Shown in pieces: positions 1-64,000 of a stretch of 64,000 nt of DNA. A model generated the notes under the pieces. The model made no database searches. It was not told where the DNA came from and saw only the letters and a list, made by a program, of their open reading frames with translations. The translations under genes and the position numbers were made by a program. How positions within the stretch are numbered: the stretch's first letter is position 1; every line of letters starts with the position of its first letter. Origin of the DNA: Teredinibacter franksiae (GTDB lineage Bacteria; Pseudomonadota; Gammaproteobacteria; Pseudomonadales; Cellvibrionaceae); the NCBI RefSeq assembly GCF_014218805.1, contig NZ_JACJUV010000005.1, positions 1 to 64,000 on the forward strand. Direction: 5' to 3'.

Positions 1-2
1 CG

Positions 3-77
3 CAGCATGCAGTAGATACTACTCACCATGAAAAAAGTATCGAACCATTGGGACGCTGGCGTAGAAACCTAATCTAA
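3..77 (+). CDS. Possible C-terminal end of a gene cut by the left edge
   Basis: An open frame enters from the left edge and ends at TAA 75-77, giving about 24 residues that end in GRWRRNLI. It would run toward the minus-strand transporter operon. No family can be recognised from so short a tail and the frame could be open by chance. Confidence 0.22.
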   Translation, partial: QHAVDTTHHEKSIEPLGRWRRNLI

Positions 78-143
78 TGTCGTGAACAAGACATTTATTT
101 ACTGAAACTATAACCCGTTTAACATTTGCTCGGTTATAATTTC

Positions 144-1769
144 CTAAGATACGCTGGCTTGGATATCCAGATGCGGGATGGCACTCAAAAGCTGTTGTGT
201 ATATGTGTGTCGAGGGCTGTTAAATAGTGACTCTGTTTTTCCTTCTTCTACTATCTGACCAGCATTCATGACGATTATGCGGTCGCAAAGGTAGCGCACA
301 ACACTTAAATCGTGCGAAATAAACAGCATAGTTAAGCCGCGCTTACGCGTCAGCGCCAAAATCAATTCTAATATCTGTGCTTGTATGGTCACATCCAGCG
401 CAGACACCGGCTCATCGGCCACGATAAATTTAGGTTCTGGCGCCAACGCGCGGGCAATCGCAATACGCTGGCGTTGCCCGCCAGAAAATTCGTGTGGGTA
501 TTTACGCATATGCTGCCGCTCCAAGCCGACATCATCAAGTAATTCGTTTATTTTTTGCAGTAAATTTTGCTTGGTCGCGATTTTATGCTGCATAAGGGGT
601 TCGGCTAAGGTATCAAAAACAGTGTACCGGGGATTTAGTGATGCAAAAGGATCTTGAAATATTATTTGAAAATCTTTTCTTGCTAGGCGTAACTTGTTTT
701 CGGTTAGGGTATTTAGCGGTATTCCAGCGAGCTTTATGGATTTAACATCACTTTCAATTAAACGAATAATGCTTCGTCCAAGCGTTGATTTCCCCGAGCC
801 AGATTCGCCCACGAGGCCTAGAATTTCACCTTTTTTAATTTCAAGGCTTACATCGTCACAGGCCTTAAGCGCATGTGATTTTCGACTATAAAATGGCCCA
901 GAAAGGGTTTGATACACCTTTGTCAGGTTTTCTACCGTTACTAAAGGCGGTTCGTTGGTAAGCGTTTTCGCTTCCGTTGGTTTTGCGCAGTCCGGTACTG
1001 CAGCAATGAGCTTTTGTGTGTAGGGGTGCTTGGGGTTTTGGAAAATTGAATGTGTTTCGCCTTGCTCAACCACTTCCCCGTTTTTCATCACCAAAATATT
1101 ATCAGCAAGTTTTGAAATAACAACCAAATCGTGGCTAATAAAAATAACGGTAAGGTTGTGGGATTTTTGCAGTTTTTTAATCAGCTCTAGTATTTGAGCC
1201 TGAATAGTAACATCTAGTGCGGTAGTGGGCTCGTCGGCAATTAAGAGCTTGGGTTCTGTTATAAGCGCCATGGCGATCATCACCCGTTGGCGCATACCTC
1301 CAGAAAACTCATGGGGGTAGGCGTTTAAGCGCTGCTCTGCGTTTGTGATACCAACTTCCTCTAGCGATTGTAATGCGCGTACTCGTCCAGCACTCTTAGA
1401 CCCTTTACCGTGTACCCGATAGGCTTCTATTAACTGATCGCCTATTGTCATATAGGGGTTTAGCGAAGTCATTGGGTCTTGGAATATTAAGCTTATTTTG
1501 TGACCGCGAATACGCAATAAGTCCCGCTCACTAAGCTGCAGTAGGTCTTGGCCTTCAAACATGGCAGATCCACTTTCTATCTTCCCGGGTGGCATGGGCA
1601 CTAACCCAAGAATACTGTAGCAACATACCGATTTACCAGAACCGGATTCACCCACAATACCCAAAATTTTACCGGGCTCTACACTAAAGCTGACATTATT
1701 AACAGCCGTACCAACGCCTTCGCGGGTGTAAAATTTGGTGGTTAAATTGGATACAGACAATAAACTCAT
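144..1769 (-). CDS. nppD: Peptide ABC transporter, fused tandem ATP-binding protein (NppD/YejF type)
   Basis: Cytoplasmic ATPase that powers a peptide-type ABC importer. Two complete nucleotide-binding domains lie in one chain. Each has a GESGSGKS Walker A (the first near residues 40-47), an FSGG signature followed by QRQ or MRQ, and a Walker B with ADEP. Each half ends in the oligopeptide/dipeptide-transporter extension (YTQKL, YTQQL). The frame stays open upstream to 1850, but ATG 1769 is preferred because the protein then begins MSLLSVSNL, as family members do, and clears the upstream permease stop. It is the last gene of a five-gene operon, 37 bases after nppC. The order of two binding proteins, two permeases and a fused ATPase matches the P. 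aeruginosa Npp transporter as I recall it. The substrate here is inferred, not shown. Confidence 0.9.
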
Positions 1770-1806
1770 ACAAAAACCATAAAGGGTTGCAACACGCAGA
1801 AAAAAT

Positions 1807-2700
1807 TTAGCTCGACGATCTAGGGTCGAAGGCATCCCGCAGTCCATCACCCAAAAAGTTAAGTGCGAAAAGCGTAAGAGATAGAAATAAACTTGGGTAA
1901 ATCAACAGCCAGGGATACTCTTCAATAGTTTCGACACCCGATGAGATCAATGACCCCCAGGAACTCTGGGGTGGCTGTATACCTAAACCCAAAAAGCTAA
2001 GAAAAGATTCCAATAAAATCACACTAGGTATTGTGAGTGTCGTATAAACAATCACCGGCCCAAGGATATTGGGAATAAGGTGCCGAGTCATGATTTGCCA
2101 ACGGCTTAGCCCCATAGACACAGCCGCTTCTATAAATTCCTGATGTTTCAGAGCCATCACTTGGCCGCGAACAATACGGGCCATGGTTAACCATTCAACC
2201 GCGCCAATCGCTAAAAACAACAGAAAAATGCTGCGACCGAACACCACAGTTAGCAAAATAATGAATATGGTAAAGGGTAGGGCATACAGTACATCGACCA
2301 AACGCATCATGGCGTTATCGGTTTTACCGCCAATAAAGCCGGCCGTAGTACCCCAGAGAACACCAATTAACAGCGCTACCGCGGTTGCGATAAAGCCAAC
2401 CATGAGTGATATACGGCTGCCATAAAGAATACGCGTTAGCTGGTCGCGACCGAATATGTCGGTGCCCATCCAGTGGGCAATAGAAGGTGGCGTTGCTCCT
2501 AAGTCTAAATCTTGTGTTTCGTATGAGTAGGGAGCAATCCAAGGTGTTACTAAAGCTAGGGTGATAATAATACTCAGAAAAATAAGGCCCGACATGGCCA
2601 GTTTGTTTTTCTTTAAGCGCGCGTAGGCATCCTGGGAAAGCGAGCGTCCCGCTTCGTAACCTTCGAGCTTGTCTTTTAAATAGGGCTTACTTAACAACAT
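1807..2700 (-). CDS. nppC: Peptide ABC transporter permease, OppC/DppC type
   Basis: Inner-membrane permease subunit. The 297-residue protein has an N-terminal OppC-type cytoplasmic segment, a first membrane helix near residues 35-55, a periplasmic loop with HWMGTD and GRDQLTRILYG (typical of OppC/DppC), then a five-helix permease core with the EAA loop (EAAVSMGLSRWQIMTRHLIP) that docks on the ATPase. It starts 5 bases after the nppB stop, so the genes are probably translationally coupled. Family membership is very secure. The Npp name rests on operon layout. Confidence 0.92.
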   Translation of the reverse strand: MLLSKPYLKDKLEGYEAGRSLSQDAYARLKKNKLAMSGLIFLSIIITLALVTPWIAPYSYETQDLDLGATPPSIAHWMGTDIFGRDQLTRILYGSRISLMVGFIATAVALLIGVLWGTTAGFIGGKTDNAMMRLVDVLYALPFTIFIILLTVVFGRSIFLLFLAIGAVEWLTMARIVRGQVMALKHQEFIEAAVSMGLSRWQIMTRHLIPNILGPVIVYTTLTIPSVILLESFLSFLGLGIQPPQSSWGSLISSGVETIEEYPWLLIYPSLFLSLTLFALNFLGDGLRDAFDPRSSS

Positions 2701-2705
2701 TGCAA

Positions 2706-3635
2706 TTATTTACTCAGAGATTGACGCAACTTTGGGTTCATCCAGGCCTGTAAAATATCGGCTAAAAAATTGAACAGAATAATTAGTGAAGCAAAGAAGA
2801 TAGTTGTACCTAAAATCATGGTGTAATCGCGATTAAATGCGGCCTGCAAATAGAATCGCCCTAAGCCGGGTATTTGATAAATGGTTTCGACAACAAAAGA
2901 ACCCGAAAGAAGCCCAGCCGCAGCAGGCCCAGCAAACGCTACTACGGGTGTTAGTGCTCCTCGTAAAGCATGAAATACGACCACCTTAAATTTTGAAACA
3001 CCCTTAGCCCTGGCGGTACGAATATAATCCTGCGACATAACTTCTAACATACCACCCCGAGTTAAACGGGCGATATAGGCCGCGTAAGCGGCCCCGAGTG
3101 TAATAGCGGGTAGCACTTTGTCGCCTGATGAAACACCCCAGCCCGAAACAGGAAACCACTCTAAGCCAATACCAAAACTTAGGATAAGTAGTGGTCCCAA
3201 AACAAAGGAGGGTAAACAAATACCGATCATAGCGATAGACATGGGTACATAATCTTGCAATGTATTGGGCTTTAGCCCCGCAATTACCCCCGACAGTATG
3301 CCTAGGCAAGCAGCAAACAATAGTGCGTACAAACCCAGTTCAATAGTGGTAGGCAAGCCCGTTGCAATAAGCTCTGTAACTGTACGTGTGGGGTACTTGT
3401 AGGATGGGCCAAAGTCGCCCTGTAATAAATTCAGCACATAGTCTTTAAATTGAACGGTAATGGGATCGTCGAGGTGGTAGCGTTTATTGAGGTTTTCGAG
3501 TACCTGCGGGGGTACCGCTCGCTCCTCATCGAAAGGCCCACCTGGCGCAAGGCGCACCAGGGTAAAGGTAATGAGGATAACGAAAAAAAGAACAGGTATC
3601 GCCGTTAGTAAGCGTATTGCAATATATTTCAGCAC
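2706..3635 (-). CDS. nppB: Peptide ABC transporter permease, OppB/DppB type
   Basis: Inner-membrane permease paired with NppC. The 309 residues begin with the classic OppB first helix (MLKYIAIRLLTAIPVLFFVI) followed by the conserved FTLVRLAPGGPFD segment. The EAA loop TARAKGVSKFKVVVFHALR sits in the second half and the C terminus has the usual NPKLR. The start lies 4 bases after the nppA2 stop. Length and motifs are normal for the family, with no sign of damage. Confidence 0.92.
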   Translation of the reverse strand: MLKYIAIRLLTAIPVLFFVILITFTLVRLAPGGPFDEERAVPPQVLENLNKRYHLDDPITVQFKDYVLNLLQGDFGPSYKYPTRTVTELIATGLPTTIELGLYALLFAACLGILSGVIAGLKPNTLQDYVPMSIAMIGICLPSFVLGPLLILSFGIGLEWFPVSGWGVSSGDKVLPAITLGAAYAAYIARLTRGGMLEVMSQDYIRTARAKGVSKFKVVVFHALRGALTPVVAFAGPAAAGLLSGSFVVETIYQIPGLGRFYLQAAFNRDYTMILGTTIFFASLIILFNFLADILQAWMNPKLRQSLSK

Positions 3636-3639
3636 GGAA

Positions 3640-5271
3640 TTACTTCACTTCACTTTCTAAAAAAACATATTTATATGGATGACGCTGTAAGACGTTGCCA
3701 TACCAGCCCCTTACGTTCGGTTGAATTAGATTTATGTCCGTTGAAAAGTACAGGGGGATCACCGGCATTTCGTCTGCCAAAATTTTATTGGCTTGCTCAA
3801 ACAAAGCAAATCTAGCAGAAGGTTGAGTTTCTTCTTGCGCTTGTAAAATGAGCCGGTCGTAATCGGCACTCTTCCAGCCACTATCGTTGTTGCCCCCATA
3901 AGACAGCATGAGTTCATAGAAGTTGCTTGGGTCGAGATAGTCGGCTATCCAAGCCTTACGCGAAACATCGTGATACAGGTTGCTCTGCGTATCGAGGTAC
4001 ACTTTCCATTCCTGATTCAATAACTGAGCATTAACATTAAGGTTTTGCTTCCACATCTGTTGTACCGCAAGCGCTACTTTGCGGTGGTTGTCGTTTGTAT
4101 TAAACAAGATCTCAAATGAAGGGAAACCTTCTCCGTTTGGAAAACCCGCTTCCGTCAGTAATTTTTTAGCCAAAGCAGGGTCATATTCAATGTAAGTGTT
4201 AGGTTTGTGGCCATTGGGGTCGGGCGGAACAAAATGGAAGGCGGGCACTTCACCGCCTTTGGTAACGCGCTTCACCAGCGCATCGCGGTCCACGGCATAG
4301 GCAAGCGCTTTACGAACACGCACATCATCAAATGGTTTGCGGGTTGTATTGAGCACATAAAAATAGTTGGAGTAACCCGGATCTTTGTGGAGTACGTCTG
4401 GGTTTTCTTTTTCGAAAAACGCAATTTTTTCGATGGCCATTTGTGGCGAAAAAGTCATATGGATTTGCCCGCTTTTAAAAGCCCGAACTTCTGCTTGTTT
4501 ATCTTCAATCGGCAAAAAGTGGATGCCGTTGAGTTTCACATTCTCAGCATCCCAATAGTGCTTTTCTTTTACGACTTCAATAACCTTGTTGATTTCCCAG
4601 CGTTTAAGTGCAAAAGGTCCATTACTGACCATATTCCCCGGCAGCGTCCATTTCGATACGGGGTTATCTATAACGCCATGAGCTTCAATTGTTTCTGGAT
4701 GAACGGGGTAGTAGGTATGGTGCGCAAGCACCTCAAGAAAATAAGGGGTAGGGTTGGTCAACTTAACTTCTAAGGTGTGGCTGTCTAGTGCTTTAATGCC
4801 CACTGCTGAGAAATCCTCTGTCTCGCCCGACGCAAAGGCCTCGGCATTAACGAGATAAAACATCATGTAGGCATATTGGTTTCCCAAAGCAGGCGACAAG
4901 GCGCGTTTCCATGCGTACACAAAATCGCTGGCGGTAATGGTTTCGCCGTTCGACCACTTTGCGTTTGATCGAATGTTAAAAGTATAGGTGAGCCGGTCTT
5001 CTGAAATAGCCCAGCTTTCAGCCGTAGCCGGCATGGGCTCTAAGGTTTTAGGATGGAGGCTAGTTAAGCCTTCAAATAATGCCGAAATGACGTGAAAATC
5101 TGGATTGCCGGTGGTTATGCTTACATCGAGACTTTGAGGTTCAGACGCATTTGCAACATATAAAATTTTGTTTTGGTTTCCGTACTCAACATTTGTGAGT
5201 TCATTTTTCCCACAGGACATCACAAGTAGCGACGTTAAGCACCATAAAAAACCTGTTTTGACTTTACGCAT
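3640..5271 (-). CDS. nppA2: Peptide ABC transporter substrate-binding lipoprotein (second copy)
   Basis: Extracytoplasmic solute-binding protein of the OppA/SBP_bac_5 family. An N-terminal signal peptide ends in a lipobox (LLVMSC), so it should be lipid-anchored in the periplasm. OppA-type blocks follow: a domain with TYTFNIRSNAKWSNG, then the pattern RVRKALAYAVDRDALV typical of peptide-binding proteins. Length (543) is normal. The gene starts 3 bases after the first binding-protein gene and is clearly paralogous to it. Both share the WKVFL/WKVYL and NADYDRL-like stretches, so the pair arose by duplication and may bind different ligands. Confidence 0.9.
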   Translation of the reverse strand: MRKVKTGFLWCLTSLLVMSCGKNELTNVEYGNQNKILYVANASEPQSLDVSITTGNPDFHVISALFEGLTSLHPKTLEPMPATAESWAISEDRLTYTFNIRSNAKWSNGETITASDFVYAWKRALSPALGNQYAYMMFYLVNAEAFASGETEDFSAVGIKALDSHTLEVKLTNPTPYFLEVLAHHTYYPVHPETIEAHGVIDNPVSKWTLPGNMVSNGPFALKRWEINKVIEVVKEKHYWDAENVKLNGIHFLPIEDKQAEVRAFKSGQIHMTFSPQMAIEKIAFFEKENPDVLHKDPGYSNYFYVLNTTRKPFDDVRVRKALAYAVDRDALVKRVTKGGEVPAFHFVPPDPNGHKPNTYIEYDPALAKKLLTEAGFPNGEGFPSFEILFNTNDNHRKVALAVQQMWKQNLNVNAQLLNQEWKVYLDTQSNLYHDVSRKAWIADYLDPSNFYELMLSYGGNNDSGWKSADYDRLILQAQEETQPSARFALFEQANKILADEMPVIPLYFSTDINLIQPNVRGWYGNVLQRHPYKYVFLESEVK

Positions 5272-5274
5272 AAG

Positions 5275-6918
5275 CTATTTTTCCCGTGCCGAGTAATCGA
5301 TATAGATGGATTTATAATTGGGTACTTCTATGCTATTGAATTCCATACCCTTCACCTCAGGTGCGATCAGATAGCTGTAGGCATAATAGTAAATAGGGAA
5401 CACCGGCACTTCACGGGTAAATATTATTTCCGCCTTTTCGAGCAGCGCCAAACGGGTTTCCACATTCAATTCTGTTCTGGCGCTTGCCAATAAACGGTCA
5501 TATTCGGCATTACTCCAACCGGCTGTATTCATAACATGGGCGGAAGTAAAGCTATTTAGCATATCCATTGGGTCGGCGAAGGTACTGGAAGATCCGTCAC
5601 GAGATATATCAAAAACATGCTGCCTGCGATTGGAAAGAAATACCTTCCACTCCTGATTGTCTAACTGTACATCTATATTAAGGTGTTTTTTCCACATTTG
5701 CTGAAGCGCCACAGACACCTTCCTATGGCCTGCGTCGGTGTTAAATGTAAGGGTTACAGGCGGAAACCCATCGCCGTTAGGGTAGCCGGCATCAGCCAGA
5801 TATTGTTGCGCAAGCTTGGGGGCGAAACGAATGGGGGAGTCGGGGCTGTATAAGCGGTCTTTTGGCGAGAGCGTTAATGCCGGCGTTTGGCCTGCTTTGG
5901 CTATACGCTGAATAATTGAATCCCGATCTACCGCGTATGTGAATGCGCGGCGCACGTTGACGTTATCGAAAGGTGCTCGCAGGGTGTTGAAATTATAATA
6001 ATAGGTTGCGTAACCTTGCACAATCACTAGCTTTTCTGGCGATTCTTTCTGGTAGGTTTGTATTTTTTCCTGGGGAATTTTTCCACCGTAAAGCAACTGA
6101 ACTTTTCCGGAGCGGAACATACGCTCTTCGGTAGCCATGTTTTCTATGGGGTAAAACACAATCTTTTCTAGCTTGACGTTTTGCGCATCCCAGTAGTGTG
6201 GGTTTTTTTCCACTACGATCATTTTATTCAGCTGCCAATCAACTAAGCGAAAGGGGCCGTTACCCACCAAGTTTTTACCCTGTGTCCAGGCGCTTACAGG
6301 GTTGTCGAGTTCGGTGAATGCTAATAGGTTTGCTTTTTGTATTGGAGACGTTGACGCATGGGTGAGCCTTTTTAAAAAAAGTGGGTCGGGAGCTTTGAGT
6401 TTAAACTCCACTGTTTGCCGATCTAATGCTTTTACGCCCACTCGCGTAAAGTCGCGATGTTCACCTAAATGGTAGGCTTTAGCTCCCGCAATAGCGTAAT
6501 AATCCTGCGCGAATGGGTGGCCAATATTGGCTGCAAAAATACGCTGCCAGGTAACCACTATGTCGTCAGCCGTTATTGGGCTGCCATCACTCCATTTCAG
6601 CTCATCTCTCAGTATGAACCTGTAAGTTAAGCCTCCATCGCCCATGTGCCAGGTATGAGCGAGCCCGGGCGCTGGTTGATTGCTCTGGGCATCCATAGTG
6701 AGAAGGGTTTCGAACAGCGCGGCAACCACCTTCATTGCCGGTACACCGACGATCAAATGTGGGTCTAGCGCCTGTGGTGCGGCGCCAATACTGACATGGA
6801 GCGTTTGTTCGGGGTTATGCTTGCTGGTATTGGACGGGCTGCAACTAGAAAAAAGAAGGGTAAGACCTGTAATTATCAGTAAAAGCTGGGTGGACTCTAC
6901 GATCTTGCCGATGGCCAT
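5275..6918 (-). CDS. nppA1: Peptide ABC transporter substrate-binding lipoprotein (first copy)
   Basis: First gene of the importer operon. It is an OppA-family periplasmic binding lipoprotein of 547 residues with a lipobox (LLFSSC) after a hydrophobic signal segment. Typical SBP_bac_5 blocks are present, including TYRFILRDELKWSDGSP and NVRRAFTYAVDRDSII. A paralogous copy follows directly. The ATG at 6918 has only a weak Shine-Dalgarno-like sequence upstream. The promoter should lie in the 360-base stretch to its right. Confidence 0.9.
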   Translation of the reverse strand: MAIGKIVESTQLLLIITGLTLLFSSCSPSNTSKHNPEQTLHVSIGAAPQALDPHLIVGVPAMKVVAALFETLLTMDAQSNQPAPGLAHTWHMGDGGLTYRFILRDELKWSDGSPITADDIVVTWQRIFAANIGHPFAQDYYAIAGAKAYHLGEHRDFTRVGVKALDRQTVEFKLKAPDPLFLKRLTHASTSPIQKANLLAFTELDNPVSAWTQGKNLVGNGPFRLVDWQLNKMIVVEKNPHYWDAQNVKLEKIVFYPIENMATEERMFRSGKVQLLYGGKIPQEKIQTYQKESPEKLVIVQGYATYYYNFNTLRAPFDNVNVRRAFTYAVDRDSIIQRIAKAGQTPALTLSPKDRLYSPDSPIRFAPKLAQQYLADAGYPNGDGFPPVTLTFNTDAGHRKVSVALQQMWKKHLNIDVQLDNQEWKVFLSNRRQHVFDISRDGSSSTFADPMDMLNSFTSAHVMNTAGWSNAEYDRLLASARTELNVETRLALLEKAEIIFTREVPVFPIYYYAYSYLIAPEVKGMEFNSIEVPNYKSIYIDYSAREK

Positions 6919-7280
6919 AGTTGGGGTCTCAAAGCATTAGTATGCAAAACAACCGTTTAAGGATGCTTTTTACGCAATTGGCAGACAAACGTACCTTCGT
7001 GGCATGGATACGCATCAAGCATGCCTGTTAGCTAGGCTTGGTCTGTAATTCAGTAGATTCTAAACGACTTTAATGTAGGCATCACTATGCCTTAACGCCT
7101 TTAGTGAGGCTAATTGATTACTGTGTCCACAATTGTGCTTAACATCGGTGTGGCGTTGGCACAAACCCTAGGCTTAAAGTGCGCCTATCCAGATTCAAAC
7201 GCGCTCCATATGCGTACAAAAAGCGCTCAATAGAGGATGGGGTAGGTAACCCGAGTTTCCGTTGTGGTATTGCATCTGGC
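6919..7280. other. Intergenic region between the importer operon and the M3-like gene
   Basis: No gene is seen here. Both flanking genes are on the minus strand, so it should hold the importer promoter and the end of the M3-like transcript. I see no clear hairpin with a T tract and no convincing -10/-35 pair. Confidence 0.5.
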
Positions 7281-9347
7281 CTATTGAGCCGTAATAAGAC
7301 GACGGTAATTTAACGGGCGGTCCAAAAAATTTTCTATCCTCAACTCAATGGGCTCAGCATTTATAGGCCTTAGTAGGTTTTCGAGGTAGAGCTGGAAAAA
7401 CGCCGTACTGTTAAGTTGATGGGCATCGGCATAAACAAGTAAATCAGCCGCAACGGCTTGTGCCCAAAGGAAGCGGTAATAGCTTGAAGTCATATCCACT
7501 AACAATGTAAAGCTACAATATATACACGTATCATTTACGGGGGCGAAAGGTGAGTAACGCAATTGGCTGGATTCAAACATTTTGTCGAATTCAACCGTAT
7601 CGGCCGGCTGTGAATAAATAGCCAGTGCGAAATGAGCATAATAGAGCTGCTGGCTAATGAATAATGCCTGACCCTTATGTTTTCGCTCTAGGATGTTTTG
7701 AAGCAAGTCTTTTGGTGGAGGTTGGCCATTATGGGTAAGAATGGTTTGAATGTTCGATTCCTTCCATAGAAACCTTTGTAGCATGTAGGGAAACACATCG
7801 GCTAAGTCCGTTTGAGCGGGTAAGCCTGAAAACACTATTTTGTCTTCGGCAATGTTAAATAATACGCTTAGGAGTTTGCCATACTGGAAGAATAAAGCGT
7901 TTAGCTGATCAACTGAAATCACCGTAGTCGACGGCTCTTCCGCTGAAAAACTGGCGGAAAGTACGGCAATGGCTGGTTGCCGGTTTTTCACACCCTTTTG
8001 CAAAGTAAGCGCACGCGTTTGATTTATTTTCCCGGCTCTGGCGTACAAATCAAAATAGATTTCACCAAGAGGGTTTCCCTCGCTAGCAACGCTGTAGGTT
8101 AAGACATGGCTATCCCAGACCGGTGCGTCTGTTTTTTCAATGGTTACATTGAATAACGATTCGGTTAGAGATAGGAGGTTATCCAGTAGAGATTGCAGCT
8201 TAAAAAACGCTGCTTTTTGATCAGCCGTAATGGCGGGGATGCTTTTTTTAAGGCTGGATATTAACCCATATTTTCGCCAATCTTCCACCACCGTAGCGTT
8301 GGGCGACGATATTTGCAGGGCTTTTAGGTACTCGTTGTATTCGTTTTTAGCCGTTGCTTCAATGCTGCTATGTACCTGCTCTAGAAACTCTAAGCTTTGA
8401 TTTACATCCCTTAAGGTCAGTTTTGTCTGGGTGTGTTGCGCAGCCGATCCAAACTGCAGCAGCATAGCCGCATCTTCTCGATTGCGAATAATTTTATTGA
8501 GGATTTTGTTATTTTTCGGTGAACCTCGACTGAAATGATTTTTGTAGAGATCTTTCTTCATGCCGTCGTGTTTTATCGTCGACATAATTGCGCCGTAATG
8601 AGCGCTACCCGTTGGTACAACCAGGCGTCCCTCTTTATCTCGCTTTAATTGTTCAATGAGTTCATGAGCTACGCCGTCTAACAGTGCTTCTGACGCAACG
8701 GTAATGCTTTGATCATCCCGCAGTACGTTCCTCTTAAAATCGGAACTTAGCTCCGCTAGCTTGCTATCAAGATGCTGCAGCTCTTCGAGTGCATCATCGG
8801 ATAAGTGAGCTCCAGCCAATTGAGCCGCGTCAATCTTAACTTTCAGAAAGTGCTCGTCCTGGGGGGTTTTAAAGGTGTTTTTTAATGCTAAAAGGCGACC
8901 ATAGAGAGCCCGAGACGACTCAATTTGCGCTCGAATACGAACGTGTTTCCCTGCGCATTCGAACGCAGCCGCTCGGTACTCAGGCGTAGGATGTAAGTTA
9001 CGGTAGACACTGGAGCTACCGGCAAGCCTGTCTAGCACAATATCAAGCTGATTGAATTTGTATACGAATAACTCAACTGTAAGTGCAGCCCCTGGGTCCT
9101 CCAACTCGTTTAGAAGCTTCCGGGCCTCGTGCAGCCATTGCCGGCAATCGGCTTGATATTGCCGGGCAGGCTCGTTTGGGTACCATAACCACTGCTCTTT
9201 CTGTACCTGTTTTTGCCCACTAAATACACAGCCAACGTTAAGCAGCAGCACATACACCAACACCATGTACTTGCTGAACGCGCTAAGTTTTGACAAAGAT
9301 TCACAGCTACAACAGATCATAAGCGTAACAGAAAGGGAGACAATCAA
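7281..9347 (-). CDS. M3-metallopeptidase-like protein with a destroyed zinc site
   Basis: The second half aligns by eye with thimet-oligopeptidase/Dcp-type M3 peptidases. The stretch LNALFFQYGKLLSVLF sits where the family has LFHEFGHALH, followed at the expected distance by TDLADVFPYMLQRFLW in place of DFVELPSQFMENW. Thus HExxH reads FQYGK (residues 487-491 counted from the TTG), both histidines and the glutamate are gone, and the third ligand is at best Asp. It should therefore not be an active zinc peptidase. A hydrophobic segment ending in LLNVGC near residue 40 suggests a lipoprotein. The start is unsettled: TTG 9347 and ATG 9320 or 9266 all lack a ribosome site, while the strong site upstream serves an ATG followed by an in-frame TGA. 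The frame is otherwise intact for 688 codons, which argues for a maintained pseudoenzyme, but recent decay is possible. Confidence 0.6.
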   Translation of the reverse strand: MIVSLSVTLMICCSCESLSKLSAFSKYMVLVYVLLLNVGCVFSGQKQVQKEQWLWYPNEPARQYQADCRQWLHEARKLLNELEDPGAALTVELFVYKFNQLDIVLDRLAGSSSVYRNLHPTPEYRAAAFECAGKHVRIRAQIESSRALYGRLLALKNTFKTPQDEHFLKVKIDAAQLAGAHLSDDALEELQHLDSKLAELSSDFKRNVLRDDQSITVASEALLDGVAHELIEQLKRDKEGRLVVPTGSAHYGAIMSTIKHDGMKKDLYKNHFSRGSPKNNKILNKIIRNREDAAMLLQFGSAAQHTQTKLTLRDVNQSLEFLEQVHSSIEATAKNEYNEYLKALQISSPNATVVEDWRKYGLISSLKKSIPAITADQKAAFFKLQSLLDNLLSLTESLFNVTIEKTDAPVWDSHVLTYSVASEGNPLGEIYFDLYARAGKINQTRALTLQKGVKNRQPAIAVLSASFSAEEPSTTVISVDQLNALFFQYGKLLSVLFNIAEDKIVFSGLPAQTDLADVFPYMLQRFLWKESNIQTILTHNGQPPPKDLLQNILERKHKGQALFISQQLYYAHFALAIYSQPADTVEFDKMFESSQLRYSPFAPVNDTCIYCSFTLLVDMTSSYYRFLWAQAVAADLLVYADAHQLNSTAFFQLYLENLLRPINAEPIELRIENFLDRPLNYRRLITAQ

Positions 9348-9407
9348 AAGGGCTAAAAAGCGTGCCGTAACAGTATAGCGCTGTATCGGGATTGGTACGT
9401 CATAGCA

Positions 9408-9450
9408 TCAGCCTTGAGCTACACTCATTTATATCTCCTTTATCTCCTTT
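9408..9450 (-). promoter_or_regulatory. Double ribosome-binding site and ATG followed by an in-frame TGA
   Basis: Read on the minus strand, two tandem AAAGGAGAT units (tandem 9-base repeat on the plus strand at about 9433-9450) precede ATG 9428. After six codons (MSVAQG) comes TGA 9408-9410, in the same frame as the M3-like gene. The frame then stays open and encodes a plausible signal sequence (RYTVTARFLALLIVSL) into the annotated ORF. Either the gene has a nonsense mutation, or this is a leader peptide. Confidence 0.5.
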
Positions 9451-9468
9451 ATCTATATAGGGCACGCA

Positions 9469-10887
9469 ATGGTAGCAAGGGGCCTTAAGGCTTGGACAGA
9501 AAAGCTCAGAAAACAGGATATGCCTGTTTTAGGCGATGTTATTGCTGAACTAAACGAGATTACCGGCGACGATGACGCCAATGTCAACCAATTAGCCGAG
9601 GTTATACTTCGCGACCCTCAGTTAACATCGCACGTTTTACGCGTCGCCAATAGTGTGCAGTATAACTATTCAAAGGCCCAAATAAATACCGTTAGCCGCG
9701 CAATCGTTTTGATTGGCCTAAAGGGTGTAAGAGCCATCTGTATATCCCTATTGGTTATGGACTCTCTATTGGGAGACCAACCCAAAGACCAACTCTTAAA
9801 GCTAATCGCTAGAGGCTTTCATGCCGCAACGCAAGCAAGAAACCTTATCCAAAAAACAGACGAAAAAGCAGCTGAGGAAGTATTTGTTGCAGCGCTTTTG
9901 TTTCACCTAGGTGAAATGGCCTTTTGGTCCACGGACGATGGAGACAAAAGCAACCCAGGCTTGGTGAGCGATGACCCGCGGACGCGCAAGGAAGCCATGG
10001 AGGATGAGCTGGGTACTACATTTAAAGCCATCACCCGAGAACTGGCAAAGCAGTGGAAACTGGGAGACACGCTGCAGGAATCGCTAAGTTCACGGGGGCC
10101 TAAAACCGATAAGGCCCGCGCCGTTGTTATTGGGGAACGGCTTAGCCGTGCCGCTCACTATGGCTGGAGTAGCCCACAAATTAAAAAGGTGCTTCGTGAG
10201 GTTATGGAGTACACCTCTTTTGATGCCGAAGGTGCGCTAACCATCGTGCGGGAAAGTGCCGATCAGGCAGCGGAAGTTGCACTCAATTATGGTGTTTCCG
10301 AAGCTTGCCCGCTGATCCCTTCTTCTCGAAAACTGGCAGCGGGCGAAACGATTAAACCTGTAAGCAAGATGCTTAAGGGCGATCCCAGTATTCAGCTGAG
10401 CATACTGCGAGAGCTATCGTCAGCCACCCAAGAAAGACTTGATGTGAACACCATTTTTCAAATGGTATTAGAGGGCATGCACAGAGGGGTTGGCCTTGAG
10501 CGTGTTTGCGTTGCACTCATCGAAAAGCATAAGCTTAAAGCGAAATACATGCTTGGCGAGGGCACAGAGCATTGGCGTAACAGTTTTTTGTTTGATATTG
10601 GCCCTTATACCGAAAACCTGTTTACCTATGTAATAGAGCGGGGCGGTGCACATTTTTTTAGCCACGAAATAATTTCTTCGAGCGCCCAGTTACTTAACCC
10701 GGAGGTCACTCGGATTATCGGTAAAATGCCTTCGTTTTTATCGGTGTTACAAATTGGCGAACGAAAGGTAGGGCTGTTCTACGCAGACCGCTGGACCTTT
10801 GGGGGCAAGCTTGACGAAGAACAATTTGAAAGTTTTAAACATTTCTCTAGTCAGGCGCAAATGAGCCTGACAATTCAAGCCAAATAA
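9469..10887 (+). CDS. HDOD-domain signalling protein with GAF-like C terminus
   Basis: Cytoplasmic regulatory protein of 472 residues. Residues about 18-230 carry an HDOD domain (MPVLGDVIAELNEI, LAEVILRDPQLTSHVLRVAN, then AIVLIGLKGVRAICIS), a helical fold related to HD hydrolases but lacking their catalytic HD pair. The C-terminal 170 residues (from RELSSATQERLDVNTIFQMV) look like a GAF-type sensor domain. HDOD proteins usually act in signalling, motility or c-di-GMP networks. The partner here is unknown. The start ATG 9469 has AGGG eight bases upstream. It is convergent with mltD, with only 28 bases between the stops. Confidence 0.82.
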   Translation: MVARGLKAWTEKLRKQDMPVLGDVIAELNEITGDDDANVNQLAEVILRDPQLTSHVLRVANSVQYNYSKAQINTVSRAIVLIGLKGVRAICISLLVMDSLLGDQPKDQLLKLIARGFHAATQARNLIQKTDEKAAEEVFVAALLFHLGEMAFWSTDDGDKSNPGLVSDDPRTRKEAMEDELGTTFKAITRELAKQWKLGDTLQESLSSRGPKTDKARAVVIGERLSRAAHYGWSSPQIKKVLREVMEYTSFDAEGALTIVRESADQAAEVALNYGVSEACPLIPSSRKLAAGETIKPVSKMLKGDPSIQLSILRELSSATQERLDVNTIFQMVLEGMHRGVGLERVCVALIEKHKLKAKYMLGEGTEHWRNSFLFDIGPYTENLFTYVIERGGAHFFSHEIISSSAQLLNPEVTRIIGKMPSFLSVLQIGERKVGLFYADRWTFGGKLDEEQFESFKHFSSQAQMSLTIQAK

Positions 10888-10915
10888 CCTTGCTTAGGCA
10901 CCAAATTATAGCGCA

Positions 10916-12565
10916 CTAATTTACGCGAGTTACGTCCACAAAGAGCGTTAGCGATTGACCCGGCTGCAGGTATTTTGACGAATTTATACCGTTCCAACGC
11001 AGTATATCGTTTACTTTCAACTGAAATTTATCGGCAATTCGATGAAGTGAGTCGCCCTGACGCACCCTATAGGACACTTTACGGATAACAGAGCTTCGTT
11101 GTGTGTTTGCACTTGCGAGGTCTTTACTGTTCGTCCAGATGGCCAGTTTCTGTCCACCGTATATTGGGTCGGCTGGCGCCATGTTATTCCAGCGCGCGAT
11201 TTTTTTTGTGGATACATTATAGCGCTGACCTATGGCCCACAGGCTTTCACCTTTTTGTACTCTATGATCAACCCGTGTACCTTTTTCCGTTTGTGCGCTA
11301 GCACTTTTGCGGTTATGCAGGCGCTGCTCTAGGCTCTGACTATAGTGACGAACATCGGCGGCAGCCACTGGTACCATTAGGGTATTTCCTGCTCGAATAA
11401 ACGAATTGTTCATATTATTTATCGATTTAAGCGAACGAATACTAATTTTATATTTAGCGGCAATAGTGGATAGTGAATCGCCATTGCGAATAGTGTAGCG
11501 CTCCCAGGTCACGCGGTTTTCGCGTGGGATTGCATTCAAATTTTCAATGAAGGACTGTTCGCGATCGATAGGCACCAATAATTTATGTGGGCCCTGAGGG
11601 TCAGTTGCCCAGCGATTAAAGGCAGGGTTAAGGTGATAGAGTACATCCATATCAACATTGGCAAGCTCGGCCGCTTGCGCAAGATCGATTTGGGCTTCGG
11701 TATCCACCTGGGCGAAGTAAGGCTGGTTCGGGATTGAATGTAAGTCTAAACCGTATTTCTCCGGCTCACCAATGAGCAGTGAAAGAGCGATCAGCTTTGG
11801 CACGTAGGCCTCGGTTTCCTTCGGTAGCTTTAAATTCCAGAAGTCTGTGGGCTTACCCTTGCGCTTATTTCTACGCATAGATTTAGATACATTGCCCGAA
11901 CCGCTGTTATATGAAGCAAGTGCGTGCATCCAGTCCCCACCAAAACGGGCATTTAGGTTCTCTAGGTAACGCAGTGCCGCATCCGTAGAGGCGGTAATGT
12001 CTCGGCGCCCGTCGTACCACCAGTTCTGTTTTAGGCCCATCATTTTCCCGGTGCCTGGGATAAATTGCCACATACCCGAAGCGCGACCATGGGAGTAGGC
12101 GAAGGGATCGAAGGCGCTTTCAACAATAGGTAGCAGGGCCAACTCCATTGGCAAATCACGTTTTTCGATTTCTTCTACAATATGAAACAAGTAGCGCTCG
12201 CCACGGCGTGCAACTCGGTTCATGTATTCTGGGTGCTTCGCATACCAATTAAGTTGTTGTTGAACGCGCTTATTCATGGGTTTGTCTAGCTGGTATCCGC
12301 TGCGAATACGCGTCCACAAATCCATCAATATCGGTTCCGGAAGGGCAGCGAACTCCTCTTCAGACAGGCTTTCGTCTTCCGGCGCCTGGAGTAAAAATGC
12401 GTGGCTCTGAGTGCTTGTGACGGCGTTCGGCGTACCTTCTGTGGCCGACGTCTTTAGATTGTAACAACCGGAAGTAAGCGAAAAAACAAATAAGAGTATG
12501 GCGAATTTTGTGAGGTTTACCGTGAATTGCTGGTAATTGGGTAGTGCCTTGATTGTGTTGAGCAT
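10916..12565 (-). CDS. mltD: Membrane-bound lytic murein transglycosylase D
   Basis: Cleaves glycan strands of peptidoglycan with formation of 1,6-anhydro-muramic ends, anchored in the outer membrane. The N terminus has a lipoprotein signal ending LTSGC. The transglycosylase (SLT) domain contains PIVESAFDP with the catalytic Glu near residue 149, then GMWQFIPGTGKMMGL and YNSGSGNV. Three LysM repeats follow in the last 200 residues (YTIRNGDSLSTIA, HRVQKGESLWAIG, YRVRQGDSLHRIA), which bind peptidoglycan. The length (549) is close to known MltD, which has two or more LysM units. It lies 123 bases downstream of gloB on the same strand, the arrangement found in many gammaproteobacteria. Confidence 0.95.
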   Translation of the reverse strand: MLNTIKALPNYQQFTVNLTKFAILLFVFSLTSGCYNLKTSATEGTPNAVTSTQSHAFLLQAPEDESLSEEEFAALPEPILMDLWTRIRSGYQLDKPMNKRVQQQLNWYAKHPEYMNRVARRGERYLFHIVEEIEKRDLPMELALLPIVESAFDPFAYSHGRASGMWQFIPGTGKMMGLKQNWWYDGRRDITASTDAALRYLENLNARFGGDWMHALASYNSGSGNVSKSMRRNKRKGKPTDFWNLKLPKETEAYVPKLIALSLLIGEPEKYGLDLHSIPNQPYFAQVDTEAQIDLAQAAELANVDMDVLYHLNPAFNRWATDPQGPHKLLVPIDREQSFIENLNAIPRENRVTWERYTIRNGDSLSTIAAKYKISIRSLKSINNMNNSFIRAGNTLMVPVAAADVRHYSQSLEQRLHNRKSASAQTEKGTRVDHRVQKGESLWAIGQRYNVSTKKIARWNNMAPADPIYGGQKLAIWTNSKDLASANTQRSSVIRKVSYRVRQGDSLHRIADKFQLKVNDILRWNGINSSKYLQPGQSLTLFVDVTRVN

Positions 12566-12688
12566 TAAAAGGTAAATCTCAGTTATGTTAAAACGTATCA
12601 GTTAAAGCGTGGCGCGGTAGTTTACCGGTGCCATCTGTGATTGCATAGCCTGCGGGATGGATTGCTGCATTCTGTTTGCTGGCACAGG

Positions 12689-13468
12689 TTAGTACGTATC
12701 CTTGTATTGCCGAAGCCGGGTAAATACCTCCAGTTCATTACTCAAATGCGTCGAAAAATGCTTTTCCACCGACGCTATAACCTCTTTGTCACCACAGCGC
12801 AAAAATGGGTTAATTTTTAACTCTAGCTCAAGAGTGGTTGGCAGGCTTGGTTCGTCTCGAGCACGCCGTTGTTCAACGAAAGCTGTGTACTCAGGTACGT
12901 CTCGGTTACTGGGCATAACAGCTGCAGCGAAAGCCAGGTTCGCCAGAGTGTATTCGTGCGTACAATAGATACGTGTGGATACCGGTAGTTCCGCAATAGT
13001 ATCAAGCGATGTTTTGAATTGCGCAGCCGTTCCGCCAAGTAGTCGCCCGCAACCCGCCGAGAATAAGGTGTCGCCGCAAAACAGGCTGACCTCATCGGCT
13101 TGCTGGAGAATGTAAGCGAAATGGATTTCGGTGTGACCGGGAATAGACATAACGCGCAGTGAAATCCCGTGTATAGGTGATACTAATTCACCGGCCTGCA
13201 GGGCATGGCTAACCTGAGGGATAGCGGGTGTGTCAGGCCCATAGACGGGGCACTGGTAGTATTCAGTCAGGCCATTAATACCATCGGTATGGTCCCAGTG
13301 CCGATGGGTAATGACTATGGCCCCAATGCGCTGCTGGTGCGCCTCCAAGTGGGCTATTACCGGTTGAACTTCACCAGGGTCTAGCACAACCACTTTATTG
13401 GAGTTTTGCTGTTCGAGCACCCAAACATAATTGTCACGGAGTATGGGGACTGCCTTAATTTCTACCAT
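12689..13468 (-). CDS. gloB: Hydroxyacylglutathione hydrolase (glyoxalase II)
   Basis: Hydrolyses S-lactoylglutathione to lactate and glutathione, the second step of methylglyoxal removal in the cytosol. It is a metallo-beta-lactamase fold protein with the binuclear metal motif THRHWDHTDG, a second ligand region PGHTEIHFAY, FCGDTLFSAGCGRLL and CTHEYTLAN. The C-terminal HHX-type domain is present (RRARDEPSLPTTL). Its 259 residues match the family. It is divergent from the methyltransferase gene, as in E. coli gloB/yafS. Confidence 0.95.
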   Translation of the reverse strand: MVEIKAVPILRDNYVWVLEQQNSNKVVVLDPGEVQPVIAHLEAHQQRIGAIVITHRHWDHTDGINGLTEYYQCPVYGPDTPAIPQVSHALQAGELVSPIHGISLRVMSIPGHTEIHFAYILQQADEVSLFCGDTLFSAGCGRLLGGTAAQFKTSLDTIAELPVSTRIYCTHEYTLANLAFAAAVMPSNRDVPEYTAFVEQRRARDEPSLPTTLELELKINPFLRCGDKEVIASVEKHFSTHLSNELEVFTRLRQYKDTY

Positions 13469-13618
13469 CTACACATTCGCTGTATCGCTGTTGCCTTAAC
13501 GCCCAAAACACGAGGGTATTTACCCGTATAGTAATTCCTTGTGTTCGGCGGTTGCCTGGTTCAGTATAATTCTTGAATATTCATGCACCGCCTTACTTTA
13601 GCCTTTAGATTAGCCATC

Positions 13619-14455
13619 ATGACTCCTCATAAGCGTGTTATTGCTCCGCTACATCAAACCATTGCCAATATCGCCGAGTGGTATGATACGCCACTTGGCA
13701 AGTGTGTACTTGCCGCTGAACAACAAGTGCTCAACGACGAACTGAGCTGCCTGTTTGGTTATCACCTGATGCAACTCAGTGTTCTTCCTCATCACCGGCT
13801 TTCTGAATCAAGCCGCATCAATCACTGCTTCACGCTAGCCCCCTCCGTAGTAGACGCTACCCGTGCCCGCGAGCAGCTGTGCGATGTACAGGGCCTCTCC
13901 GAGTTGGATGCCTTACCGCTAGCCGATGAATCTATCGATGTCACCATATTGCACCATGTCCTGGAGTTCTCCAGCAATCCGCATCAGGTGTTAAAAGAGG
14001 CGGCTAGAGTAACCGTTGCGCGAGGGCACATTGTTCTATTTGCCTTCAACCCTATTAGCGCTATGGGGTTGATGCAGTTGTGCTGCCAGTTTTTTAGCAA
14101 GCAAGCGATATGGCAGCGACGTCCGCTGCGCATTTCACGTATGCGCGATTGGTTAGAGTTTTTAGACTTCTCCTGCTTGGGCGTTCGCCACGTTTCGCAT
14201 AACCTTCCTATCAACAATGCGCGTTACCTTGGTCACAGTCAGTTTGCCGAACGTAGGATCAGTAATCGGTTGCCGCTTAGCAATGTATATTGCATAGTCG
14301 CGCGCAAAGACAAAGTCGGGCTTACCCCGATAAAACCCGCATGGGAAAATAGCCGGTTCTTGGGGGCTCAACCTCTACCGAAGCGATCGATGAGTTCACG
14401 CTCGCCAGAATCGGCTCTTATACTGCCCCTGCGTCGTAGAAACAGAATTAAATAA
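13619..14455 (+). CDS. SAM-dependent methyltransferase, YafS type
   Basis: Putative class I methyltransferase of about 278 residues. The region [24 protein letters not shown] is the usual post-I/motif II segment of methyltransferase-11 proteins, with [22 protein letters not shown] as motif III and beyond. The glycine-rich motif I is degenerate or missing, so the enzyme may be unusual or bind SAM poorly. An ATG exists at 13583, but ATG 13619 (MTPHKRV) gives a normal-looking N terminus. Its place between gloB and rnhA-dnaQ is the conserved position of YafS. The substrate is unknown. Confidence 0.75.
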
Positions 14456-14468
14456 GGTATATAACTTC

Positions 14469-14900
14469 TTGAAAAAAATAGAATTATTCTCTGATGGCGC
14501 CTGTAAGGGTAACCCAGGCCCCGGGGGCTGGGGTGTACTGTTACGCCATGAAGGAAAAGAAAAAAGCTTGTACGGTGGCGAGGCACAAACCACCAATAAC
14601 CGCATGGAGCTACTCGCAGCCATTGAAGGCTTAGGCGCACTGAAAGAAACCTGCGAGGTTGTCCTAACTACAGACTCCCAGTACGTGAGAAAAGGCATTA
14701 CCGAGTGGATCACCAACTGGAAGCGAAATAACTGGCGCAATGCTGCGAAAAAACCGGTTGCCAACAAAGACCTGTGGCAGGCCCTTGATGAGCAAGCGCA
14801 AAGACATAAAATTACCTGGAAGTGGGTAAAAGGTCACAGCGGTCATCGCGAGAATGAAATAGCGGACCAATTGGCCAACAAAGGCATAGAGGACTTATAG
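14469..14900 (+). CDS. rnhA: Ribonuclease HI (TTG start)
   Basis: Cuts the RNA strand of RNA/DNA hybrids, removing R-loops and primers. The 143-residue protein has all four catalytic acids in context: D9 ([15 protein letters not shown]), E47 (NNRMELLA), D69 (TTDSQYV) and D133 (NEIADQLAN), and the HSGHRENE segment. The start codon is TTG at 14469: no ATG or GTG lies in frame upstream, and the beta-strand KKIELFSDG begins right after it, as in other RNases HI. It is followed immediately by dnaQ with no spacer. Confidence 0.96.
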
Positions 14901-15614
14901 GTGAGGCAGGTCGTACTCGATACAGAAACAACCGGCCTCGAGCCGGAGCAAGGCCACAAAATCATTGAAATTGGTTGTGTAGAGTTAGTTAATCGTAAAT
15001 TGACGGGCCGCCACTACCACCAATACATCAAGCCAATGCGTGACATTGACGAAGGCGCAATGGAAGTTCACGGCATTACTAACGAAATGCTCGAAGACAA
15101 GCCGGTATTCGCGCAAGTCGCCGATGAGTTTCTGACCTTTATAGGCGATGCTGAACTGGTTATCCATAATGCCCCCTTTGATGTCGGCTTTTTGGATAAC
15201 GAGCTTAAATTGTTGAACCGTGGGCTTGCGTTAATCGCCGACCGGTGCGGCATACTCGATACCCTGGTGTACGCGCGGCGCAAACATCCTGGGCAAAAAA
15301 ATAATCTGGATGCCCTTTGCAAACGCTACATGGTCGACAACTCTCAACGAGACCTCCATGGGGCACTGTTAGATGCGGAGATTCTGGCCGACGTTTATCT
15401 GCTGATGACCGGCGGGCAAACCAATCTAGCGCTAGGGGGGAACCAGTCTGGTTCCGGTGATCAAGAAGGGGAAGACCAAATTGTACGGCTAGACGTATCC
15501 CGACCAGCACTCAAAGTGTTAGCCCCTAGTGAAGAGGAACTCTCTGCCCATAGAGAAAAGCTCAGCACAATAGACAAAGCCTCTGGTGGAAATTGTGTGT
15601 GGCTAAAAAGTTAG
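14901..15614 (+). CDS. dnaQ: DNA polymerase III epsilon subunit (GTG start)
   Basis: Proofreading 3'-5' exonuclease of the replicative polymerase. The Exo I motif DTETTG (D7, E9), Exo II region IHNAPFDVGFLDNEL and Exo III HGALLDAEILADVY are intact, making a DEDDh-type active site. The C-terminal tail (about residues 185-237) has the linker and segment used to bind the alpha subunit. The GTG start directly abuts the rnhA TAG, and the Shine-Dalgarno (GAGG) lies within the end of rnhA, so the two are coupled. Family length is about 240, here 237. Confidence 0.96.
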   Translation: MRQVVLDTETTGLEPEQGHKIIEIGCVELVNRKLTGRHYHQYIKPMRDIDEGAMEVHGITNEMLEDKPVFAQVADEFLTFIGDAELVIHNAPFDVGFLDNELKLLNRGLALIADRCGILDTLVYARRKHPGQKNNLDALCKRYMVDNSQRDLHGALLDAEILADVYLLMTGGQTNLALGGNQSGSGDQEGEDQIVRLDVSRPALKVLAPSEEELSAHREKLSTIDKASGGNCVWLKS

Positions 15615-15636
15615 ATACCAAAGCCAAATAAGAAAA

Positions 15637-15681
15637 TCCACACAATAAAAAAGGGCCCTCGGCCCTTTTTTATTGTGTGGA
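15637..15681. terminator. Bidirectional intrinsic terminator between dnaQ and nhaB
   Basis: A perfect 21-base inverted repeat (15637-15657 with 15661-15681) with a three-base loop. The GC core GGGCC is flanked by six A and six T, so it works as a T-tracted terminator in both directions for the two convergent genes. Confidence 0.93.
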
Positions 15682-15689
15682 GGAGCCCC

Positions 15690-17192
15690 TTATACCATTT
15701 GGTAAACCGCAATAAAGCCAACAATACCCAAAACAAAGGTATAGGGCACAGCCATAATCACCATACGGCCATAGGACAACCGAATAAGCGGCGCTAACGC
15801 TGATGTTAGCAAGAACAGGAATGCTGCTTGCCCGTTGGGTGTGGCAACACTGGGCAAATTGGTACCCGTATTAATCGCCACAGCTAAAAGGTCGAAATGC
15901 TCACGGGTGATGGTGCCGGCATCAAGCGCATCTTTAACTTCAGTTATATAGACGGTAGCCACAAATACGTTATCGCTAATCATCGACAAAAAACCATTTG
16001 CGGCAAAGAACATTGGGCCTTGCAGGTTCTCATCCAAATCTAGCAGCATATGGGTAATTGGCTGGAAAAGGTGCTGATCGTGTATAACCGCAACGATTGC
16101 AAAAAACACCACCAACAGAGCGGTGAAAGGCAGCGCCTCTTCGAATGCATGGCCTATGCGATGCTCATCAATTACACCATTAAAGGCTGTGAGCATAATG
16201 ATGACAGCTAACCCAATTAAGCCAACCTCAGCTACATGCAGCGCGAGGGCGACAACTAGAAATAGCGCACCAGCGGCCTGAATAATAAGCTCGCATTTTT
16301 CTCGGGTAGTGCGCTTCGCCGACTGCACCTTATCGAAATCCGTAAGAATTTTACGAACACTTTCTGGCAACTCCGAACCGTAACCAAAGAATTTAACCTT
16401 CTCTAAGACTCCGCAGGTAATGAGGCCAGCAACGAGGGTTGGCATAGATACAGGCGCCATTTTGAGGAAGAAAGTAATGAAATCCCAGCCGGCCTCCTCT
16501 GCAATCACCAGGTTTTGGGGCTCGCCAACTAGCGTACAGACACCACCCAAGGCCGTACCCACTGCGCCGTGCATAATTAAGCTACGCAGGAATGCTCGAA
16601 AAGCCTCTAAGTCTTGGCTATGGGTATCTTGGACATTACCGTCGTCTGAATGGTCATAGTCTCCACCTGATCCGTGGTGGCCTGATGCAAACCGGTGATA
16701 CACCCCATAAAAACCCACCGACACTGCAATCAACACCGCCGTCACCGTTAACGCATCGAGAAATGCTGATAAAACAGCCGAAACCAAGCAAAACAATAGC
16801 GATAACAAAACTTTCGAGCGAATACCCAGAAGGATTTTAGTGAATATAAACAGCAACAGGCTTTTCATAAAATAAATGCCTGCAACCATGAACATCAGTA
16901 GCAAAATCACTTCAAAGTTGGCTGCCGTTTCATGGAAAACGCTGTCTGGCGAGGTCATACCAATAGCTACAGCCTCGATAGCAAGCAGCCCGCCAGGCTG
17001 CAATGGATAGCATTTTAACGCCATCGCTAGCGTAAAGATGAACTCAAGCACCAACACCCAGCCCGCGAGAAAAGGGTTAATGGCGAAAAGTACCGGGTTA
17101 ATAATTAAGAAAGCAATAATGGTTTGCTTGTACCAAGTGCCGGATTGACCAAGAAAATTATCGGCGAAGGCGCTTAGAGTGTTTTGTGACAT
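15690..17192 (-). CDS. nhaB: Na+/H+ antiporter NhaB
   Basis: Inner-membrane sodium/proton antiporter for sodium and pH homeostasis, fitting a marine host. The 500 residues are rich in membrane helices. Recognisable NhaB stretches include [20 protein letters not shown] at the N terminus, [34 protein letters not shown] and [16 protein letters not shown]. It is slightly shorter than the E. coli protein but complete. AAGGA precedes the ATG at 17192. It is convergent with dnaQ. Confidence 0.95.
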
Positions 17193-17791
17193 GAGGATAA
17201 ATCCTTAAAGATCAGCAGGTATGGATAAAACGTCTGATTTTAGGCTAAACAGAAATAAGGATAGACCATTCCGGCTATTAAAGCGTTTATAGGATTAAGT
17301 GTATTTCTGCTGCATCTGTTGGTATTACCACCAAAATCAGTACAAAAGCCGAGCATCTATAGCTAAAGCATAGGGTGATTTCACAGGGCCGCGTAAAATG
17401 AACTATCAACTAGTAAAATGCAAGCATTATCAGTCACTTAGAGTGAGCCAAACGTAAAGTTTTACCGAGCGAGTAGTGGTGCGAGTATTTGTGAAAACGG
17501 TAAAGGTTTAGACTTGGCGCCGTGCTCAGCCTGGGTGCCAGATAATAGCGTGTGACAAAATCGAGATTTTCTATTAAGGTTCGAAGGTAACTCTAAGAAA
17601 ATTAAAGACTTTTTGCCGATCCATATTATACTTAGATGGTCTTAGGGTATGGTCGCAGGCCGTTAACTTGTGCAAAGTATCGAGTAAATATTAAGTAATA
17701 TGGTTATTATCACCAGAATCGTAATAACCCAAGCGACAGGCGCTTGGGTTATTTGCCAAAAGTTAAATATACAGTTGAGGAAAGTTGTATT
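17193..17791. other. Intergenic region upstream of nhaB and fimL
   Basis: About 600 bases between two divergent genes. No coding frame looks real. It should hold both promoters. Just before fimL it contains two overlapping hairpins, listed separately. P. aeruginosa has a further gene between nhaB and fimL, as I recall; I see no trace of it here. Confidence 0.5.
17702..17753 (+). promoter_or_regulatory. Mutually exclusive hairpins in the fimL leader
   Basis: Hairpin A pairs 17702-17709 with 17722-17729 (8 of 8). Hairpin B pairs 17723-17735 with 17741-17753 (13 of 13, five-base loop). They share 17723-17729 and cannot form together. Hairpin B is not followed by a T tract, so it is not a standard terminator. 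The Shine-Dalgarno GAGG near 17777 is 20-odd bases downstream. Confidence 0.45.
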
Positions 17792-19522
17792 GTGAAGCGG
17801 TCAACGGATGCTGTGAATTTTCAATCGTTGAACATGGTGCGGGAAGAACTCGTCGCTACAATCGAGGAGTCTGCGCGCACCCTAGAAAACTTTGTTAATC
17901 AGCAAGAGGACACCAAAGCGCTACAAAGCTGCATAGATGGTATTCGCCAGATCGTCGGGATTTTACGGTTAATCCAGTTTAACGGCGCGTGCTTGTTAGC
18001 TGAAGAGCTTCTCGTTACTGCAAACGATATATCTCCAGGTAACAGCGGCCCAGAGTACGATAAGCGTTTAGTCGTTATTTCCAATACATTCTTTGTTTTA
18101 ACCAGATACTTAGAATACATTCAACAAGTTGAACGAAAAGTTCCTATCTTGTTGGTCGCTCAGATAAACGAATTAAGAAAGCTGCGTTCCGAGCCAGCCT
18201 TGACCGAATGTCACTTTTTTCATATAGACCTCGGCAAATCGCCACAGATACCGGCTTTCGATACGCTTGATACCCACGGTGAACCCTTTCAAAACACCGT
18301 GCGCCGCCTGCGTCAAATGTATCAAATTGGCTTACTCGGGCTGGTTCGGGAAAAACAACTAAAAAATTCTCTGGCCTTAATGCGAAGAGCGATGATTCGC
18401 ATGCAAAGATTAACGGGTACCAAGCCCCCCCTTGCACTGCTGTGGTGGATGGCGAATATAACCCTCGACGCAATGAATGCACAGGGCATGGCCATCCTTG
18501 AAACGCGAAAATTGCTCTTTAGCCGAATTGACCGTGTTTTACGTCAGGTACAAAATAACGGCGAAGCTGCATTAAACTCGGCGCCGCCGCGAGCGCTCCT
18601 AAAAGAACTGGTCTACCTTATAGCGCTCTCAGGAAAAGATTCCGACGATATCCGCACCATTCGCAGTAATTACGGTATAGAGTCTTTTGCTTATAGTGAC
18701 AAAGACCTTACCAATGAACGCGATGCACTCCACGGCCCAAGTGCTCATACCGTCATGTCACTGGCTAAAGTACTGCAATCCGAGCTTACCAACACCAAAA
18801 GAGTACTCGAAAGCGCCGCCCAAAGTGAATCTCAAAGAGTAGATGATATTGATGAATTTATAGCCAACCTGCATAAAATTGCCGAAATACTCGCAATTGT
18901 TGGCTTAACTTCGCCGAGCAATATTTTGCGCGAGGAAATTAAGCGAATTCAACTATGGAAAATGGCGGAAGATGGGCCTGATGGTTCGGAGCTTGCCGAC
19001 GTAGCCAATACCATGCTTTACCTCGACAGTGCCGTACTCGCACTTGAAAGCGCCAAGCTGTCCGATGAAAAACTCGCCGAAGCTAACAAAGTCGCCCAAC
19101 AGGAAATTGTAGCCTCAACTGAATTGTCAGAAGCAGGGCGCATTGTTATCGAGGAGTGTGAGGCGGGCCTTTCTTTAACAAAACGAGCTTTAACCTCCTT
19201 CTCGGACTCCAATTTTGATACTGGGCATATCCGTAACATCGCCAAAACACTCAACACTGTTCGTGGCGGCATGATTATGCTCAAAAAAGACCGCGCAGCC
19301 GATATTCTAGGGCAATGCGTTCGTTTTGTTGAGGACGTGCTAATGGATCCTGATCGCCCAGCTGCACTGAAAGAATTACTTGAAACCTTTGCCGATGCAG
19401 TGGTGGCCGTTGAATACTATTTAGACTCCGCCAGCATTAATTTAGAAATGGACGACACGGTTCTTAAAGTTGCCGAAGAAAGCCTAGAAGCGCTAGGGCA
19501 TGCAGTCTATGGAGACGATTAA
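17792..19522 (+). CDS. fimL: FimL-like protein (ChpA N-terminal paralogue)
   Basis: Twitching-motility regulator related to the N-terminal part of the ChpA kinase. In P. aeruginosa, FimL links the Chp system and FimV to adenylate cyclase. The 576-residue protein is all helical, with tandem Hpt-like segments (for example SLNMVREELVATIEESARTL and IRNIAKTLNTVRGGMIMLKK). None keeps the phospho-accepting HxxKG motif, as is the case in FimL. GTG 17792 is preferred because GAGGAAAG lies about eight bases upstream. The longer frame from TTG 17744 would start inside a hairpin. Overlap with nudC and proximity to nhaB match the Pseudomonas order. Confidence 0.82.
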   Translation: MKRSTDAVNFQSLNMVREELVATIEESARTLENFVNQQEDTKALQSCIDGIRQIVGILRLIQFNGACLLAEELLVTANDISPGNSGPEYDKRLVVISNTFFVLTRYLEYIQQVERKVPILLVAQINELRKLRSEPALTECHFFHIDLGKSPQIPAFDTLDTHGEPFQNTVRRLRQMYQIGLLGLVREKQLKNSLALMRRAMIRMQRLTGTKPPLALLWWMANITLDAMNAQGMAILETRKLLFSRIDRVLRQVQNNGEAALNSAPPRALLKELVYLIALSGKDSDDIRTIRSNYGIESFAYSDKDLTNERDALHGPSAHTVMSLAKVLQSELTNTKRVLESAAQSESQRVDDIDEFIANLHKIAEILAIVGLTSPSNILREEIKRIQLWKMAEDGPDGSELADVANTMLYLDSAVLALESAKLSDEKLAEANKVAQQEIVASTELSEAGRIVIEECEAGLSLTKRALTSFSDSNFDTGHIRNIAKTLNTVRGGMIMLKKDRAADILGQCVRFVEDVLMDPDRPAALKELLETFADAVVAVEYYLDSASINLEMDDTVLKVAEESLEALGHAVYGDD

Positions 19523-20306
19523 GCTCGAAAATCTGAACCTGCCAGCCAAGACCCAGTTAATTGTTGTTCTTAGAGGTAAAAAAATTCTTATCGGCGAGGT
19601 AAAGCAGCGCTTTATTTTCGATTTTACCGAGCTCAGCTTTCTATCGTCTTACCCCCTTCAGGTTCACAGATTAACTGAAAAGCTATTTATTCTTTGCCTT
19701 GAGGATGAGAGCATCTCGCTGCCATCATATCACTGGGTTGGCTTACGAGAATTATTGGGGAGCTTAAATATTGCTGACTTTAAGCAAGCCACTGGCGCTG
19801 TGCAAACAGCACATTGGCTTACTAGCCATCGCTTTTGTGGTTGTTGTGGGGCAAAAACGCAGCTCAACAAGAGTGAAGCCTGCTTGCAGTGCACCACGTG
19901 CAATACACAATATTTTCCCAGAATATACCCCTGTGTTATAGGGCTTGTAACCCGCGGTAACGCGTGCATTCTAGCTCGAGGCTCTAAGCACCCTCCAGAG
20001 CTATTCAGCACGCTAGCAGGATTTATCGAAACGGGGGAAACAGCCGAAGAAGCATTTGCTCGCGAAGTGGAAGAAGAGGTTGGGGTGAAGGTTAAAAATA
20101 TTCGCTACATTGGCTCTCAGCACTGGCCGTTCCCTGCACAATTAATGCTAGGGTTTGAAGCAGAATATGATTCCGGCGAACTCGAAATTGACGGTAATGA
20201 AATTATAGAAGCCGGCTGGTTTAGCTGCGAAAATTTGCCCTCAATCCCCCCAGAGAGTACGATCTCGGGCCAGATCATTCGAGGTTTTGTAGCGCGCAAT
20301 ACTTAA
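19509..20306 (+). CDS. nudC: NAD(H) pyrophosphatase / RNA decapping Nudix hydrolase
   Basis: Hydrolyses NADH to NMNH and AMP and removes NAD caps from RNA. A zinc ribbon (CGCCG...CLQCTTC) precedes the Nudix box, which has GFIETGET and the catalytic REVEEEVG. The NudC signature, normally SQPWPFPxS, reads SQHWPFPAQ here, a departure at two places. ATG 19509 is preferred over 19500 because AGGG then lies about nine bases upstream. Either start overlaps the end of fimL, so the two are likely co-translated. Confidence 0.92.
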   Translation: METIKLENLNLPAKTQLIVVLRGKKILIGEVKQRFIFDFTELSFLSSYPLQVHRLTEKLFILCLEDESISLPSYHWVGLRELLGSLNIADFKQATGAVQTAHWLTSHRFCGCCGAKTQLNKSEACLQCTTCNTQYFPRIYPCVIGLVTRGNACILARGSKHPPELFSTLAGFIETGETAEEAFAREVEEEVGVKVKNIRYIGSQHWPFPAQLMLGFEAEYDSGELEIDGNEIIEAGWFSCENLPSIPPESTISGQIIRGFVARNT

Positions 20307-20584
20307 GACACTCTTGGGCACCCCTATTAAAAGCTTTTTCCTTTGGCTTTGCGTGCGGATTCATACGTAAGGCAAAATTTACAGGCATGCTGGTGGGCTT
20401 GCAAAAGATTATAACGCCGTGCATGGATCGAACGCAAAGGCCCGGAGGCTGGGGCCTAGCAAGCCTTAATGCAGGGTTGTTCTGCTTGAAAAGACAACCA
20501 ACTTGTCGTTGCGCAGATCGCCTTGCTCTTACGCTTTCTCGACCGCGTAGTGACTAAAATCAATTAAAAGAGGTGCCCTTTAAA

Positions 20585-21241
20585 ATGTTATATAGCGGCT
20601 TCGTCGGGCTAACCATTTTATTATCGTTGGTAGCTATTTATTTTGGGCTTAAATTCATTGGGCGGGGTGCTTGGCTGCTCGCTTGGATGCGCGGTTGCGC
20701 CGGTATTGGGCTCCTAGTATTGGCTGGCCTACTCCTGTTAACAAGCTTAGATTTACTGAGCTACACACAGGTGTTAACCAGTAAAACCCTCGGTACTATT
20801 AGTTTCGAGCGCAAAGACGACCAATACTTTAAGGGTACCCTGACGCTAATAGTTGAGGGTACAGAAACAGAATATGAACTTTATGGTGATCAGTGGCAAA
20901 TTGATGCACGTATAATAACCTGGACCGGTATGCTACAAATGATGGGTGCCAAACCTGGCTACAGATTAGACAGATTAAGCGGTCGTTACTACTCGCTAGA
21001 AGATGAGCACAGAAAGAAGCGTAGCGCCCATCAGCTAAGCTCCAGTGAATATTGGGTGGACATATGGAGTTGGTTACAGTCCAGCGGTGGCATGGTGCCT
21101 CTAATAGAAGCTAACTACGGCAGCGCCACCTATTTACCCATGGAAGACGGGGCTTTCTACGAGATAGGGCTTAGTGCAAATGGCCTTTTAGCAAAACCCA
21201 TGAACGATGTCGCCGAAAATGCAATAAAGCGTTGGCGTTAA
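20585..21241 (+). CDS. Membrane-anchored protein of unknown function
   Basis: About 218 residues with two N-terminal membrane helices (FVGLTILLSLVAIYFGL and IGLLVLAGLLLLTSL) followed by a soluble, mixed domain with ITWTGMLQMMGAKPGYRLDR and ending in NAIKRWR. Conserved tryptophans and the helix pair suggest a periplasmic or cytoplasmic domain tethered to the inner membrane. No family is recognised with confidence. The frame can begin at GTG 20573. ATG 20585 with AGAGG upstream is preferred. It precedes sohB by 27 bases, so the two may be cotranscribed. Confidence 0.7.
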   Translation: MLYSGFVGLTILLSLVAIYFGLKFIGRGAWLLAWMRGCAGIGLLVLAGLLLLTSLDLLSYTQVLTSKTLGTISFERKDDQYFKGTLTLIVEGTETEYELYGDQWQIDARIITWTGMLQMMGAKPGYRLDRLSGRYYSLEDEHRKKRSAHQLSSSEYWVDIWSWLQSSGGMVPLIEANYGSATYLPMEDGAFYEIGLSANGLLAKPMNDVAENAIKRWR

Positions 21242-21268
21242 CAACAAACCCTATTGTGGAGTAACATC

Positions 21269-22369
21269 TTGGAATTCCTTGCAGACTACGGATTATTTTT
21301 TGCCAAAACATTAACGATCGTTGTGGCTTTGGCTGTCATCATTACACTAATTGCCGCTTCTAGCCTTAAAGGCCATGGCCAATCGAAGGGCCATATAGAA
21401 GTTACAAAATTAAATGAGAAACTCGACGATATTGTTGAGGGCATAAAATCAGTTGTACTTCCAGCAGACGAGTTAAAACTTGCCGAAAAAGCACGAAAAA
21501 AAGAAGAAAAAGAAGAAAAGAAAAAAACGAAGGCCAAATTAAAGGCCGCAAAAAAACAATTGGCATCAAGCACAGAAAATGAAAACGAAGAGTCCAACTT
21601 AACTGAAGAGCCTGTTAAACGTTTATTTGTAACCGACTTTGACGGTGACATAAAAGCCTCAGCTACTGAAGAATTACGTCAAGTTGTCACGGCTATTCTT
21701 TCTTTGGCCAATCAGAATGACGAAGTTGTGGTTCGCCTGGAAAGCCAAGGCGGTATGGTTCACAGCTACGGCCTGGCCTCCAGTCAACTTCGCCGAATCA
21801 CAGATAAGGGTATTCCACTAACCGTTTGTGTCGATAAGGTAGCCGCAAGCGGCGGCTATATGATGGCGTGTGTGGCCAACAAGATAATGAGCGCGCCTTT
21901 CGCCATTATCGGTTCCATTGGCGTTGTTGCTCAACTACCTAATTTTCACCGATTACTGAAGAAAAACAACATTGATTATGAAATGTTTACGGCTGGCGAA
22001 TATAAGCGAACCATAACAATGTTTGGAGAAAACACCGAAAAGGGCCGCAAAAAATTTGTAGAAGACCTAGAAGATACGCACGAGTTATTTAAAGACTTTA
22101 TTAAAGACAACCGTGAAGCCGTTAACGTGGATGATGTTGCAACCGGAGAAATCTGGTTTGGCAAACGAGCGCTAGACAAAAACCTTATAGATGGCCTGCA
22201 AACATCTGATCAATATTTACTTGAGGCATGTGACAGCAGCGAAGTGTTCGAAATAAAATTCGTAGAGAAAAAAAGCATTGCCGAAAAGTTGGGCTTAAAC
22301 GTTGAGGCTGCGCTAGAGGGTGCATTCACCAAAATACTGCAAAAACTTAACACCCGTATATTCAATTGA
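21269..22369 (+). CDS. sohB: Inner-membrane peptidase SohB (S49 family, TTG start)
   Basis: Serine peptidase of the SppA/SohB group, anchored by an N-terminal helix (GLFFAKTLTIVVALAVIITL). The catalytic Ser is in VAASGGYMMACVA and the general-base Lys in AGEYKRTITMFG. A lysine- and glutamate-rich stretch (KKEEKEEKKK) forms the cytoplasmic linker. TTG 21269 is chosen because GGAG lies seven bases upstream and the product then begins LEFLADYGLF, close to E. coli SohB (MELLSEYGLF). A longer frame from TTG 21254 would use up that ribosome site. Confidence 0.92.
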   Translation: MEFLADYGLFFAKTLTIVVALAVIITLIAASSLKGHGQSKGHIEVTKLNEKLDDIVEGIKSVVLPADELKLAEKARKKEEKEEKKKTKAKLKAAKKQLASSTENENEESNLTEEPVKRLFVTDFDGDIKASATEELRQVVTAILSLANQNDEVVVRLESQGGMVHSYGLASSQLRRITDKGIPLTVCVDKVAASGGYMMACVANKIMSAPFAIIGSIGVVAQLPNFHRLLKKNNIDYEMFTAGEYKRTITMFGENTEKGRKKFVEDLEDTHELFKDFIKDNREAVNVDDVATGEIWFGKRALDKNLIDGLQTSDQYLLEACDSSEVFEIKFVEKKSIAEKLGLNVEAALEGAFTKILQKLNTRIFN

Positions 22370-22406
22370 CGCGAAATTATCGCTACGTTTCCAGTAGTAT
22401 CAGCCC

Positions 22407-23573
22407 CTAATCCCGCCGCAGTTTATCGGAAACTGCGATAGGGTTGGGGAAGTTAAAGATTACGATATAGCTCGATATTACGAAGCTAAAAATAGCCGCG
22501 GTCTGAATAAGCAGTGATGCTTTCTCGCCAATCAAGTTGGTAGATACGGCTACAAAAACAATCAACAAAGAAAACTCACTAATTTGGCCCAATCTGAAGC
22601 CAATATCCCATGCCAAGCTTTTCTTTTCGCTCTGCTGCCGTAGCAACCCATAAAAAATGACGGGCTTCGCTACCAAAATTAGGCTCGCATATACAACTGC
22701 AGCAATTAACACCTGCGGCAACAACGCAATATTGAGCTGCGCACCTAAACTAAAGAAAAACAGCACAAGAAAAAAGTCTCGAAGAGGCTTAAGGTTTAAG
22801 GCAATATATTGCGCAATAGGACTCGTCGCTAGCGAGATACCGGCAATAAAGGCACCAATTTCTGCCGAAAGGTTACATAGCTCAGCGAGTTCAGCCAACC
22901 CAAGGCACCAACCAATAGCAACAAGAAAGATATATTCATGAAACCGATCGAAGCGAGTTATCAGTTTTAATAGCACATATTTAACGAACAGAAACGCACC
23001 TAAAACGAGTAATGGCAGTGCAGCCAAGGCCAACACCAGCTGCTTAACTTCTACTCGACCTTCATCACCGCTTAACAGCACTAGGAGGCAGAAAATTGCA
23101 ATAAAATCCTGCAGAAGAAGCAGGCCGATCATAAGTTCGCCAGTATGCTTGTGATGAAGAACAGTGGTTGGTAGTAACTTGATCCCAATAATGGTGCTGG
23201 AAAACATGGAAGCCATACCAATAATCAACGACTCAGTTACAGAAAAGCCGAACGCGAAGCCCACACCAGCGCCGATTAGGGCAAAAGCGGCACTGCTGAT
23301 CAGTGCAATATGAGTGGCACTTCTAAGTACCGAAATCAGGGCTTTAGGCTGCATATCCAGCCCGAGCAAGAAAAGAAGAAATATTATTCCTACCTCGGCC
23401 ATTTCAGCGATATGACTCACTTCAGTTATAACCGAAAAACCAAAGGGACCCAACGCTACACCTAAGACAATATAGGCAACAATCAGCGGTTGTCGGGTAT
23501 AGAGTGCAAATGATGCAAGTACCGCTGCGCCACAAAAAATGGCAAAAAACGCACTGAAAATATCGCTGTCCAT
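22407..23573 (-). CDS. CPA2-family cation/proton antiporter (Kef type, no RCK domain)
   Basis: Integral membrane protein of 388 residues with about twelve helices, of the Na+/H+ exchanger (CPA2) superfamily. The N-terminal AYIVLGVALGPFG, the EVGIIFLLFLLGLDM segment and the SAEIGAFIAGISLA segment are typical of KefB/KefC and relatives. The C-terminal TrkA-N/RCK nucleotide-binding domain found in KefB is missing, so gating by glutathione adducts is not expected. The transported ion cannot be told. It is convergent with sohB at a distance of 37 bases. Confidence 0.85.
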   Translation of the reverse strand: MDSDIFSAFFAIFCGAAVLASFALYTRQPLIVAYIVLGVALGPFGFSVITEVSHIAEMAEVGIIFLLFLLGLDMQPKALISVLRSATHIALISSAAFALIGAGVGFAFGFSVTESLIIGMASMFSSTIIGIKLLPTTVLHHKHTGELMIGLLLLQDFIAIFCLLVLLSGDEGRVEVKQLVLALAALPLLVLGAFLFVKYVLLKLITRFDRFHEYIFLVAIGWCLGLAELAELCNLSAEIGAFIAGISLATSPIAQYIALNLKPLRDFFLVLFFFSLGAQLNIALLPQVLIAAVVYASLILVAKPVIFYGLLRQQSEKKSLAWDIGFRLGQISEFSLLIVFVAVSTNLIGEKASLLIQTAAIFSFVISSYIVIFNFPNPIAVSDKLRRD

Positions 23574-23713
23574 AGGGAAATTTGAAGCCCAGCAGAGTGG
23601 AGTATGCTTTTAGTTTAGCATTTATCGCTGTTAGCGGCGGTGGCGTAAATTTAAATTAGGCCAAAAAAAATGCAAAAAGACGAATGAAGATAGAGAGCAA
23701 AGGGCGGTAAAAT

Positions 23714-23742
23714 AAGTGCAGCCAAGGAAATTGCCTGCACTT
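23714..23742 (-). terminator. Probable terminator after cysI-DUF934
   Basis: Arms 23714-23721 and 23735-23742 are complementary, with an inner CAA/TTG pairing. On the minus strand the hairpin is followed by a T-rich stretch, 36 bases after the DUF934 stop. Confidence 0.55.
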
Positions 23743-23778
23743 TTATAGCGCCGACCCAAAAATAGGGGGGTAATGGGT

Positions 23779-24267
23779 CTAGCTACGCCGACGAAAGAGC
23801 GGCTGAGGCTCATCCACGCCCGCCTGATATTGCTCACTAAAAACCGACAAACTGTTTTTAACAGATTCGACAGAGAAGGTATCGGGTATCTCAAAACTGG
23901 TGAAACCACAGCGAGAAAGGTAATACATTTGGTCTTGAATGAAGTTACCTATAGCGCGGATATCACCCTGATACTCATATTGTTCACGTAACGTTCGCGC
24001 TAACGAAAAGCCGCGACCATCGGTAAAAACAGGAAAGTAGATGGCGACCATATCTGTGCCCACCAAGACATCACTAAAAGTACTGGCGTCCTCATCTCCC
24101 TCAACCCAAAAAGTGATATTTTTGCCATCTCTATTTTGGGATTTGTAGTCAGCCAATGGAACAATGCACGCGTGCGTGGCTAGTGTCTCTTCTGTACAGT
24201 CAGCTGAATCTGACAAAAACTTCCAAGCGTTGGAAGCAAGTTCTCCTTCCTTAATTAGCTTTGGCAT
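23779..24267 (-). CDS. DUF934 protein, sulfite-reduction partner of CysI
   Basis: A 162-residue member of the DUF934 family, almost always encoded next to a CysI-type sulfite reductase in proteobacteria that lack CysJ. It is suspected to help deliver electrons or assemble the enzyme. Family-like stretches include AIYFPVFTDGRGFSLARTLRE, followed by GDIRAIGNFIQDQMYYLSRCG and a DTFSVESV-type tail. ATG 24267 (MPKLIKEGE) is the likely start. The open frame extends upstream, but only into the end of cysI. It overlaps cysI by 17 bases, so translation is coupled. Confidence 0.85.
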   Translation of the reverse strand: MPKLIKEGELASNAWKFLSDSADCTEETLATHACIVPLADYKSQNRDGKNITFWVEGDEDASTFSDVLVGTDMVAIYFPVFTDGRGFSLARTLREQYEYQGDIRAIGNFIQDQMYYLSRCGFTSFEIPDTFSVESVKNSLSVFSEQYQAGVDEPQPLFRRRS

Positions 24268-25915
24268 AAACTCGCTCCTTAAATCTCTCAATTCCGACTC
24301 TGTTATAGGTTTCCCCAAACTCTTCACCTTCGACTCTGCTTTCAACGTACACATCGACTAGCTTGCGTATAACGGCAGTCATTTCTGCACGTGAAAAAGA
24401 AGGGCCGAGTACCTTGCCCAGGGATGCATTTGTACCAGCATTACCGCCAAGTTGGACTTGATAGAACTCTGAACCTTTTTTATCTACACCTAAAACACCA
24501 ATATCACCGATGTGATGATGGCCACAGGCGTTCATACAGCCTGATATATTCAGGTTTAAATTACCCAGGTCATAGAGGTAGTCAAGGTCATCGAACTCGC
24601 GCTGAATAGCTTCCGCAACTGGGATAGATTTGGCGTTAGCCAAGGAGCAGAAGTCGCCACCAGGACAACAAATTATATCGGAAAGTGTACCAATATTAGC
24701 CGTGGCAAAACCATTTTCCTTCAGTGATTGCCATAAATTGTAGAGCTTACCCACAGGCACATCCGCCAGCACAATATTTTGTTCGTGGGTTGCTCGCACT
24801 TCTCCGAAGGAGTAGTTATCGGCAAGGTCGGCAATGGTTTCGAGCTGTGCGTCGGTTATATCACCGGGGGCAACACCGGTCGGTTTAAGCGACAGCGTTA
24901 CGGCTCGGTAACCCGATACGCGATGTGCGGTTACGTTTCGGCTTAACCAATTGGAAAAGGCTTTGTTATTTTCAGCTTGTGAAGACAGTAGGGCGGTTGC
25001 TTCTACTTCGTCCGCCGTTTCGTAATCGGGTTCTGTAAAGAAACTTTTTGCTCGATTAATCTCTTTGTCGGTAAGAAGCGTTTGGCTGTCACGAATAGGG
25101 GCCCACTCTTCTTCTACCATGCGGGTAAATTCTTCAACACCTTTAGCTTTCACCAAAATTTTAATGCGCGCTTTGTATTTGTTATCTCGACGACCGTATT
25201 TGTTGTATACGCGAAGTATCGCCTCGAGATAGGTGAGGATATCCTGTTCGGGCAAAAACTCACGAATGACACTGGCAATAACAGGCGTTCGCCCAAGGCC
25301 GCCACCAACAAGAACGGTAAAGCCAGTGGCGCCACTTTCGCTTACCACCAACTGCAATCCTATATCGTGAAATCGAATCGCAGCACGATCTTGTTCGGTT
25401 CCAGAAACGGCAATTTTGAATTTGCGGGGCAAAAAAGCAAACTCTGGGTGGAAGGTCGACCATTGACGAATAATTTCGCAGTAGGGTCTTGGGTCTACGT
25501 ATTCATCGGTGGCAACACCGGCAAACTGGTCGGTGGTTACATTACGAATACAGTTACCGCTGGTTTGCACTGCATGCATTTCAACTTCGGCTAGCTCTCC
25601 AAGGATAGAGGGTACCTCTTCGAGCTGTGGCCAGTTGAGCTGAATGTTTTGACGAGTGGTTACATGGCAATAACCTTTATCGTAGTGGCGAGTAATGTGT
25701 GCGAGCTTGCGCAACTGCTTCGAATTCAGCATGCCGTAGGGCACAGCAATGCGCAACATGGGTGCAAGGCGCTGCACATACAAACCGTTTTGAAGCCGCA
25801 AAGGTAGAAATTCTTCTTCCTTTAATTCGCCAGCCAAAAACCTCTGGGTTTGACCTTTAAATTGGGCTACTCGTTCGCGGATGATGGTGTGGTCATGTTC
25901 GTCGTAAACGTACAT
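24251..25915 (-). CDS. cysI: Assimilatory sulfite (nitrite/sulfite) reductase hemoprotein
   Basis: Reduces sulfite to sulfide by six electrons for cysteine synthesis, using siroheme coupled to a 4Fe-4S cluster. The two ferredoxin-like half-domains and siroheme regions are visible: QTSGNCIRNVTTDQFAG in the first half, and the cluster ligands CPGGDFC and GCMNAC further on, followed by GHHHIGDIG. Its 554 residues match the ferredoxin-type or CysJ-independent class. No cysJ lies nearby, and DUF934 follows instead. It is transcribed away from a long upstream region. Confidence 0.93.
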   Translation of the reverse strand: MYVYDEHDHTIIRERVAQFKGQTQRFLAGELKEEEFLPLRLQNGLYVQRLAPMLRIAVPYGMLNSKQLRKLAHITRHYDKGYCHVTTRQNIQLNWPQLEEVPSILGELAEVEMHAVQTSGNCIRNVTTDQFAGVATDEYVDPRPYCEIIRQWSTFHPEFAFLPRKFKIAVSGTEQDRAAIRFHDIGLQLVVSESGATGFTVLVGGGLGRTPVIASVIREFLPEQDILTYLEAILRVYNKYGRRDNKYKARIKILVKAKGVEEFTRMVEEEWAPIRDSQTLLTDKEINRAKSFFTEPDYETADEVEATALLSSQAENNKAFSNWLSRNVTAHRVSGYRAVTLSLKPTGVAPGDITDAQLETIADLADNYSFGEVRATHEQNIVLADVPVGKLYNLWQSLKENGFATANIGTLSDIICCPGGDFCSLANAKSIPVAEAIQREFDDLDYLYDLGNLNLNISGCMNACGHHHIGDIGVLGVDKKGSEFYQVQLGGNAGTNASLGKVLGPSFSRAEMTAVIRKLVDVYVESRVEGEEFGETYNRVGIERFKERVYAKAN

Positions 25916-26533
25916 TAAAGTTTCTTACCTAAATAGATTCTATTGGCAAAATATCGAGGAGATTACGCCTCTCAATTGGCGTTAACCACAATAAAGCCAA
26001 GGGTTATTTGAACAAAAAAAGGAGCGAAATAATACAGGAAATCAATGTCACTCGCGAGTGCTATCGAGTGTAACCAATTTTCTTCAAAGCATTCCTCTGA
26101 AGGAGGTTTAAGCGCCATATAGCAACATTCTAATCGGCAACGTCACCAATGAGTTGGATCGATAAATTTTAACAAGAAAGTGTAAGCTGGGAAAATGTGC
26201 CATAGCGGGTGATACCGCGGAAAGGTGTCGTCAATGGCGAACAATCCAGCGTCATACGGGTGCTTAAAACCTTACAATTACTCATGTATTTACCTGCTTG
26301 CAGGGTGAGTTAAACGTGCTGATAGGTCAAAAAAGGGAAGGTATTGCACCATAAACGTGATTCATGCGCCTAAACCGTGATAAATGTCACACTTATATAG
26401 AGCTAATCGTCATAATTAAGTATTATTACTTGATAGGTATAGATGGATGAGGTTGAATACTTGTGAGGGGGAATGAACCACAGCGGTTAGTTCCTATTAT
26501 CGTACTCGACAACTAACAAAATAAGGAGAGACG
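25916..26533. other. Intergenic region upstream of cysI and a small membrane-peptide gene
   Basis: About 620 bases between divergent genes. No sizeable coding frame is credible. It should contain the cysI promoter on the left and that of the 38-codon gene on the right. A CRP-like palindrome at 26376-26391 is the only site I can point to. Confidence 0.5.
26376..26391. promoter_or_regulatory. Candidate CRP/Vfr-type binding site
   Basis: CGTGATAAATGTCACA matches the CRP pattern TGTGA-N6-TCACA at nine of ten core positions. It lies about 140 bases upstream of the small membrane-peptide gene. No transcription start is known, so this is a sequence match only. Confidence 0.35.
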
Positions 26534-26650
26534 ATGGAAGAAGATATCCAAATGATGGAAACAGGTGACAGCATTGCAGATGCCGTTGCCGCCGTTGCTC
26601 TAATTCTGATATTCGTGACAACTTGCGTTTTCTGGATTAGCGGCCAGTAG
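26534..26650 (+). CDS. Small 38-residue membrane peptide
   Basis: A short open frame with an excellent ribosome site (AAGGAGAG, about six bases before ATG 26534) and its own terminator about 70 bases after the stop. The product has an acidic N terminus (MEEDIQMMETGDS) and one hydrophobic helix (residues about 17-36), so it should be a single-pass inner-membrane peptide. No family is recognised. The combination of ribosome site, plausible helix and terminator makes it more convincing than its length would suggest. Confidence 0.6.
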   Translation: MEEDIQMMETGDSIADAVAAVALILIFVTTCVFWISGQ

Positions 26651-26719
26651 GGCTGCAATATGCAACGCTAAAGGATTCTAAAGCTGACGCCTATTGATTA
26701 CTCATAGGGCTCAATATTG

Positions 26720-26746
26720 AAAACCCGCCCAAGAGGCGGGTTTTTC
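26720..26746 (+). terminator. Intrinsic terminator after the small membrane-peptide gene
   Basis: Arms AAAACCCGCC (26720-26729) and GGCGGGTTTT (26735-26744), a five-base loop and a run of five T. The leading A run also allows weaker use on the minus strand, where the DUF2970 gene ends nearby. Confidence 0.88.
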
Positions 26747-26812
26747 TTATCGACTGAATCTATCCACTCAATCTATCCACTCAACCTTTTTATTATTAAT
26801 TGGCTAGCCCTG

Positions 26813-27019
26813 CTAAACCACGAGGCTAACAATCCCCACTAGTACCGCTACAAAAATCATAGTGAAAACGATGCCAACAAGAATATAGGGCATCACGCTG
26901 CTCTGAGAGAAATCAAGCTCTCTGTTTTTGTCGCTTTGCACACCAAAAGCGGCAGCTGCGGCTGTTTTAAGCAGTTGTAGAAAGCTGGGTGATTGCGGCG
27001 GTTTAATGCTGTTGGTCAT
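26813..27019 (-). CDS. DUF2970 small membrane protein
   Basis: A 68-residue protein matching the DUF2970 pattern: an N-terminal soluble part with FLQLLKTAAAAAFGVQS and RELDF, followed by one C-terminal membrane helix (YILVGIVFTMIFVAVLVGIV). The function of this family is unknown. It is widespread in beta- and gammaproteobacteria. It stands alone between a terminator and a small secreted-protein gene. Confidence 0.8.
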   Translation of the reverse strand: MTNSIKPPQSPSFLQLLKTAAAAAFGVQSDKNRELDFSQSSVMPYILVGIVFTMIFVAVLVGIVSLVV

Positions 27020-27186
27020 GGGCTATATATCGAGTACCTATTGAATTCTCGGTATTCTGCCAGAGTTATGTGTTCAGTGGGAGGCTGGCGCACAATTATG
27101 CGCCAGTTTCAGTAACCGCTGTGGCTTAAGGCGTGTATTTAGGCGTTAGGCATCGCTGCACGGAAAACTGCGCTCTAAGTACGCCT

Positions 27187-27480
27187 TTAATAAGCAAGGC
27201 TAACGTAATGTGCAGAATCAGTCCCTTGGCCATCAGCGTTAGAAAGATATTTTTTCGCCAAACCGTACTTCTCATTGGCCGCATTGAGCTTTGCGTAACA
27301 ATCTTTTCGCTCTAAGCCACTAGCTGCAGCACATTGAGTTCTTAACTCTTTGTACTCCGAGACTATGGCCTTAGCACTTTGATCGCTAAGTGCGACGCTT
27401 TGCGGCGAAGCGTGGGCGCAAAGTGTGGCAGTAAAAAACAACCCTACGATGGACGAAACTACAAATTTACCTCTATACAT
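27187..27480 (-). CDS. Small secreted protein of unknown function
   Basis: A 97-residue protein with a clear Sec signal peptide (MYRGKFVVSSIVGLFFTATL, cleavage likely after CAHA). The mature part is short, helical and charged, with two cysteines (RTQCAAASG, RKDCYAKL) that could form a disulfide. ATG 27480 is chosen since GGAG lies six bases upstream and the signal peptide then starts correctly. The open frame extends to 27534. No family is recognised. Confidence 0.6.
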   Translation of the reverse strand: MYRGKFVVSSIVGLFFTATLCAHASPQSVALSDQSAKAIVSEYKELRTQCAAASGLERKDCYAKLNAANEKYGLAKKYLSNADGQGTDSAHYVSLAY

Positions 27481-27638
27481 ACGTACTCCATTTACCAGAA
27501 GGTTAAAAATTGGCCGTCTTGATAAATGGAGCATAGGACAGACCTTGCTTTCTAGTACTTATGTAGTAAGTAATGTGACGCATATCGATATTATTGGCAT
27601 CGATTGCCACCTTGCCCCCAAACCTATCTCCCCTAGGC

Positions 27639-30600
27639 TTAGTAATCTAAGTTGGGTCGTAGCCATTTCTCGATTTCTTCGGCTTTTTTGCCTTTTCTAC
27701 GGGAAAGAGCTTCTACCTGATCACGCCCAATTTTGCCCACATTGAAGTAACGTGCCTCTGGGTTTGCAAAGTACCAGCCGGAGACGGAGGCGGCGGGAAA
27801 CATAGCATAGTGCTCGGTTAACTCAATTCCAATTTTAGCTTCGGCATCCAGCAGCTCGAAAAGCGTACCCTTTTCACTGTGATCTGGGCAGGCCGGGTAT
27901 CCGGGCGCTGGGCGAACCCCCTGGTAAGCTTCCGAAATAAGGTCGAGATTGGAAAGCTGCTCATCCGTTGAATAGCCCCAGTACTGCGTTCGAATATCGT
28001 GGTGTAACTTTTCTGCAAATGCTTCCGCCAATCTGTCGGCCAGCGCTTTAACCATAATGGAGTTGTAATCATCGCCTTTCTTTTCGAATTCATTCGCTAA
28101 CTCATCAGCACCAAGCCCAACGGTTACCGCAAAGCCCCCTATGTAATCTTGCTTACCGCAATCCTGGGGAGCTACAAAATCGGCCAGCGAATAATAGGGG
28201 CCATTGCCATTGGTTTTATCGACCTGTTGGCGCAGGTGGTGAAGGCGAGCAAGTGGGCTGCCATCGCCGCTAGATAGCACGAGGTCATCATCGTCAACAC
28301 TGTTCGCTTTCCAAAAACCAAACACTGCTTTCGCTGTAAGAAGCTGTTTTTGGATAATGTCTTGCAAAATTTCCTGAGCGTCTTTAAACAGCTCTGTAGC
28401 GGCTTCGCCTACAACAGCGTCTTTTAGAATGGCTGGATATTTACCGGACAGATCCCAACTGATAAAGAAGGGCGTCCAATCTACATATGGCACAAGCTCC
28501 TCTAAAGGCACATTGTCTAAAACTTTTGTGCCCTCGAAGGTTGGCACTACAGGATTGAAAGCATTCCAATCAATTTGGAATTTGTGGGCAATCGCTTGGG
28601 CATAACTGAGTGATTTACGCTTGTTCTTTTGGTTTTTTCTACGTACACGTACTTTTTCGTACTCGCTGCTCACTTCCTTTATGAAGTCGTGTTTTTTTGT
28701 GTCTGACAGCAAGCGGCTTGCCACGCCAACCGCGCGGGAAGCGTCAGCAACGTAAATGGTCTGATTGAGGTTAAACTCGGGGTCTATCTTAACAGCCGTG
28801 TGGGCTTTCGACGTTGTTGCGCCACCAATAAGTAAGGGCAGGTCGATATTCTGTGCTTGCATTTCACGCGCTACTGTCACCATTTCATCCAGTGAAGGGG
28901 TGATCAGCCCTGATAAGCCGATGATATCGCACTTTTCTTTTACCGCTGTTTGTAAAATCTTGTCATAGGGCACCATAACGCCAAGATCTATAATCTCAAA
29001 GTTATTGCACTGCAAAACCACGCCCACGATATTCTTACCGATATCATGCACATCGCCTTTAACGGTGGCCATTAATATTTTGCCGTTTGACCGTGATTCT
29101 GCGGTTTTTTCTTCCTCTATGTAGGGCTGTAAATAAGAGACAGCTTGCTTCATAACGCGAGCCGATTTTACAACTTGCGGCAAAAACATTTTCCCTGCAC
29201 CGAATAAGTCGCCGACAACATTCATACCATCCATTAACGCGCCTTCAATAACATCGAGCGGGCGGGTGGCTTCTTGACGCGCGGCTTCAGCATCTTCGTC
29301 AATATAAGTGGAAATCCCTTTAACCAGCGCATATTCAAGCCTTTTAGTAACCGGCTGCTGGCGCCACTCTAAATCTTCTTTGTGTTCGACTTTGGTCCCG
29401 TCTCCCCGGTACTTTTCAGCAACGGCTAACAGCGCGTCGGTGCCATTTTCGTTTTTATTGAGAACGACGTCTTCCACTATTTTTTTAAGTTCGGCTGGCA
29501 AGTCGTCATATATTGCGAGTTGCCCAGCGTTGACGATTCCCATATTCATTCCCGCTTGAATAGCATGAAACAAGAATACGGAGTGAATGGCTTCGCGGAC
29601 AGGGTTGTTCCCGCGAAACGAAAAGGACACATTACTGACGCCACCTGACACGCCTGTGCCCGGCAGATTTTTGCGTATCCACTGAGTGGCCTCAATAAAA
29701 TCGACCGCATAGTTGGCGTGCTCTTCAATCCCCGTAGCGACCGCAAAAACGTTCGGGTCGAAAATAATATCTTCCGGGGGAAAGCCTGCCTGCTGGGTCA
29801 ACACATTGTAAGAGCGCTCACAAATTTCGATTTTACGTTTAGCCGTATCAGCCTGGCCTTGCTCATCAAAAGCCATAACAATTACGGCCGCACCGTACCG
29901 ACGGCACAACTTTGCCCGCTCGAGAAATTCGGCTTCGCCTTCCTTAAGGCTAATGGAGTTAACAACTGGCTTGCCTTGAATACAACGTAGGCCAGCTTCA
30001 ATTACATCCCACTTAGATGAATCGACCATAATCGGCACGCGCGCGATGTCGGGCTCGCCGGCAATGAGATTGAGGAAATGCGTAATAGCCGCCACGGCAT
30101 CAAGCATACCTTCATCCATGTTTATATCGATTATCTGCGCGCCTTCATGCACTTGCTGTTGGGCTACTTCGAGTGCCTCGGCGTATTTTTCTTCAAGAAT
30201 TAGGCGTTTAAATCGTGCAGAGCCGGTAACATTGCAGCGCTCACCCACGTTAACGAATAACGACTCGCGGGTAATAGTGAAAGGTTCCAGCCCCGCCAAA
30301 CGGCAGGCCTGCTGTATTTCCGGGATTTTACGTGGTGCATGGCCCGACACCACTTTTGCAATAGCCTCTATATGTTCAGGGGATGTTCCGCAACAACCGC
30401 CAATAATATTCACATAACCATTGCGTACAAAACCTGCAACAATCGCTGCCATCTCTTCAGGGGTTTGGTCATATTCGCCAAACTCATTTGGCAAACCAGC
30501 ATTGGGGTGTGCCGAGACAAAACAGTTTGACACCCTAGACAACTCTTGCAGGTAAGGCTCAAGCTCACGAGCGCCCAGCGCACAGTTGAGGCCGATCGAT

Positions 30601-31334
30601 AGAGGCTCGGCATGGTTAAGTGAATTGTAAAATGCCTCTGTTGTTTGTCCTGTAAGCGTACGGCCAGATGCGTCAGTAATAGTACCCGAGATCATAATGG
30701 GCAATTGCTCACCCAGCTCATCAAACACCGCTTTAACCGCAAACACAGCAGCCTTAGCGTTGAGGGTATCGAATATGGTTTCAATAAGAATAATATCGGA
30801 ACCGCCAGCAATCAGCCCTTTGGTAGACTCCATGTAATTGTCTACCAATTCTTCAAACGTCACGTTACGAGCACTGGGGTCGTTAACATCGGGAGAAATG
30901 GAGGCTGTCCGGCTGGTGGGGCCTATAACACCCGCGACCCAGCGGGGGCGGTCAGGGTTTGCAGCAGTAAACTCATCGGCCACCTGGCGTGCTAGACGGG
31001 CGGAAACTTCGTTCAACTCATAAGCGATAGCTTCGAGGGCGTAATCCGATTGGGAAAGCCGGGTGGCGTTAAACGTATTTGTTTCTATGATATCGGCACC
31101 CGCAGCAAAATAGGCGCGGTGGATATCTGCAATAATATGCGGTTGGGTAAGGCTCAATAAATCATTATTACCGGTTAGATCCTGATGATACTGGGCAAAG
31201 CGTTCGCCTCGGTAATCTGGCTCCTGAAGCTTGTGCCGTTGAATCATCGTTCCCATAGCGCCGTCAAGTATAAGAATACGCTGCTGAATGGATTGACGAA
31301 GTTGCTCGGCTCGTTTTAGCTGCTTTGGATTCAT
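27639..31334 (-). CDS. metH: Cobalamin-dependent methionine synthase
   Basis: Transfers the methyl group of methyltetrahydrofolate to homocysteine through cobalamin, making methionine. All four modules are present in the 1231 residues: a homocysteine domain with zinc cysteines ([18 protein letters not shown]), a pterin-binding domain ([14 protein letters not shown] onward), the cobalamin cap and binding domain with the [11 protein letters not shown] motif, and a reactivation domain with [15 protein letters not shown] 31334 is preferred because AAAGG lies just upstream. The in-frame ATG 31367 has no ribosome site. I see no cobalamin riboswitch in the short upstream region. Confidence 0.96.
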
Positions 31335-31596
31335 GGATAAACCTTTACTGATATCGTTCTGCTTCATCTATATCAATATATTTCGATATAGCTTTGTCGG
31401 CGCATGCTACCAGAATAGGGGCTGCAACGCACCTCGTAGCATAGCCCTTAATCCAGCCGATTTATGGCTCTCCAGCGCTATAATAGTGAAGGTGATGTTT
31501 TTTAATGGCTGGATCAGCTAATATACCCCACTAAATCACTCAGGTATTCACTCAACTTCCTTACACGGGAAGGCAATATTTGCTATTGGACTATTA

Positions 31597-32181
31597 ATGC
31601 TGAACGTAACAATTACGCCGTCTGGGCAAACCTACTTGAAAGAGTTATTAGATAAACAGGATTGTGAAGGTATTGGGATACGCATGTTCGTTTCTAACCC
31701 CGGTACGCCGCAAGCGGAAACCTGTATCGCCTATTGTCGGCCCGGCGAGATAAATGAGGAAGATCATACGCTTGAAATGAACGGTTTTACCGCATACTTC
31801 GAGGACCGCAGCGTACCGTTTTTGGATGAGGCCAAAGTAGACTATGCCTCAGACAAAATGGGAGGGCAGCTAACCATACGAGCGCCCAATTCCAAAATGC
31901 CTAAAATTAATGACGATAGCCCGGTTGAAGACAAAATTAATTACCTGCTCCACAACGAAGTAAACCCAGGCTTGGCTTCCCACGGCGGAAACGTGAGCCT
32001 TGTGGAGGTTACTGAAGAGAAGTTTGCGATATTAAAGTTTGGTGGCGGCTGCCAAGGCTGTAGTGCTGTGGACGTAACCTTAAAGCAAGGGGTTGAGAAA
32101 ACACTGGTAGAGAAGATCCCTGAGCTACAAGGTGTAAGGGACGTTACCGATCACACGGATAAATCCCAAGCCTATTACTAA
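31597..32181 (+). CDS. nfuA: Fe-S biogenesis protein NfuA
   Basis: Carrier that delivers 4Fe-4S clusters to apoproteins. An N-terminal degenerate A-type domain (residues about 1-100) is followed by a C-terminal Nfu domain with the cluster-binding CxxC in [16 protein letters not shown]. The 194 residues match E. coli NfuA. It is divergent from metH and has its own terminator. Confidence 0.95.
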
Positions 32182-32268
32182 GCCTATTTATTACTAAGCT
32201 TAATGCTATCGAGGCCGCTAAGGGCTAATTTGTGTGGTAGCTAAGGCCAAGTTAAAGCATTCTATACA

Positions 32269-32302
32269 GCGCTCAAGATCCGTCTTGATGCGCTTTTTTT
32301 TC
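32269..32302 (+). terminator. Intrinsic terminator of nfuA
   Basis: Arms 32269-32278 and 32283-32293 pair with one bulged T, followed by a run of nine T. It lies about 90 bases after the nfuA stop. Confidence 0.85.
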
Positions 32303-32343
32303 GTTGGTAGGAAAGGCTGGAGTTTATAGAAGCGGGCTAGATG

Positions 32344-32754
32344 CTATTCGCCGTCAATAAGGTTTTCGCTGTGTTCAAGCAGCATCTCGATAAAGTCGAA
32401 CTGGGCGGAACCATTAAGCGTTGATCGTCGGCAATCGATGATCAATGTATCACTCCAATCAACGTCATAGCGATCCAGCTCCAAAACACCATCGTGACGA
32501 CGACTAAATCCAATGAGCAGGGTTCTCTCTGGCTCTGAACGAAGTATGGTTTGAATGTTTTGAAGGAAGTTTTGAAGCGTAACGAAGTCTGTAATTTGGT
32601 CGCAGATTTCCATCGGCGCAAAGATGTAATCGAAACCAGACATTTCAGCTATTCGAATATCAAACCAGTCCGACATAGTGTCGTACATATCGGATATAGG
32701 GTGGCTAAGCTCGCTTGCCGTATGAATGTAACTAGCATTCAATAGAGTGGTCAT
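32344..32754 (-). CDS. Protein of unknown function
   Basis: A 136-residue acidic, soluble protein. Its middle (QNIQTILRSEPERTLLIGFSR, then LIIDCRRSTLNGS) suggests an alpha/beta fold, but no family is recognised. There is no signal peptide or membrane helix. It is convergent with nfuA across the nfuA terminator and is followed upstream by 500 bases without a gene. Codon use looks like that of its neighbours, so it is probably real. Confidence 0.6.
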   Translation of the reverse strand: MTTLLNASYIHTASELSHPISDMYDTMSDWFDIRIAEMSGFDYIFAPMEICDQITDFVTLQNFLQNIQTILRSEPERTLLIGFSRRHDGVLELDRYDVDWSDTLIIDCRRSTLNGSAQFDFIEMLLEHSENLIDGE

Positions 32755-33260
32755 GAATCAGTACCCCAAAAATTATTAGTGGTTGCAGACACACTCCCTG
32801 TTTTTCACGCGCTTTTTCAAAAGTAAATAAGCCCGCTGATCTAATCCCTATTTTTTAGCTGGTGTAACCTCAAAGCCGACTAATGTATTCATTACCTTAA
32901 TGCATAACAAAGTATATGCTTTAGCTGGTCGAGAAATTACCAGTAAACCCTATAAAAATCCACCACTTTTGACCGGTAAAAATGGCGCTTTCCATAAAAA
33001 AACTGGCACAAACACTTAGTTTCTCCTATGTATGGCGCATAGAACACCAACATAAAGTGTGATCATATTTGCGCCAATCAACAAAAGTACAATCAATACA
33101 GGCTGTTATGACAGTTTTGTTATGTTTTTTCTAGCTTTAGCGATACACAACAAGACACAGAACAAGAATTGATGTTTTATACGTAAAAATACCAACCCTA
33201 GAAAAAAGAATGGCACAAGTTCCGGGTCGAAACATTGCGCCATATCATGCGTGCGAGGCT
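32755..33260. other. Intergenic AT-rich region
   Basis: About 500 bases with no credible coding frame. It holds the upstream region of the 136-residue gene and the end of the DAHP synthase transcript. No clear terminator hairpin or promoter could be assigned. Confidence 0.45.
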
Positions 33261-34328
33261 TTAGGAGAGGCGGCTGGAAAGCGCTGTTTTAAGCTTTTCT
33301 GAGGTGCTAAGCAGCATATCTTCGGTAGTTTGCCAATCAATGCAAGCATCCGTTACGGAAACACCGTACTGAAGGTCGTCTAGGTTGGCAGGAATCTTTT
33401 GATTACCGGCACCGATATTACTTTCAATCATCACCCCAATAATGGACTGATTACCTTCCAGGATCTGATTGCTCACATTTTCCATAACCAGTGGTTGTAA
33501 CTCATGGTTTTTATTGGAGTTCGCGTGACTGCAGTCGATCATAATGTTGCTGGCAACACCGGCATCCGTAAGCGCTTTTTCACACATCGCAACACTAACG
33601 GAATCGTAGTTTGGCTTACTATTACCACCGCGAAGTACCACATGCCCATAGGCATTACCGCGCGTGGTAATCACCGAAACCGAGCCATGCTTATTAATAC
33701 CTAGAAACCGATGGGCGCTGGAAACCGATTGTAAGGCGTTAATAGCAACGGTTAAGCCTCCATCAGTACCATTTTTAAAGCCAACCGCGGATGATAGACC
33801 GCTGGCCATTTCACGGTGCGTTTGTGATTCTGTTGTGCGCGCCCCAATCGCAGACCAGCTAATGAGGTCTTGCAAATATTGAGGAGAGATCGGGTCCAGC
33901 GCTTCAGTTGCCGTAGGTAAGCCAATTTCAGCGATATCGGACAGAAGCTTGCGCCCAACATGCAGGCCATCGGCTATTTTGAACGAGTCGTTCATATAAG
34001 GGTCGTTGACTAAGCCTTTCCAGCCTGTTGTGGTACGTGGCTTTTCAAAATACACACGCATCACAATATAGAGCGAATCCTTTACCTGATCCGCTAGTTT
34101 TTTCAGGCGTTTAGCGTAATCAATAGCCGCTACTGGGTCGTGAATTGAGCAGGGGCCAACGACAACAATTAGACGGGGGTCTTTTTTATCGAGGATATTG
34201 CGGACGGTCTCCCGTCCAGTGTTCACAGTTTCTAAAGCAATTGCCGAGAGTGGCTGTTCTTCCTGCAGTTGCGCAGGGGTAACGAGCACTTCCTGTGATA
34301 CGACATTGAGGTCTTGAATATTGGACAT
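33261..34328 (-). CDS. aroG: 3-Deoxy-7-phosphoheptulonate (DAHP) synthase, class I
   Basis: First enzyme of the shikimate pathway; it joins phosphoenolpyruvate and erythrose 4-phosphate. The 355-residue protein has the class I blocks VVVGPCSIHDP, MRVYFEKPRTTTGWKGL, GARTTESQTHRE and DCSHANSNKNH. Which aromatic amino acid inhibits it (AroF, AroG or AroH type) cannot be told by eye, so the symbol is generic. A terminator lies between it and addA upstream, so it should have its own promoter in that short gap. Confidence 0.92.
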   Translation of the reverse strand: MSNIQDLNVVSQEVLVTPAQLQEEQPLSAIALETVNTGRETVRNILDKKDPRLIVVVGPCSIHDPVAAIDYAKRLKKLADQVKDSLYIVMRVYFEKPRTTTGWKGLVNDPYMNDSFKIADGLHVGRKLLSDIAEIGLPTATEALDPISPQYLQDLISWSAIGARTTESQTHREMASGLSSAVGFKNGTDGGLTVAINALQSVSSAHRFLGINKHGSVSVITTRGNAYGHVVLRGGNSKPNYDSVSVAMCEKALTDAGVASNIMIDCSHANSNKNHELQPLVMENVSNQILEGNQSIIGVMIESNIGAGNQKIPANLDDLQYGVSVTDACIDWQTTEDMLLSTSEKLKTALSSRLS

Positions 34329-34374
34329 AGGTCGATCCGGGTACTGACTCTTAGATAAGAATTTTTAGGTTTAA

Positions 34375-34398
34375 CAAAACAGGCCCCTCTAGGGGCCT
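34375..34398 (-). terminator. Intrinsic terminator between addA and the DAHP synthase gene
   Basis: Arms 34381-34387 and 34392-34398 (AGGCCCC/GGGGCCT) with a four-base loop. On the minus strand they are followed by a T-rich tract (TGTTTTGTT). It lies about 70 bases after the addA stop. Confidence 0.7.
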
Positions 34399-34470
34399 CT
34401 CGCGTGTGGGTCCATTGTAATGGATTAAGGTAACTAAAGGGTTGAATGGCCCTATAAAAAATGGCAATTA

Positions 34471-37400
34471 TTAAGGAATATCCGCATATAACGCCAAATA
34501 GTCGATGGTTGGAAAATACAAAGCGCACTGGTATTCGCTAATGTCCCTGTGCTGCGCAAGAGAATCTCTTTCGCGTAATAGCGTGAGATAAAACTCAACT
34601 TGCTCTCTATGTAAAGCCTTCGCAGCCGTTATAAATACCTGCAGGTCTTCCCCAGCGGCAGGAGAGCTGGTTTTGTAATCGACAATCCAGCGTACATTGT
34701 TGCTGTCTATAAATGTTCTGTCGACGACAGCAATTTTTGCCGTGTCGCCGTAGCTTAACCGCAGCTCACAATGGCTATCACGATGCCGGTTATTGAGTAA
34801 CCACAAGCCCGTTTCGCTTGTAAGAACGGCTTCCAGTGTTTCTGCCATGGAATCACAACAGCCGAGCGCCATCTCTTCGGTTAACCCAAGTTGCTGAAGC
34901 TGCGCACGCCAATAATCCGTTAACGCTGACAAACTCGGGACAAACGCCTGGGAGGCGCCGTTATCATGCAGCATTTTTAGCGATCGATGGAGCACAGTAC
35001 CCAAAGCACGCACACGGCTATTCGCCGATGACTCAAAAGCCAAAAGGGTTAGCTCAGCAGCTTGGTTGTCATAATCCGGTAATGTCCATAGCTCTCGATT
35101 TTTAGACACTATCGATAATGGCTTAAACGTTATTGGCAGCCGCTCAATATAGGTTCTGATGCGTTTTCGCGGTACCTTGTTCACCGCTTCCTCTACGTGT
35201 ACGGCCGATTCAACAATAAATTCAGCCCCGGCTGTTTGCCAAATTCTGGATAAAAAGCTGGAGCGTGCGGGCATCACCGGCTGCTCATCTTTATCGAGTT
35301 TTAGCTGCCCACTCAAAAATAAGCGCGCGCGAGCACGCGTACATGCCACATAAAAAAGGCGTGTTTCTTCATATTCGCTTCTTCGTTTGGCCTCGTTACG
35401 CAGTAAAGCCGTTAAAGGATCGGCTTCAGTTTCAGTGGAAGCGGCAATGGGGCTTAACAATAAACTGGCACGATCGTTAGCCAGCTGGCGTTCGTGCCAA
35501 TATAACAAGGCGGGTGCATCGGGTCGGCTATGTTTATGCAGGTTGGGTAGAAACACGGTATCAAACTCTAGGCCTTTCGATTTATGCATGGTCATTACCT
35601 GTACTGCTCCGGGTGTTATTTCCGGCTGGGCATACAACTTTTCAAATGCGCGATCAAATAATTGGCGGTCCACTATTTTTCCGCCCTCGCAATGTTTACT
35701 TAACAATGCAAGGTAACCGTCAGTATCTTTCCGTTGCGATTCACTGCTAATTAACTCAGCTCCACCAAGCTTTAGCCAAGTGGCCTCGACAAGCTCTCTG
35801 GTCGATCGGCGCGAGATCATCGCCAAACTACTGTGTAGCGCCTGGTAAAAACGCGCCAGGCAGTGATGCCCATCGCCGCTAAGACGGAGCTCTGTTATAG
35901 CACGCTGTATTTTGCTAACAACACTGGAATATTTCGAGTCTGCACGCTTCGCTTCTAGGCCCTTGTTTCCAAGTCCTTTGGTGTCTGAGGACTTCGGTTC
36001 CGAGCAAGCACGGCTGAATAACGTCGACAGATCAAAATTATCGATGCCGCACCAAGGCGCGCGTATAAGCGTGAGCCAAGCAACGTTATCGGATGGATTT
36101 TCAAGAACACGGGTAAGGGCGTACAAATGCTGGATCCAGGGACGGGACTGCATAGGATCGATTTCAACTGCACTGTAGGGAACTCCGTGTAATTTCAACG
36201 CTGGCAATATATGAATCAGGTGATTTCGACTGCGTACAAGTATGGCTATCGACTGTGTAGGGTCTTGCTGTATCAAATGCTGTACTTGATCGGCCACATA
36301 CGCAGCCTCGATTAAACCGTCCTCATCATCGGTAAAACCTACACATTTTGTGTAGGACTGGCTTTCACCTTTTGAAGGTGTAAACGCTTGAGATGCCGTG
36401 TAACGTACCGCACCTCGGCCAATATTGTCTGTAGCAGGGAAGGCTCCTTGAAAATGCTTATTGACCCACTGGATAATGGTGTCCGTTGAGCGGAAATTAA
36501 CATCCAAATCAGCCTTTGTGCATGATTTCCCACCGAGCCCATTCTGTCGCACGTCAAGAAATATACCCACATCGGCATTGCGAAACCCGTAGCACGACTG
36601 CATTCCATCACCGACAACAAACAGTGTTTTACTATCGTCGTATTCCCACTCGCGTAATAACAAGCGAAGTAACTCTAACTGCGAATGAGAGGTGTCTTGA
36701 AATTCATCCACGAGTATATGTTTAAGAGAATAATCAAGCCTAAGCGCTAGGTCACTCACATCGCTATAGCTGCCTAGCGCAGCCTTAGCTCTCTCGGCTA
36801 CATCAATAAAATCGACACTGCCTTGTTGCTGAAAAACAAGCTTTAAGTGTGCAACCAAAAGCGGTAGTAAATCAAACAAGGCTCTCAACGCGCCCCACTG
36901 CACAGTGGAATAATGCAAGTTGGGAAAAATGGCAACCAGCTCCAAATTGTCCCGCACTCCGTCAATCGACGATATTTCTGCGATCAGCTCTTGAAAGCGT
37001 TTTTTCTGTTGAGTAAAAAGCGCCTTTTGTTGTTTGTCGCCAGGCGGAAAACCATGGTTCTTGGTTAACCGTTTTAAGAACTCGTGTTTTGCCGTTAATG
37101 TAACGCTGGTAAGCGGCTTCCAGAACGTCGTTAAACCACTTTCCAAACACGTCTCTGCCGGAAAGGCAGTAACGCCCTTAAGCTTAGCGCCCTCAGAATG
37201 CGGTAAAATTTCAGTAAGATTAGAGCCAGCAAAATCCAATAGTTCGCAAAGTTCACTTTCATAAACCTTTAATGCGCTGCCAAGTTCTTCTAAAATGTTC
37301 TCCGCCCAAGCGGCAAGATTGCTCTCCAATTGTTGCTTTAGGTCATCGTGCTCGTTGCCGCTTATGTTGCCGGTTAATTTATACACTAACGGCAACCACT

Positions 37401-38004
37401 GATCTCGGGCATGCAGCAGGCCACTGAGTAAACGCGCTACACGATCGATGTCACAGTTAAGGTGGGTATACAGCGTTTGTAAAGCCTCAGGCCAAGCATT
37501 GCTGCTGCAGTTTTCTATAAGGGACTGCGCCGCCTGGTCGTAAGCGACAGAAGGGTCCTCTAGCAGCTGAGCTTTGCCACCCACAGCACTCATCATCGGC
37601 ATTTGCTGTACAAGGCTGCCGCAAAAACTGTCTATGGTTTGGATTTTTAGTCGATGCGGTGTGGAGAGTAAATTCCAATGTCGGCTACGACTATTTTCGC
37701 ATGCCGTCTTCGCCAGAAATAGCAGTTGTTGTTGATGAGGCTCGGCTATGCTTTCAATCTCATTTTTACTCAGGCCCTCTGCCTGCTCTAGGGCCGTAAT
37801 AATTCGCTCTTTCATTTCCTGCGCGGCTTTACGCGTAAAAGTAATGCACAAAATTTCTTCGGGCGCATCACACACGGAGAGCAAGCCAAGTACACGTAGC
37901 GTTAACAGTCCGGTTTTTCCCGACCCGGCAGGAGCAGAAACAGCAAAGGATGTGTGTGGTGATATAGCCGCAGCCCGTGCCTGCGCATCTACAGGAGCAT
38001 TCAT
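34471..38004 (-). CDS. addA: AddA-like helicase-nuclease for double-strand break repair
   Basis: UvrD/RecB superfamily 1 helicase fused to a C-terminal RecB-type nuclease, the motor subunit of an AddAB-type end-processing complex. Visible are the Walker A SAPAGSGKTGLL near the N terminus, motif II VDEFQDTSHSQLELL, motif V/VI segments (MTMHKSKGLEFDTVFLPN, EETRLFYVACTRAR) and the nuclease motif IVDYKTSS near the C terminus. At 1177 residues it has the usual length. ATG 38004 overlaps the addB stop as ATGA. This pair stands in for RecBCD, none of which is seen here. Confidence 0.88.
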   Translation of the reverse strand: MNAPVDAQARAAAISPHTSFAVSAPAGSGKTGLLTLRVLGLLSVCDAPEEILCITFTRKAAQEMKERIITALEQAEGLSKNEIESIAEPHQQQLLFLAKTACENSRSRHWNLLSTPHRLKIQTIDSFCGSLVQQMPMMSAVGGKAQLLEDPSVAYDQAAQSLIENCSSNAWPEALQTLYTHLNCDIDRVARLLSGLLHARDQWLPLVYKLTGNISGNEHDDLKQQLESNLAAWAENILEELGSALKVYESELCELLDFAGSNLTEILPHSEGAKLKGVTAFPAETCLESGLTTFWKPLTSVTLTAKHEFLKRLTKNHGFPPGDKQQKALFTQQKKRFQELIAEISSIDGVRDNLELVAIFPNLHYSTVQWGALRALFDLLPLLVAHLKLVFQQQGSVDFIDVAERAKAALGSYSDVSDLALRLDYSLKHILVDEFQDTSHSQLELLRLLLREWEYDDSKTLFVVGDGMQSCYGFRNADVGIFLDVRQNGLGGKSCTKADLDVNFRSTDTIIQWVNKHFQGAFPATDNIGRGAVRYTASQAFTPSKGESQSYTKCVGFTDDEDGLIEAAYVADQVQHLIQQDPTQSIAILVRSRNHLIHILPALKLHGVPYSAVEIDPMQSRPWIQHLYALTRVLENPSDNVAWLTLIRAPWCGIDNFDLSTLFSRACSEPKSSDTKGLGNKGLEAKRADSKYSSVVSKIQRAITELRLSGDGHHCLARFYQALHSSLAMISRRSTRELVEATWLKLGGAELISSESQRKDTDGYLALLSKHCEGGKIVDRQLFDRAFEKLYAQPEITPGAVQVMTMHKSKGLEFDTVFLPNLHKHSRPDAPALLYWHERQLANDRASLLLSPIAASTETEADPLTALLRNEAKRRSEYEETRLFYVACTRARARLFLSGQLKLDKDEQPVMPARSSFLSRIWQTAGAEFIVESAVHVEEAVNKVPRKRIRTYIERLPITFKPLSIVSKNRELWTLPDYDNQAAELTLLAFESSANSRVRALGTVLHRSLKMLHDNGASQAFVPSLSALTDYWRAQLQQLGLTEEMALGCCDSMAETLEAVLTSETGLWLLNNRHRDSHCELRLSYGDTAKIAVVDRTFIDSNNVRWIVDYKTSSPAAGEDLQVFITAAKALHREQVEFYLTLLRERDSLAQHRDISEYQCALYFPTIDYLALYADIP

Positions 38005-40811
38005 TTGGCATCCCCCGTATTGTCGAGTTCCATCACATCCGGTGCTGCAGGAGCCAAATATTCCCAAAATAATAGCCCTGCAGGGTTTCGGCTCACATTG
38101 GCGACGTAGCCTTCAGCAATTTCCGTTGTGCTCGCACTTAAATCAGTAGACCACCATGCAATAGCCGCATCCCAATCGCTGGGTAGATCGTAGCGCTTTA
38201 ACAATTCCGGTTTCGTCAGGCCTTGCAACTCAATCGCGCCGTTTGCTATACCGGAGTAGGCAATAGTTTTGTTGTTGACCTCCATATAGGCAACGCCAGC
38301 AAGATAAGTATCTTGCTGCAGGCCGTGAGCGTAGAGCGGCAATTGCGGACTAGGTAAAGGAGATTTTTGTAGGCCAGCCAAGCTTGTAGAACCGCTTTTA
38401 TAATCAATAACCATACTGTTGGCCTGAGCGCTTTCGTGCGTTTGCACCGCGTCCAAGCGGTCTAGGCGAGTCTGGTACACGTAGCCTTCAACATCGATAC
38501 GCATACTTTTTTCTATCGCCGTAACAGTAAAGGGCGCACGCTCAAGGTCAATAGCAATAGCTTGTTTTATTACCACCAGCGTTTCACTTTCATATAAAGA
38601 TAACGCGTCGGCATAACTATGGAGATTGTGGCGTGCCATCAATTTTTGAAGCTGACGGTGTATCTCATTAGTAATAAAAGTGTCGATTTCACTTTCAGAT
38701 AATAATTTTACCGCTTCAGAATCAACGTAAGTTTTCCAAAAGACGCCCAATACACCGTGGATCAAGCTACCTTTGATAAAGGGCGGAATGCCTAGGTAGC
38801 GGCTTTGCTCACCCTTTACGCCGAGGTCATATACCGCAAAAGCAAAAAACGGGTTGGCATTATGGAGTTGGAGCCTATAACTGCCCCCTCTCACAACACT
38901 GCCTTTTTCTAAGGGAGGACCATAGGTTGTGTCTACTTTTTCCAGAACTTGTTCGAACGCTACCGCTTGATCAATACGACTATCAATATCGCTTTTTACT
39001 TGATGAGCAGTGGTAATGCGCTTATTTGCAACAAGTGACGCCAATAGAGGGCTGTATTTTTGAGCTTCATCCACCTCGTTTACGCTAAAATAACTCAGTT
39101 GCGCCGCCGGATTGTCATCGCATAATTTATGCAGTAAGTTCTGTGCGTAACCCAGTTCGCGTTCAGGCGTAGCCCTTGGTGTAGAAAATTGTTTTTGCAA
39201 TGCATAGGGAATAAGCGGGTTTGGCTCAGGTGCCGTAGGGTAACTATTTTCGGTTAACCCGATAATTCTACAGTGATCAAATGTTGACCCGGCGGCCTCG
39301 AGAATCCCCAGAATCTGTATAGGGCGTAACGGAACCTGCACGTGAAAAACTGAATCTCCAGCAAGATTTTTTAAAAGTGTTACCCAAGCCGAAAATGACA
39401 TCACCTTGCTGTCACTGGCCTGAACGAGCATTGGTTCTAAACTTTCAATCAACGCCAATACCTGCCGAAAGCTTTCAATGGCCTGATATTCTCGGCTGTT
39501 AATTGTACGCGGGCCAGGCCAACGTAAAAATTCCAGCGTTTCAATCGTGAATTGCCGCCACTCTGTAGGGGTTTTCTTTTCCCGTGCATGGCGTAACGCT
39601 TGGATAAACTGCTGAAAACAATAAAAATCGGATGTGCGACTGCGTTTTGCTTCAGGTGTTTCGTCCGCTTCAACTTCGATTTCTACTGTGCGTTCGGCAT
39701 TTTCCAGTGTAGATAGGTACAGTGCTTTAGAAAAATTGATCCCAGCATGTTGGGATAGGGCTTCTGCAGCGCGCAACCGTGCCTCAGACAAACCTTGCCC
39801 CCAATAAACGCAAAGATTTATAACACTAATGTCCTCTAGTGACGGCTGTTTCGTTTGCAACGACAGCAAATCAAAAACTGCACGTATAACCGGCTCGTCC
39901 AAAAGTCGGGGGCTTGCGGATATATCATAGGGAACACGTGGCGTATCGATGTGCGCGTTACTAATGTATTCGGGGTCAAAACAGCGATTAAAGCGCTGCT
40001 CTATTATTTGCCGGGTACTGGCAAGGTTGGGCACAACCACAGCAATTGTTGCGTTAGGAGGCAGTGAAGGTAACAGCCTTTCACACCAATCAGCAGCGGC
40101 ATCAATTTCCTTTTCAAATGTTTCATATTGGCGCAGTTCGATACCTAGGCCAAAATCCGTTGACTGGTTTTCAGTTAAATGACCAAGAGTACTTGAAAAA
40201 TGAGCAAGCAGTTTTTGCCATAAAGGACTTATTTCGGTAAACCCTAAAAGCTTTACAGCACGAGGCTTGGCGAGAAAATTATGGTGATAGGCCGAGTCAA
40301 TACACGCTATGGCGGCTTCTTTTAAGAGCCAACCGTTAGTGCTGCAAAGTGCTTCCAATTCGGCTATGGCAGCAAGCAAAAATGTTGTTTCGGCGCTCTC
40401 AAAGTTTGCTATTTGGTCGAGTGGTAACTGCCACTGTTGAATTAATCGCCGTGCCTCCATAAGGTTTTTAGCCAGTGCTTGAGGGTTTACTATCTCTGCC
40501 AGCTCTACGCCAAAACCTTGCGCTCTTTTAGCAAAAGCGGGGGATTCCAATAATTGTGTCCAAAGTAGCTTCTCCTGCTGGTCATCGATTAACTGAGAAT
40601 CACAGCCTTTGTAACCGTTATCTTGCAACACCAGCCACACTTCTCTCATCCAGCTGTCTATTGAATATACATTTGGCGCCTCTTCAGCACCAAAACTCCC
40701 GTTATCGGCACGGTGTAACTGACGCAGATGGTGCCTTTGCAAACGTTCATTAGCCGTGAGCACAAGGCTTTCACCAAACGGATTTCCAACCATAGTTTTA
40801 ACTACCGCCAT
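38001..40811 (-). CDS. addB: AddB-like PD-(D/E)XK nuclease, proteobacterial type
   Basis: Partner of the AddA-like helicase. The N terminus has an inactivated-helicase character without a Walker A motif (SLVLTANERLQRHHLRQLHR). The C-terminal third carries a RecB-type nuclease domain with MVIDYKSGS. I see no clear four-cysteine Fe-S motif of the Firmicutes AddB type. It resembles the 'probable DNA repair protein' group that in gammaproteobacteria sits beside an AddA-like gene. ATG 40811 is used; a second in-frame ATG lies six codons on. Confidence 0.78.
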   Translation of the reverse strand: MAVVKTMVGNPFGESLVLTANERLQRHHLRQLHRADNGSFGAEEAPNVYSIDSWMREVWLVLQDNGYKGCDSQLIDDQQEKLLWTQLLESPAFAKRAQGFGVELAEIVNPQALAKNLMEARRLIQQWQLPLDQIANFESAETTFLLAAIAELEALCSTNGWLLKEAAIACIDSAYHHNFLAKPRAVKLLGFTEISPLWQKLLAHFSSTLGHLTENQSTDFGLGIELRQYETFEKEIDAAADWCERLLPSLPPNATIAVVVPNLASTRQIIEQRFNRCFDPEYISNAHIDTPRVPYDISASPRLLDEPVIRAVFDLLSLQTKQPSLEDISVINLCVYWGQGLSEARLRAAEALSQHAGINFSKALYLSTLENAERTVEIEVEADETPEAKRSRTSDFYCFQQFIQALRHAREKKTPTEWRQFTIETLEFLRWPGPRTINSREYQAIESFRQVLALIESLEPMLVQASDSKVMSFSAWVTLLKNLAGDSVFHVQVPLRPIQILGILEAAGSTFDHCRIIGLTENSYPTAPEPNPLIPYALQKQFSTPRATPERELGYAQNLLHKLCDDNPAAQLSYFSVNEVDEAQKYSPLLASLVANKRITTAHQVKSDIDSRIDQAVAFEQVLEKVDTTYGPPLEKGSVVRGGSYRLQLHNANPFFAFAVYDLGVKGEQSRYLGIPPFIKGSLIHGVLGVFWKTYVDSEAVKLLSESEIDTFITNEIHRQLQKLMARHNLHSYADALSLYESETLVVIKQAIAIDLERAPFTVTAIEKSMRIDVEGYVYQTRLDRLDAVQTHESAQANSMVIDYKSGSTSLAGLQKSPLPSPQLPLYAHGLQQDTYLAGVAYMEVNNKTIAYSGIANGAIELQGLTKPELLKRYDLPSDWDAAIAWWSTDLSASTTEIAEGYVANVSRNPAGLLFWEYLAPAAPDVMELDNTGDAK

Positions 40812-41139
40812 AAATTCAAAGAATAAAAGTAAATGTAATATAACTTAATGATTCAAAGCACGGGGCTGCGCCCATTCAATACACAATACATGTTGATTTA
40901 TTACAATTCTGTTACTAGGGGGGTTCGCAGGTTAGGAGCGACTAACGCTTTATGCACATGCCCAAAAAAACGTGTCGAAAACCATGCCAATTCGGTTGAA
41001 ATCCACGCTAGGCCTTTATTTAATACATTAAAAACTCCGTAAGCTATTGATTTATATATATAAAATATAATTGATCAAAATATAACCGCGTCGCGAGAGC
41101 CCAAGGATTTCCGGGCTTTTTACGTGGTTCCTAAGGTAA

Positions 41140-41180
41140 TGTCCACCAACTTATCCACAGGAAATGTGGACAATTTTTTT
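41140..41180 (+). other. Hairpin with T tract enclosing a DnaA-box-like sequence
   Basis: Arms TGTCCAC (41140-41146) and GTGGACA (41166-41172) are followed by seven T. The 19-base loop contains TTATCCACA (41151-41159), a perfect match to the DnaA-box consensus. A single box is weak evidence for an origin. The hairpin could be a terminator for an unseen plus-strand transcript. Confidence 0.4.
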
Positions 41181-41950
41181 AACTAGAATGACGCGATTTT
41201 TAACCTAATAGTTACAAAAATGACTAATCTCCTTAGACTAATTTTTTTTAAATTTACAATTCTCTATTCTTTGCGACAAGATGCCCTCCAAAAGGCGCAA
41301 CGAGGCACTATGGTCTTAGCCCCGACCTCACACTTGTTGCCGGAGGGTGTGGCAACATCGACAACCTAGCGATAATCGATTAAACCTTCACCTGCCAAGT
41401 GCGGAACACCGATTACTCCTCATTCGTACAGATGGCTACGTAACTTACAAGGCCGTAACAACGACGCGGAGAAAGGGGTAAAGGTGCGCTTTCATTACCC
41501 CATTCGAATAGCTCTCGATGTACCGGCTCATGCCGGCTACCCAATAATTACAATCAAACCTACGTGGCGTTGCCATAGATTTTCGAGGATTGGCTTATAT
41601 AAGCAAGCACGTTGGCTCTCGAGCCAGTAGTGGAGGGCATTTAGCGCGAAACTTACCGATCATGATCGCAGCCATAGTGAGTTCATTTACTCGATCGCTA
41701 GCCTGTGTAATTATTTTACTGGAAGCGCAAGTTTAACCCCAAGCAACAGTTTTGTACGATCGTGTTTGTTTTGCCGATCAAACCTATCGGTATCGGCATA
41801 GATTGTTTAAGCGGGGCATACGGCTTATTGCGATCAAGCCAGCTTGGAATACCCGCTCATAAGAAAAGATAGTGAACGAGAAAACCTTTTAGATTGGTAC
41901 AAAAAAGTAAGTAAGCTAGCGGCAATAAAACTTGTGTGGCTGTTAAAACG

Positions 41951-41986
41951 ATAGTTACAGCAATAGTTACAAAAATAGCTACAAAA
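41951..41986. repeat. Three tandem 12-base repeats
   Basis: The units ATAGTTACAGCA, ATAGTTACAAAA and ATAGCTACAAAA follow each other without a gap. A related single copy (ATAGTTACAAAAAT) lies at 41208-41221 in the same gene-poor region. Confidence 0.6.
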
Positions 41987-41997
41987 AAGGTAAGCAT

Positions 41998-42035
41998 AAA
42001 AAAAGCCCGACGTTTCTGGGGGGAGACCGTCGGGC
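41998..42035 (-). terminator. Strong minus-strand intrinsic terminator
   Basis: Arms GCCCGACG (42005-42012) and CGTCGGGC (42028-42035). On the minus strand the stem is followed by seven T. The nearest minus-strand gene ends some 340 bases upstream, so the terminator may close a long 3' untranslated region or a separate small RNA. Confidence 0.75.
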
Positions 42036-42373
42036 CAGGACCATTAGGAGTGAAACATTAAGGATTAAAAATCCTCAACGAGCTACAGGAGCTCTACCGG
42101 TAACTCAAACACTTGGGGGGGGATATGCGCTACCGGTAACTACAAGTATCGAAGAAATCTCAGGTTATTCCACTTCAGAGGCAGATTATTTTTAAATCAT
42201 TTCCTAATAGAAACGGTGCTGAAATTGATCCAAAGCTATATGTTACCACTACACATTCCGTAAAAGCCTAGCGGGGCTAGGCTCACAGGTTAGTGCATGT
42301 TCAGCTCACAGGTAATCATGCGTAAACAATTTTTCATCTAACAAAATGGAACCCCGGCTAAATTGTTCAAACC

Positions 42374-42706
42374 TTATACAAACTCAAAAAGACTGGAAAC
42401 AGGGGGTATGGACTGTAACAAACGTTTTGCTGTGGAAGAGCGTGAAAACCAATTATCGAGATTGTTCTGGATGCGCCGCAGGTTAGGGCCACTAGAGTGG
42501 AAGGCCCCGGTTACGGGTTCGTAGGCCATACTGTGATCAGAGACGCTCAATTTCGCAAGCTCATTCAGTTCGCCGAATATGGTGGTAATTAAATCAAACA
42601 CGCAATCTTTACGGTGTATGTCGCTTGTTTCCCAATAGGCATTGGTTAAGGCAGACAACAAATCTTCAAGGGCAATGACTGCGTCAGATATGGCAATTTT
42701 GCTCAT
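42374..42706 (-). CDS. Small protein of unknown function
   Basis: A 110-residue soluble, helical protein starting MSKIAISDAVIALEDLLSAL. No signal peptide, membrane helix or known motif is seen. ATG 42706 is chosen because it is the first ATG beyond the end of tesB. The longer frame would overlap tesB. It directly follows tesB (44 bases), so it may share its transcript, and the next terminator downstream is near 42000. Confidence 0.6.
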   Translation of the reverse strand: MSKIAISDAVIALEDLLSALTNAYWETSDIHRKDCVFDLITTIFGELNELAKLSVSDHSMAYEPVTGAFHSSGPNLRRIQNNLDNWFSRSSTAKRLLQSIPPVSSLFEFV

Positions 42707-42750
42707 ATTAATGCATCCAGTAGTGAATTTGTTTTGAGTATAGACCCGAA

Positions 42751-43611
42751 CTAGTCCTGCGGAGCAGGTCGAATCAAACCCTCCTGGGCGCACGTCAATA
42801 TAAGCTTACCTTCCATCGTAAATACATTGCTATGCGCGAACCCACGCGCGGCCCCAGCCCAAGGGCTATAACTGTGACACAGCAACCAATCGTCCGCTCT
42901 AAAATCGCCGCTGTGAAACCACATTGCATGATCGATACTGGCAGGGAACACCTTGTTTGAATATATAGAAATACCATGGGGCAATAGTGATGTAGCCAAT
43001 AACCCAAGGTCTGAAGCATACGCTAGAGTACAGGTATGATGGATTTGGGTGTCCGGCAACGGGCTGCTGGCTTTTAACCAATAATAGGCTTCCGCTGGCC
43101 GCGATTGCGACGATTGGAATAGGTCTTGATCTACGGGCAACAGCTTAAACGGGTAAACCTTGTTAGGGTTATCGGGTGCAGGAATAAGCCCATCATCCGC
43201 TGATCGCAAGCTTAAAATGTCCTCAGGCATTGGCACATCGGCAGGGAAGGGCGCCTGATGATGGTAACCCTCTTCAGGGTGGTGAAACGAAGCCGACATA
43301 TTCAAAATTGGGCGCCCAAATTGACGAGCAACCACTCGACGACTGACAATTGAGCGTCCGTCACGCACTTCTTCAACATCATAAATAACCGGAATATCAC
43401 TTTTACCGGGGCGCAAAAAATAGGCGTGAAGGGAGTGGGGGAGCGCGGCTCCCGCGTTGCCGTGCTGAGTTCGGTAGCAAGCGAGCAATGCCTGGGCCAA
43501 CACCTGCCCACCAAACAGGGTTCCCTTGAAGTTTTCCTGATGGTGTATGTTTCTGAACAGGTTGGTGTCCAATTGTTCCAGCTGAAGAATGTCTTCAAGT
43601 TCTGACTGCAT
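42751..43611 (-). CDS. tesB: Acyl-CoA thioesterase II
   Basis: Hydrolyses medium- and long-chain acyl-CoA to free fatty acid and CoA. It is a double hotdog protein of 286 residues. The N-terminal part (NLFRNIHHQENFKGTLFGGQ, then VLAQALLACYRT) and the C-terminal GISIYSNKVFPASIDHAMWFH and AGAARGFAHSNVFT match TesB. ATG 43611 is used, with AGG about eight bases upstream. The frame extends to 43659 without support. Confidence 0.92.
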   Translation of the reverse strand: MQSELEDILQLEQLDTNLFRNIHHQENFKGTLFGGQVLAQALLACYRTQHGNAGAALPHSLHAYFLRPGKSDIPVIYDVEEVRDGRSIVSRRVVARQFGRPILNMSASFHHPEEGYHHQAPFPADVPMPEDILSLRSADDGLIPAPDNPNKVYPFKLLPVDQDLFQSSQSRPAEAYYWLKASSPLPDTQIHHTCTLAYASDLGLLATSLLPHGISIYSNKVFPASIDHAMWFHSGDFRADDWLLCHSYSPWAGAARGFAHSNVFTMEGKLILTCAQEGLIRPAPQD

Positions 43612-43688
43612 AATAAAACCTGTCAATAAGTTGGGCATGCTGCCGATAAACAAACACATAAGGCCAAAAGTAAGCCCAGGAGTTACAC

Positions 43689-44288
43689 ATGTATTCTTTG
43701 CGACATTTCAAGCTCGGTTTCATACTACTTTTACTGCTTCAGCAAGGCTGTACTGCCAACTATGCCGCATCTGAATACAGCAAAGTGAAACAAGTGCTTA
43801 GGCTTGAAGACAGCCATCTAATTGTGCGTAAAAATCAATGGCGCTTATCTACCGATACGCCTGTATTTATAGCGTACTCCGCAGTAGAGCAGCCAAACTA
43901 CCGAAACAAACCTGAATTACGGCGATCAAAATACCAGCTACAAACGGCCATGGAAGACGCCTTCGTAAGACGTTATGCCAAGGTACAAGCTTCGCCAATG
44001 CCTTTGACCTACGCCAAAGCCCTAGAGAGCGCACGCGCTAGTGGCAGCCGAGTACTTATCTACCCACAATTACTGGAGTACCCTAAATTTGAAGACGGGC
44101 GACCTCCATTAGCTAAAACCCATACGGCAGAGTTTCGGGTTCTACTCGTTGACACACTCACCGACAAGGTGCTTGATGTCGCCACTATCAGTGCCCGCAG
44201 TGAGTTGGCACTAGGAAAAGAAATTGAAGTTAGCGATTTGTTCACAGAGGCGTCACGCCTCTACGTTAAACAACTAACTGGCGCCTGA
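43689..44288 (+). CDS. DUF4823-type lipoprotein
   Basis: A 199-residue protein with a signal peptide ending in the lipobox LLQQGC. The rest fits the DUF4823 family: a domain with VFIAYSAVEQPNYRNKPELRR, then AMEDAFVRRYAKVQ and ASGSRVLIYPQLLEY. The function is unknown; it is presumably in the outer or inner membrane facing the periplasm. It is convergent with etfD, with only 13 bases between. Confidence 0.78.
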   Translation: MYSLRHFKLGFILLLLLQQGCTANYAASEYSKVKQVLRLEDSHLIVRKNQWRLSTDTPVFIAYSAVEQPNYRNKPELRRSKYQLQTAMEDAFVRRYAKVQASPMPLTYAKALESARASGSRVLIYPQLLEYPKFEDGRPPLAKTHTAEFRVLLVDTLTDKVLDVATISARSELALGKEIEVSDLFTEASRLYVKQLTGA

Positions 44289-44301
44289 TAAAAGCAACGA
44301 C

Positions 44302-45927
44302 TTACATGTTTGGATAATTCGGCCCACCTCCACCTTCAGGTGGCACCCAGGTAATGTTCTGCGCCGGATCTTTAATATCGCAAGTTTTACAGTGAATGCA
44401 GTTTTGCGCATTGATCTGGAACCGCGCGTTGTCAGAATCGTCCTTAATAATTTCATATACCCCAGCCGGACAATAGCGCTGTGCCGGCTCGTCGTAATCC
44501 ACAAGATTGGTGCCCGTAGCAATGCCTAAATCGGCCAGTTTTAAATGACAGGGTTGATCTTCTTCGTGGTTGGCATTGGAAAGAAATACAGAAGAAAGCT
44601 TATCGAAACTCAATACACCATCTGCCTTGGGGTAGGGGATCTTCTTGGCAGCACTGGCTTTGACGAGCTGTTCATGGTCGGGTTTTGTATCTTTTAGCGT
44701 CCAGGGGAGCTTGCCGTTAAATAAATTGATGTCAACAAAAGCATAGGCCGAACCTACAAAGTTTCCCCATTTATGTTGCGCGGGGCCAAAATTGCGCTGT
44801 ACGTAAAGCTCCTGGTATACCCAGCTATCGTTAAAAAGTTTCTCATATTCTATTAGCGTGTCTTGCTGCCGGTTATCGGCCAATGCATTGGCAATGCACT
44901 CCGCCGCCAGCATGCCGGATTTCATTGCCGTGTGTGTGCCTTTAATTTTGGCAAAATTCAATGTACCGGCATCGTCACCAATAAGTAAGCCGCCAGGGAA
45001 GTACTGTTTCGGCAGCGCTTGTAAGCCACCTTTTACCAATGCTCGGGCACCGTAGGCAATACGTTCGCCATTGTTAAGATGTTTACTCAATTGCGGGTGA
45101 TGCTTATAGCGCTGAAATTCATCATAGGGGCTGAGGTGGGGGTTGGAATAAGACAAGTCCACTACCAACCCAACAGCCACCTGCTGATCTTCCATATGAT
45201 AAAGAAAACCGCCGCCGGGGCTACCGGATTCACTTAACGGCCAACCAGCTGTGTGCACCACAAGGCCGGGCTGATGCTGTTCAGCGGGTACCTTCCACAG
45301 CTCCTTAAAGCCTATGCCGTAGTGCTGTGGGGTTTTCCCTGCATCAAGAGCAAACTGTTGGATTAACTGTTTGCCTAGGTGACCTCGGCAGCCTTCTGCA
45401 AAAATCGTGTAGTGCCCATTAAGCTCCATTCCCGGCATGTAGGTATCTTTTTCGGAGCCGTCCGCGGCAACACCCATATCACCGGTAACTATGCCTTTTA
45501 CGGCGCCTTTATCGTCAACCACTAGCTCGGCGGCGGTAAAACCTGGAAAAATTTCGACACCCAGCGATTCAGCTTGCTCCGCGAGCCAACGACAGAGATT
45601 AGCGACGCTAACAATGTAGTTACCTTTGTTGTGCATGGTTTTAGGTGCAAACAAGCTCGGAATAGTTGCACTGGCCTTGCTGTTCCGTAGAAGAAGTACT
45701 TCATCACGGGTTGTGGGCTGATGAAGTGGCGCGCCGTTATCTTGCCAATTGGGAAACAGTTCGGACAGTACGCGGGGCTCAAAAACTGCACCGGACAAAA
45801 TATGGCCACCTACCTCAGCGCTTTTTTCAACAACGCACACGCTTAAGTCTGCATTGATTTGCTTTAATCGGCAGGCGCTACTTAAGCCGGCGGGGCCAGC
45901 GCCAACAATTACTACATCATACTGCAT
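44302..45927 (-). CDS. etfD: Electron transfer flavoprotein-ubiquinone oxidoreductase
   Basis: Inner-membrane-associated enzyme that passes electrons from ETF to ubiquinone, linking acyl-CoA and amino-acid dehydrogenases to respiration. It has an FAD site VVIVGAGPAGLSSACRLKQ, a long UQ/FAD domain, and a C-terminal 4Fe-4S site (CPAGVYE then CIHCKTCDIKDP) with the typical ending PEGGGGPNYPNM. ATG 45927 (MQYDVVIVG) is preferred over 45954. It is divergent from etfBA, as in Pseudomonas. Confidence 0.95.
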   Translation of the reverse strand: MQYDVVIVGAGPAGLSSACRLKQINADLSVCVVEKSAEVGGHILSGAVFEPRVLSELFPNWQDNGAPLHQPTTRDEVLLLRNSKASATIPSLFAPKTMHNKGNYIVSVANLCRWLAEQAESLGVEIFPGFTAAELVVDDKGAVKGIVTGDMGVAADGSEKDTYMPGMELNGHYTIFAEGCRGHLGKQLIQQFALDAGKTPQHYGIGFKELWKVPAEQHQPGLVVHTAGWPLSESGSPGGGFLYHMEDQQVAVGLVVDLSYSNPHLSPYDEFQRYKHHPQLSKHLNNGERIAYGARALVKGGLQALPKQYFPGGLLIGDDAGTLNFAKIKGTHTAMKSGMLAAECIANALADNRQQDTLIEYEKLFNDSWVYQELYVQRNFGPAQHKWGNFVGSAYAFVDINLFNGKLPWTLKDTKPDHEQLVKASAAKKIPYPKADGVLSFDKLSSVFLSNANHEEDQPCHLKLADLGIATGTNLVDYDEPAQRYCPAGVYEIIKDDSDNARFQINAQNCIHCKTCDIKDPAQNITWVPPEGGGGPNYPNM

Positions 45928-46239
45928 CGATTCTCGTTCCACGGCATTCCTCACTTTGTTTGCCTATGAGTATACGTTCGCCATTACAGGCCAACCAATA
46001 CCATTTTTCGGCGTAGATTCTGGCAATAGCGCCCAAGCGCCAAGGTGATCTGATGTGTCATCAAGGTTATTGTTTTAAGTGCTTGTCCTACTATCGACAA
46101 TAGCATAGCCTTCCCAAGACTCGCCTATAATTCAGTAGCAATAGCAGTAGAATTATGTGTGATAACAGGCCCAAGCAATCACCGTATTTCAGGGCAAATA
46201 GAAACCGACCCCAAAGAAAAATCAGGAGCTTCAATACGT
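45928..46239. other. Divergent promoter region of the ETF genes
   Basis: About 310 bases between etfD and etfB. It contains a perfect TATAAT at 46126-46131 on the plus strand, a candidate -10 for etfBA, but I find no good -35 at the right distance. No gene is seen. Confidence 0.4.
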
Positions 46240-46989
46240 ATGAAGATTCTCGTGCCAATAAAGCGTGTTGTTGATTACAACGTAAAAGTACGACCTAAAT
46301 CCGATGGAACCGACGTTGATCTTGCCAACGTAAAAATGTCCATAAACCCGTTCTGCGAAATTGCAGTAGAAGAAGCCATTCGCATTAAAGAAGGCGGCGG
46401 GGCAACAGAGATTATTGTAGTGTCTATTGGCCCAGCAAAAGCACAGGAACAATTGCGCTCGGCAATGGCCTTAGGTGCAGACAGGGCAATACTGGTTGAA
46501 AGTGACACGCCGCTGGAGCCGCTAGCCGTTGCCAAATGCTTAAAAAATATAGTCGACAAAGAGCAGCCTGGTTTAATTTTAATGGGCAAACAATCCATCG
46601 ACGGGGACAATAATCAAACAGGCCAAATGCTGGCAGCCCTGTGCGGATACCCGCAAGCAACCTTTGCCTCACAGGTTACGGTTACTGAGAATACCGCAAC
46701 AGTAACACGCGAAGTTGATGGTGGGCTGGAAACGCTTAAAGTTCAGATTCCTGCGGTTATTACCACGGATCTACGCTTAAACGAACCGCGGTTTGCCGCG
46801 CTACCCAACATTATGAAAGCGAAAAGAAAGCCATTGGAAATGCGGCCGCTTAGCGATTTGGGTATCGATACAAAGCCACGCACCCAAGTACTTGCTGTTG
46901 AATCACCACCAGAACGCAGCGCCGGAATAAAAGTGGCCGATGTCGACGCCCTAATTGAAAAACTTAAAAATGAAGCGAAGGTGATCTGA
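46240..46989 (+). CDS. etfB: Electron transfer flavoprotein beta subunit
   Basis: AMP-binding subunit of the ETF heterodimer, which collects electrons from flavin dehydrogenases. It starts [16 protein letters not shown] and has the signature region [20 protein letters not shown], followed by [18 protein letters not shown]. The frame runs back to 46159, but ATG 46240 is the family start, with AGGAG upstream. Its stop overlaps the etfA start by one base (TGATG). Confidence 0.95.
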
Positions 46990-47927
46990 TGAGCGTATTA
47001 ATAATTGCAGAACACGATAATAAATCGCTTAAAGCGGCCACCCTGCATGCGGTTACTGCAGGCAAGCAAATAGGCGGCGAAATTCATATTCTGGTCGCGG
47101 GTTACCAATGTGACGAAGCCGTTAAGCAGGCTGCTGCGGTAGAAGGCGTAGCAGAAGTACTTCAAAGCTGCGCCGATTATCTAGAGCACCAACTGGCGGA
47201 AGATATAGCACCGCTTATTGCGTCACTCGCTGAAAACTACAGCCATATACTGGCACCGGCAACAACCTCAGGTAAAAACTATTTGCCACGTGCAGCGGCG
47301 TTAAACGACGTTCAGTTACTTTCAGACATTATCAGTGTTGAGAGCGACGATACCTTTAAACGCCCAATTTATGCAGGAAACGTCATTGCCACAACCAAAA
47401 GCCTAGACCCCATAAAGTTTCTCACGGTGCGGGCTACAGCCTTTGACGCTGCACCCATGCAGGGCGGCAATGCAAACATTAAAACCCTAGAGGCTGCCAG
47501 TACTTCTAGTAGCTTATCGAGCTTTGAAAGCCAGGAAATAGCCACATCAGACCGACCAGAGCTCACCTCTGCGAAGGTTGTTGTATCCGGTGGACGAGGC
47601 CTGGCAAATGGCGACAACTTCAACCTGCTTTACGCGCTTGCCGACAAACTTAACGCAGCGGTTGGCGCCTCGCGCGCAGCCGTGGATGCCGGATTTGTTC
47701 CTAATGATATGCAGGTAGGGCAAACCGGTAAAATCGTAGCCCCGGAGCTCTATATTGCCGTAGGTATCTCTGGTGCCATACAGCATTTAGCCGGTATGAA
47801 AGAATCTAAGGTGATTGTTGCGATCAATAAAGATGAAGACGCGCCCATATTCCAGGTAGCAGATTATGGCCTGGTTGCAGATCTATTTGAGGTGCTGCCG
47901 GAGCTTACCGATAAACTGGCGAGCTAA
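46989..47927 (+). CDS. etfA: Electron transfer flavoprotein alpha subunit
   Basis: FAD-binding subunit of ETF. The C-terminal FAD domain is clear: [52 protein letters not shown] and [20 protein letters not shown]. Its 312 residues match the family. It overlaps etfB by one base, so the two subunits are made together. Confidence 0.96.
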
Positions 47928-48118
47928 TACGACTCCACTGGTCAATCGGGCACACGGGCGTACAAATAATAACCATGTTTTTGTGCGCCTCAGTAAAGTA
48001 CTGACTAAATTGTGGCACTATGTTGTGGTAGGAAGTTGTGGCACCCGCAATAGGGGGAGTAAAATGCCAAACGGCTTTGCCTGCACCCACCCGAACAATT
48101 CGTCAGGAACCATCCTTC

Positions 48119-50302
48119 ATGTTCAATTTTTTTCTGCCCTCTAGCAAGGTCCAAAAAGACCGTAGTATTATGCGCGAAACCGACTCGCGCATGGCAAAGT
48201 ACAGCAGAAGAGGGCTGATCTTTAATTTCTGCGCGTATCTTATATGCCTAGTAGGTGGTCGCTTTGTCGATGAAAATCGTGATCTAACTATTACACTAAC
48301 TATTGGTTTACTATTTATAACCATCGTTCGTGGCTTCTTTCTTTTTCGTTTCGATCAACTATACCCCCGGGCGCCGCAACGCTGGCGGCAGAGCTACTTT
48401 ATTGCAACCCTACTGGGCGCATTCTGGTGGGCCGTTATTTTGGTTAGCATTACCTTAAAGCTGGGTATGCAAAATGAAGCACCGCTATTATGGTTGTATA
48501 CCGTTGTGTTTTTTTCCACCACAGCTCACGCGTTTGCGCCCTACCAAAAATTCCTTTCTTACTATCAATTTGTTGGCATTGTGCCGGCGGCTATTTCTGC
48601 TTTATTCGTGGACAACCTAACCGCGTACCTTTACGGTATATTAATGTTGGTTTTCTATTTTGTACTTGCCCACCAATGTCGACTTATTTCCGAGAATTAT
48701 TGGGAACGACTGGAAGCCGCTTACGCACTTGCGCGCAAAACCCAGTCAATGGAAGTTGAAAAGCGTGATACACGAGCCAGTGCGCAATTAAACCGTGAAT
48801 TCCTTACGTACCTCAGGAACGACTTGCACGGCATCTTTGTGCAGTCTGCGGAAGCGTTAAAAGGGCTAGACGAAGGTAGCGTAAACCGCATGGCGTTTCG
48901 CCAGTGTGAACGCGACTTCAAACATGTATTCCTCAATGTAAGCGACTTTAACAGCGTACTGAATAAAGAACTTAAATTGGCAAATAAAGTCTTTAATATC
49001 CGCCATGAATTACAGCATATAGTGGCAGAATATATTGATGACGCTGAAGCCAACGGCATTAGAATTGAAACGGCTTTGTCTCCAACCCTGCCCATGCGCC
49101 TTAAAGGCGATGCATCGCGCCTGGCTCAAATTATTCGCACACTGTTGTCACTTAGTATTCAGTCTATTGAAAAAGGCGTAATTCTTGTTGAAGTAGAATT
49201 TCTACGCGAATACGAAAATGCAGGCGAACTCTACATTAATATTTCCAGCTTCGATGCAACCTTAAAAAAACGTTTACTGAGCGAAAACATCCCACAACAG
49301 GCAAAAGTCAACTTGGCGCTTGCGGTAGCGAAAGGCTTGTCGGATATGATGAACGGTGGCATTGAGATAAGCGACATACCTAATGAAGGGATCCTCTACC
49401 GTTTTGATGCTAAATTCGACGTAGCAGAACAAGCAGGGCATCTTGATTTCCACAAAAACTCGTTTACGGGTCGCAGCGTAATGTTGATAGAAAGCGACAG
49501 ACGCATTGTAGATATTAAACGACGAGAGCTTACTGCACTGGGGTTCGATGTTTACACCGAGGGGCAGTTTAAGCGAGCACTACAGCAGCTTAGTCAGAGC
49601 TATAAAGACAGCCGCCCAATTGAATCAGTGTTATTTTATTACGAAGAAGGGCAAACAGAAGCCAGCGAATTTAGCCATGCAATGGCGACCCACCCCGAAC
49701 TACGCAACACACACCAACTTGTTGTGGCCACAGACCGCCAACAAAAATTAATGCTTAACCAAGGCTTTACCGATAACGCGTACTTACATTACGTAAATAA
49801 ACCTGCAGGTCTTTTTGAATTGGAGTCAACTTTTAAAGAGGTTTACGCTATTTTAGACGAAGCTGAAATATCCATTGAGGACGTCCCCGTAGAAGCGCTA
49901 AATGTTGAGCGTAAAGAAATGCTGCTGATAAGCCGTAGAGAGAATGCCGAGGTACGCGTAAGAGAAACCCTGGAAGGCTTGAATTTTGAGCTCACAATAA
50001 TTTCAAAAGAATCAAAAATACCAGCGGCCGTTAAAGCAAAAAATCCCGCTATGGCACTAGTTGATTGTGATGAAGAGCCGAATTTCATTCGAATTGTAGA
50101 CGCAATTAGAGCAATAGAAACCGAAGAAAAAGCAGAGTTTTACATTCCTATAATTGGCATAAGCTCATCATCCAGCGAGTCTGAATCTACGGCCTACGAA
50201 TTGGGCGTTGATGATTTTATCGACATGTCCAACACCAAAAAACACCTGCGAAGTGTAGTAGAAAATTGGCTGGCACTTACAAACGATATTGATGACCAAT
50301 AA
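48119..50302 (+). CDS. Degenerate hybrid histidine-kinase-like membrane protein
   Basis: A 727-residue protein built like a hybrid sensor kinase but with its active sites eroded. The N terminus has about six membrane helices (FNFCAYLICLVGG to MLVFYFVLAHQC). A dimerisation-type helix near residue 225 reads FLTYLRNDLHGIF where kinases have FxxxxSHExRTPL, so the phospho-accepting His is missing. The ATPase-like part (GDASRLAQIIRTLLSLSI, from about residue 330) lacks the N-box Asn and the DxGxG loop. Two receiver-like domains follow (from about 452 and 599). The first lacks the acceptor Asp, and the second has VDCDE at the acceptor strand but no acidic pocket. It is probably a signalling pseudokinase or scaffold. 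ATG 48119 is chosen with AGGA upstream; ATG 48170 is an alternative. Confidence 0.7.
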   Translation: MFNFFLPSSKVQKDRSIMRETDSRMAKYSRRGLIFNFCAYLICLVGGRFVDENRDLTITLTIGLLFITIVRGFFLFRFDQLYPRAPQRWRQSYFIATLLGAFWWAVILVSITLKLGMQNEAPLLWLYTVVFFSTTAHAFAPYQKFLSYYQFVGIVPAAISALFVDNLTAYLYGILMLVFYFVLAHQCRLISENYWERLEAAYALARKTQSMEVEKRDTRASAQLNREFLTYLRNDLHGIFVQSAEALKGLDEGSVNRMAFRQCERDFKHVFLNVSDFNSVLNKELKLANKVFNIRHELQHIVAEYIDDAEANGIRIETALSPTLPMRLKGDASRLAQIIRTLLSLSIQSIEKGVILVEVEFLREYENAGELYINISSFDATLKKRLLSENIPQQAKVNLALAVAKGLSDMMNGGIEISDIPNEGILYRFDAKFDVAEQAGHLDFHKNSFTGRSVMLIESDRRIVDIKRRELTALGFDVYTEGQFKRALQQLSQSYKDSRPIESVLFYYEEGQTEASEFSHAMATHPELRNTHQLVVATDRQQKLMLNQGFTDNAYLHYVNKPAGLFELESTFKEVYAILDEAEISIEDVPVEALNVERKEMLLISRRENAEVRVRETLEGLNFELTIISKESKIPAAVKAKNPAMALVDCDEEPNFIRIVDAIRAIETEEKAEFYIPIIGISSSSSESESTAYELGVDDFIDMSNTKKHLRSVVENWLALTNDIDDQ

Positions 50303-50306
50303 CGTC

Positions 50307-50344
50307 ATGCATGCTGGTTGCGTGCAAACACAACCAGCATGCAT
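50307..50344. terminator. Hairpin between the pseudokinase gene and xthA
   Basis: A perfect 14-base inverted repeat (50307-50320 and 50331-50344) with a 10-base loop lies in the 55-base gap between convergent genes. No long T run follows on either strand, so it is a likely but not classical bidirectional terminator. Confidence 0.6.
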
Positions 50345-50357
50345 TAATGTGTTCAAT

Positions 50358-51170
50358 CTATAGCTTAAACTCAGACCAGATAGGGCAGTGGTCCGAAGGC
50401 CTTTCCATAGCGCGAATATCGGTATCAATACCTGAAGCAACACACTTGTCAGCCAACGACTTAGTTGCAAGAATTACATCTATTCGTAAGCCCCTTCGTG
50501 GCTCTCGCTCGAACCCACGGCTGCGGTAGTCGAACCAGCTATAGTGGCCATTATCATTACCGTTTACAGATCGGAATGTATCCGTAAGCCCCCAACCTTT
50601 TAAACGCTCATACCACTCACGCTCTTCCGGCAAAAAACTGCATTTACCGGTGCGTAACCAGCGCTTTCTATTATCTTCTCCAATGCCAATATCGTTATCT
50701 TCCGGCGATACATTCACATCACCTATAACCAACACTGCGTCAGAGGGGGAAAAATTAGTTTCCAGATACGCCTGCAAATCAGAATAAAAATTGCGTTTAT
50801 TTGGATACTTTACCGGGTGTTCGTTACTTTCGCCTTGAGGGAAATAACCATTCATTACTGTAATTAATTCGCCATCCAGCTCAAACTCACCGACCACGAA
50901 ACGGCGCTGCGCATCTTCATCATCCGTTACAAAACCTTTCTGCACATTTTTAAACGGGTGCTTAGATAACAAAGCAACACCGTAGTGGGTCTTTTGGCCA
51001 AAATATTCTACGTGATAACCCAATGCTTCAATATCAGCAACAGGGAAATCAACATCTGTTACCTTGGTTTCCTGCAAACCAATAAAATCGGGGGCGTATT
51101 TATCTACCACAGCTTGAAGCTGATGTAGGCGAGTGCGAACACTATTAACATTAAATGAGATACATTTCAT
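50358..51170 (-). CDS. xthA: Exonuclease III family AP endonuclease
   Basis: Cuts DNA at abasic sites and removes 3' blocking groups in base-excision repair. The 270 residues start MKCISFNVNSVRTRL (FNVN motif) and carry GLQETKVTDVDFP, VIGDVNVSPEDND and SDHCPIWSEF at the C terminus, the metal and catalytic sites of the ExoIII/APE fold. ATG 51170 is the family start. The open frame begins at 51212. Confidence 0.92.
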   Translation of the reverse strand: MKCISFNVNSVRTRLHQLQAVVDKYAPDFIGLQETKVTDVDFPVADIEALGYHVEYFGQKTHYGVALLSKHPFKNVQKGFVTDDEDAQRRFVVGEFELDGELITVMNGYFPQGESNEHPVKYPNKRNFYSDLQAYLETNFSPSDAVLVIGDVNVSPEDNDIGIGEDNRKRWLRTGKCSFLPEEREWYERLKGWGLTDTFRSVNGNDNGHYSWFDYRSRGFEREPRRGLRIDVILATKSLADKCVASGIDTDIRAMERPSDHCPIWSEFKL

Positions 51171-51202
51171 AACGGAGTTAGAGGTAGCTAGAGGGAGGGG
51201 CA

Positions 51203-51227
51203 GGGTAGCCATCAGAAACGGCTACCC
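51203..51227 (+). terminator. Hairpin between prc and xthA
   Basis: GGGTAGCC (51203-51210) pairs with GGCTACCC (51220-51227). A T-rich stretch follows on the plus strand, although both flanking genes are on the minus strand. It may reduce readthrough from prc or block plus-strand transcription. Confidence 0.35.
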
Positions 51228-51255
51228 CTATTTTCTATTTTAACCGATCAAGTGC

Positions 51256-53364
51256 TTAGAAGCTTGAGGCTTGCTGTACATTCTTTTTGTTTGACAGACG
51301 AATCATATCCATAAGAATATTACCCGTTTCGATAAGAAGCGTATCGCCTTCGGTATCAATACGATTTTTTGGGGTAGAGGATGCCTGCTCCTGCTCTTGT
51401 TCGTCATCAAACTCTTTTTCACTTTTTTGGAATTCATCCAGCGTTTTATAGGGCTTTTCGCCTTTAGCAACACGCCGTTTGTTATCAATATTCATTGCCT
51501 GTTTTTCTAAGCGCTCTTTTTCGGCTAGTCGCGCGACTTCATTTAGCGAAATTGTTTTTCGATTTTTATTCTCTTCCATAATGGTTATTTGATCGAGAAT
51601 AAAATTAAAATCAGGGTCGTTGGCTACGCGCTTGTTGTGCTCCTGAGTAAGCACAGGAATTAACGCGGTGAAATCAAAATAAGCGTCGTGCGGTACTGCA
51701 CGAATTTTATCCCAGGGCAGGGCATTGTCGTAAGCGGATTCACCCACTTCATCTGAGTCAATTAATAGTGGCAGCGCAATATCGGGAATAACCCCACGGT
51801 GCTGGGTACTTTCACCCGACACTCGGTAAAACTTAGATTCCGTTATCTTCAACTTACCCTCTAATAGAGGTGTCACAGATTGAACAGTCCCTTTACCGAA
51901 AGACTGGGAGCCCACAATAAGGCCACGTTGGTAGTCTTGAATAGCACCTGCGAAAATTTCAGAAGCCGAAGCGCTTAACCTATTGACCAGCACAACAAGT
52001 GGGCCACGGTAACGAGCCTTGGAATGCGACCGATTGTGACGGTTAATTCGGCCATCGGGCGAGCGTATTTGAACCACCGGGCCAAGGTCTATAAACAAAT
52101 CGGTAAGTCGCGTAGCCTCATGCAGTGAGCCACCGCCATTGTTACGCAAATCGAGAATAACACCATCTACGTTTTCTTTTCGCAGTTCATCCAGCAATAC
52201 CAATACGTCTTGCGTACTACTTTTAAAGTTAAGGTCGCGATTGTTGTAGGCCTCAAAGTCGATATAGAAAGCGGGCAGGTGTATAACACCAATTTTGTAT
52301 ATGTTATCGCCGTCTGTAAGTTCAAGTACGGCCTTTTGTGCGGCCTGATCTTCTAGCTTCACTTTACCACGCTGAATACGAATAGTTTTCGGCTCAACGG
52401 CCTCAGAAGATACAACCTCCAACTTAACCACAGTATTCTTGGGGCCACGTATGAGGTTAACAACTTCATCAAGGCGCCAGCCAACCACATCGACCAACTC
52501 ACCATCAGCTCCCTGGCCCACAGAAACAATTTTATCGGCGGCCTTAAGCTGGCCTTGTTTATCGGCCGGGCCACCGGCGACAAGCCTTACAACCTTGGTA
52601 AACTCATCCTCAGAGTGAAGTACGGCTCCTATACCCTCGAGAGAGAGAGACATATTAATATCGAAATTTTCGGAGGTGCGTGCGTTCCAGTAATTCGTAT
52701 GCGGGTCATAAAGTACAGTAAGCGCGTTAACCATTGTCTCAAAAATATCTGAGCTGTCTTGCTGCTTCACCCGATTAAGTTGATTCTTATAGCGACGGTG
52801 AACGGTCTTTCGCGCTTCCTCAACGGTTTTGCCAGAAAGCTTTAAATTTAACAGGCTAAGCTTAATTCGCTTGTACCAAAGCTCATCGGCCTCGGCACGG
52901 GTTTTAGGCCAGCTCGCCTCTTCGCGATCAAGTTCTATAGAATCACTCTGGGTAAAGTCAAACGGAATAGATTCATCTTCAAGCGTTTCAAGAACCGCCT
53001 CTAACCGAGAAACCAAGCGCTGGCGAAAGGTATGGTATACCTCGAAGCCGGGTTTAAGGTTGCCTCGCTTAAAAAAATCGTCGTAATTTACCGCATTTTT
53101 TTGGAATTGCTGAATGTCTTTTTGGTAAAAAAACATACGGGCAGGGTCTAGTGTGGTGAGATACTCCTCCAGAAAACTGCGTGAAAGCGTGTCATCGACA
53201 GCCTGCTCACGGTAATGCCGAGATTGAAGCTTAGTGACCACGTCCTTTACCGTTTCCGCCTGTTTTTGGGTGTGCTCAAGCGGAGCAACAATGGAAGCTT
53301 GCGAACATAATGTGAACAGCAGCGTTAATACTGGCGCTGTTCGGGTGAAAAAGTGCAATCTCAT
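51256..53364 (-). CDS. prc: Carboxy-terminal processing (tail-specific) protease
   Basis: Periplasmic serine protease that trims penicillin-binding proteins and degrades tagged substrates. The 702 residues include a signal peptide (residues 1-24), an N-terminal helical domain, a PDZ domain (SLEGIGAVLHSED onward) and the S41 catalytic core with SASASEIFAGAIQDYQRG (Ser) and GSQSFGKGTVQSV (Lys). The C-terminal DUF3340-type region is present (VARLAEKERLEKQAMN). Length and motifs match E. coli Prc. Confidence 0.95.
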   Translation of the reverse strand: MRLHFFTRTAPVLTLLFTLCSQASIVAPLEHTQKQAETVKDVVTKLQSRHYREQAVDDTLSRSFLEEYLTTLDPARMFFYQKDIQQFQKNAVNYDDFFKRGNLKPGFEVYHTFRQRLVSRLEAVLETLEDESIPFDFTQSDSIELDREEASWPKTRAEADELWYKRIKLSLLNLKLSGKTVEEARKTVHRRYKNQLNRVKQQDSSDIFETMVNALTVLYDPHTNYWNARTSENFDINMSLSLEGIGAVLHSEDEFTKVVRLVAGGPADKQGQLKAADKIVSVGQGADGELVDVVGWRLDEVVNLIRGPKNTVVKLEVVSSEAVEPKTIRIQRGKVKLEDQAAQKAVLELTDGDNIYKIGVIHLPAFYIDFEAYNNRDLNFKSSTQDVLVLLDELRKENVDGVILDLRNNGGGSLHEATRLTDLFIDLGPVVQIRSPDGRINRHNRSHSKARYRGPLVVLVNRLSASASEIFAGAIQDYQRGLIVGSQSFGKGTVQSVTPLLEGKLKITESKFYRVSGESTQHRGVIPDIALPLLIDSDEVGESAYDNALPWDKIRAVPHDAYFDFTALIPVLTQEHNKRVANDPDFNFILDQITIMEENKNRKTISLNEVARLAEKERLEKQAMNIDNKRRVAKGEKPYKTLDEFQKSEKEFDDEQEQEQASSTPKNRIDTEGDTLLIETGNILMDMIRLSNKKNVQQASSF

Positions 53365-53404
53365 ACTAACGAAAACCTGAATATAAATGCAGCAATTAGT
53401 GTTT

Positions 53405-53617
53405 CTACGCCAAACGTCTGCAAACTATAGCATAGAGTGAGTAATCAAAAGAGTTTAAGCGTGCCCGATAGTTCCACCCAATATAAGCTTTTTGAGCCGA
53501 CCTCAAAGGCAATGATATGCCTGAAACATCTGAAGCTGCTCGTTGAAATAACCAGACACATAAAACGGTTGTTCCAATAAAGCCAAGGCATAGAGAGCGT
53601 TTAAAGCTAAAATTCAT
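53405..53617 (-). CDS. Possible small membrane protein, weak
   Basis: An open frame of 70 residues with one hydrophobic helix (LCLGFIGTTVLCVWLF) after basic residues, then an arginine-containing tail. No ribosome site is visible and no family is recognised. It could be a chance frame at the edge of a gene-poor stretch, or a remnant. Confidence 0.2.
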   Translation of the reverse strand: MNFSFKRSLCLGFIGTTVLCVWLFQRAASDVSGISLPLRSAQKAYIGWNYRARLNSFDYSLYAIVCRRLA

Positions 53618-54827
53618 AGAGGTTTTATACCTTGCACCTAGTGTTTTTGCAGCCATAAATGCACAAAACCCCCCAAGTTTGAGAACTGGACGCGAACTTT
53701 AGACTCCCAGATGCACAAATTTAAGGCGCAGGCGTAAAAATCTCCCACCAGAAAACTTGTATTTCTTAATACGGCAACCGCGTCATCGCGGTTCACATGG
53801 CGTCACAACCAACATAGCCGCAATTACAGGTGATATTCAAACAGTTGCACTAATTAGCCCTAGGGGGTTGCCTCATGACAGCGTACACGCTAGAGCCTTG
53901 AGCCTCGACTAATAACCATCGATAGGAAGCTAGCCTAGTCCAGCTGGCTAAGCCAATAGTGCGCAGTGAGCGACTGATAGGGTATCGCCTTAAGGGTATG
54001 GGCTCGCCGCACTTCCGATAATTGCCCGTACACCCAGCTATACAGGGCCTCCTGCGCGGTTTCTGGTAGCCTCCACGCTGTGGTGGCTGGTAGAAACCGA
54101 GTAGGGCAGCTCTACCTAGTCCATCGAGTATGTCCCGTATCGTTTTTTGAGCAGAGAATTTCTGTGACCTTGTAACAGATAAACCACATCATTCGGTAAT
54201 GGCCTATCAAGCCCGCTAGGGTTGATCGATACACAACCGCACGGCTCTGAGCTTTCAAAAATGCGCAGCATTTGAAAGCGAGCTGTACGGCAAATACGCA
54301 CAAAAAAGGTACTTTAAGAGCCTGGCAAATGGAATATGTCTTTCCGTCACCTGGACAAATTCATCTGCCCAATTTGCAACCATGTTACAGATTGCTTTTG
54401 CTAGGCTGGCAGTCTTCTACCGAAAGGAAAAGAGGGCGCGTAGCGCAATGCGGTGATGAAAATGTTTTGTGTTTTATCCACCGCACTCGAAGTGCTGTTT
54501 CTGCCATACGGGGTACTGTAATACCCCGTATCACTCCCTTGAAGGGAGCTTACCTAGCTTTCTTCGCTCCCTAACCCTTTGATCTGTATAGATAATTCGA
54601 GCTTTCAGGCTCGAATTATCTCACTCTCAATGATGTGGATTCGGAAGGTCTTCCAACCGAAAAAGGGTATTTGGCTAAATCACATTTGTCGCAGCTCTTT
54701 AGCAGTATTTAAACCATTGAAGCAAGCAGGTGATATTGAACACCGTTGCTCACTAATCCTCGATAAGTGCTAGGAAAAGATTGTTATTCTAGACTGGGCA
54801 CAATTATAAGCATGCCTTCAATTACCC
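53618..54827. other. Gene-poor region upstream of prc and downstream of the secretion operon
   Basis: About 1.2 kb with several overlapping short frames, none with a ribosome site or recognisable product. It holds an imperfect inverted repeat around 54253-54281 and the three perfect ones listed next. The stretch looks like decayed or regulatory DNA at the boundary of the secretion locus. Confidence 0.5.
54506..54620. repeat. Cluster of three perfect inverted repeats
   Basis: First, ATACGGGGTA (54506-54515) with 54522-54531. Second, CTCCCTT (54534-54540) with 54542-54548. Third, a 12-base stem 54591-54602 with 54609-54620. None has a long T run directly after it. They lie about 200-300 bases beyond the last gene of the secretion operon and could form structured RNA or be protein-binding palindromes. 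Confidence 0.6.
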
Positions 54828-55610
54828 TCATTTATTGCGTGCAGCGAAATAAATTTGGCTGCCTGGCTCACCACACTCTAGCAGTAGCTCGGCGACAATC
54901 CTGTCCATTGCCTCAGTCAAGGCTTTCACATTGTGGAGGAACCTCAGAAACTGCATAAAACGCGACGCGGGTAAGCTGAGTAAGGCTTTGCAGTAATTGT
55001 TCTTTGATTCTAACTGTGTACGCATCGACAAGGATGTAGAAAATCGCATTCTGCAATCGGCAACCGTCGTGAACTCATTATAGCCAGGGAAATTTTCCAT
55101 GCGACTAAAGATAATATCTATTTGTTGATGGCTATTGTTATGCCGCAACAAATGTAATACGCGGTTCAGATTAAACAATAATTGCATTTTTTCACCTTCA
55201 CTAGTTTGGCTCAGGCGTTCTGCGTTCACGGCAATAACAATTCTTGGTGGACGAATCCATGAGCCTTTTAATCGCGCCAAGTGAAAACGGGTTCTTGGTG
55301 TGTCGTGATCGAGCAGTGCGGTGGGTATTATTTGAGCGCGAAGTTGTACGCCCAATATACCTTGGTCACAATTAGAAACAAGAGATTCTTTGTCGCTGTA
55401 TTGATCGCCGAGCACTAACAGTTGCGTTGCTGTATTAAGTTGATACACAACATATGAAATCAAGGCGGCCACAGAAATTACCAGCAATACCGCAAGCGCC
55501 CGAAAATACCATGCCTCGTATGTGCTCAGAAAAATTAGTAGAACCATCGCACCTGCACTTGCAAAAATACCATATGCAAACAATAGAATACTTAATCTTG
55601 GTACGTTCAT
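54828..55610 (-). CDS. Small TssM-like membrane protein without a P-loop
   Basis: A 260-residue protein with two N-terminal membrane helices (LFAYGIFASAGAMVLLIFL and LAVLLVISVAALISYVVY). The middle resembles the NTPase domain of TssM/IcmF: TALLDHDTPR stands where TssM has LLDTAGR, then PPRIVIAVNAERLSQ (TssM: PINGVxVxISxxDLL) and IDIIFSRMENFPGYNEF (TssM: VYVVVTKxDLLxGFxEFF). A Walker A motif is absent and the large periplasmic domain is missing; full TssM has over 1000 residues. It may be a minimal membrane anchor for the secretion apparatus. The match is by eye and could be wrong. It is the last gene of the operon. Confidence 0.42.
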   Translation of the reverse strand: MNVPRLSILLFAYGIFASAGAMVLLIFLSTYEAWYFRALAVLLVISVAALISYVVYQLNTATQLLVLGDQYSDKESLVSNCDQGILGVQLRAQIIPTALLDHDTPRTRFHLARLKGSWIRPPRIVIAVNAERLSQTSEGEKMQLLFNLNRVLHLLRHNNSHQQIDIIFSRMENFPGYNEFTTVADCRMRFSTSLSMRTQLESKNNYCKALLSLPASRFMQFLRFLHNVKALTEAMDRIVAELLLECGEPGSQIYFAARNK

Positions 55611-55656
55611 AGGTTTTTCTCTTTACCATTGTCTTGGTGTCGGTCGCTCGAAGCCA

Positions 55657-56040
55657 CTAGGCCTCTACAATAAGCTGACCCGCTTGTTTAATACTAATCA
55701 TACCTAGCCACGTACACATCAATTGGCTATCGTCGGTGAGTATTGGAAAGTTCGCGAGCAATACTTTTGGATTTCCGGCTATCCAAGGGCTTACTGTCAT
55801 GGGTACGCACGGAGCGGGGGTTGGCACCCCTAAAGCCGCCGCTGTTGTGGCGATAACCGCTGGGTTAGTCGGCGCACTACACATGCCAAACGGCGGTACA
55901 TTTGTTACAGGAATAAAATCCATAATTGTAGCGCCTGGCGTTCCTTCCATTACTCGGTTGGTGGGTAACACATTAAGGGTTGAAGGTGCTACGCCAAAAG
56001 TGCATTGCATCATCGCGCCACTGCATACGCATTTAGGCAT
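55657..56040 (-). CDS. PAAR-like spike tip protein (DUF4280 type)
   Basis: A 127-residue cysteine- and proline-rich protein starting MPKCVCSGAMMQCTFG, followed by STLNVLPTNRVM and repeated hydrophobic beta strands. This is the pattern of DUF4280, a PAAR-like family that caps the spike of contractile injection systems and may carry effectors. The start is firm: AGGAGAG lies six bases before ATG 56040. It follows the VgrG-like gene by 24 bases, as expected for a spike and its tip. Confidence 0.7.
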   Translation of the reverse strand: MPKCVCSGAMMQCTFGVAPSTLNVLPTNRVMEGTPGATIMDFIPVTNVPPFGMCSAPTNPAVIATTAAALGVPTPAPCVPMTVSPWIAGNPKVLLANFPILTDDSQLMCTWLGMISIKQAGQLIVEA

Positions 56041-56064
56041 GATTGCTCTCCTATAAAACTATCT

Positions 56065-57747
56065 CTATTGCGCTTCTTTGGTTTGTAAAATAATGCTGCC
56101 TTCTTCTAAGCGCACAAGCTCGGTATCATTTTCCTTGTTGCGTTTAATCGCCAAAACCGGTTTGTTGTCTTCATATATGTGGCTAAGCGAAGTTTGGTCT
56201 TGGCTGTTTTTACCGAACAATATATGGTTACCCTGTGTTGCCATGGGTAGTTGCACGCCGTCTCCCCAGCTAAGAACTTTGTGAATATGTGCTCGATATA
56301 GGTCTAGGCTTAGTAACAGTTTGGTGTCACGATAAAAAGGAAAGTAAAAGTGGCTGTTAAGAAAGTCCGGTTCTAACATCACTTTAATTGTAAGGCCCCA
56401 AAGTGGAATATTTACTGCATATTCGAACTGACCGGTAGTATCATTGCTGGTAACGTCAAAAGTTTTATCGCCATCTGCTCCCTGCTTACTAACAACTAGC
56501 CCTTCAACGTATAGGGGGTAGGCTGGCTGACGGTACTCTGGCAGGGTTGGCTGGGGAGCGTCGCTTTTGTGTGCTTGTGCGTGGCATTGCAAATGGTATT
56601 GAGTAAATAGGAGGTCGATATCCTTCTCGAATGAACTATCAATGGCTTTAGCGGAAATAAATACGGCGTGAGTACGGTAACTTTTGTCAGCGTAGAAGAA
56701 TCTACGTCCATCGACATCACTGTTAAATTGTATTTCGCAGCCTGGCCAAAAGTTTTGTAGAGGCCATTGGCTAAACTGCACACTCAGCTGCTCGCCTTTA
56801 ACTCGCAATTTGTTACGTTCAAGGTCTTTTCTATCGGAAAATCTGCTTTCGATACTTTGTCTTAATAGTATATCGTGTTTAATCCCCTCAACCGCACTAG
56901 TGTTTTCCAGCTCGCTTTGCTCGTTGTTTTCAGCCAATCCGTTCAATAAGCTAGTGTTAGAGCGCTTGTGCTCGGGCCATCGTGTATTTATGTGGCTTAT
57001 TTCATGTGGTAAAAACGGTGTGCAGATCTGTAATTCCGGTTGTTCTGCACTTAACAGATAGCTATTCAGCTGATAGTCATAGCTAAAATAACCGTTATTA
57101 CGTTCACTATAATCCATCAAAAATTCATAAAAACTGGCTGTATTTTTTACTCCTGTCTCTCCAGTATTACAGTGTTCGGTATTGCCCAGCGCGAGGCAAA
57201 TCATCGGCTGTATTTCCTCGGCGGGTGCGAAATCAATGGCCAGTTCTATGGGGGCGGTTACCTGAGTATTGATAACCGATGACATACAATCATCGACATA
57301 TAATTCACTGGGAAAGTGCTGCTGCCATAATACTTGTGCGGGGTCAGAAAAGTGAATTTGATAATATCGGTAAAGCACCGGTGCGCCAGACACCTGCTGA
57401 TATGCCTGTTCCTGCAAAAACTTTTCCGTCACCAAGCCCTTTATGTTAAAGCCATCTGGCGGAGGGTCTGGTAGGTTATGAACGGCAGATATGCCAAGTT
57501 CGACATCGATTAAGCTTTCTGTACAAAAGGCTTCCAGTAGTTCATCTTCACGTTGGTCGCTCGGCAAATAGAACCCCAGCATGCCAGAAAATCCATAACT
57601 AAAGGCCTGTAATTCGCATTGCTTTATGTTTGCACCAGGAACGCTATAAGCATTACCGTCTACAGTTAGTGTTAAAGTAAAGGCTAGCGTCTCGGCGTGA
57701 GTGGTGTTTTCTCTTAACGGAGAAGAAATAGGGTTGTGCTCAGTCAT
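56065..57747 (-). CDS. Divergent VgrG-like spike protein
   Basis: A 560-residue protein with the general layout of VgrG: an N-terminal gp27-like part (FTLTLTVDGNAYSVPGANIK, then CELQAFSYGFSGML), a central SFYEFLMDYSERNNGYFSYDY segment that matches the VgrG 'FLxRLxExxGxYYxF' region, and a C-terminal OB-like part. The usual gp5 needle repeats at the end are absent. A separate beta-helix-like protein is encoded five genes upstream and may supply them. ATG 57747 overlaps the preceding gene by eight bases. Other gp27-like spike proteins of contractile systems are the alternative. Confidence 0.55.
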   Translation of the reverse strand: MTEHNPISSPLRENTTHAETLAFTLTLTVDGNAYSVPGANIKQCELQAFSYGFSGMLGFYLPSDQREDELLEAFCTESLIDVELGISAVHNLPDPPPDGFNIKGLVTEKFLQEQAYQQVSGAPVLYRYYQIHFSDPAQVLWQQHFPSELYVDDCMSSVINTQVTAPIELAIDFAPAEEIQPMICLALGNTEHCNTGETGVKNTASFYEFLMDYSERNNGYFSYDYQLNSYLLSAEQPELQICTPFLPHEISHINTRWPEHKRSNTSLLNGLAENNEQSELENTSAVEGIKHDILLRQSIESRFSDRKDLERNKLRVKGEQLSVQFSQWPLQNFWPGCEIQFNSDVDGRRFFYADKSYRTHAVFISAKAIDSSFEKDIDLLFTQYHLQCHAQAHKSDAPQPTLPEYRQPAYPLYVEGLVVSKQGADGDKTFDVTSNDTTGQFEYAVNIPLWGLTIKVMLEPDFLNSHFYFPFYRDTKLLLSLDLYRAHIHKVLSWGDGVQLPMATQGNHILFGKNSQDQTSLSHIYEDNKPVLAIKRNKENDTELVRLEEGSIILQTKEAQ

Positions 57748-58909
57748 TATGCAGTTCCTGTTCGTAAGCACCTTCGCTTTCGAAATACCCTTGTGGTGAA
57801 TATTCACCCTCAACAGCACCGCCTCTTGTAAGTTCCGGCGGCGCGTGTGGCTCTTCTAGCTCAAGGTAAGCGTCCATATCAGCATGAAAGTATTCATGGA
57901 GAACTTGCCAGTGATAGCTTTTTTGTTGAGCAAAGTAGGGCTCTAAATCGCACGCGTGGGTTGCTCTTAACCGAGCGAAATTGGTGAAATAATCGGGGAA
58001 GTAATTTAAGGGGTTGAAATTATCTAGCTCTGTTTGAATATTTTCCAATACCACCGCGGCTTTTAAAGCTTGTTTTGATTCAATGAGCTTTTCAAAAATG
58101 GATATCCGGCGGAATAATAGCTGCAATGCTAGAGAGGGCTTGAACTGAGTTGTGTCTATACCCAGGCTTTTTTGGTGGCATGGGTGCATTTCTGAAGTCA
58201 GCGTTTCACAGCCTTGCGTTCCTATAGAAGCGTCTTCAACGTGTTGATTATCGAGCGACTCTTCTACCGGTTTTTGAGCGAGCATCTGTTGATCGTATAC
58301 GCCTTTTTCTTGATCAATTTCATATTGTTGCGAGGAGAAACAGCCATGAACGCATCTTATTGCGGAGTAAACATCTTCAGCAACAAAGTTGTACTGTGTT
58401 TCAAGCCATGATCGAACCGTATCGAGTGAGTCTAAAGCCAGTTGTGGCGGCTCGTTTTGAGATTGTTGTTGATTCAGAGGGCTTTCCAATCGCGCATGTA
58501 CTTTACGAAAAAACAAGGCCAAGCTGTTGTTGAATACTATCGCATTGGTTTTATTTTTTTTGCCGTTAAGGGTTGCTTGCCAGGGGTGTTGGGCGTGGGC
58601 AACAACCTTTGTTAGGGTTGTTATAACAGTAGCAAATTCTCCGCCGGGGTTTGTTACCCACAAACTGTACAGGTAATAGACGCAGATACGAATATCACAA
58701 AGGCATAAAAGGGGCAGTGTATCAGCGAGTGAAACAATGTGCTCATAGTCGCCTTTTTGCCAGAATGAGCACATACGGTTAAAACATTCCTCCACCTGGA
58801 TAATAACGGCTTCGCTGGCTTTGCCATCTTCAGCGCTAATAGCGTCGAAACTCTCTGGCAGTGTTTGTAGCTTTTCAAAAGCCAAAGATTTTAGATATGA
58901 ATCCGGCAT
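57740..58909 (-). CDS. TssA/VasJ-like protein
   Basis: A 389-residue soluble protein. The part DIRICVYYLYSLW, followed by TTLTKVVAHAQHPWQATLNG, resembles the ImpA N-terminal domain of TssA (DLRVxxxLxxALL...WxxLHP). The C-terminal ISIFEKLIESKQALKAAVV and FNPLNYFPDYFTNF resemble VasJ/TssA tails. If so, it would help assemble or cap the baseplate and sheath. The start ATG 58909 has GGAGG five bases upstream, an excellent site. It overlaps tssG by 19 bases. The assignment is tentative. Confidence 0.42.
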   Translation of the reverse strand: MPDSYLKSLAFEKLQTLPESFDAISAEDGKASEAVIIQVEECFNRMCSFWQKGDYEHIVSLADTLPLLCLCDIRICVYYLYSLWVTNPGGEFATVITTLTKVVAHAQHPWQATLNGKKNKTNAIVFNNSLALFFRKVHARLESPLNQQQSQNEPPQLALDSLDTVRSWLETQYNFVAEDVYSAIRCVHGCFSSQQYEIDQEKGVYDQQMLAQKPVEESLDNQHVEDASIGTQGCETLTSEMHPCHQKSLGIDTTQFKPSLALQLLFRRISIFEKLIESKQALKAAVVLENIQTELDNFNPLNYFPDYFTNFARLRATHACDLEPYFAQQKSYHWQVLHEYFHADMDAYLELEEPHAPPELTRGGAVEGEYSPQGYFESEGAYEQELHND

Positions 58910-59895
58910 GTATCCTCCCACACAATATTTTGATTCTCCTGTTGTTCGGCGTTGCATTCCTCTGTATTCAATGGTTCAAATATAGGTTCAATAGGGCCTT
59001 GGTGTATCGTAATAGTCTGCATCGGCATCATTTGATCGCGCTGTTCTAAACCCTGGGCGGAGCGATAAAATGGGTCGTAACCCAAGCTGCTGTAATCAAT
59101 GAGTTTTAAGTGCTTGTTGGAATGGCTTAAGCGCAAACAAATCTCCAACGACATGGATAGCGCGTTTAACCAAGGGAACACCCACTCATTCACGCGTTGC
59201 CGTACTACTAATGTGCAATCTTCAAGGCTTTTGCCCATATGTGGGCGTTGCGTCATAATTATTTTCACACATTGGGTGTGCTGTGTATTTTGATTTGCTT
59301 GTTCCCTGTATTGACCTAAGGATGAACTACCCAGCACTGGAAGACGTTGGGCCGTGTTGCTGGCCCATGGTATACGTGTTAGTGATATGTAAAACTCCGG
59401 AAAGGCGCGTTCAAACAACCAGTGCAAGCTGCTTTCACTGCGCATGTTCTGCAGTTCTGTGTAACACTTTTTTGTATGCTGCCAGCTCTCAAAATAAATT
59501 TTGTTTATTTCTGGATAAACCTGCCCAAGATAGTTAGCAATAAGAATGTGGTCATAAAACTGAAAGAAGGTTTGCAAGCTCTGCTCGTTCACATCGGGGC
59601 GATCCATAAACTGGCGTATATGCGCAGGGAGAATACCCGTAGAAGCCAATAGCCCAAGGTTTAATTCAATAAATGCGCTGTTGGTAAATTCGCTGTGTTC
59701 ATACAATGTAACGGATTCGATCACTCTATTTTGTGAACTAAGGCTATTGTGACTGGAAAACCATATATCTTGCTCTTGGAAACCTTCGTGTTTCAATAAC
59801 CGCAACAACGCAATTAGGTCAAATTCGCCCAAGCGCTGGTTGATTTCGCGTTCCAGTGATAACGGGCTAGTATCGAAATTAAGCGAGGGCTTCAT
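58891..59895 (-). CDS. tssG: TssG-like baseplate protein
   Basis: Baseplate wedge subunit that works with TssF. The 334-residue protein has SLHWLFERAFPEFYISLTRI and a central QRLPVLGSSSLGQY block, resembling the TssG pattern of a helical domain (LFxxAFP), a W...RLxxLG segment and a LG region, with a C-terminal VVRQRVNEWVFPWLNALSM. ATG 59895 is well supported by GGGAGAG five bases upstream. It overlaps the DotU-like gene by 17 bases. Sequence similarity is low, so position next to tssF adds much of the support. Confidence 0.58.
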   Translation of the reverse strand: MKPSLNFDTSPLSLEREINQRLGEFDLIALLRLLKHEGFQEQDIWFSSHNSLSSQNRVIESVTLYEHSEFTNSAFIELNLGLLASTGILPAHIRQFMDRPDVNEQSLQTFFQFYDHILIANYLGQVYPEINKIYFESWQHTKKCYTELQNMRSESSLHWLFERAFPEFYISLTRIPWASNTAQRLPVLGSSSLGQYREQANQNTQHTQCVKIIMTQRPHMGKSLEDCTLVVRQRVNEWVFPWLNALSMSLEICLRLSHSNKHLKLIDYSSLGYDPFYRSAQGLEQRDQMMPMQTITIHQGPIEPIFEPLNTEECNAEQQENQNIVWEDTCRIHI

Positions 59896-60526
59896 TGTGC
59901 TCTCCCAGTAGCGGTTCAAGCTGATTACGATTGCGAACGAATAGAGGATCTTCATCCACACGAGAGTGTGCAGTACTGGCGCTCGTTCTAATGACTTGTG
60001 CGCAGCGTTGACGAATACGCTCCAGCTGCATTTGTTTGTATAAATAGCAGCCCTTAAACCCTTGTTTTAAGCAAAAATAGTACACTTCCACAACAATACT
60101 GTATTTATCACTGCGTTCCAGTAGCTCTTCCAGGTAGAAAAAAAATCGTTCCCCGCCGTTACGGCAGTGTAAAAACTGTTTTTGTAAGGTTGGCCATTTT
60201 GATTGTACTATTTGTAATCTGTTGTTAGGCCCATTGTCATTTCTAATGCATAAACTTTGTGTAAGCTTTTTGGTCAGTACGGATTCATCGCAGTGAAAAA
60301 TAAGCGCACTCATCAAATACATCAGCGCCTTTTCGGGTATCAGTGGCGTTAGGTTTTTTTTACATTCTTTTAGGTTATTGGCAATCTCTTGGTACAAAGG
60401 CATACAGTCAAGGGTGTCGTCATCAGAAACGAGTAGGTCTTGCGCGCTCATTTCCAACATTTTTTTGTAGGTATTCTCCAAAGCAGAAAAATACAGATAG
60501 AGGGCGTCCCACGCTTGGCTATTCAT
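59879..60526 (-). CDS. tssL: DotU/TssL-like protein lacking a membrane helix
   Basis: A 215-residue protein with the DotU domain signatures: FHCDESVLTKKL (xxDExxL), RFFFYLEELLERSDKYSIVVE (FFxxLExLLxxPxxYxxLLE) and VYYFCLKQGFKGCY (YxLCLxLGFxGxY). TssL proteins normally end in one inner-membrane helix. Here the C terminus (RNRNQLEPLLGEHNEALA) is soluble, so the protein would be cytoplasmic or held by a partner. ATG 60526 with GGTGG upstream is chosen; ATG 60538 is an alternative. It overlaps tssF by eight bases. Confidence 0.65.
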   Translation of the reverse strand: MNSQAWDALYLYFSALENTYKKMLEMSAQDLLVSDDDTLDCMPLYQEIANNLKECKKNLTPLIPEKALMYLMSALIFHCDESVLTKKLTQSLCIRNDNGPNNRLQIVQSKWPTLQKQFLHCRNGGERFFFYLEELLERSDKYSIVVEVYYFCLKQGFKGCYLYKQMQLERIRQRCAQVIRTSASTAHSRVDEDPLFVRNRNQLEPLLGEHNEALA

Positions 60527-62423
60527 AGTAGCCACCATGCTCAAGTAAATAGTCGTTGCCGTCATCGTCTCCAATAATAAATAGCCTCTCCGGGCACGGA
60601 GGGATTAGCCTGTAATCATCTGTTTTTCCGCCATCTGTAGTTTGATTGTATGCATCTACGATCTCTTCATTAATAGTATTGCTAATAGATACTCCATCCT
60701 GAGCAAGGGAGTTTGTTTGTAAGCTTACCTGAATGTCAGTATTCGCAATCCACACATTGAGCAGTGCCTCCAGTCGGGAAAAGAACGCATTCAATAGCGG
60801 CGTTAAAGCGGGGGGGAAATCATAGAGTGAAAATTGGTAGTTGCTATAGGCCCTGAATGCTTGGCTTGAAAAGCCTAAATCGTTTCCCTTTGGTTTTTCG
60901 TGGCCAACACGAACACTTTTAAGCAAGGCCTTAACGTTTTTGAATTCACGATGAAATACAGAAGATAAACTTTCTAGAATAAATACGATGTCGTCGAGGC
61001 TTAGCACCCCTTTGTTTTTCAGCAGGCTTAACTCCAGTAAGCTTTGTGCATCGTCTTCACTTGATGGAATGTGGGCAACCGGAGGGCTGAAGACTCGCCA
61101 GTTTAAACCGGGAATATCCAAATGGCGTGTACGAGCTTTCAGTTTTTGCCACAGGTGCTTACTAAATTCGGGCTGATGCCAAAGGGCATCAATGGTGATT
61201 TTTTCTGGTTTCTTGAATGCACTGGCTAACTGAATATCAATAGACCATTGGCTTTTCCCTTGGGCGTTGGCGTGCAGATTATTCTTGCTTTGGTCGTGAA
61301 TATCATAGGCGGCATCGCCGCTCTTTAGTATGCCTGGGCGTAAAGCCTCTCGGTTTTTGGCTGTGCCTTTATATACGCCTAAACAGTTAAGCAGGCAAAG
61401 GTCTGCTGCAGTCGATGGTGGGCGAATAGCGTGCGCACTTTGCGTTGCATCGAAAGCAATCGTTTCAGCTTGTTCCTGTACGACATTTTCAACACAGATA
61501 ACGTCGAGTTGAAACAAGTCAGACGATAGTTTTAATTGTTGTGGCCAGTGGCCCTTCAGGGTAAGGGTAAGTTCACAACGCTGCCACTGTTGTGGTGCGC
61601 TGTGAAAGTAAAGGTTTAAATAGTTTTCCTGTTGTGGCAACTGAAAGTAGCGACGTACACTTTCAACCGGGTGTAAATCGCGTGTTGGTTCGTCGGGCGC
61701 TTGTTGTACGCTTTCGCTCAAGCAGGCACCCACGGTGAAGCGACCTTGCACGGTTGTATGGCCGTCAAATAAGGCGCATACATGCACTAATTGTTGCTGG
61801 AGCACTTGTTTTAACAGCAAGGACATGGGGAAATTATTGTTTACCGTCAAATACAGGGGTAAATGATCTAGCTGGCCTGGTACCGGTGTGTGGGCCTTAA
61901 GGTCAATGAGTAGTTGGTTGTTGCCCGCGCCCACAACAGAGCTATCCACTTTATAACCCGCCCGCTCGATGGCGATTGGGCGCAAGGGTAGGCCGTATAC
62001 GCTGCGGTATTGTGCTTGTTCGCCTTCATCACTGCTAAGGGTAAAAACACAGCCGGGTTTAATATCGCAAGCTTCAGTAATGTAGCGAGTATTGGCTCGC
62101 AATAAGGCCATGGAAGGCACCGGCGAGCTTAGGTAAGGTAAAAGTTGTTGAAAAACGCGCAGATGTAGCTGGTCGATTTGTTGCTTGCCGGCTAAACGTC
62201 CCTTGGCCATAAAGGCGGCCATGGCTTCGGTCAGGCGTTTTACGTCTGGGTCATCATGTTCTGCCGGTACTTGGTTATGCAAGCTCAAAAACCGCGTTTG
62301 AATGCTAGAAAGAAAAGCGAGCTCTTCATCGAAGGCACTTTGCCTGTCAAACATTTCGCTTTCGTCAATTGTGTTTATTGGGTTTTCACTAGTGAGTGGT
62401 TTTTTGGGCATAGTCTTTTTCAT
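60519..62423 (-). CDS. tssF: TssF-like baseplate protein
   Basis: Large baseplate wedge subunit of contractile secretion systems. The N-terminal region has the TssF layout: FDEELAFLSSIQTRFLSLH, then DDPDVKRLTEAMAAFMAKGR and QLLPYLSSPVPSMALLRAN (TssF: DPxVERLLExFAFLxARxxxKxDD... PHxLxPxPSM). The 634 residues match the family (580-640). The C-terminal third has SVFHREFKNVKALLKSVRVG. The seven-base gap from the upstream gene fits an operon. This is one of the two best-supported secretion genes in the locus. Confidence 0.72.
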   Translation of the reverse strand: MKKTMPKKPLTSENPINTIDESEMFDRQSAFDEELAFLSSIQTRFLSLHNQVPAEHDDPDVKRLTEAMAAFMAKGRLAGKQQIDQLHLRVFQQLLPYLSSPVPSMALLRANTRYITEACDIKPGCVFTLSSDEGEQAQYRSVYGLPLRPIAIERAGYKVDSSVVGAGNNQLLIDLKAHTPVPGQLDHLPLYLTVNNNFPMSLLLKQVLQQQLVHVCALFDGHTTVQGRFTVGACLSESVQQAPDEPTRDLHPVESVRRYFQLPQQENYLNLYFHSAPQQWQRCELTLTLKGHWPQQLKLSSDLFQLDVICVENVVQEQAETIAFDATQSAHAIRPPSTAADLCLLNCLGVYKGTAKNREALRPGILKSGDAAYDIHDQSKNNLHANAQGKSQWSIDIQLASAFKKPEKITIDALWHQPEFSKHLWQKLKARTRHLDIPGLNWRVFSPPVAHIPSSEDDAQSLLELSLLKNKGVLSLDDIVFILESLSSVFHREFKNVKALLKSVRVGHEKPKGNDLGFSSQAFRAYSNYQFSLYDFPPALTPLLNAFFSRLEALLNVWIANTDIQVSLQTNSLAQDGVSISNTINEEIVDAYNQTTDGGKTDDYRLIPPCPERLFIIGDDDGNDYLLEHGGYYE

Positions 62424-62430
62424 CTACTGC

Positions 62431-62841
62431 TTATTGCAGCTTAATGATGCCTCCGGTCGCGCTGATTTGAGCAGAGCCTGAAAGTTCAATATTGGTACCT
62501 TCAATACCAATATCAGCGGCTTTAAAGCTGGCGCCGGTGGCGGCTTCGGCATTTAAGTTAGCGTCGCTTTTTATCGAAAAATCACTTCCGCTGTTCAATG
62601 CCACTGTATTGTTGGCACTGCAACTTATGGTTTCGGCGGTGAGTTCAAAGGTTTTACAATTCATAGAAATTTTGTCCGGCGCCTGAGTAATAGTGCTGGT
62701 ATCGCTCGCGCCTTTACTGGTAGTGGTAATCGAATCGCCATTAAGCACAACAGTGTGGGTAATATTGCCGTTCTCATTATCGAGGGTAATGGTAATACCG
62801 TCGGTTTTATTGAGTTCAACACGACACATGAGCGCGCTCAT
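62431..62841 (-). CDS. Small beta-helix-like protein, possible detached spike needle
   Basis: A 136-residue protein made of short repeats of polar and hydrophobic residues (for example TVVLNGDSITTTSKGAS, NNTVALNSGSDFSIKSDANL, AADIGIEGTNIELSGSAQIS). This is the texture of the gp5-type triple beta-helix found at the end of VgrG and phage spikes. It has no signal peptide. Its ATG overlaps the tssE stop by four bases (ATGA). Since the VgrG-like protein here lacks these repeats, this may be the needle in a separate polypeptide. Confidence 0.5.
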   Translation of the reverse strand: MSALMCRVELNKTDGITITLDNENGNITHTVVLNGDSITTTSKGASDTSTITQAPDKISMNCKTFELTAETISCSANNTVALNSGSDFSIKSDANLNAEAATGASFKAADIGIEGTNIELSGSAQISATGGIIKLQ

Positions 62842-63245
62842 ACGAACACTCCATTGCTGTGTCGTAGGCTCTGTTGATACGTGTCCTTGGTCAGCTCAAG
62901 GGTAAAATGTATTTTTTGGTTGGTTAGCTGTGCTTGTACCGCAAGGTGCCAGTAAGACGCGTTGTTTCCAACCAGGCTCACCTGTACATCATGCAAACGT
63001 TTTTCATGTTGCTCTATTTGTTGTTGTATATCTTTACAAAGCTGGTGCATAAGGGCTTCGCTTAAGGAGTGCTCAGAATAATCCAGCAAGCCGAAATTTT
63101 GGCTTGGATCGATACTTCTGCGTGACTGAAGTATAATTTGCAAATTGTCGATAATATTCTGTAGCTGGCCGCCGTCATTTCGCGAAGCTAAGCTGGCCGG
63201 TATTGCGCCGGCTTTGGGGTCGATAAATCTATTAAGCAACGCCAT
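62838..63245 (-). CDS. tssE: gp25/TssE-like baseplate protein
   Basis: A 135-residue protein of the gp25 family, a baseplate component that helps start sheath assembly. The segment IIDNLQIILQSRRSIDPSQN, followed by FGLLDYS, matches the TssE pattern DLxxLLNTRR...FGLxDxS. A C-terminal beta region (QVSLVGNNASYWHLAVQAQL) follows. ATG 63245 (MALLNRFID) gives a family-like start. It overlaps tssK by 14 bases and the next gene by four. Confidence 0.68.
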   Translation of the reverse strand: MALLNRFIDPKAGAIPASLASRNDGGQLQNIIDNLQIILQSRRSIDPSQNFGLLDYSEHSLSEALMHQLCKDIQQQIEQHEKRLHDVQVSLVGNNASYWHLAVQAQLTNQKIHFTLELTKDTYQQSLRHSNGVFV

Positions 63246-64000
63246 GACGCACCATTTTCTTTCTTTTTGGCACGTGCTGTAACTGCGTTGGCTGATAAAA
63301 AATATAAAACGTATAACCTTCGAACTCCGGTTGGGCCAAAAACGCAATACTGCCATCTTCCTGTATGTGCCTTAGCTCTTCCCCGTGTTGCAATTGAAAG
63401 CATTGGGTAGACTCGCCAAAGTAGTGTGTTAATGCACTGTGCCTAACCGGTGCTAATGCTGCGCCGCTCAATGCGTAATGATACAAGGTGCCCATTCGCC
63501 TTTGGCTGCTAAGGCAGGGTAGTTGCGCGTCGGGTAATGAGGCTCGTTGGTCGCAATTAATAACTAAATACAGTTTATCCTTAGCGTGTAAGCTGTTGGG
63601 CAACGCAGTTTGATAGCAACCATCTTTTAAGTGCAGCTCAAAGCTTTGGCTGTTGCGGTCTTGTCGTTTTAAGTGGGCGATAATGCTACGAAACAAGCGT
63701 TTAAAAAGTCCGTGCAAGTCATTGTGGCGATAGTTTTTGATATTCAGGATTTTCCAGTCGCCACTGGATAAGGTTAACTCTCGATTGAGAATGTGTAGTT
63801 GTTCATACAAAAAGTAGGGGTGTAAAAATATTTCACCCGAAACTTTGGTGCTGCCCAAATGATTCGATAAATATTGTAAGGCCTGGCTCAAAACGCTGGC
63901 GCACTGTTTTATTTCATAAAGCCGTACATCAGGTAGTTGTTTTTGCTGATATTGTTTGTGAATATCGCTCAGATGACGACTTAATAATACGCTGAGTTGC
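63232..64000 (-). CDS. tssK: TssK-like baseplate protein, N terminus beyond the window
   Basis: The frame is open from the right edge: bases 63892-64000 add residues such as LSVLLSRHLSDIHKQYQQKQ upstream of the TTG at 63891, so the gene continues past 64000. The visible 255 residues match the C-terminal half of TssK: LHPYFLYEQLHILNRELT fits the 'HPxxLYxxLxxLAGELxTF' block, followed by YRHNDLHGLFKRLFRSI (YDHxxLxxxFxxLxxxI). The C-terminal part with YHYALSGAALAPVRH and YTFYIFY resembles its receptor-binding end. TssK links the baseplate to the membrane complex. Confidence 0.66.
   Translation of the reverse strand, partial: QLSVLLSRHLSDIHKQYQQKQLPDVRLYEIKQCASVLSQALQYLSNHLGSTKVSGEIFLHPYFLYEQLHILNRELTLSSGDWKILNIKNYRHNDLHGLFKRLFRSIIAHLKRQDRNSQSFELHLKDGCYQTALPNSLHAKDKLYLVINCDQRASLPDAQLPCLSSQRRMGTLYHYALSGAALAPVRHSALTHYFGESTQCFQLQHGEELRHIQEDGSIAFLAQPEFEGYTFYIFYQPTQLQHVPKRKKMVRHGVA

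Follow-up and report, generated by a model that had tools for sequence, protein, structure and literature searches.

A T6SSii-like gene cluster of Teredinibacter franksiae with a truncated TssM and an anchorless TssL

The 64,000-nucleotide stretch of Teredinibacter franksiae DNA analysed here (the window) ends in the distal ten genes of a 13-gene cluster. The cluster probably encodes a T6SSii-like contractile machine belonging to a marine sub-lineage in which the membrane complex is reduced to its cytoplasmic, baseplate-docking parts. The genes are as follows:

54828..55610, minus strand: short TssM (g1), membrane hairpin plus cytoplasmic domain, 260 aa
55657..56040, minus strand: DUF4280 PAAR-like tip (PF14107, E 1.7e-32)
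56065..57747, minus strand: PdpA-like hub, the gp27/gp5-OB part of a split VgrG, 560 aa
57740..58909, minus strand: IglI-family (TssA-like) protein (NF041244)
58891..59895, minus strand: TssG, between TssL and IglI (PF06996, E 0.0047, under cut-off)
59879..60526, minus strand: TssL/DotU without the C-terminal membrane helix (PF09850, E 7.1e-19)
60519..62423, minus strand: TssF (PF05947, E 4.9e-25)
62431..62841, minus strand: short spike, the VgrG C-terminal needle part, 136 aa (weak matches)
62838..63245, minus strand: gp25-like TssE, start set by eye from orthologues (longest ORF from 63356)
63232..64000, minus strand: C-terminal part of TssK (frame runs on to C5:64596, 454 aa)
C5:64703-67835, just outside the window: sheath and tube genes

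Each of the 13 genes has an uninterrupted frame. An initial annotation of the window had described ten consecutive minus-strand genes, and every one of these ORFs was found where it had been placed, on the same strand. It had also counted overlaps at seven of the nine junctions; ORF coordinates give six (K/E, E/spike, F/L, L/G, G/IglI and IglI/hub), and the same six remain after starts are shifted by eye to fit orthologues. The other junctions are gaps of 7 bp (spike/F), 24 bp (hub/DUF4280) and 46 bp (DUF4280/g1). Sheath and tube were rightly said to lie outside the window, yet both adjoin it: the look beyond 64 kb that the annotation had suggested finds, directly past the window's end, the remainder of the TssK gene and the genes for a tube-like protein, TssC and TssB. 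The cluster's flanking neighbors in T. franksiae are a transposase and a reverse transcriptase. GC content differs too little for use: 0.449 in the cluster and 0.464 over positions 1-54000. A plasmid or phage element was considered and set aside, as the hub had no match in a plasmid collection or a phage collection.

The membrane complex had been called reduced or altered, and it is reduced: TssM is cut to a hairpin and a cytoplasmic domain, and the TssL anchor is missing. The 260-aa g1 has two hydrophobic stretches, modeled by AlphaFold as helices 4-29 and 33-60. A profile search placed g1 in no family above cut-off, and a protein search with the single sequence returned only a 99 % copy. The family was assembled from cluster position and profiles. 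An hhalign comparison with 14 full TssMs gave 98.5 % and an E-value of 3.3e-15, against 0.1 % for the control; as judged by this alignment, g1 is homologous to the N-terminal part of TssM, in line with the short TssM-like protein first annotated. Nothing matched the g1 model at E <= 0.001 in a fold search, and the best hits, G-protein folds, were not taken as evidence. An intermediate TssM of 358 aa occurs in a MAG. In TssL, the C-terminal hydropathy maximum is 0.83, and 50 loci that do not belong to the reduced set range from 1.42 to 2.74. The same measure is at most 1.13 in 10 DotU rows (9 systems) and at least 1.42 in the 50 loci.

The baseplate genes are recognizable as T6SS parts, in agreement with the first assignments of TssK, TssE and TssF. 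The full TssK frame matches TIGR03353 (E 2.5e-97) and PF05936 (E 1.4e-27), though a PDB sequence search with it found nothing at E <= 0.1. TssE matches PF04965 at 3.2e-9, over cut-off, and TIGR03357 at 5.6e-12, under cut-off; TssF, beyond its PF05947 match, hits the IglH/TssF model NF041246 at 6.6e-8, below the model's cut-off. TssB, TssC, TssK, TssF and TssE all match general T6SS models. The TssG call is less firm, as its PF06996 match is below cut-off; it is supported by position and by a family profile that matches T6SSi TssG-position proteins at 3e-3 to 7e-8. The ORF described as TssA-like belongs more precisely to the IglI family (NF041244, E 1.7e-64, 218.5 bits vs a cut-off of 100). Among solved structures, IglB is nearest to TssC. 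In the window's sub-lineage TssC carries about 130 extra residues at its N-terminus, with a length of 629-663 aa in 11 systems vs 491-526 aa in 37 loci. The 192-aa tube-like protein matched no Hcp model, and a PDB sequence search gave nothing useful; it is a putative tube subunit.

The VgrG-like call held for the hub fold, with the qualification that the protein is split and its spike is on a separate gene. The hub probably starts at 57747, as in homologues, giving 560 aa (the longer ORF has 584 aa). The 584-aa ORF matched no family above cut-off, and as a single sequence the hub gave nothing useful against PDB sequences. However, a 32-row profile matched PdpA (6u9e) at E 3.6e-5, and the structure model (pLDDT 86.5) found as its best folds PdpA-VgrG 6u9f/e/g at E 3.5e-26 to 6.4e-26. 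The hub stops after the OB-like part, and the separate 136-aa spike gene is kept at the same place in marine relatives. Matches of the spike to Francisella TssI (NF041249, E 0.0088) and PF10106 (0.016) are both under cut-off, and its one PDB sequence match, at 0.69, is a cyanobacterial contractile-system protein. Because the spike profile drifted (from 66 to 150 matches) and tagged some hubs as spike, those labels were disregarded. The DUF4280 tip stands as annotated, with 112.7 bits to PF14107 vs a cut-off of 26.3; its match to the IglG model NF041248 (1.4e-12) is below that model's cut-off. Nine genomes (the L065 genome excluded) have one DUF4280 protein each, with open frames of 129-153 aa, and none of these genomes yielded a DUF4280-toxin fusion, which we sought as a clue to cargo.

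A single-sequence TssF scan of genome contigs found no relative, and relatives were found by a scan with the hub alignment. Related clusters occur in marine Gammaproteobacteria, Methylococcales, Myxococcota, Thermodesulfobacteriota and Planctomycetota. In a tree of TssB, TssC and TssK, 51 systems separate from six T6SSi outgroup systems, one of them from the same genome, at 100/100. The eight short-TssM systems form one clade (100/98), which joins three systems without TssL and TssM (97/88). With the six outgroup systems, the window system is a sister branch outside the Francisella branch, and support is low (50/98) at the node that joins the other T6SSii-like systems. The window's sub-lineage is a supported clade in which the traits co-segregate, the set being common to the whole clade. 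The initial view of a system far from the well-known T6SS is borne out by this split, and placement in an ordinary T6SSi was not obtained. Its further suggestion of a separate subtype of contractile injection system was not upheld: the cluster groups with Francisella-type T6SSii, not with ordinary T6SSi.

As in the Francisella T6SSii described in a 2018 review (PMC5924787), a PdpA-type hub stands apart from a short VgrG spike, IglI and an IglG-type DUF4280 tip are present, and there is no ClpV in the cluster. That text also gives Francisella a full-length TssM (PdpB), DotU and TssJ (IglE). Unlike these, the window TssM is cut, TssL is anchorless and no TssJ was found by PF12790; furthermore, TssC is N-terminally extended and TssE is recognizable. 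The IglG, IglH, IglJ and TssI_Fran models were under cut-off or without a match in the window cluster, and all four passed in a Francisella-type cluster (L049). The same review put question marks against TssE, TssF and TssG of Francisella; in NCBIfam, IglH now bears the name TssF and IglJ is listed as a baseplate protein.

The cluster resembles T6SSi in its homologues of TssB, C, E, F, G, K and DotU, and differs in having no full TssM, TssJ or ClpV, the copies in this genome all being on C1. The VgrG of T6SSi is one piece; here, hub and needle are on two genes. Extracellular contractile injection systems (eCIS) are not known to have a T6SS-specific TssK or TssL, families (TssK and DotU) that are present in the window. 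T6SSiv of Amoebophilus is described, in a 2023 review (PMC10433429), as without TssJML and ClpV. Compared with that description, the window cluster still has TssK, with TssL in soluble form and TssM as a remnant; it groups with T6SSii-like systems in a tree that has no T6SSiv row. For Bacteroidota T6SSiii, PMC10781749 reports no TssJLM but an unrelated complex, TssNQOPR, and its authors doubted that a T6SS could work with no membrane complex. The window differs in retaining TssL and TssM remnants.

That precedent favors a different explanation: the T6SS would span the envelope in full, with its missing membrane parts supplied from unlinked loci, either as unrelated envelope proteins like those of Bacteroidota or, where one exists, by a T6SSi that the cell also carries. 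The absence of full TssM and ClpV noted for the window extends to the cluster itself (no Clp match), and the T. franksiae genome has its only full-length TssM by TIGR03348 in a separate T6SSi at C1, about 495-523 kb. That T6SSi also holds TssJ, the sole PF12790 match, and the only over-cut-off ClpV; the L054, L058 and L059 genomes likewise have T6SSi TssM and TssJ, so parts could be lent. We consider this less likely, as the L052, L053 and L057 genomes carry the same reduced cluster with no TIGR03348 TssM, PF12790 TssJ or over-cut-off ClpV detected, and an ORF and hydropathy survey of ten marine clusters found no conserved extra membrane protein linked to them. Paraglaciecola marina, Colwellia sp. 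MB3u-41 and Alteromonadaceae bacterium M269 yielded no detected T6SSi. No TssL or TssM was found in the L062, L065 and L066 genomes, and both are missing from the cluster of Pseudoalteromonas rubra. These absences are those of profile searches: PF12790 may overlook IglE-like lipoproteins, lineage TssMs wholly or largely escape PF06744 and PF06761, and the alignment of lineage TssMs fails to recover either canonical TssMs or g1. Within the same profile limits, a TssM split over two genes was rejected, as no second IcmF piece was found in the marine genomes that lack a T6SSi. Close to the Marinibactrum cluster, a protein of 1206 aa was considered as a TssM and rejected, being DNA polymerase III alpha. 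A linked Clp ATPase was dropped as a mark of complete systems, being present in only 14 of 79 loci (none in Myxococcota loci within the stretch covered); its absence from ten marine loci is therefore weak evidence.

A decaying relic, with TssM and the TssL anchor lost through disuse and the machine dead, would fit the position between transposase and reverse transcriptase, the lack of a recognized effector and the fast evolution of g1, which is 17-38 % identical to six other marine copies. It is nevertheless improbable, since g1 is open over a similar length in seven genomes and 11 columns are invariant across the eight rows, the other 12 genes are intact, hubs of the window, Paraglaciecola and M269 are 61-66 % identical, and the traits are common to the whole clade. 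Least credible of all is that the cluster is a T6SSi of the ordinary kind, changed by divergence alone. The general T6SS model matches agree with it, as does a 2026 TssC tree that nests T6SSii in a wider T6SSi lineage (PMC13098142). The split spike, IglI, DUF4280, truncated TssM, missing linked ClpV and the 100/100 split from the six outgroup systems all speak against it.

In the T6SSii-like machine with a reduced complex that we prefer, a TssBC sheath, the tube protein, a TssK-E-F-G baseplate, the PdpA-like hub with its spike, the DUF4280 tip and IglI would be the working parts. The helix hairpin would seat g1 in the inner membrane, where its cytoplasmic domain and soluble TssL may bind TssK and so place the baseplate at the membrane. 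The sheath would grow with the aid of IglI, and contraction would push the tube outwards together with the hub, spike and tip. With the periplasmic part of TssM, TssJ and the TssL anchor missing, the spike would need another envelope route. It may pierce the periplasm and outer membrane on its own or make use of envelope proteins encoded elsewhere; alternatively, it may act on a different membrane or once lysis has occurred. The sheath may be recycled via general ClpB or not at all.

A bolder version, which we offer tentatively as somewhat short of an even chance, is a widespread T6SSii-like family beyond Francisella whose marine branch is a channel-less, ClpV-less, inner-membrane-docked injector convergent with T6SSiv. 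The docking domains of TssM and TssL would be kept (Pseudoalteromonas and a relative have none), and the TssC extension would be a linked adaptation. T6SSii-type clusters beyond Francisella contrast with the 2023 review, which treats T6SSii as exclusive to Francisella (PMC10433429). Because the marine hosts are harmless, relatives with a recognizable TssE, TssF, IglI and PdpA-like hub would allow work on this baseplate and spike with no dangerous pathogen involved. The cut-down complex parts two jobs of TssM and TssL, baseplate docking and envelope crossing, and T6SS firing without a trans-envelope channel becomes directly testable.

The ten minus-strand ORFs of the initial annotation are all present as described, and ORF coordinates place overlaps at six of the nine junctions within the window, not seven. 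The genome has a size of 5.41 Mb, and the contig (C5) extends to 73,387 bp. Past the window we found, on the same strand, the remainder of TssK, a 192-aa protein at the Hcp position, a 631-aa TssC, and a 186-aa TssB, which supply the sheath and tube genes noted as missing from the window; ClpV, noted with them, is not encoded in the cluster. The gene order is TssB, TssC, tube, TssK, TssE, spike, TssF, TssL, TssG, IglI, hub, DUF4280, and the short TssM-like protein g1. Neither Pfam nor NCBIfam has an Hcp model that matches the 192-aa protein, and gene position together with conservation in 55 ORFs of related loci makes it a putative tube protein. Beyond TssB, the contig carries a REP-type transposase, a small ORF resembling a lipoprotein, one ORF without assignment, and a reverse transcriptase.

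C5:68278-69243 (L004:16278-17243): Y1-type transposase (PF01797); its C-terminal similarity to the DnaA DNA-binding domain falls below the Pfam cut-off
C5:72325-73386 (L005:2325-3386): reverse transcriptase near the cluster

The reverse transcriptase shares 51% identity across 329 residues with one that directly adjoins a related cluster (L066:13338-14384). It is a mobile element or defence gene, perhaps moving along with the cluster.

General T6SS models match TssK, TssF, TssL, TssC, TssB, and gp25 (TssE), with TssG below cut-off. The ORF described earlier as TssA-like belongs instead to the IglI family (218.5 bits versus a cut-off of 100). No Pfam or NCBIfam model matches the hub; a 32-row hub profile matches Francisella PdpA in the PDB at E 3.6e-5 for the chain and 0.00096 for the best stretch. 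A fold search with the hub AlphaFold model (pLDDT 86.5) ranks three PdpA-VgrG structures best (E 3.5e-26 to 6.4e-26), followed lower down by an eCIS spike (2.3e-20) and the best T6SSi VgrG (8.9e-16). Among solved structures, IglB is nearest to TssC (1.1e-123; next 9.6e-98). The split hub and spike, IglI, DUF4280, and the lack of ClpV in the cluster are as in the T6SSii layout outlined in a review (PMC5924787). A Francisella-type cluster (L049) has the same layout, and its VgrG, IglG, IglH, and IglJ exceed the cut-offs of curated Francisella models; none of the window's proteins pass Francisella-specific cut-offs. Therefore, we call the cluster T6SSii-like, and on these profile and model comparisons place it outside T6SSii in the strict sense.

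A hydropathy scan and a single AlphaFold model of moderate confidence (pLDDT 74.9) predict two membrane helices and a cytoplasmic domain in g1. Its family has eight rows: the window, one 99% copy, and six other marine genomes. In hhalign, this family aligned with 14 TssMs of full length (98.5% probability, E 3.3e-15; control against the hub alignment, 0.1%), with g1 63-257 placed on residues 81-311 of a full-length TssM (L104). The next membrane helix of that TssM is at 342-360 (start 332-409 in other long TssMs where the scan detects one), so g1 stops short of it and is missing the entire periplasmic part. The long proteins of the lineage are supported as TssM by TIGR03348 matches in three genomes (E 5.4e-12, 9.3e-12, and 6.9e-7) and by a match to the solved IcmF periplasmic domain (1.3e-6). 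Searched against all ORFs of the loci, the short-g1 profile gave 33 matches at E <= 1: the eight short rows plus 25 frames, 431-1304 aa long (E 3.3e-7 to 0.042), all TssM by iterated profile. None of 320 shuffled long ORFs matched. The profile also matches (2.3e-15, 1000 sequences assumed) a 358-aa TssM from a MAG labelled Zixiibacteriota, which ends where g1 ends; the T6SSi and Francisella-type TssMs included in this second test were not matched. Among the 45 frames labelled TssM are 32 of full length (1010-1354 aa) and the eight short marine rows, which represent seven systems; the other five (145-640 aa) seem truncated by the ends of their stretches.

Other traits accompany the short TssM. 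The C-terminal hydropathy maximum of TssL is -0.57 to 1.13 in 10 rows (nine systems: the window and L052-L059, with L040 duplicating L059; L109 was too short and left out), versus 1.42 to 2.74 in 50 other loci. TssC measures 629-663 aa in 11 systems (the window, L052, L053, L054, L057, L058, L059, L062, L065, L066, and L167, standing for the L055 MAG), versus 491-526 aa in 37 loci, leaving out the cut or split calls L070, L090, L107, and L110. The added length, about 130 residues, lies at the N-terminus. Long TssC is not unique to these reduced clusters, as a further T6SS of Aliikangiella coralliicola (L163, L164), among the outgroup systems of our tree, has one of 684 aa. TssE had no profile match in reduced clusters L054, L058, and L059. 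TssL and TssM were not found in clusters L062, L065, and L066, Pseudoalteromonas among them; in the two examined (L062 and L066), a small ORF sits between TssF and TssG, the expected place of TssL.

L062:7888-8127: small ORF, 79 aa
L066:7337-7618: small ORF, 93 aa

A Clp ATPase resembling the one in the Methylobacter cluster is present in 14 of 79 loci and none of the 10 marine loci; Myxococcota loci are also without it within the stretches covered.

We searched 15 genomes, as assemblies of unstated completeness, for membrane parts elsewhere (14 each for PF06744 and PF06761). TIGR03348 matches seven of the 15: the window's genome and those of L054, L058, L059, L063, L079, and L089. The matches in the first four fall at canonical T6SSi loci, and the L054 genome has one extra weak match in another T6SS locus.

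Window's genome, contig C1, about 495-523 kb (L006, L007): another T6SS, a canonical T6SSi that has full TssM, TssJ, and ClpV

No TIGR03348 match was found in the eight genomes of L052, L053, L055, L056, L057, L062, L065, and L066. TssJ (PF12790) and ClpV over cut-off each occur in six of the 15 genomes and in none of these eight; other Clp matches occur in all 15. PF06744 and PF06761 (5/14 genomes each) miss or barely see the lineage TssMs, and thus bear mainly on T6SSi. A lineage TssM alignment (A2) recovers full TssMs from the genomes of L063, L079, and L089 and the short TssM from that of L055. In the 10 marine genomes it has no match, which by itself says little, since the alignment also fails to detect T6SSi TssMs and g1. 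DotU (PF09850) is found in 12 of 15 genomes and is absent from those of L062, L065, and L066. Judged from these assemblies, three isolates (L052, L053, and L057; as a set, Colwellia MB3u-41, Alteromonadaceae M269, and Paraglaciecola marina) carry a reduced cluster with no detected T6SSi for borrowing parts.

We built a TssB+C+K tree of 57 systems (1086 columns) with six outgroup systems as the root; these were treated as T6SSi, an assumption in the case of L164. The 51 others form one branch (100/100) in a sampling with few T6SSi rows, no T6SSiii or T6SSiv rows, and some MAGs. The eight systems with a short TssM group as a clade (100/98), to which the three lacking both TssL and TssM attach (97/88; 89 for the joint clade in a quick tree). 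The remaining 40, Francisella-type clusters among them, are united at only 50/98. Loss of the TssM periplasmic part would most simply be a single derived event. Closest to the window's cluster are those of M269, Paraglaciecola, and Colwellia (100/100), not that of Marinibactrum (L059), whose genome is apparently in the window's family; this placement, together with the patchy distribution, suggests horizontal transfer.

The hub has 47 protein-database matches at E <= 0.001, counting the window's own copy, and when a contig collection is scanned with the hub alignment, 94 stretches encode a relative. The best 80 of the 94 gave 76 loci, in marine Gammaproteobacteria (Colwellia, Paraglaciecola, Alteromonadaceae M269, Aliikangiella, Microbulbifer, Marinibactrum, and Pseudoalteromonas) as well as Methylococcales, Myxococcota, Thermodesulfobacteriota, Planctomycetota, and MAGs with possibly wrong binning. 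Iterated profiles find TssB, TssC, tube, TssK, TssF, hub, and IglI together in 39 of the 79 stretches that were mapped (the 76 loci, the window's, and two duplicate Marinibactrum pieces); many of the others are cut by contig ends. The IglI model exceeds its cut-off in 2/58 relatives and 7/369 genomes of the class, the window's own counted in both, and within the genus in that genome only (1/8). One genome (G376; L042, L043, L050, and L051) has five IglI-model matches; TssC is broken into several frames in L042, L050, and L051, which makes some copies look defective or poorly sequenced. A 2023 review states that T6SSii is exclusive to Francisella (PMC10433429). A survey from 2026 puts the number of chromosomal T6SSii clusters at 148 and names at least Francisella and Dongshaea (PMC13098142). 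Our searches of open-access papers gave no description of the present T6SSii-like clusters; an "IglI family" model already exists in NCBIfam, so its curators are aware of a wider family.

Nine marine genomes searched have one DUF4280 protein each (open frame of 129-153 aa), and no cargo gene was recognised. ClpB serves the Francisella T6SS (PMC5924787), and may do so here. As far as sequence comparison tells, what is kept is the cytoplasm-facing domains of TssM and TssL, and what is lost is the envelope-crossing domains. According to a Bacteroidota study, TssK contacts the cytoplasmic domains of both proteins (PMC10781749). The baseplate would dock at the inner membrane, and contraction against the docked baseplate may proceed without a dedicated channel.
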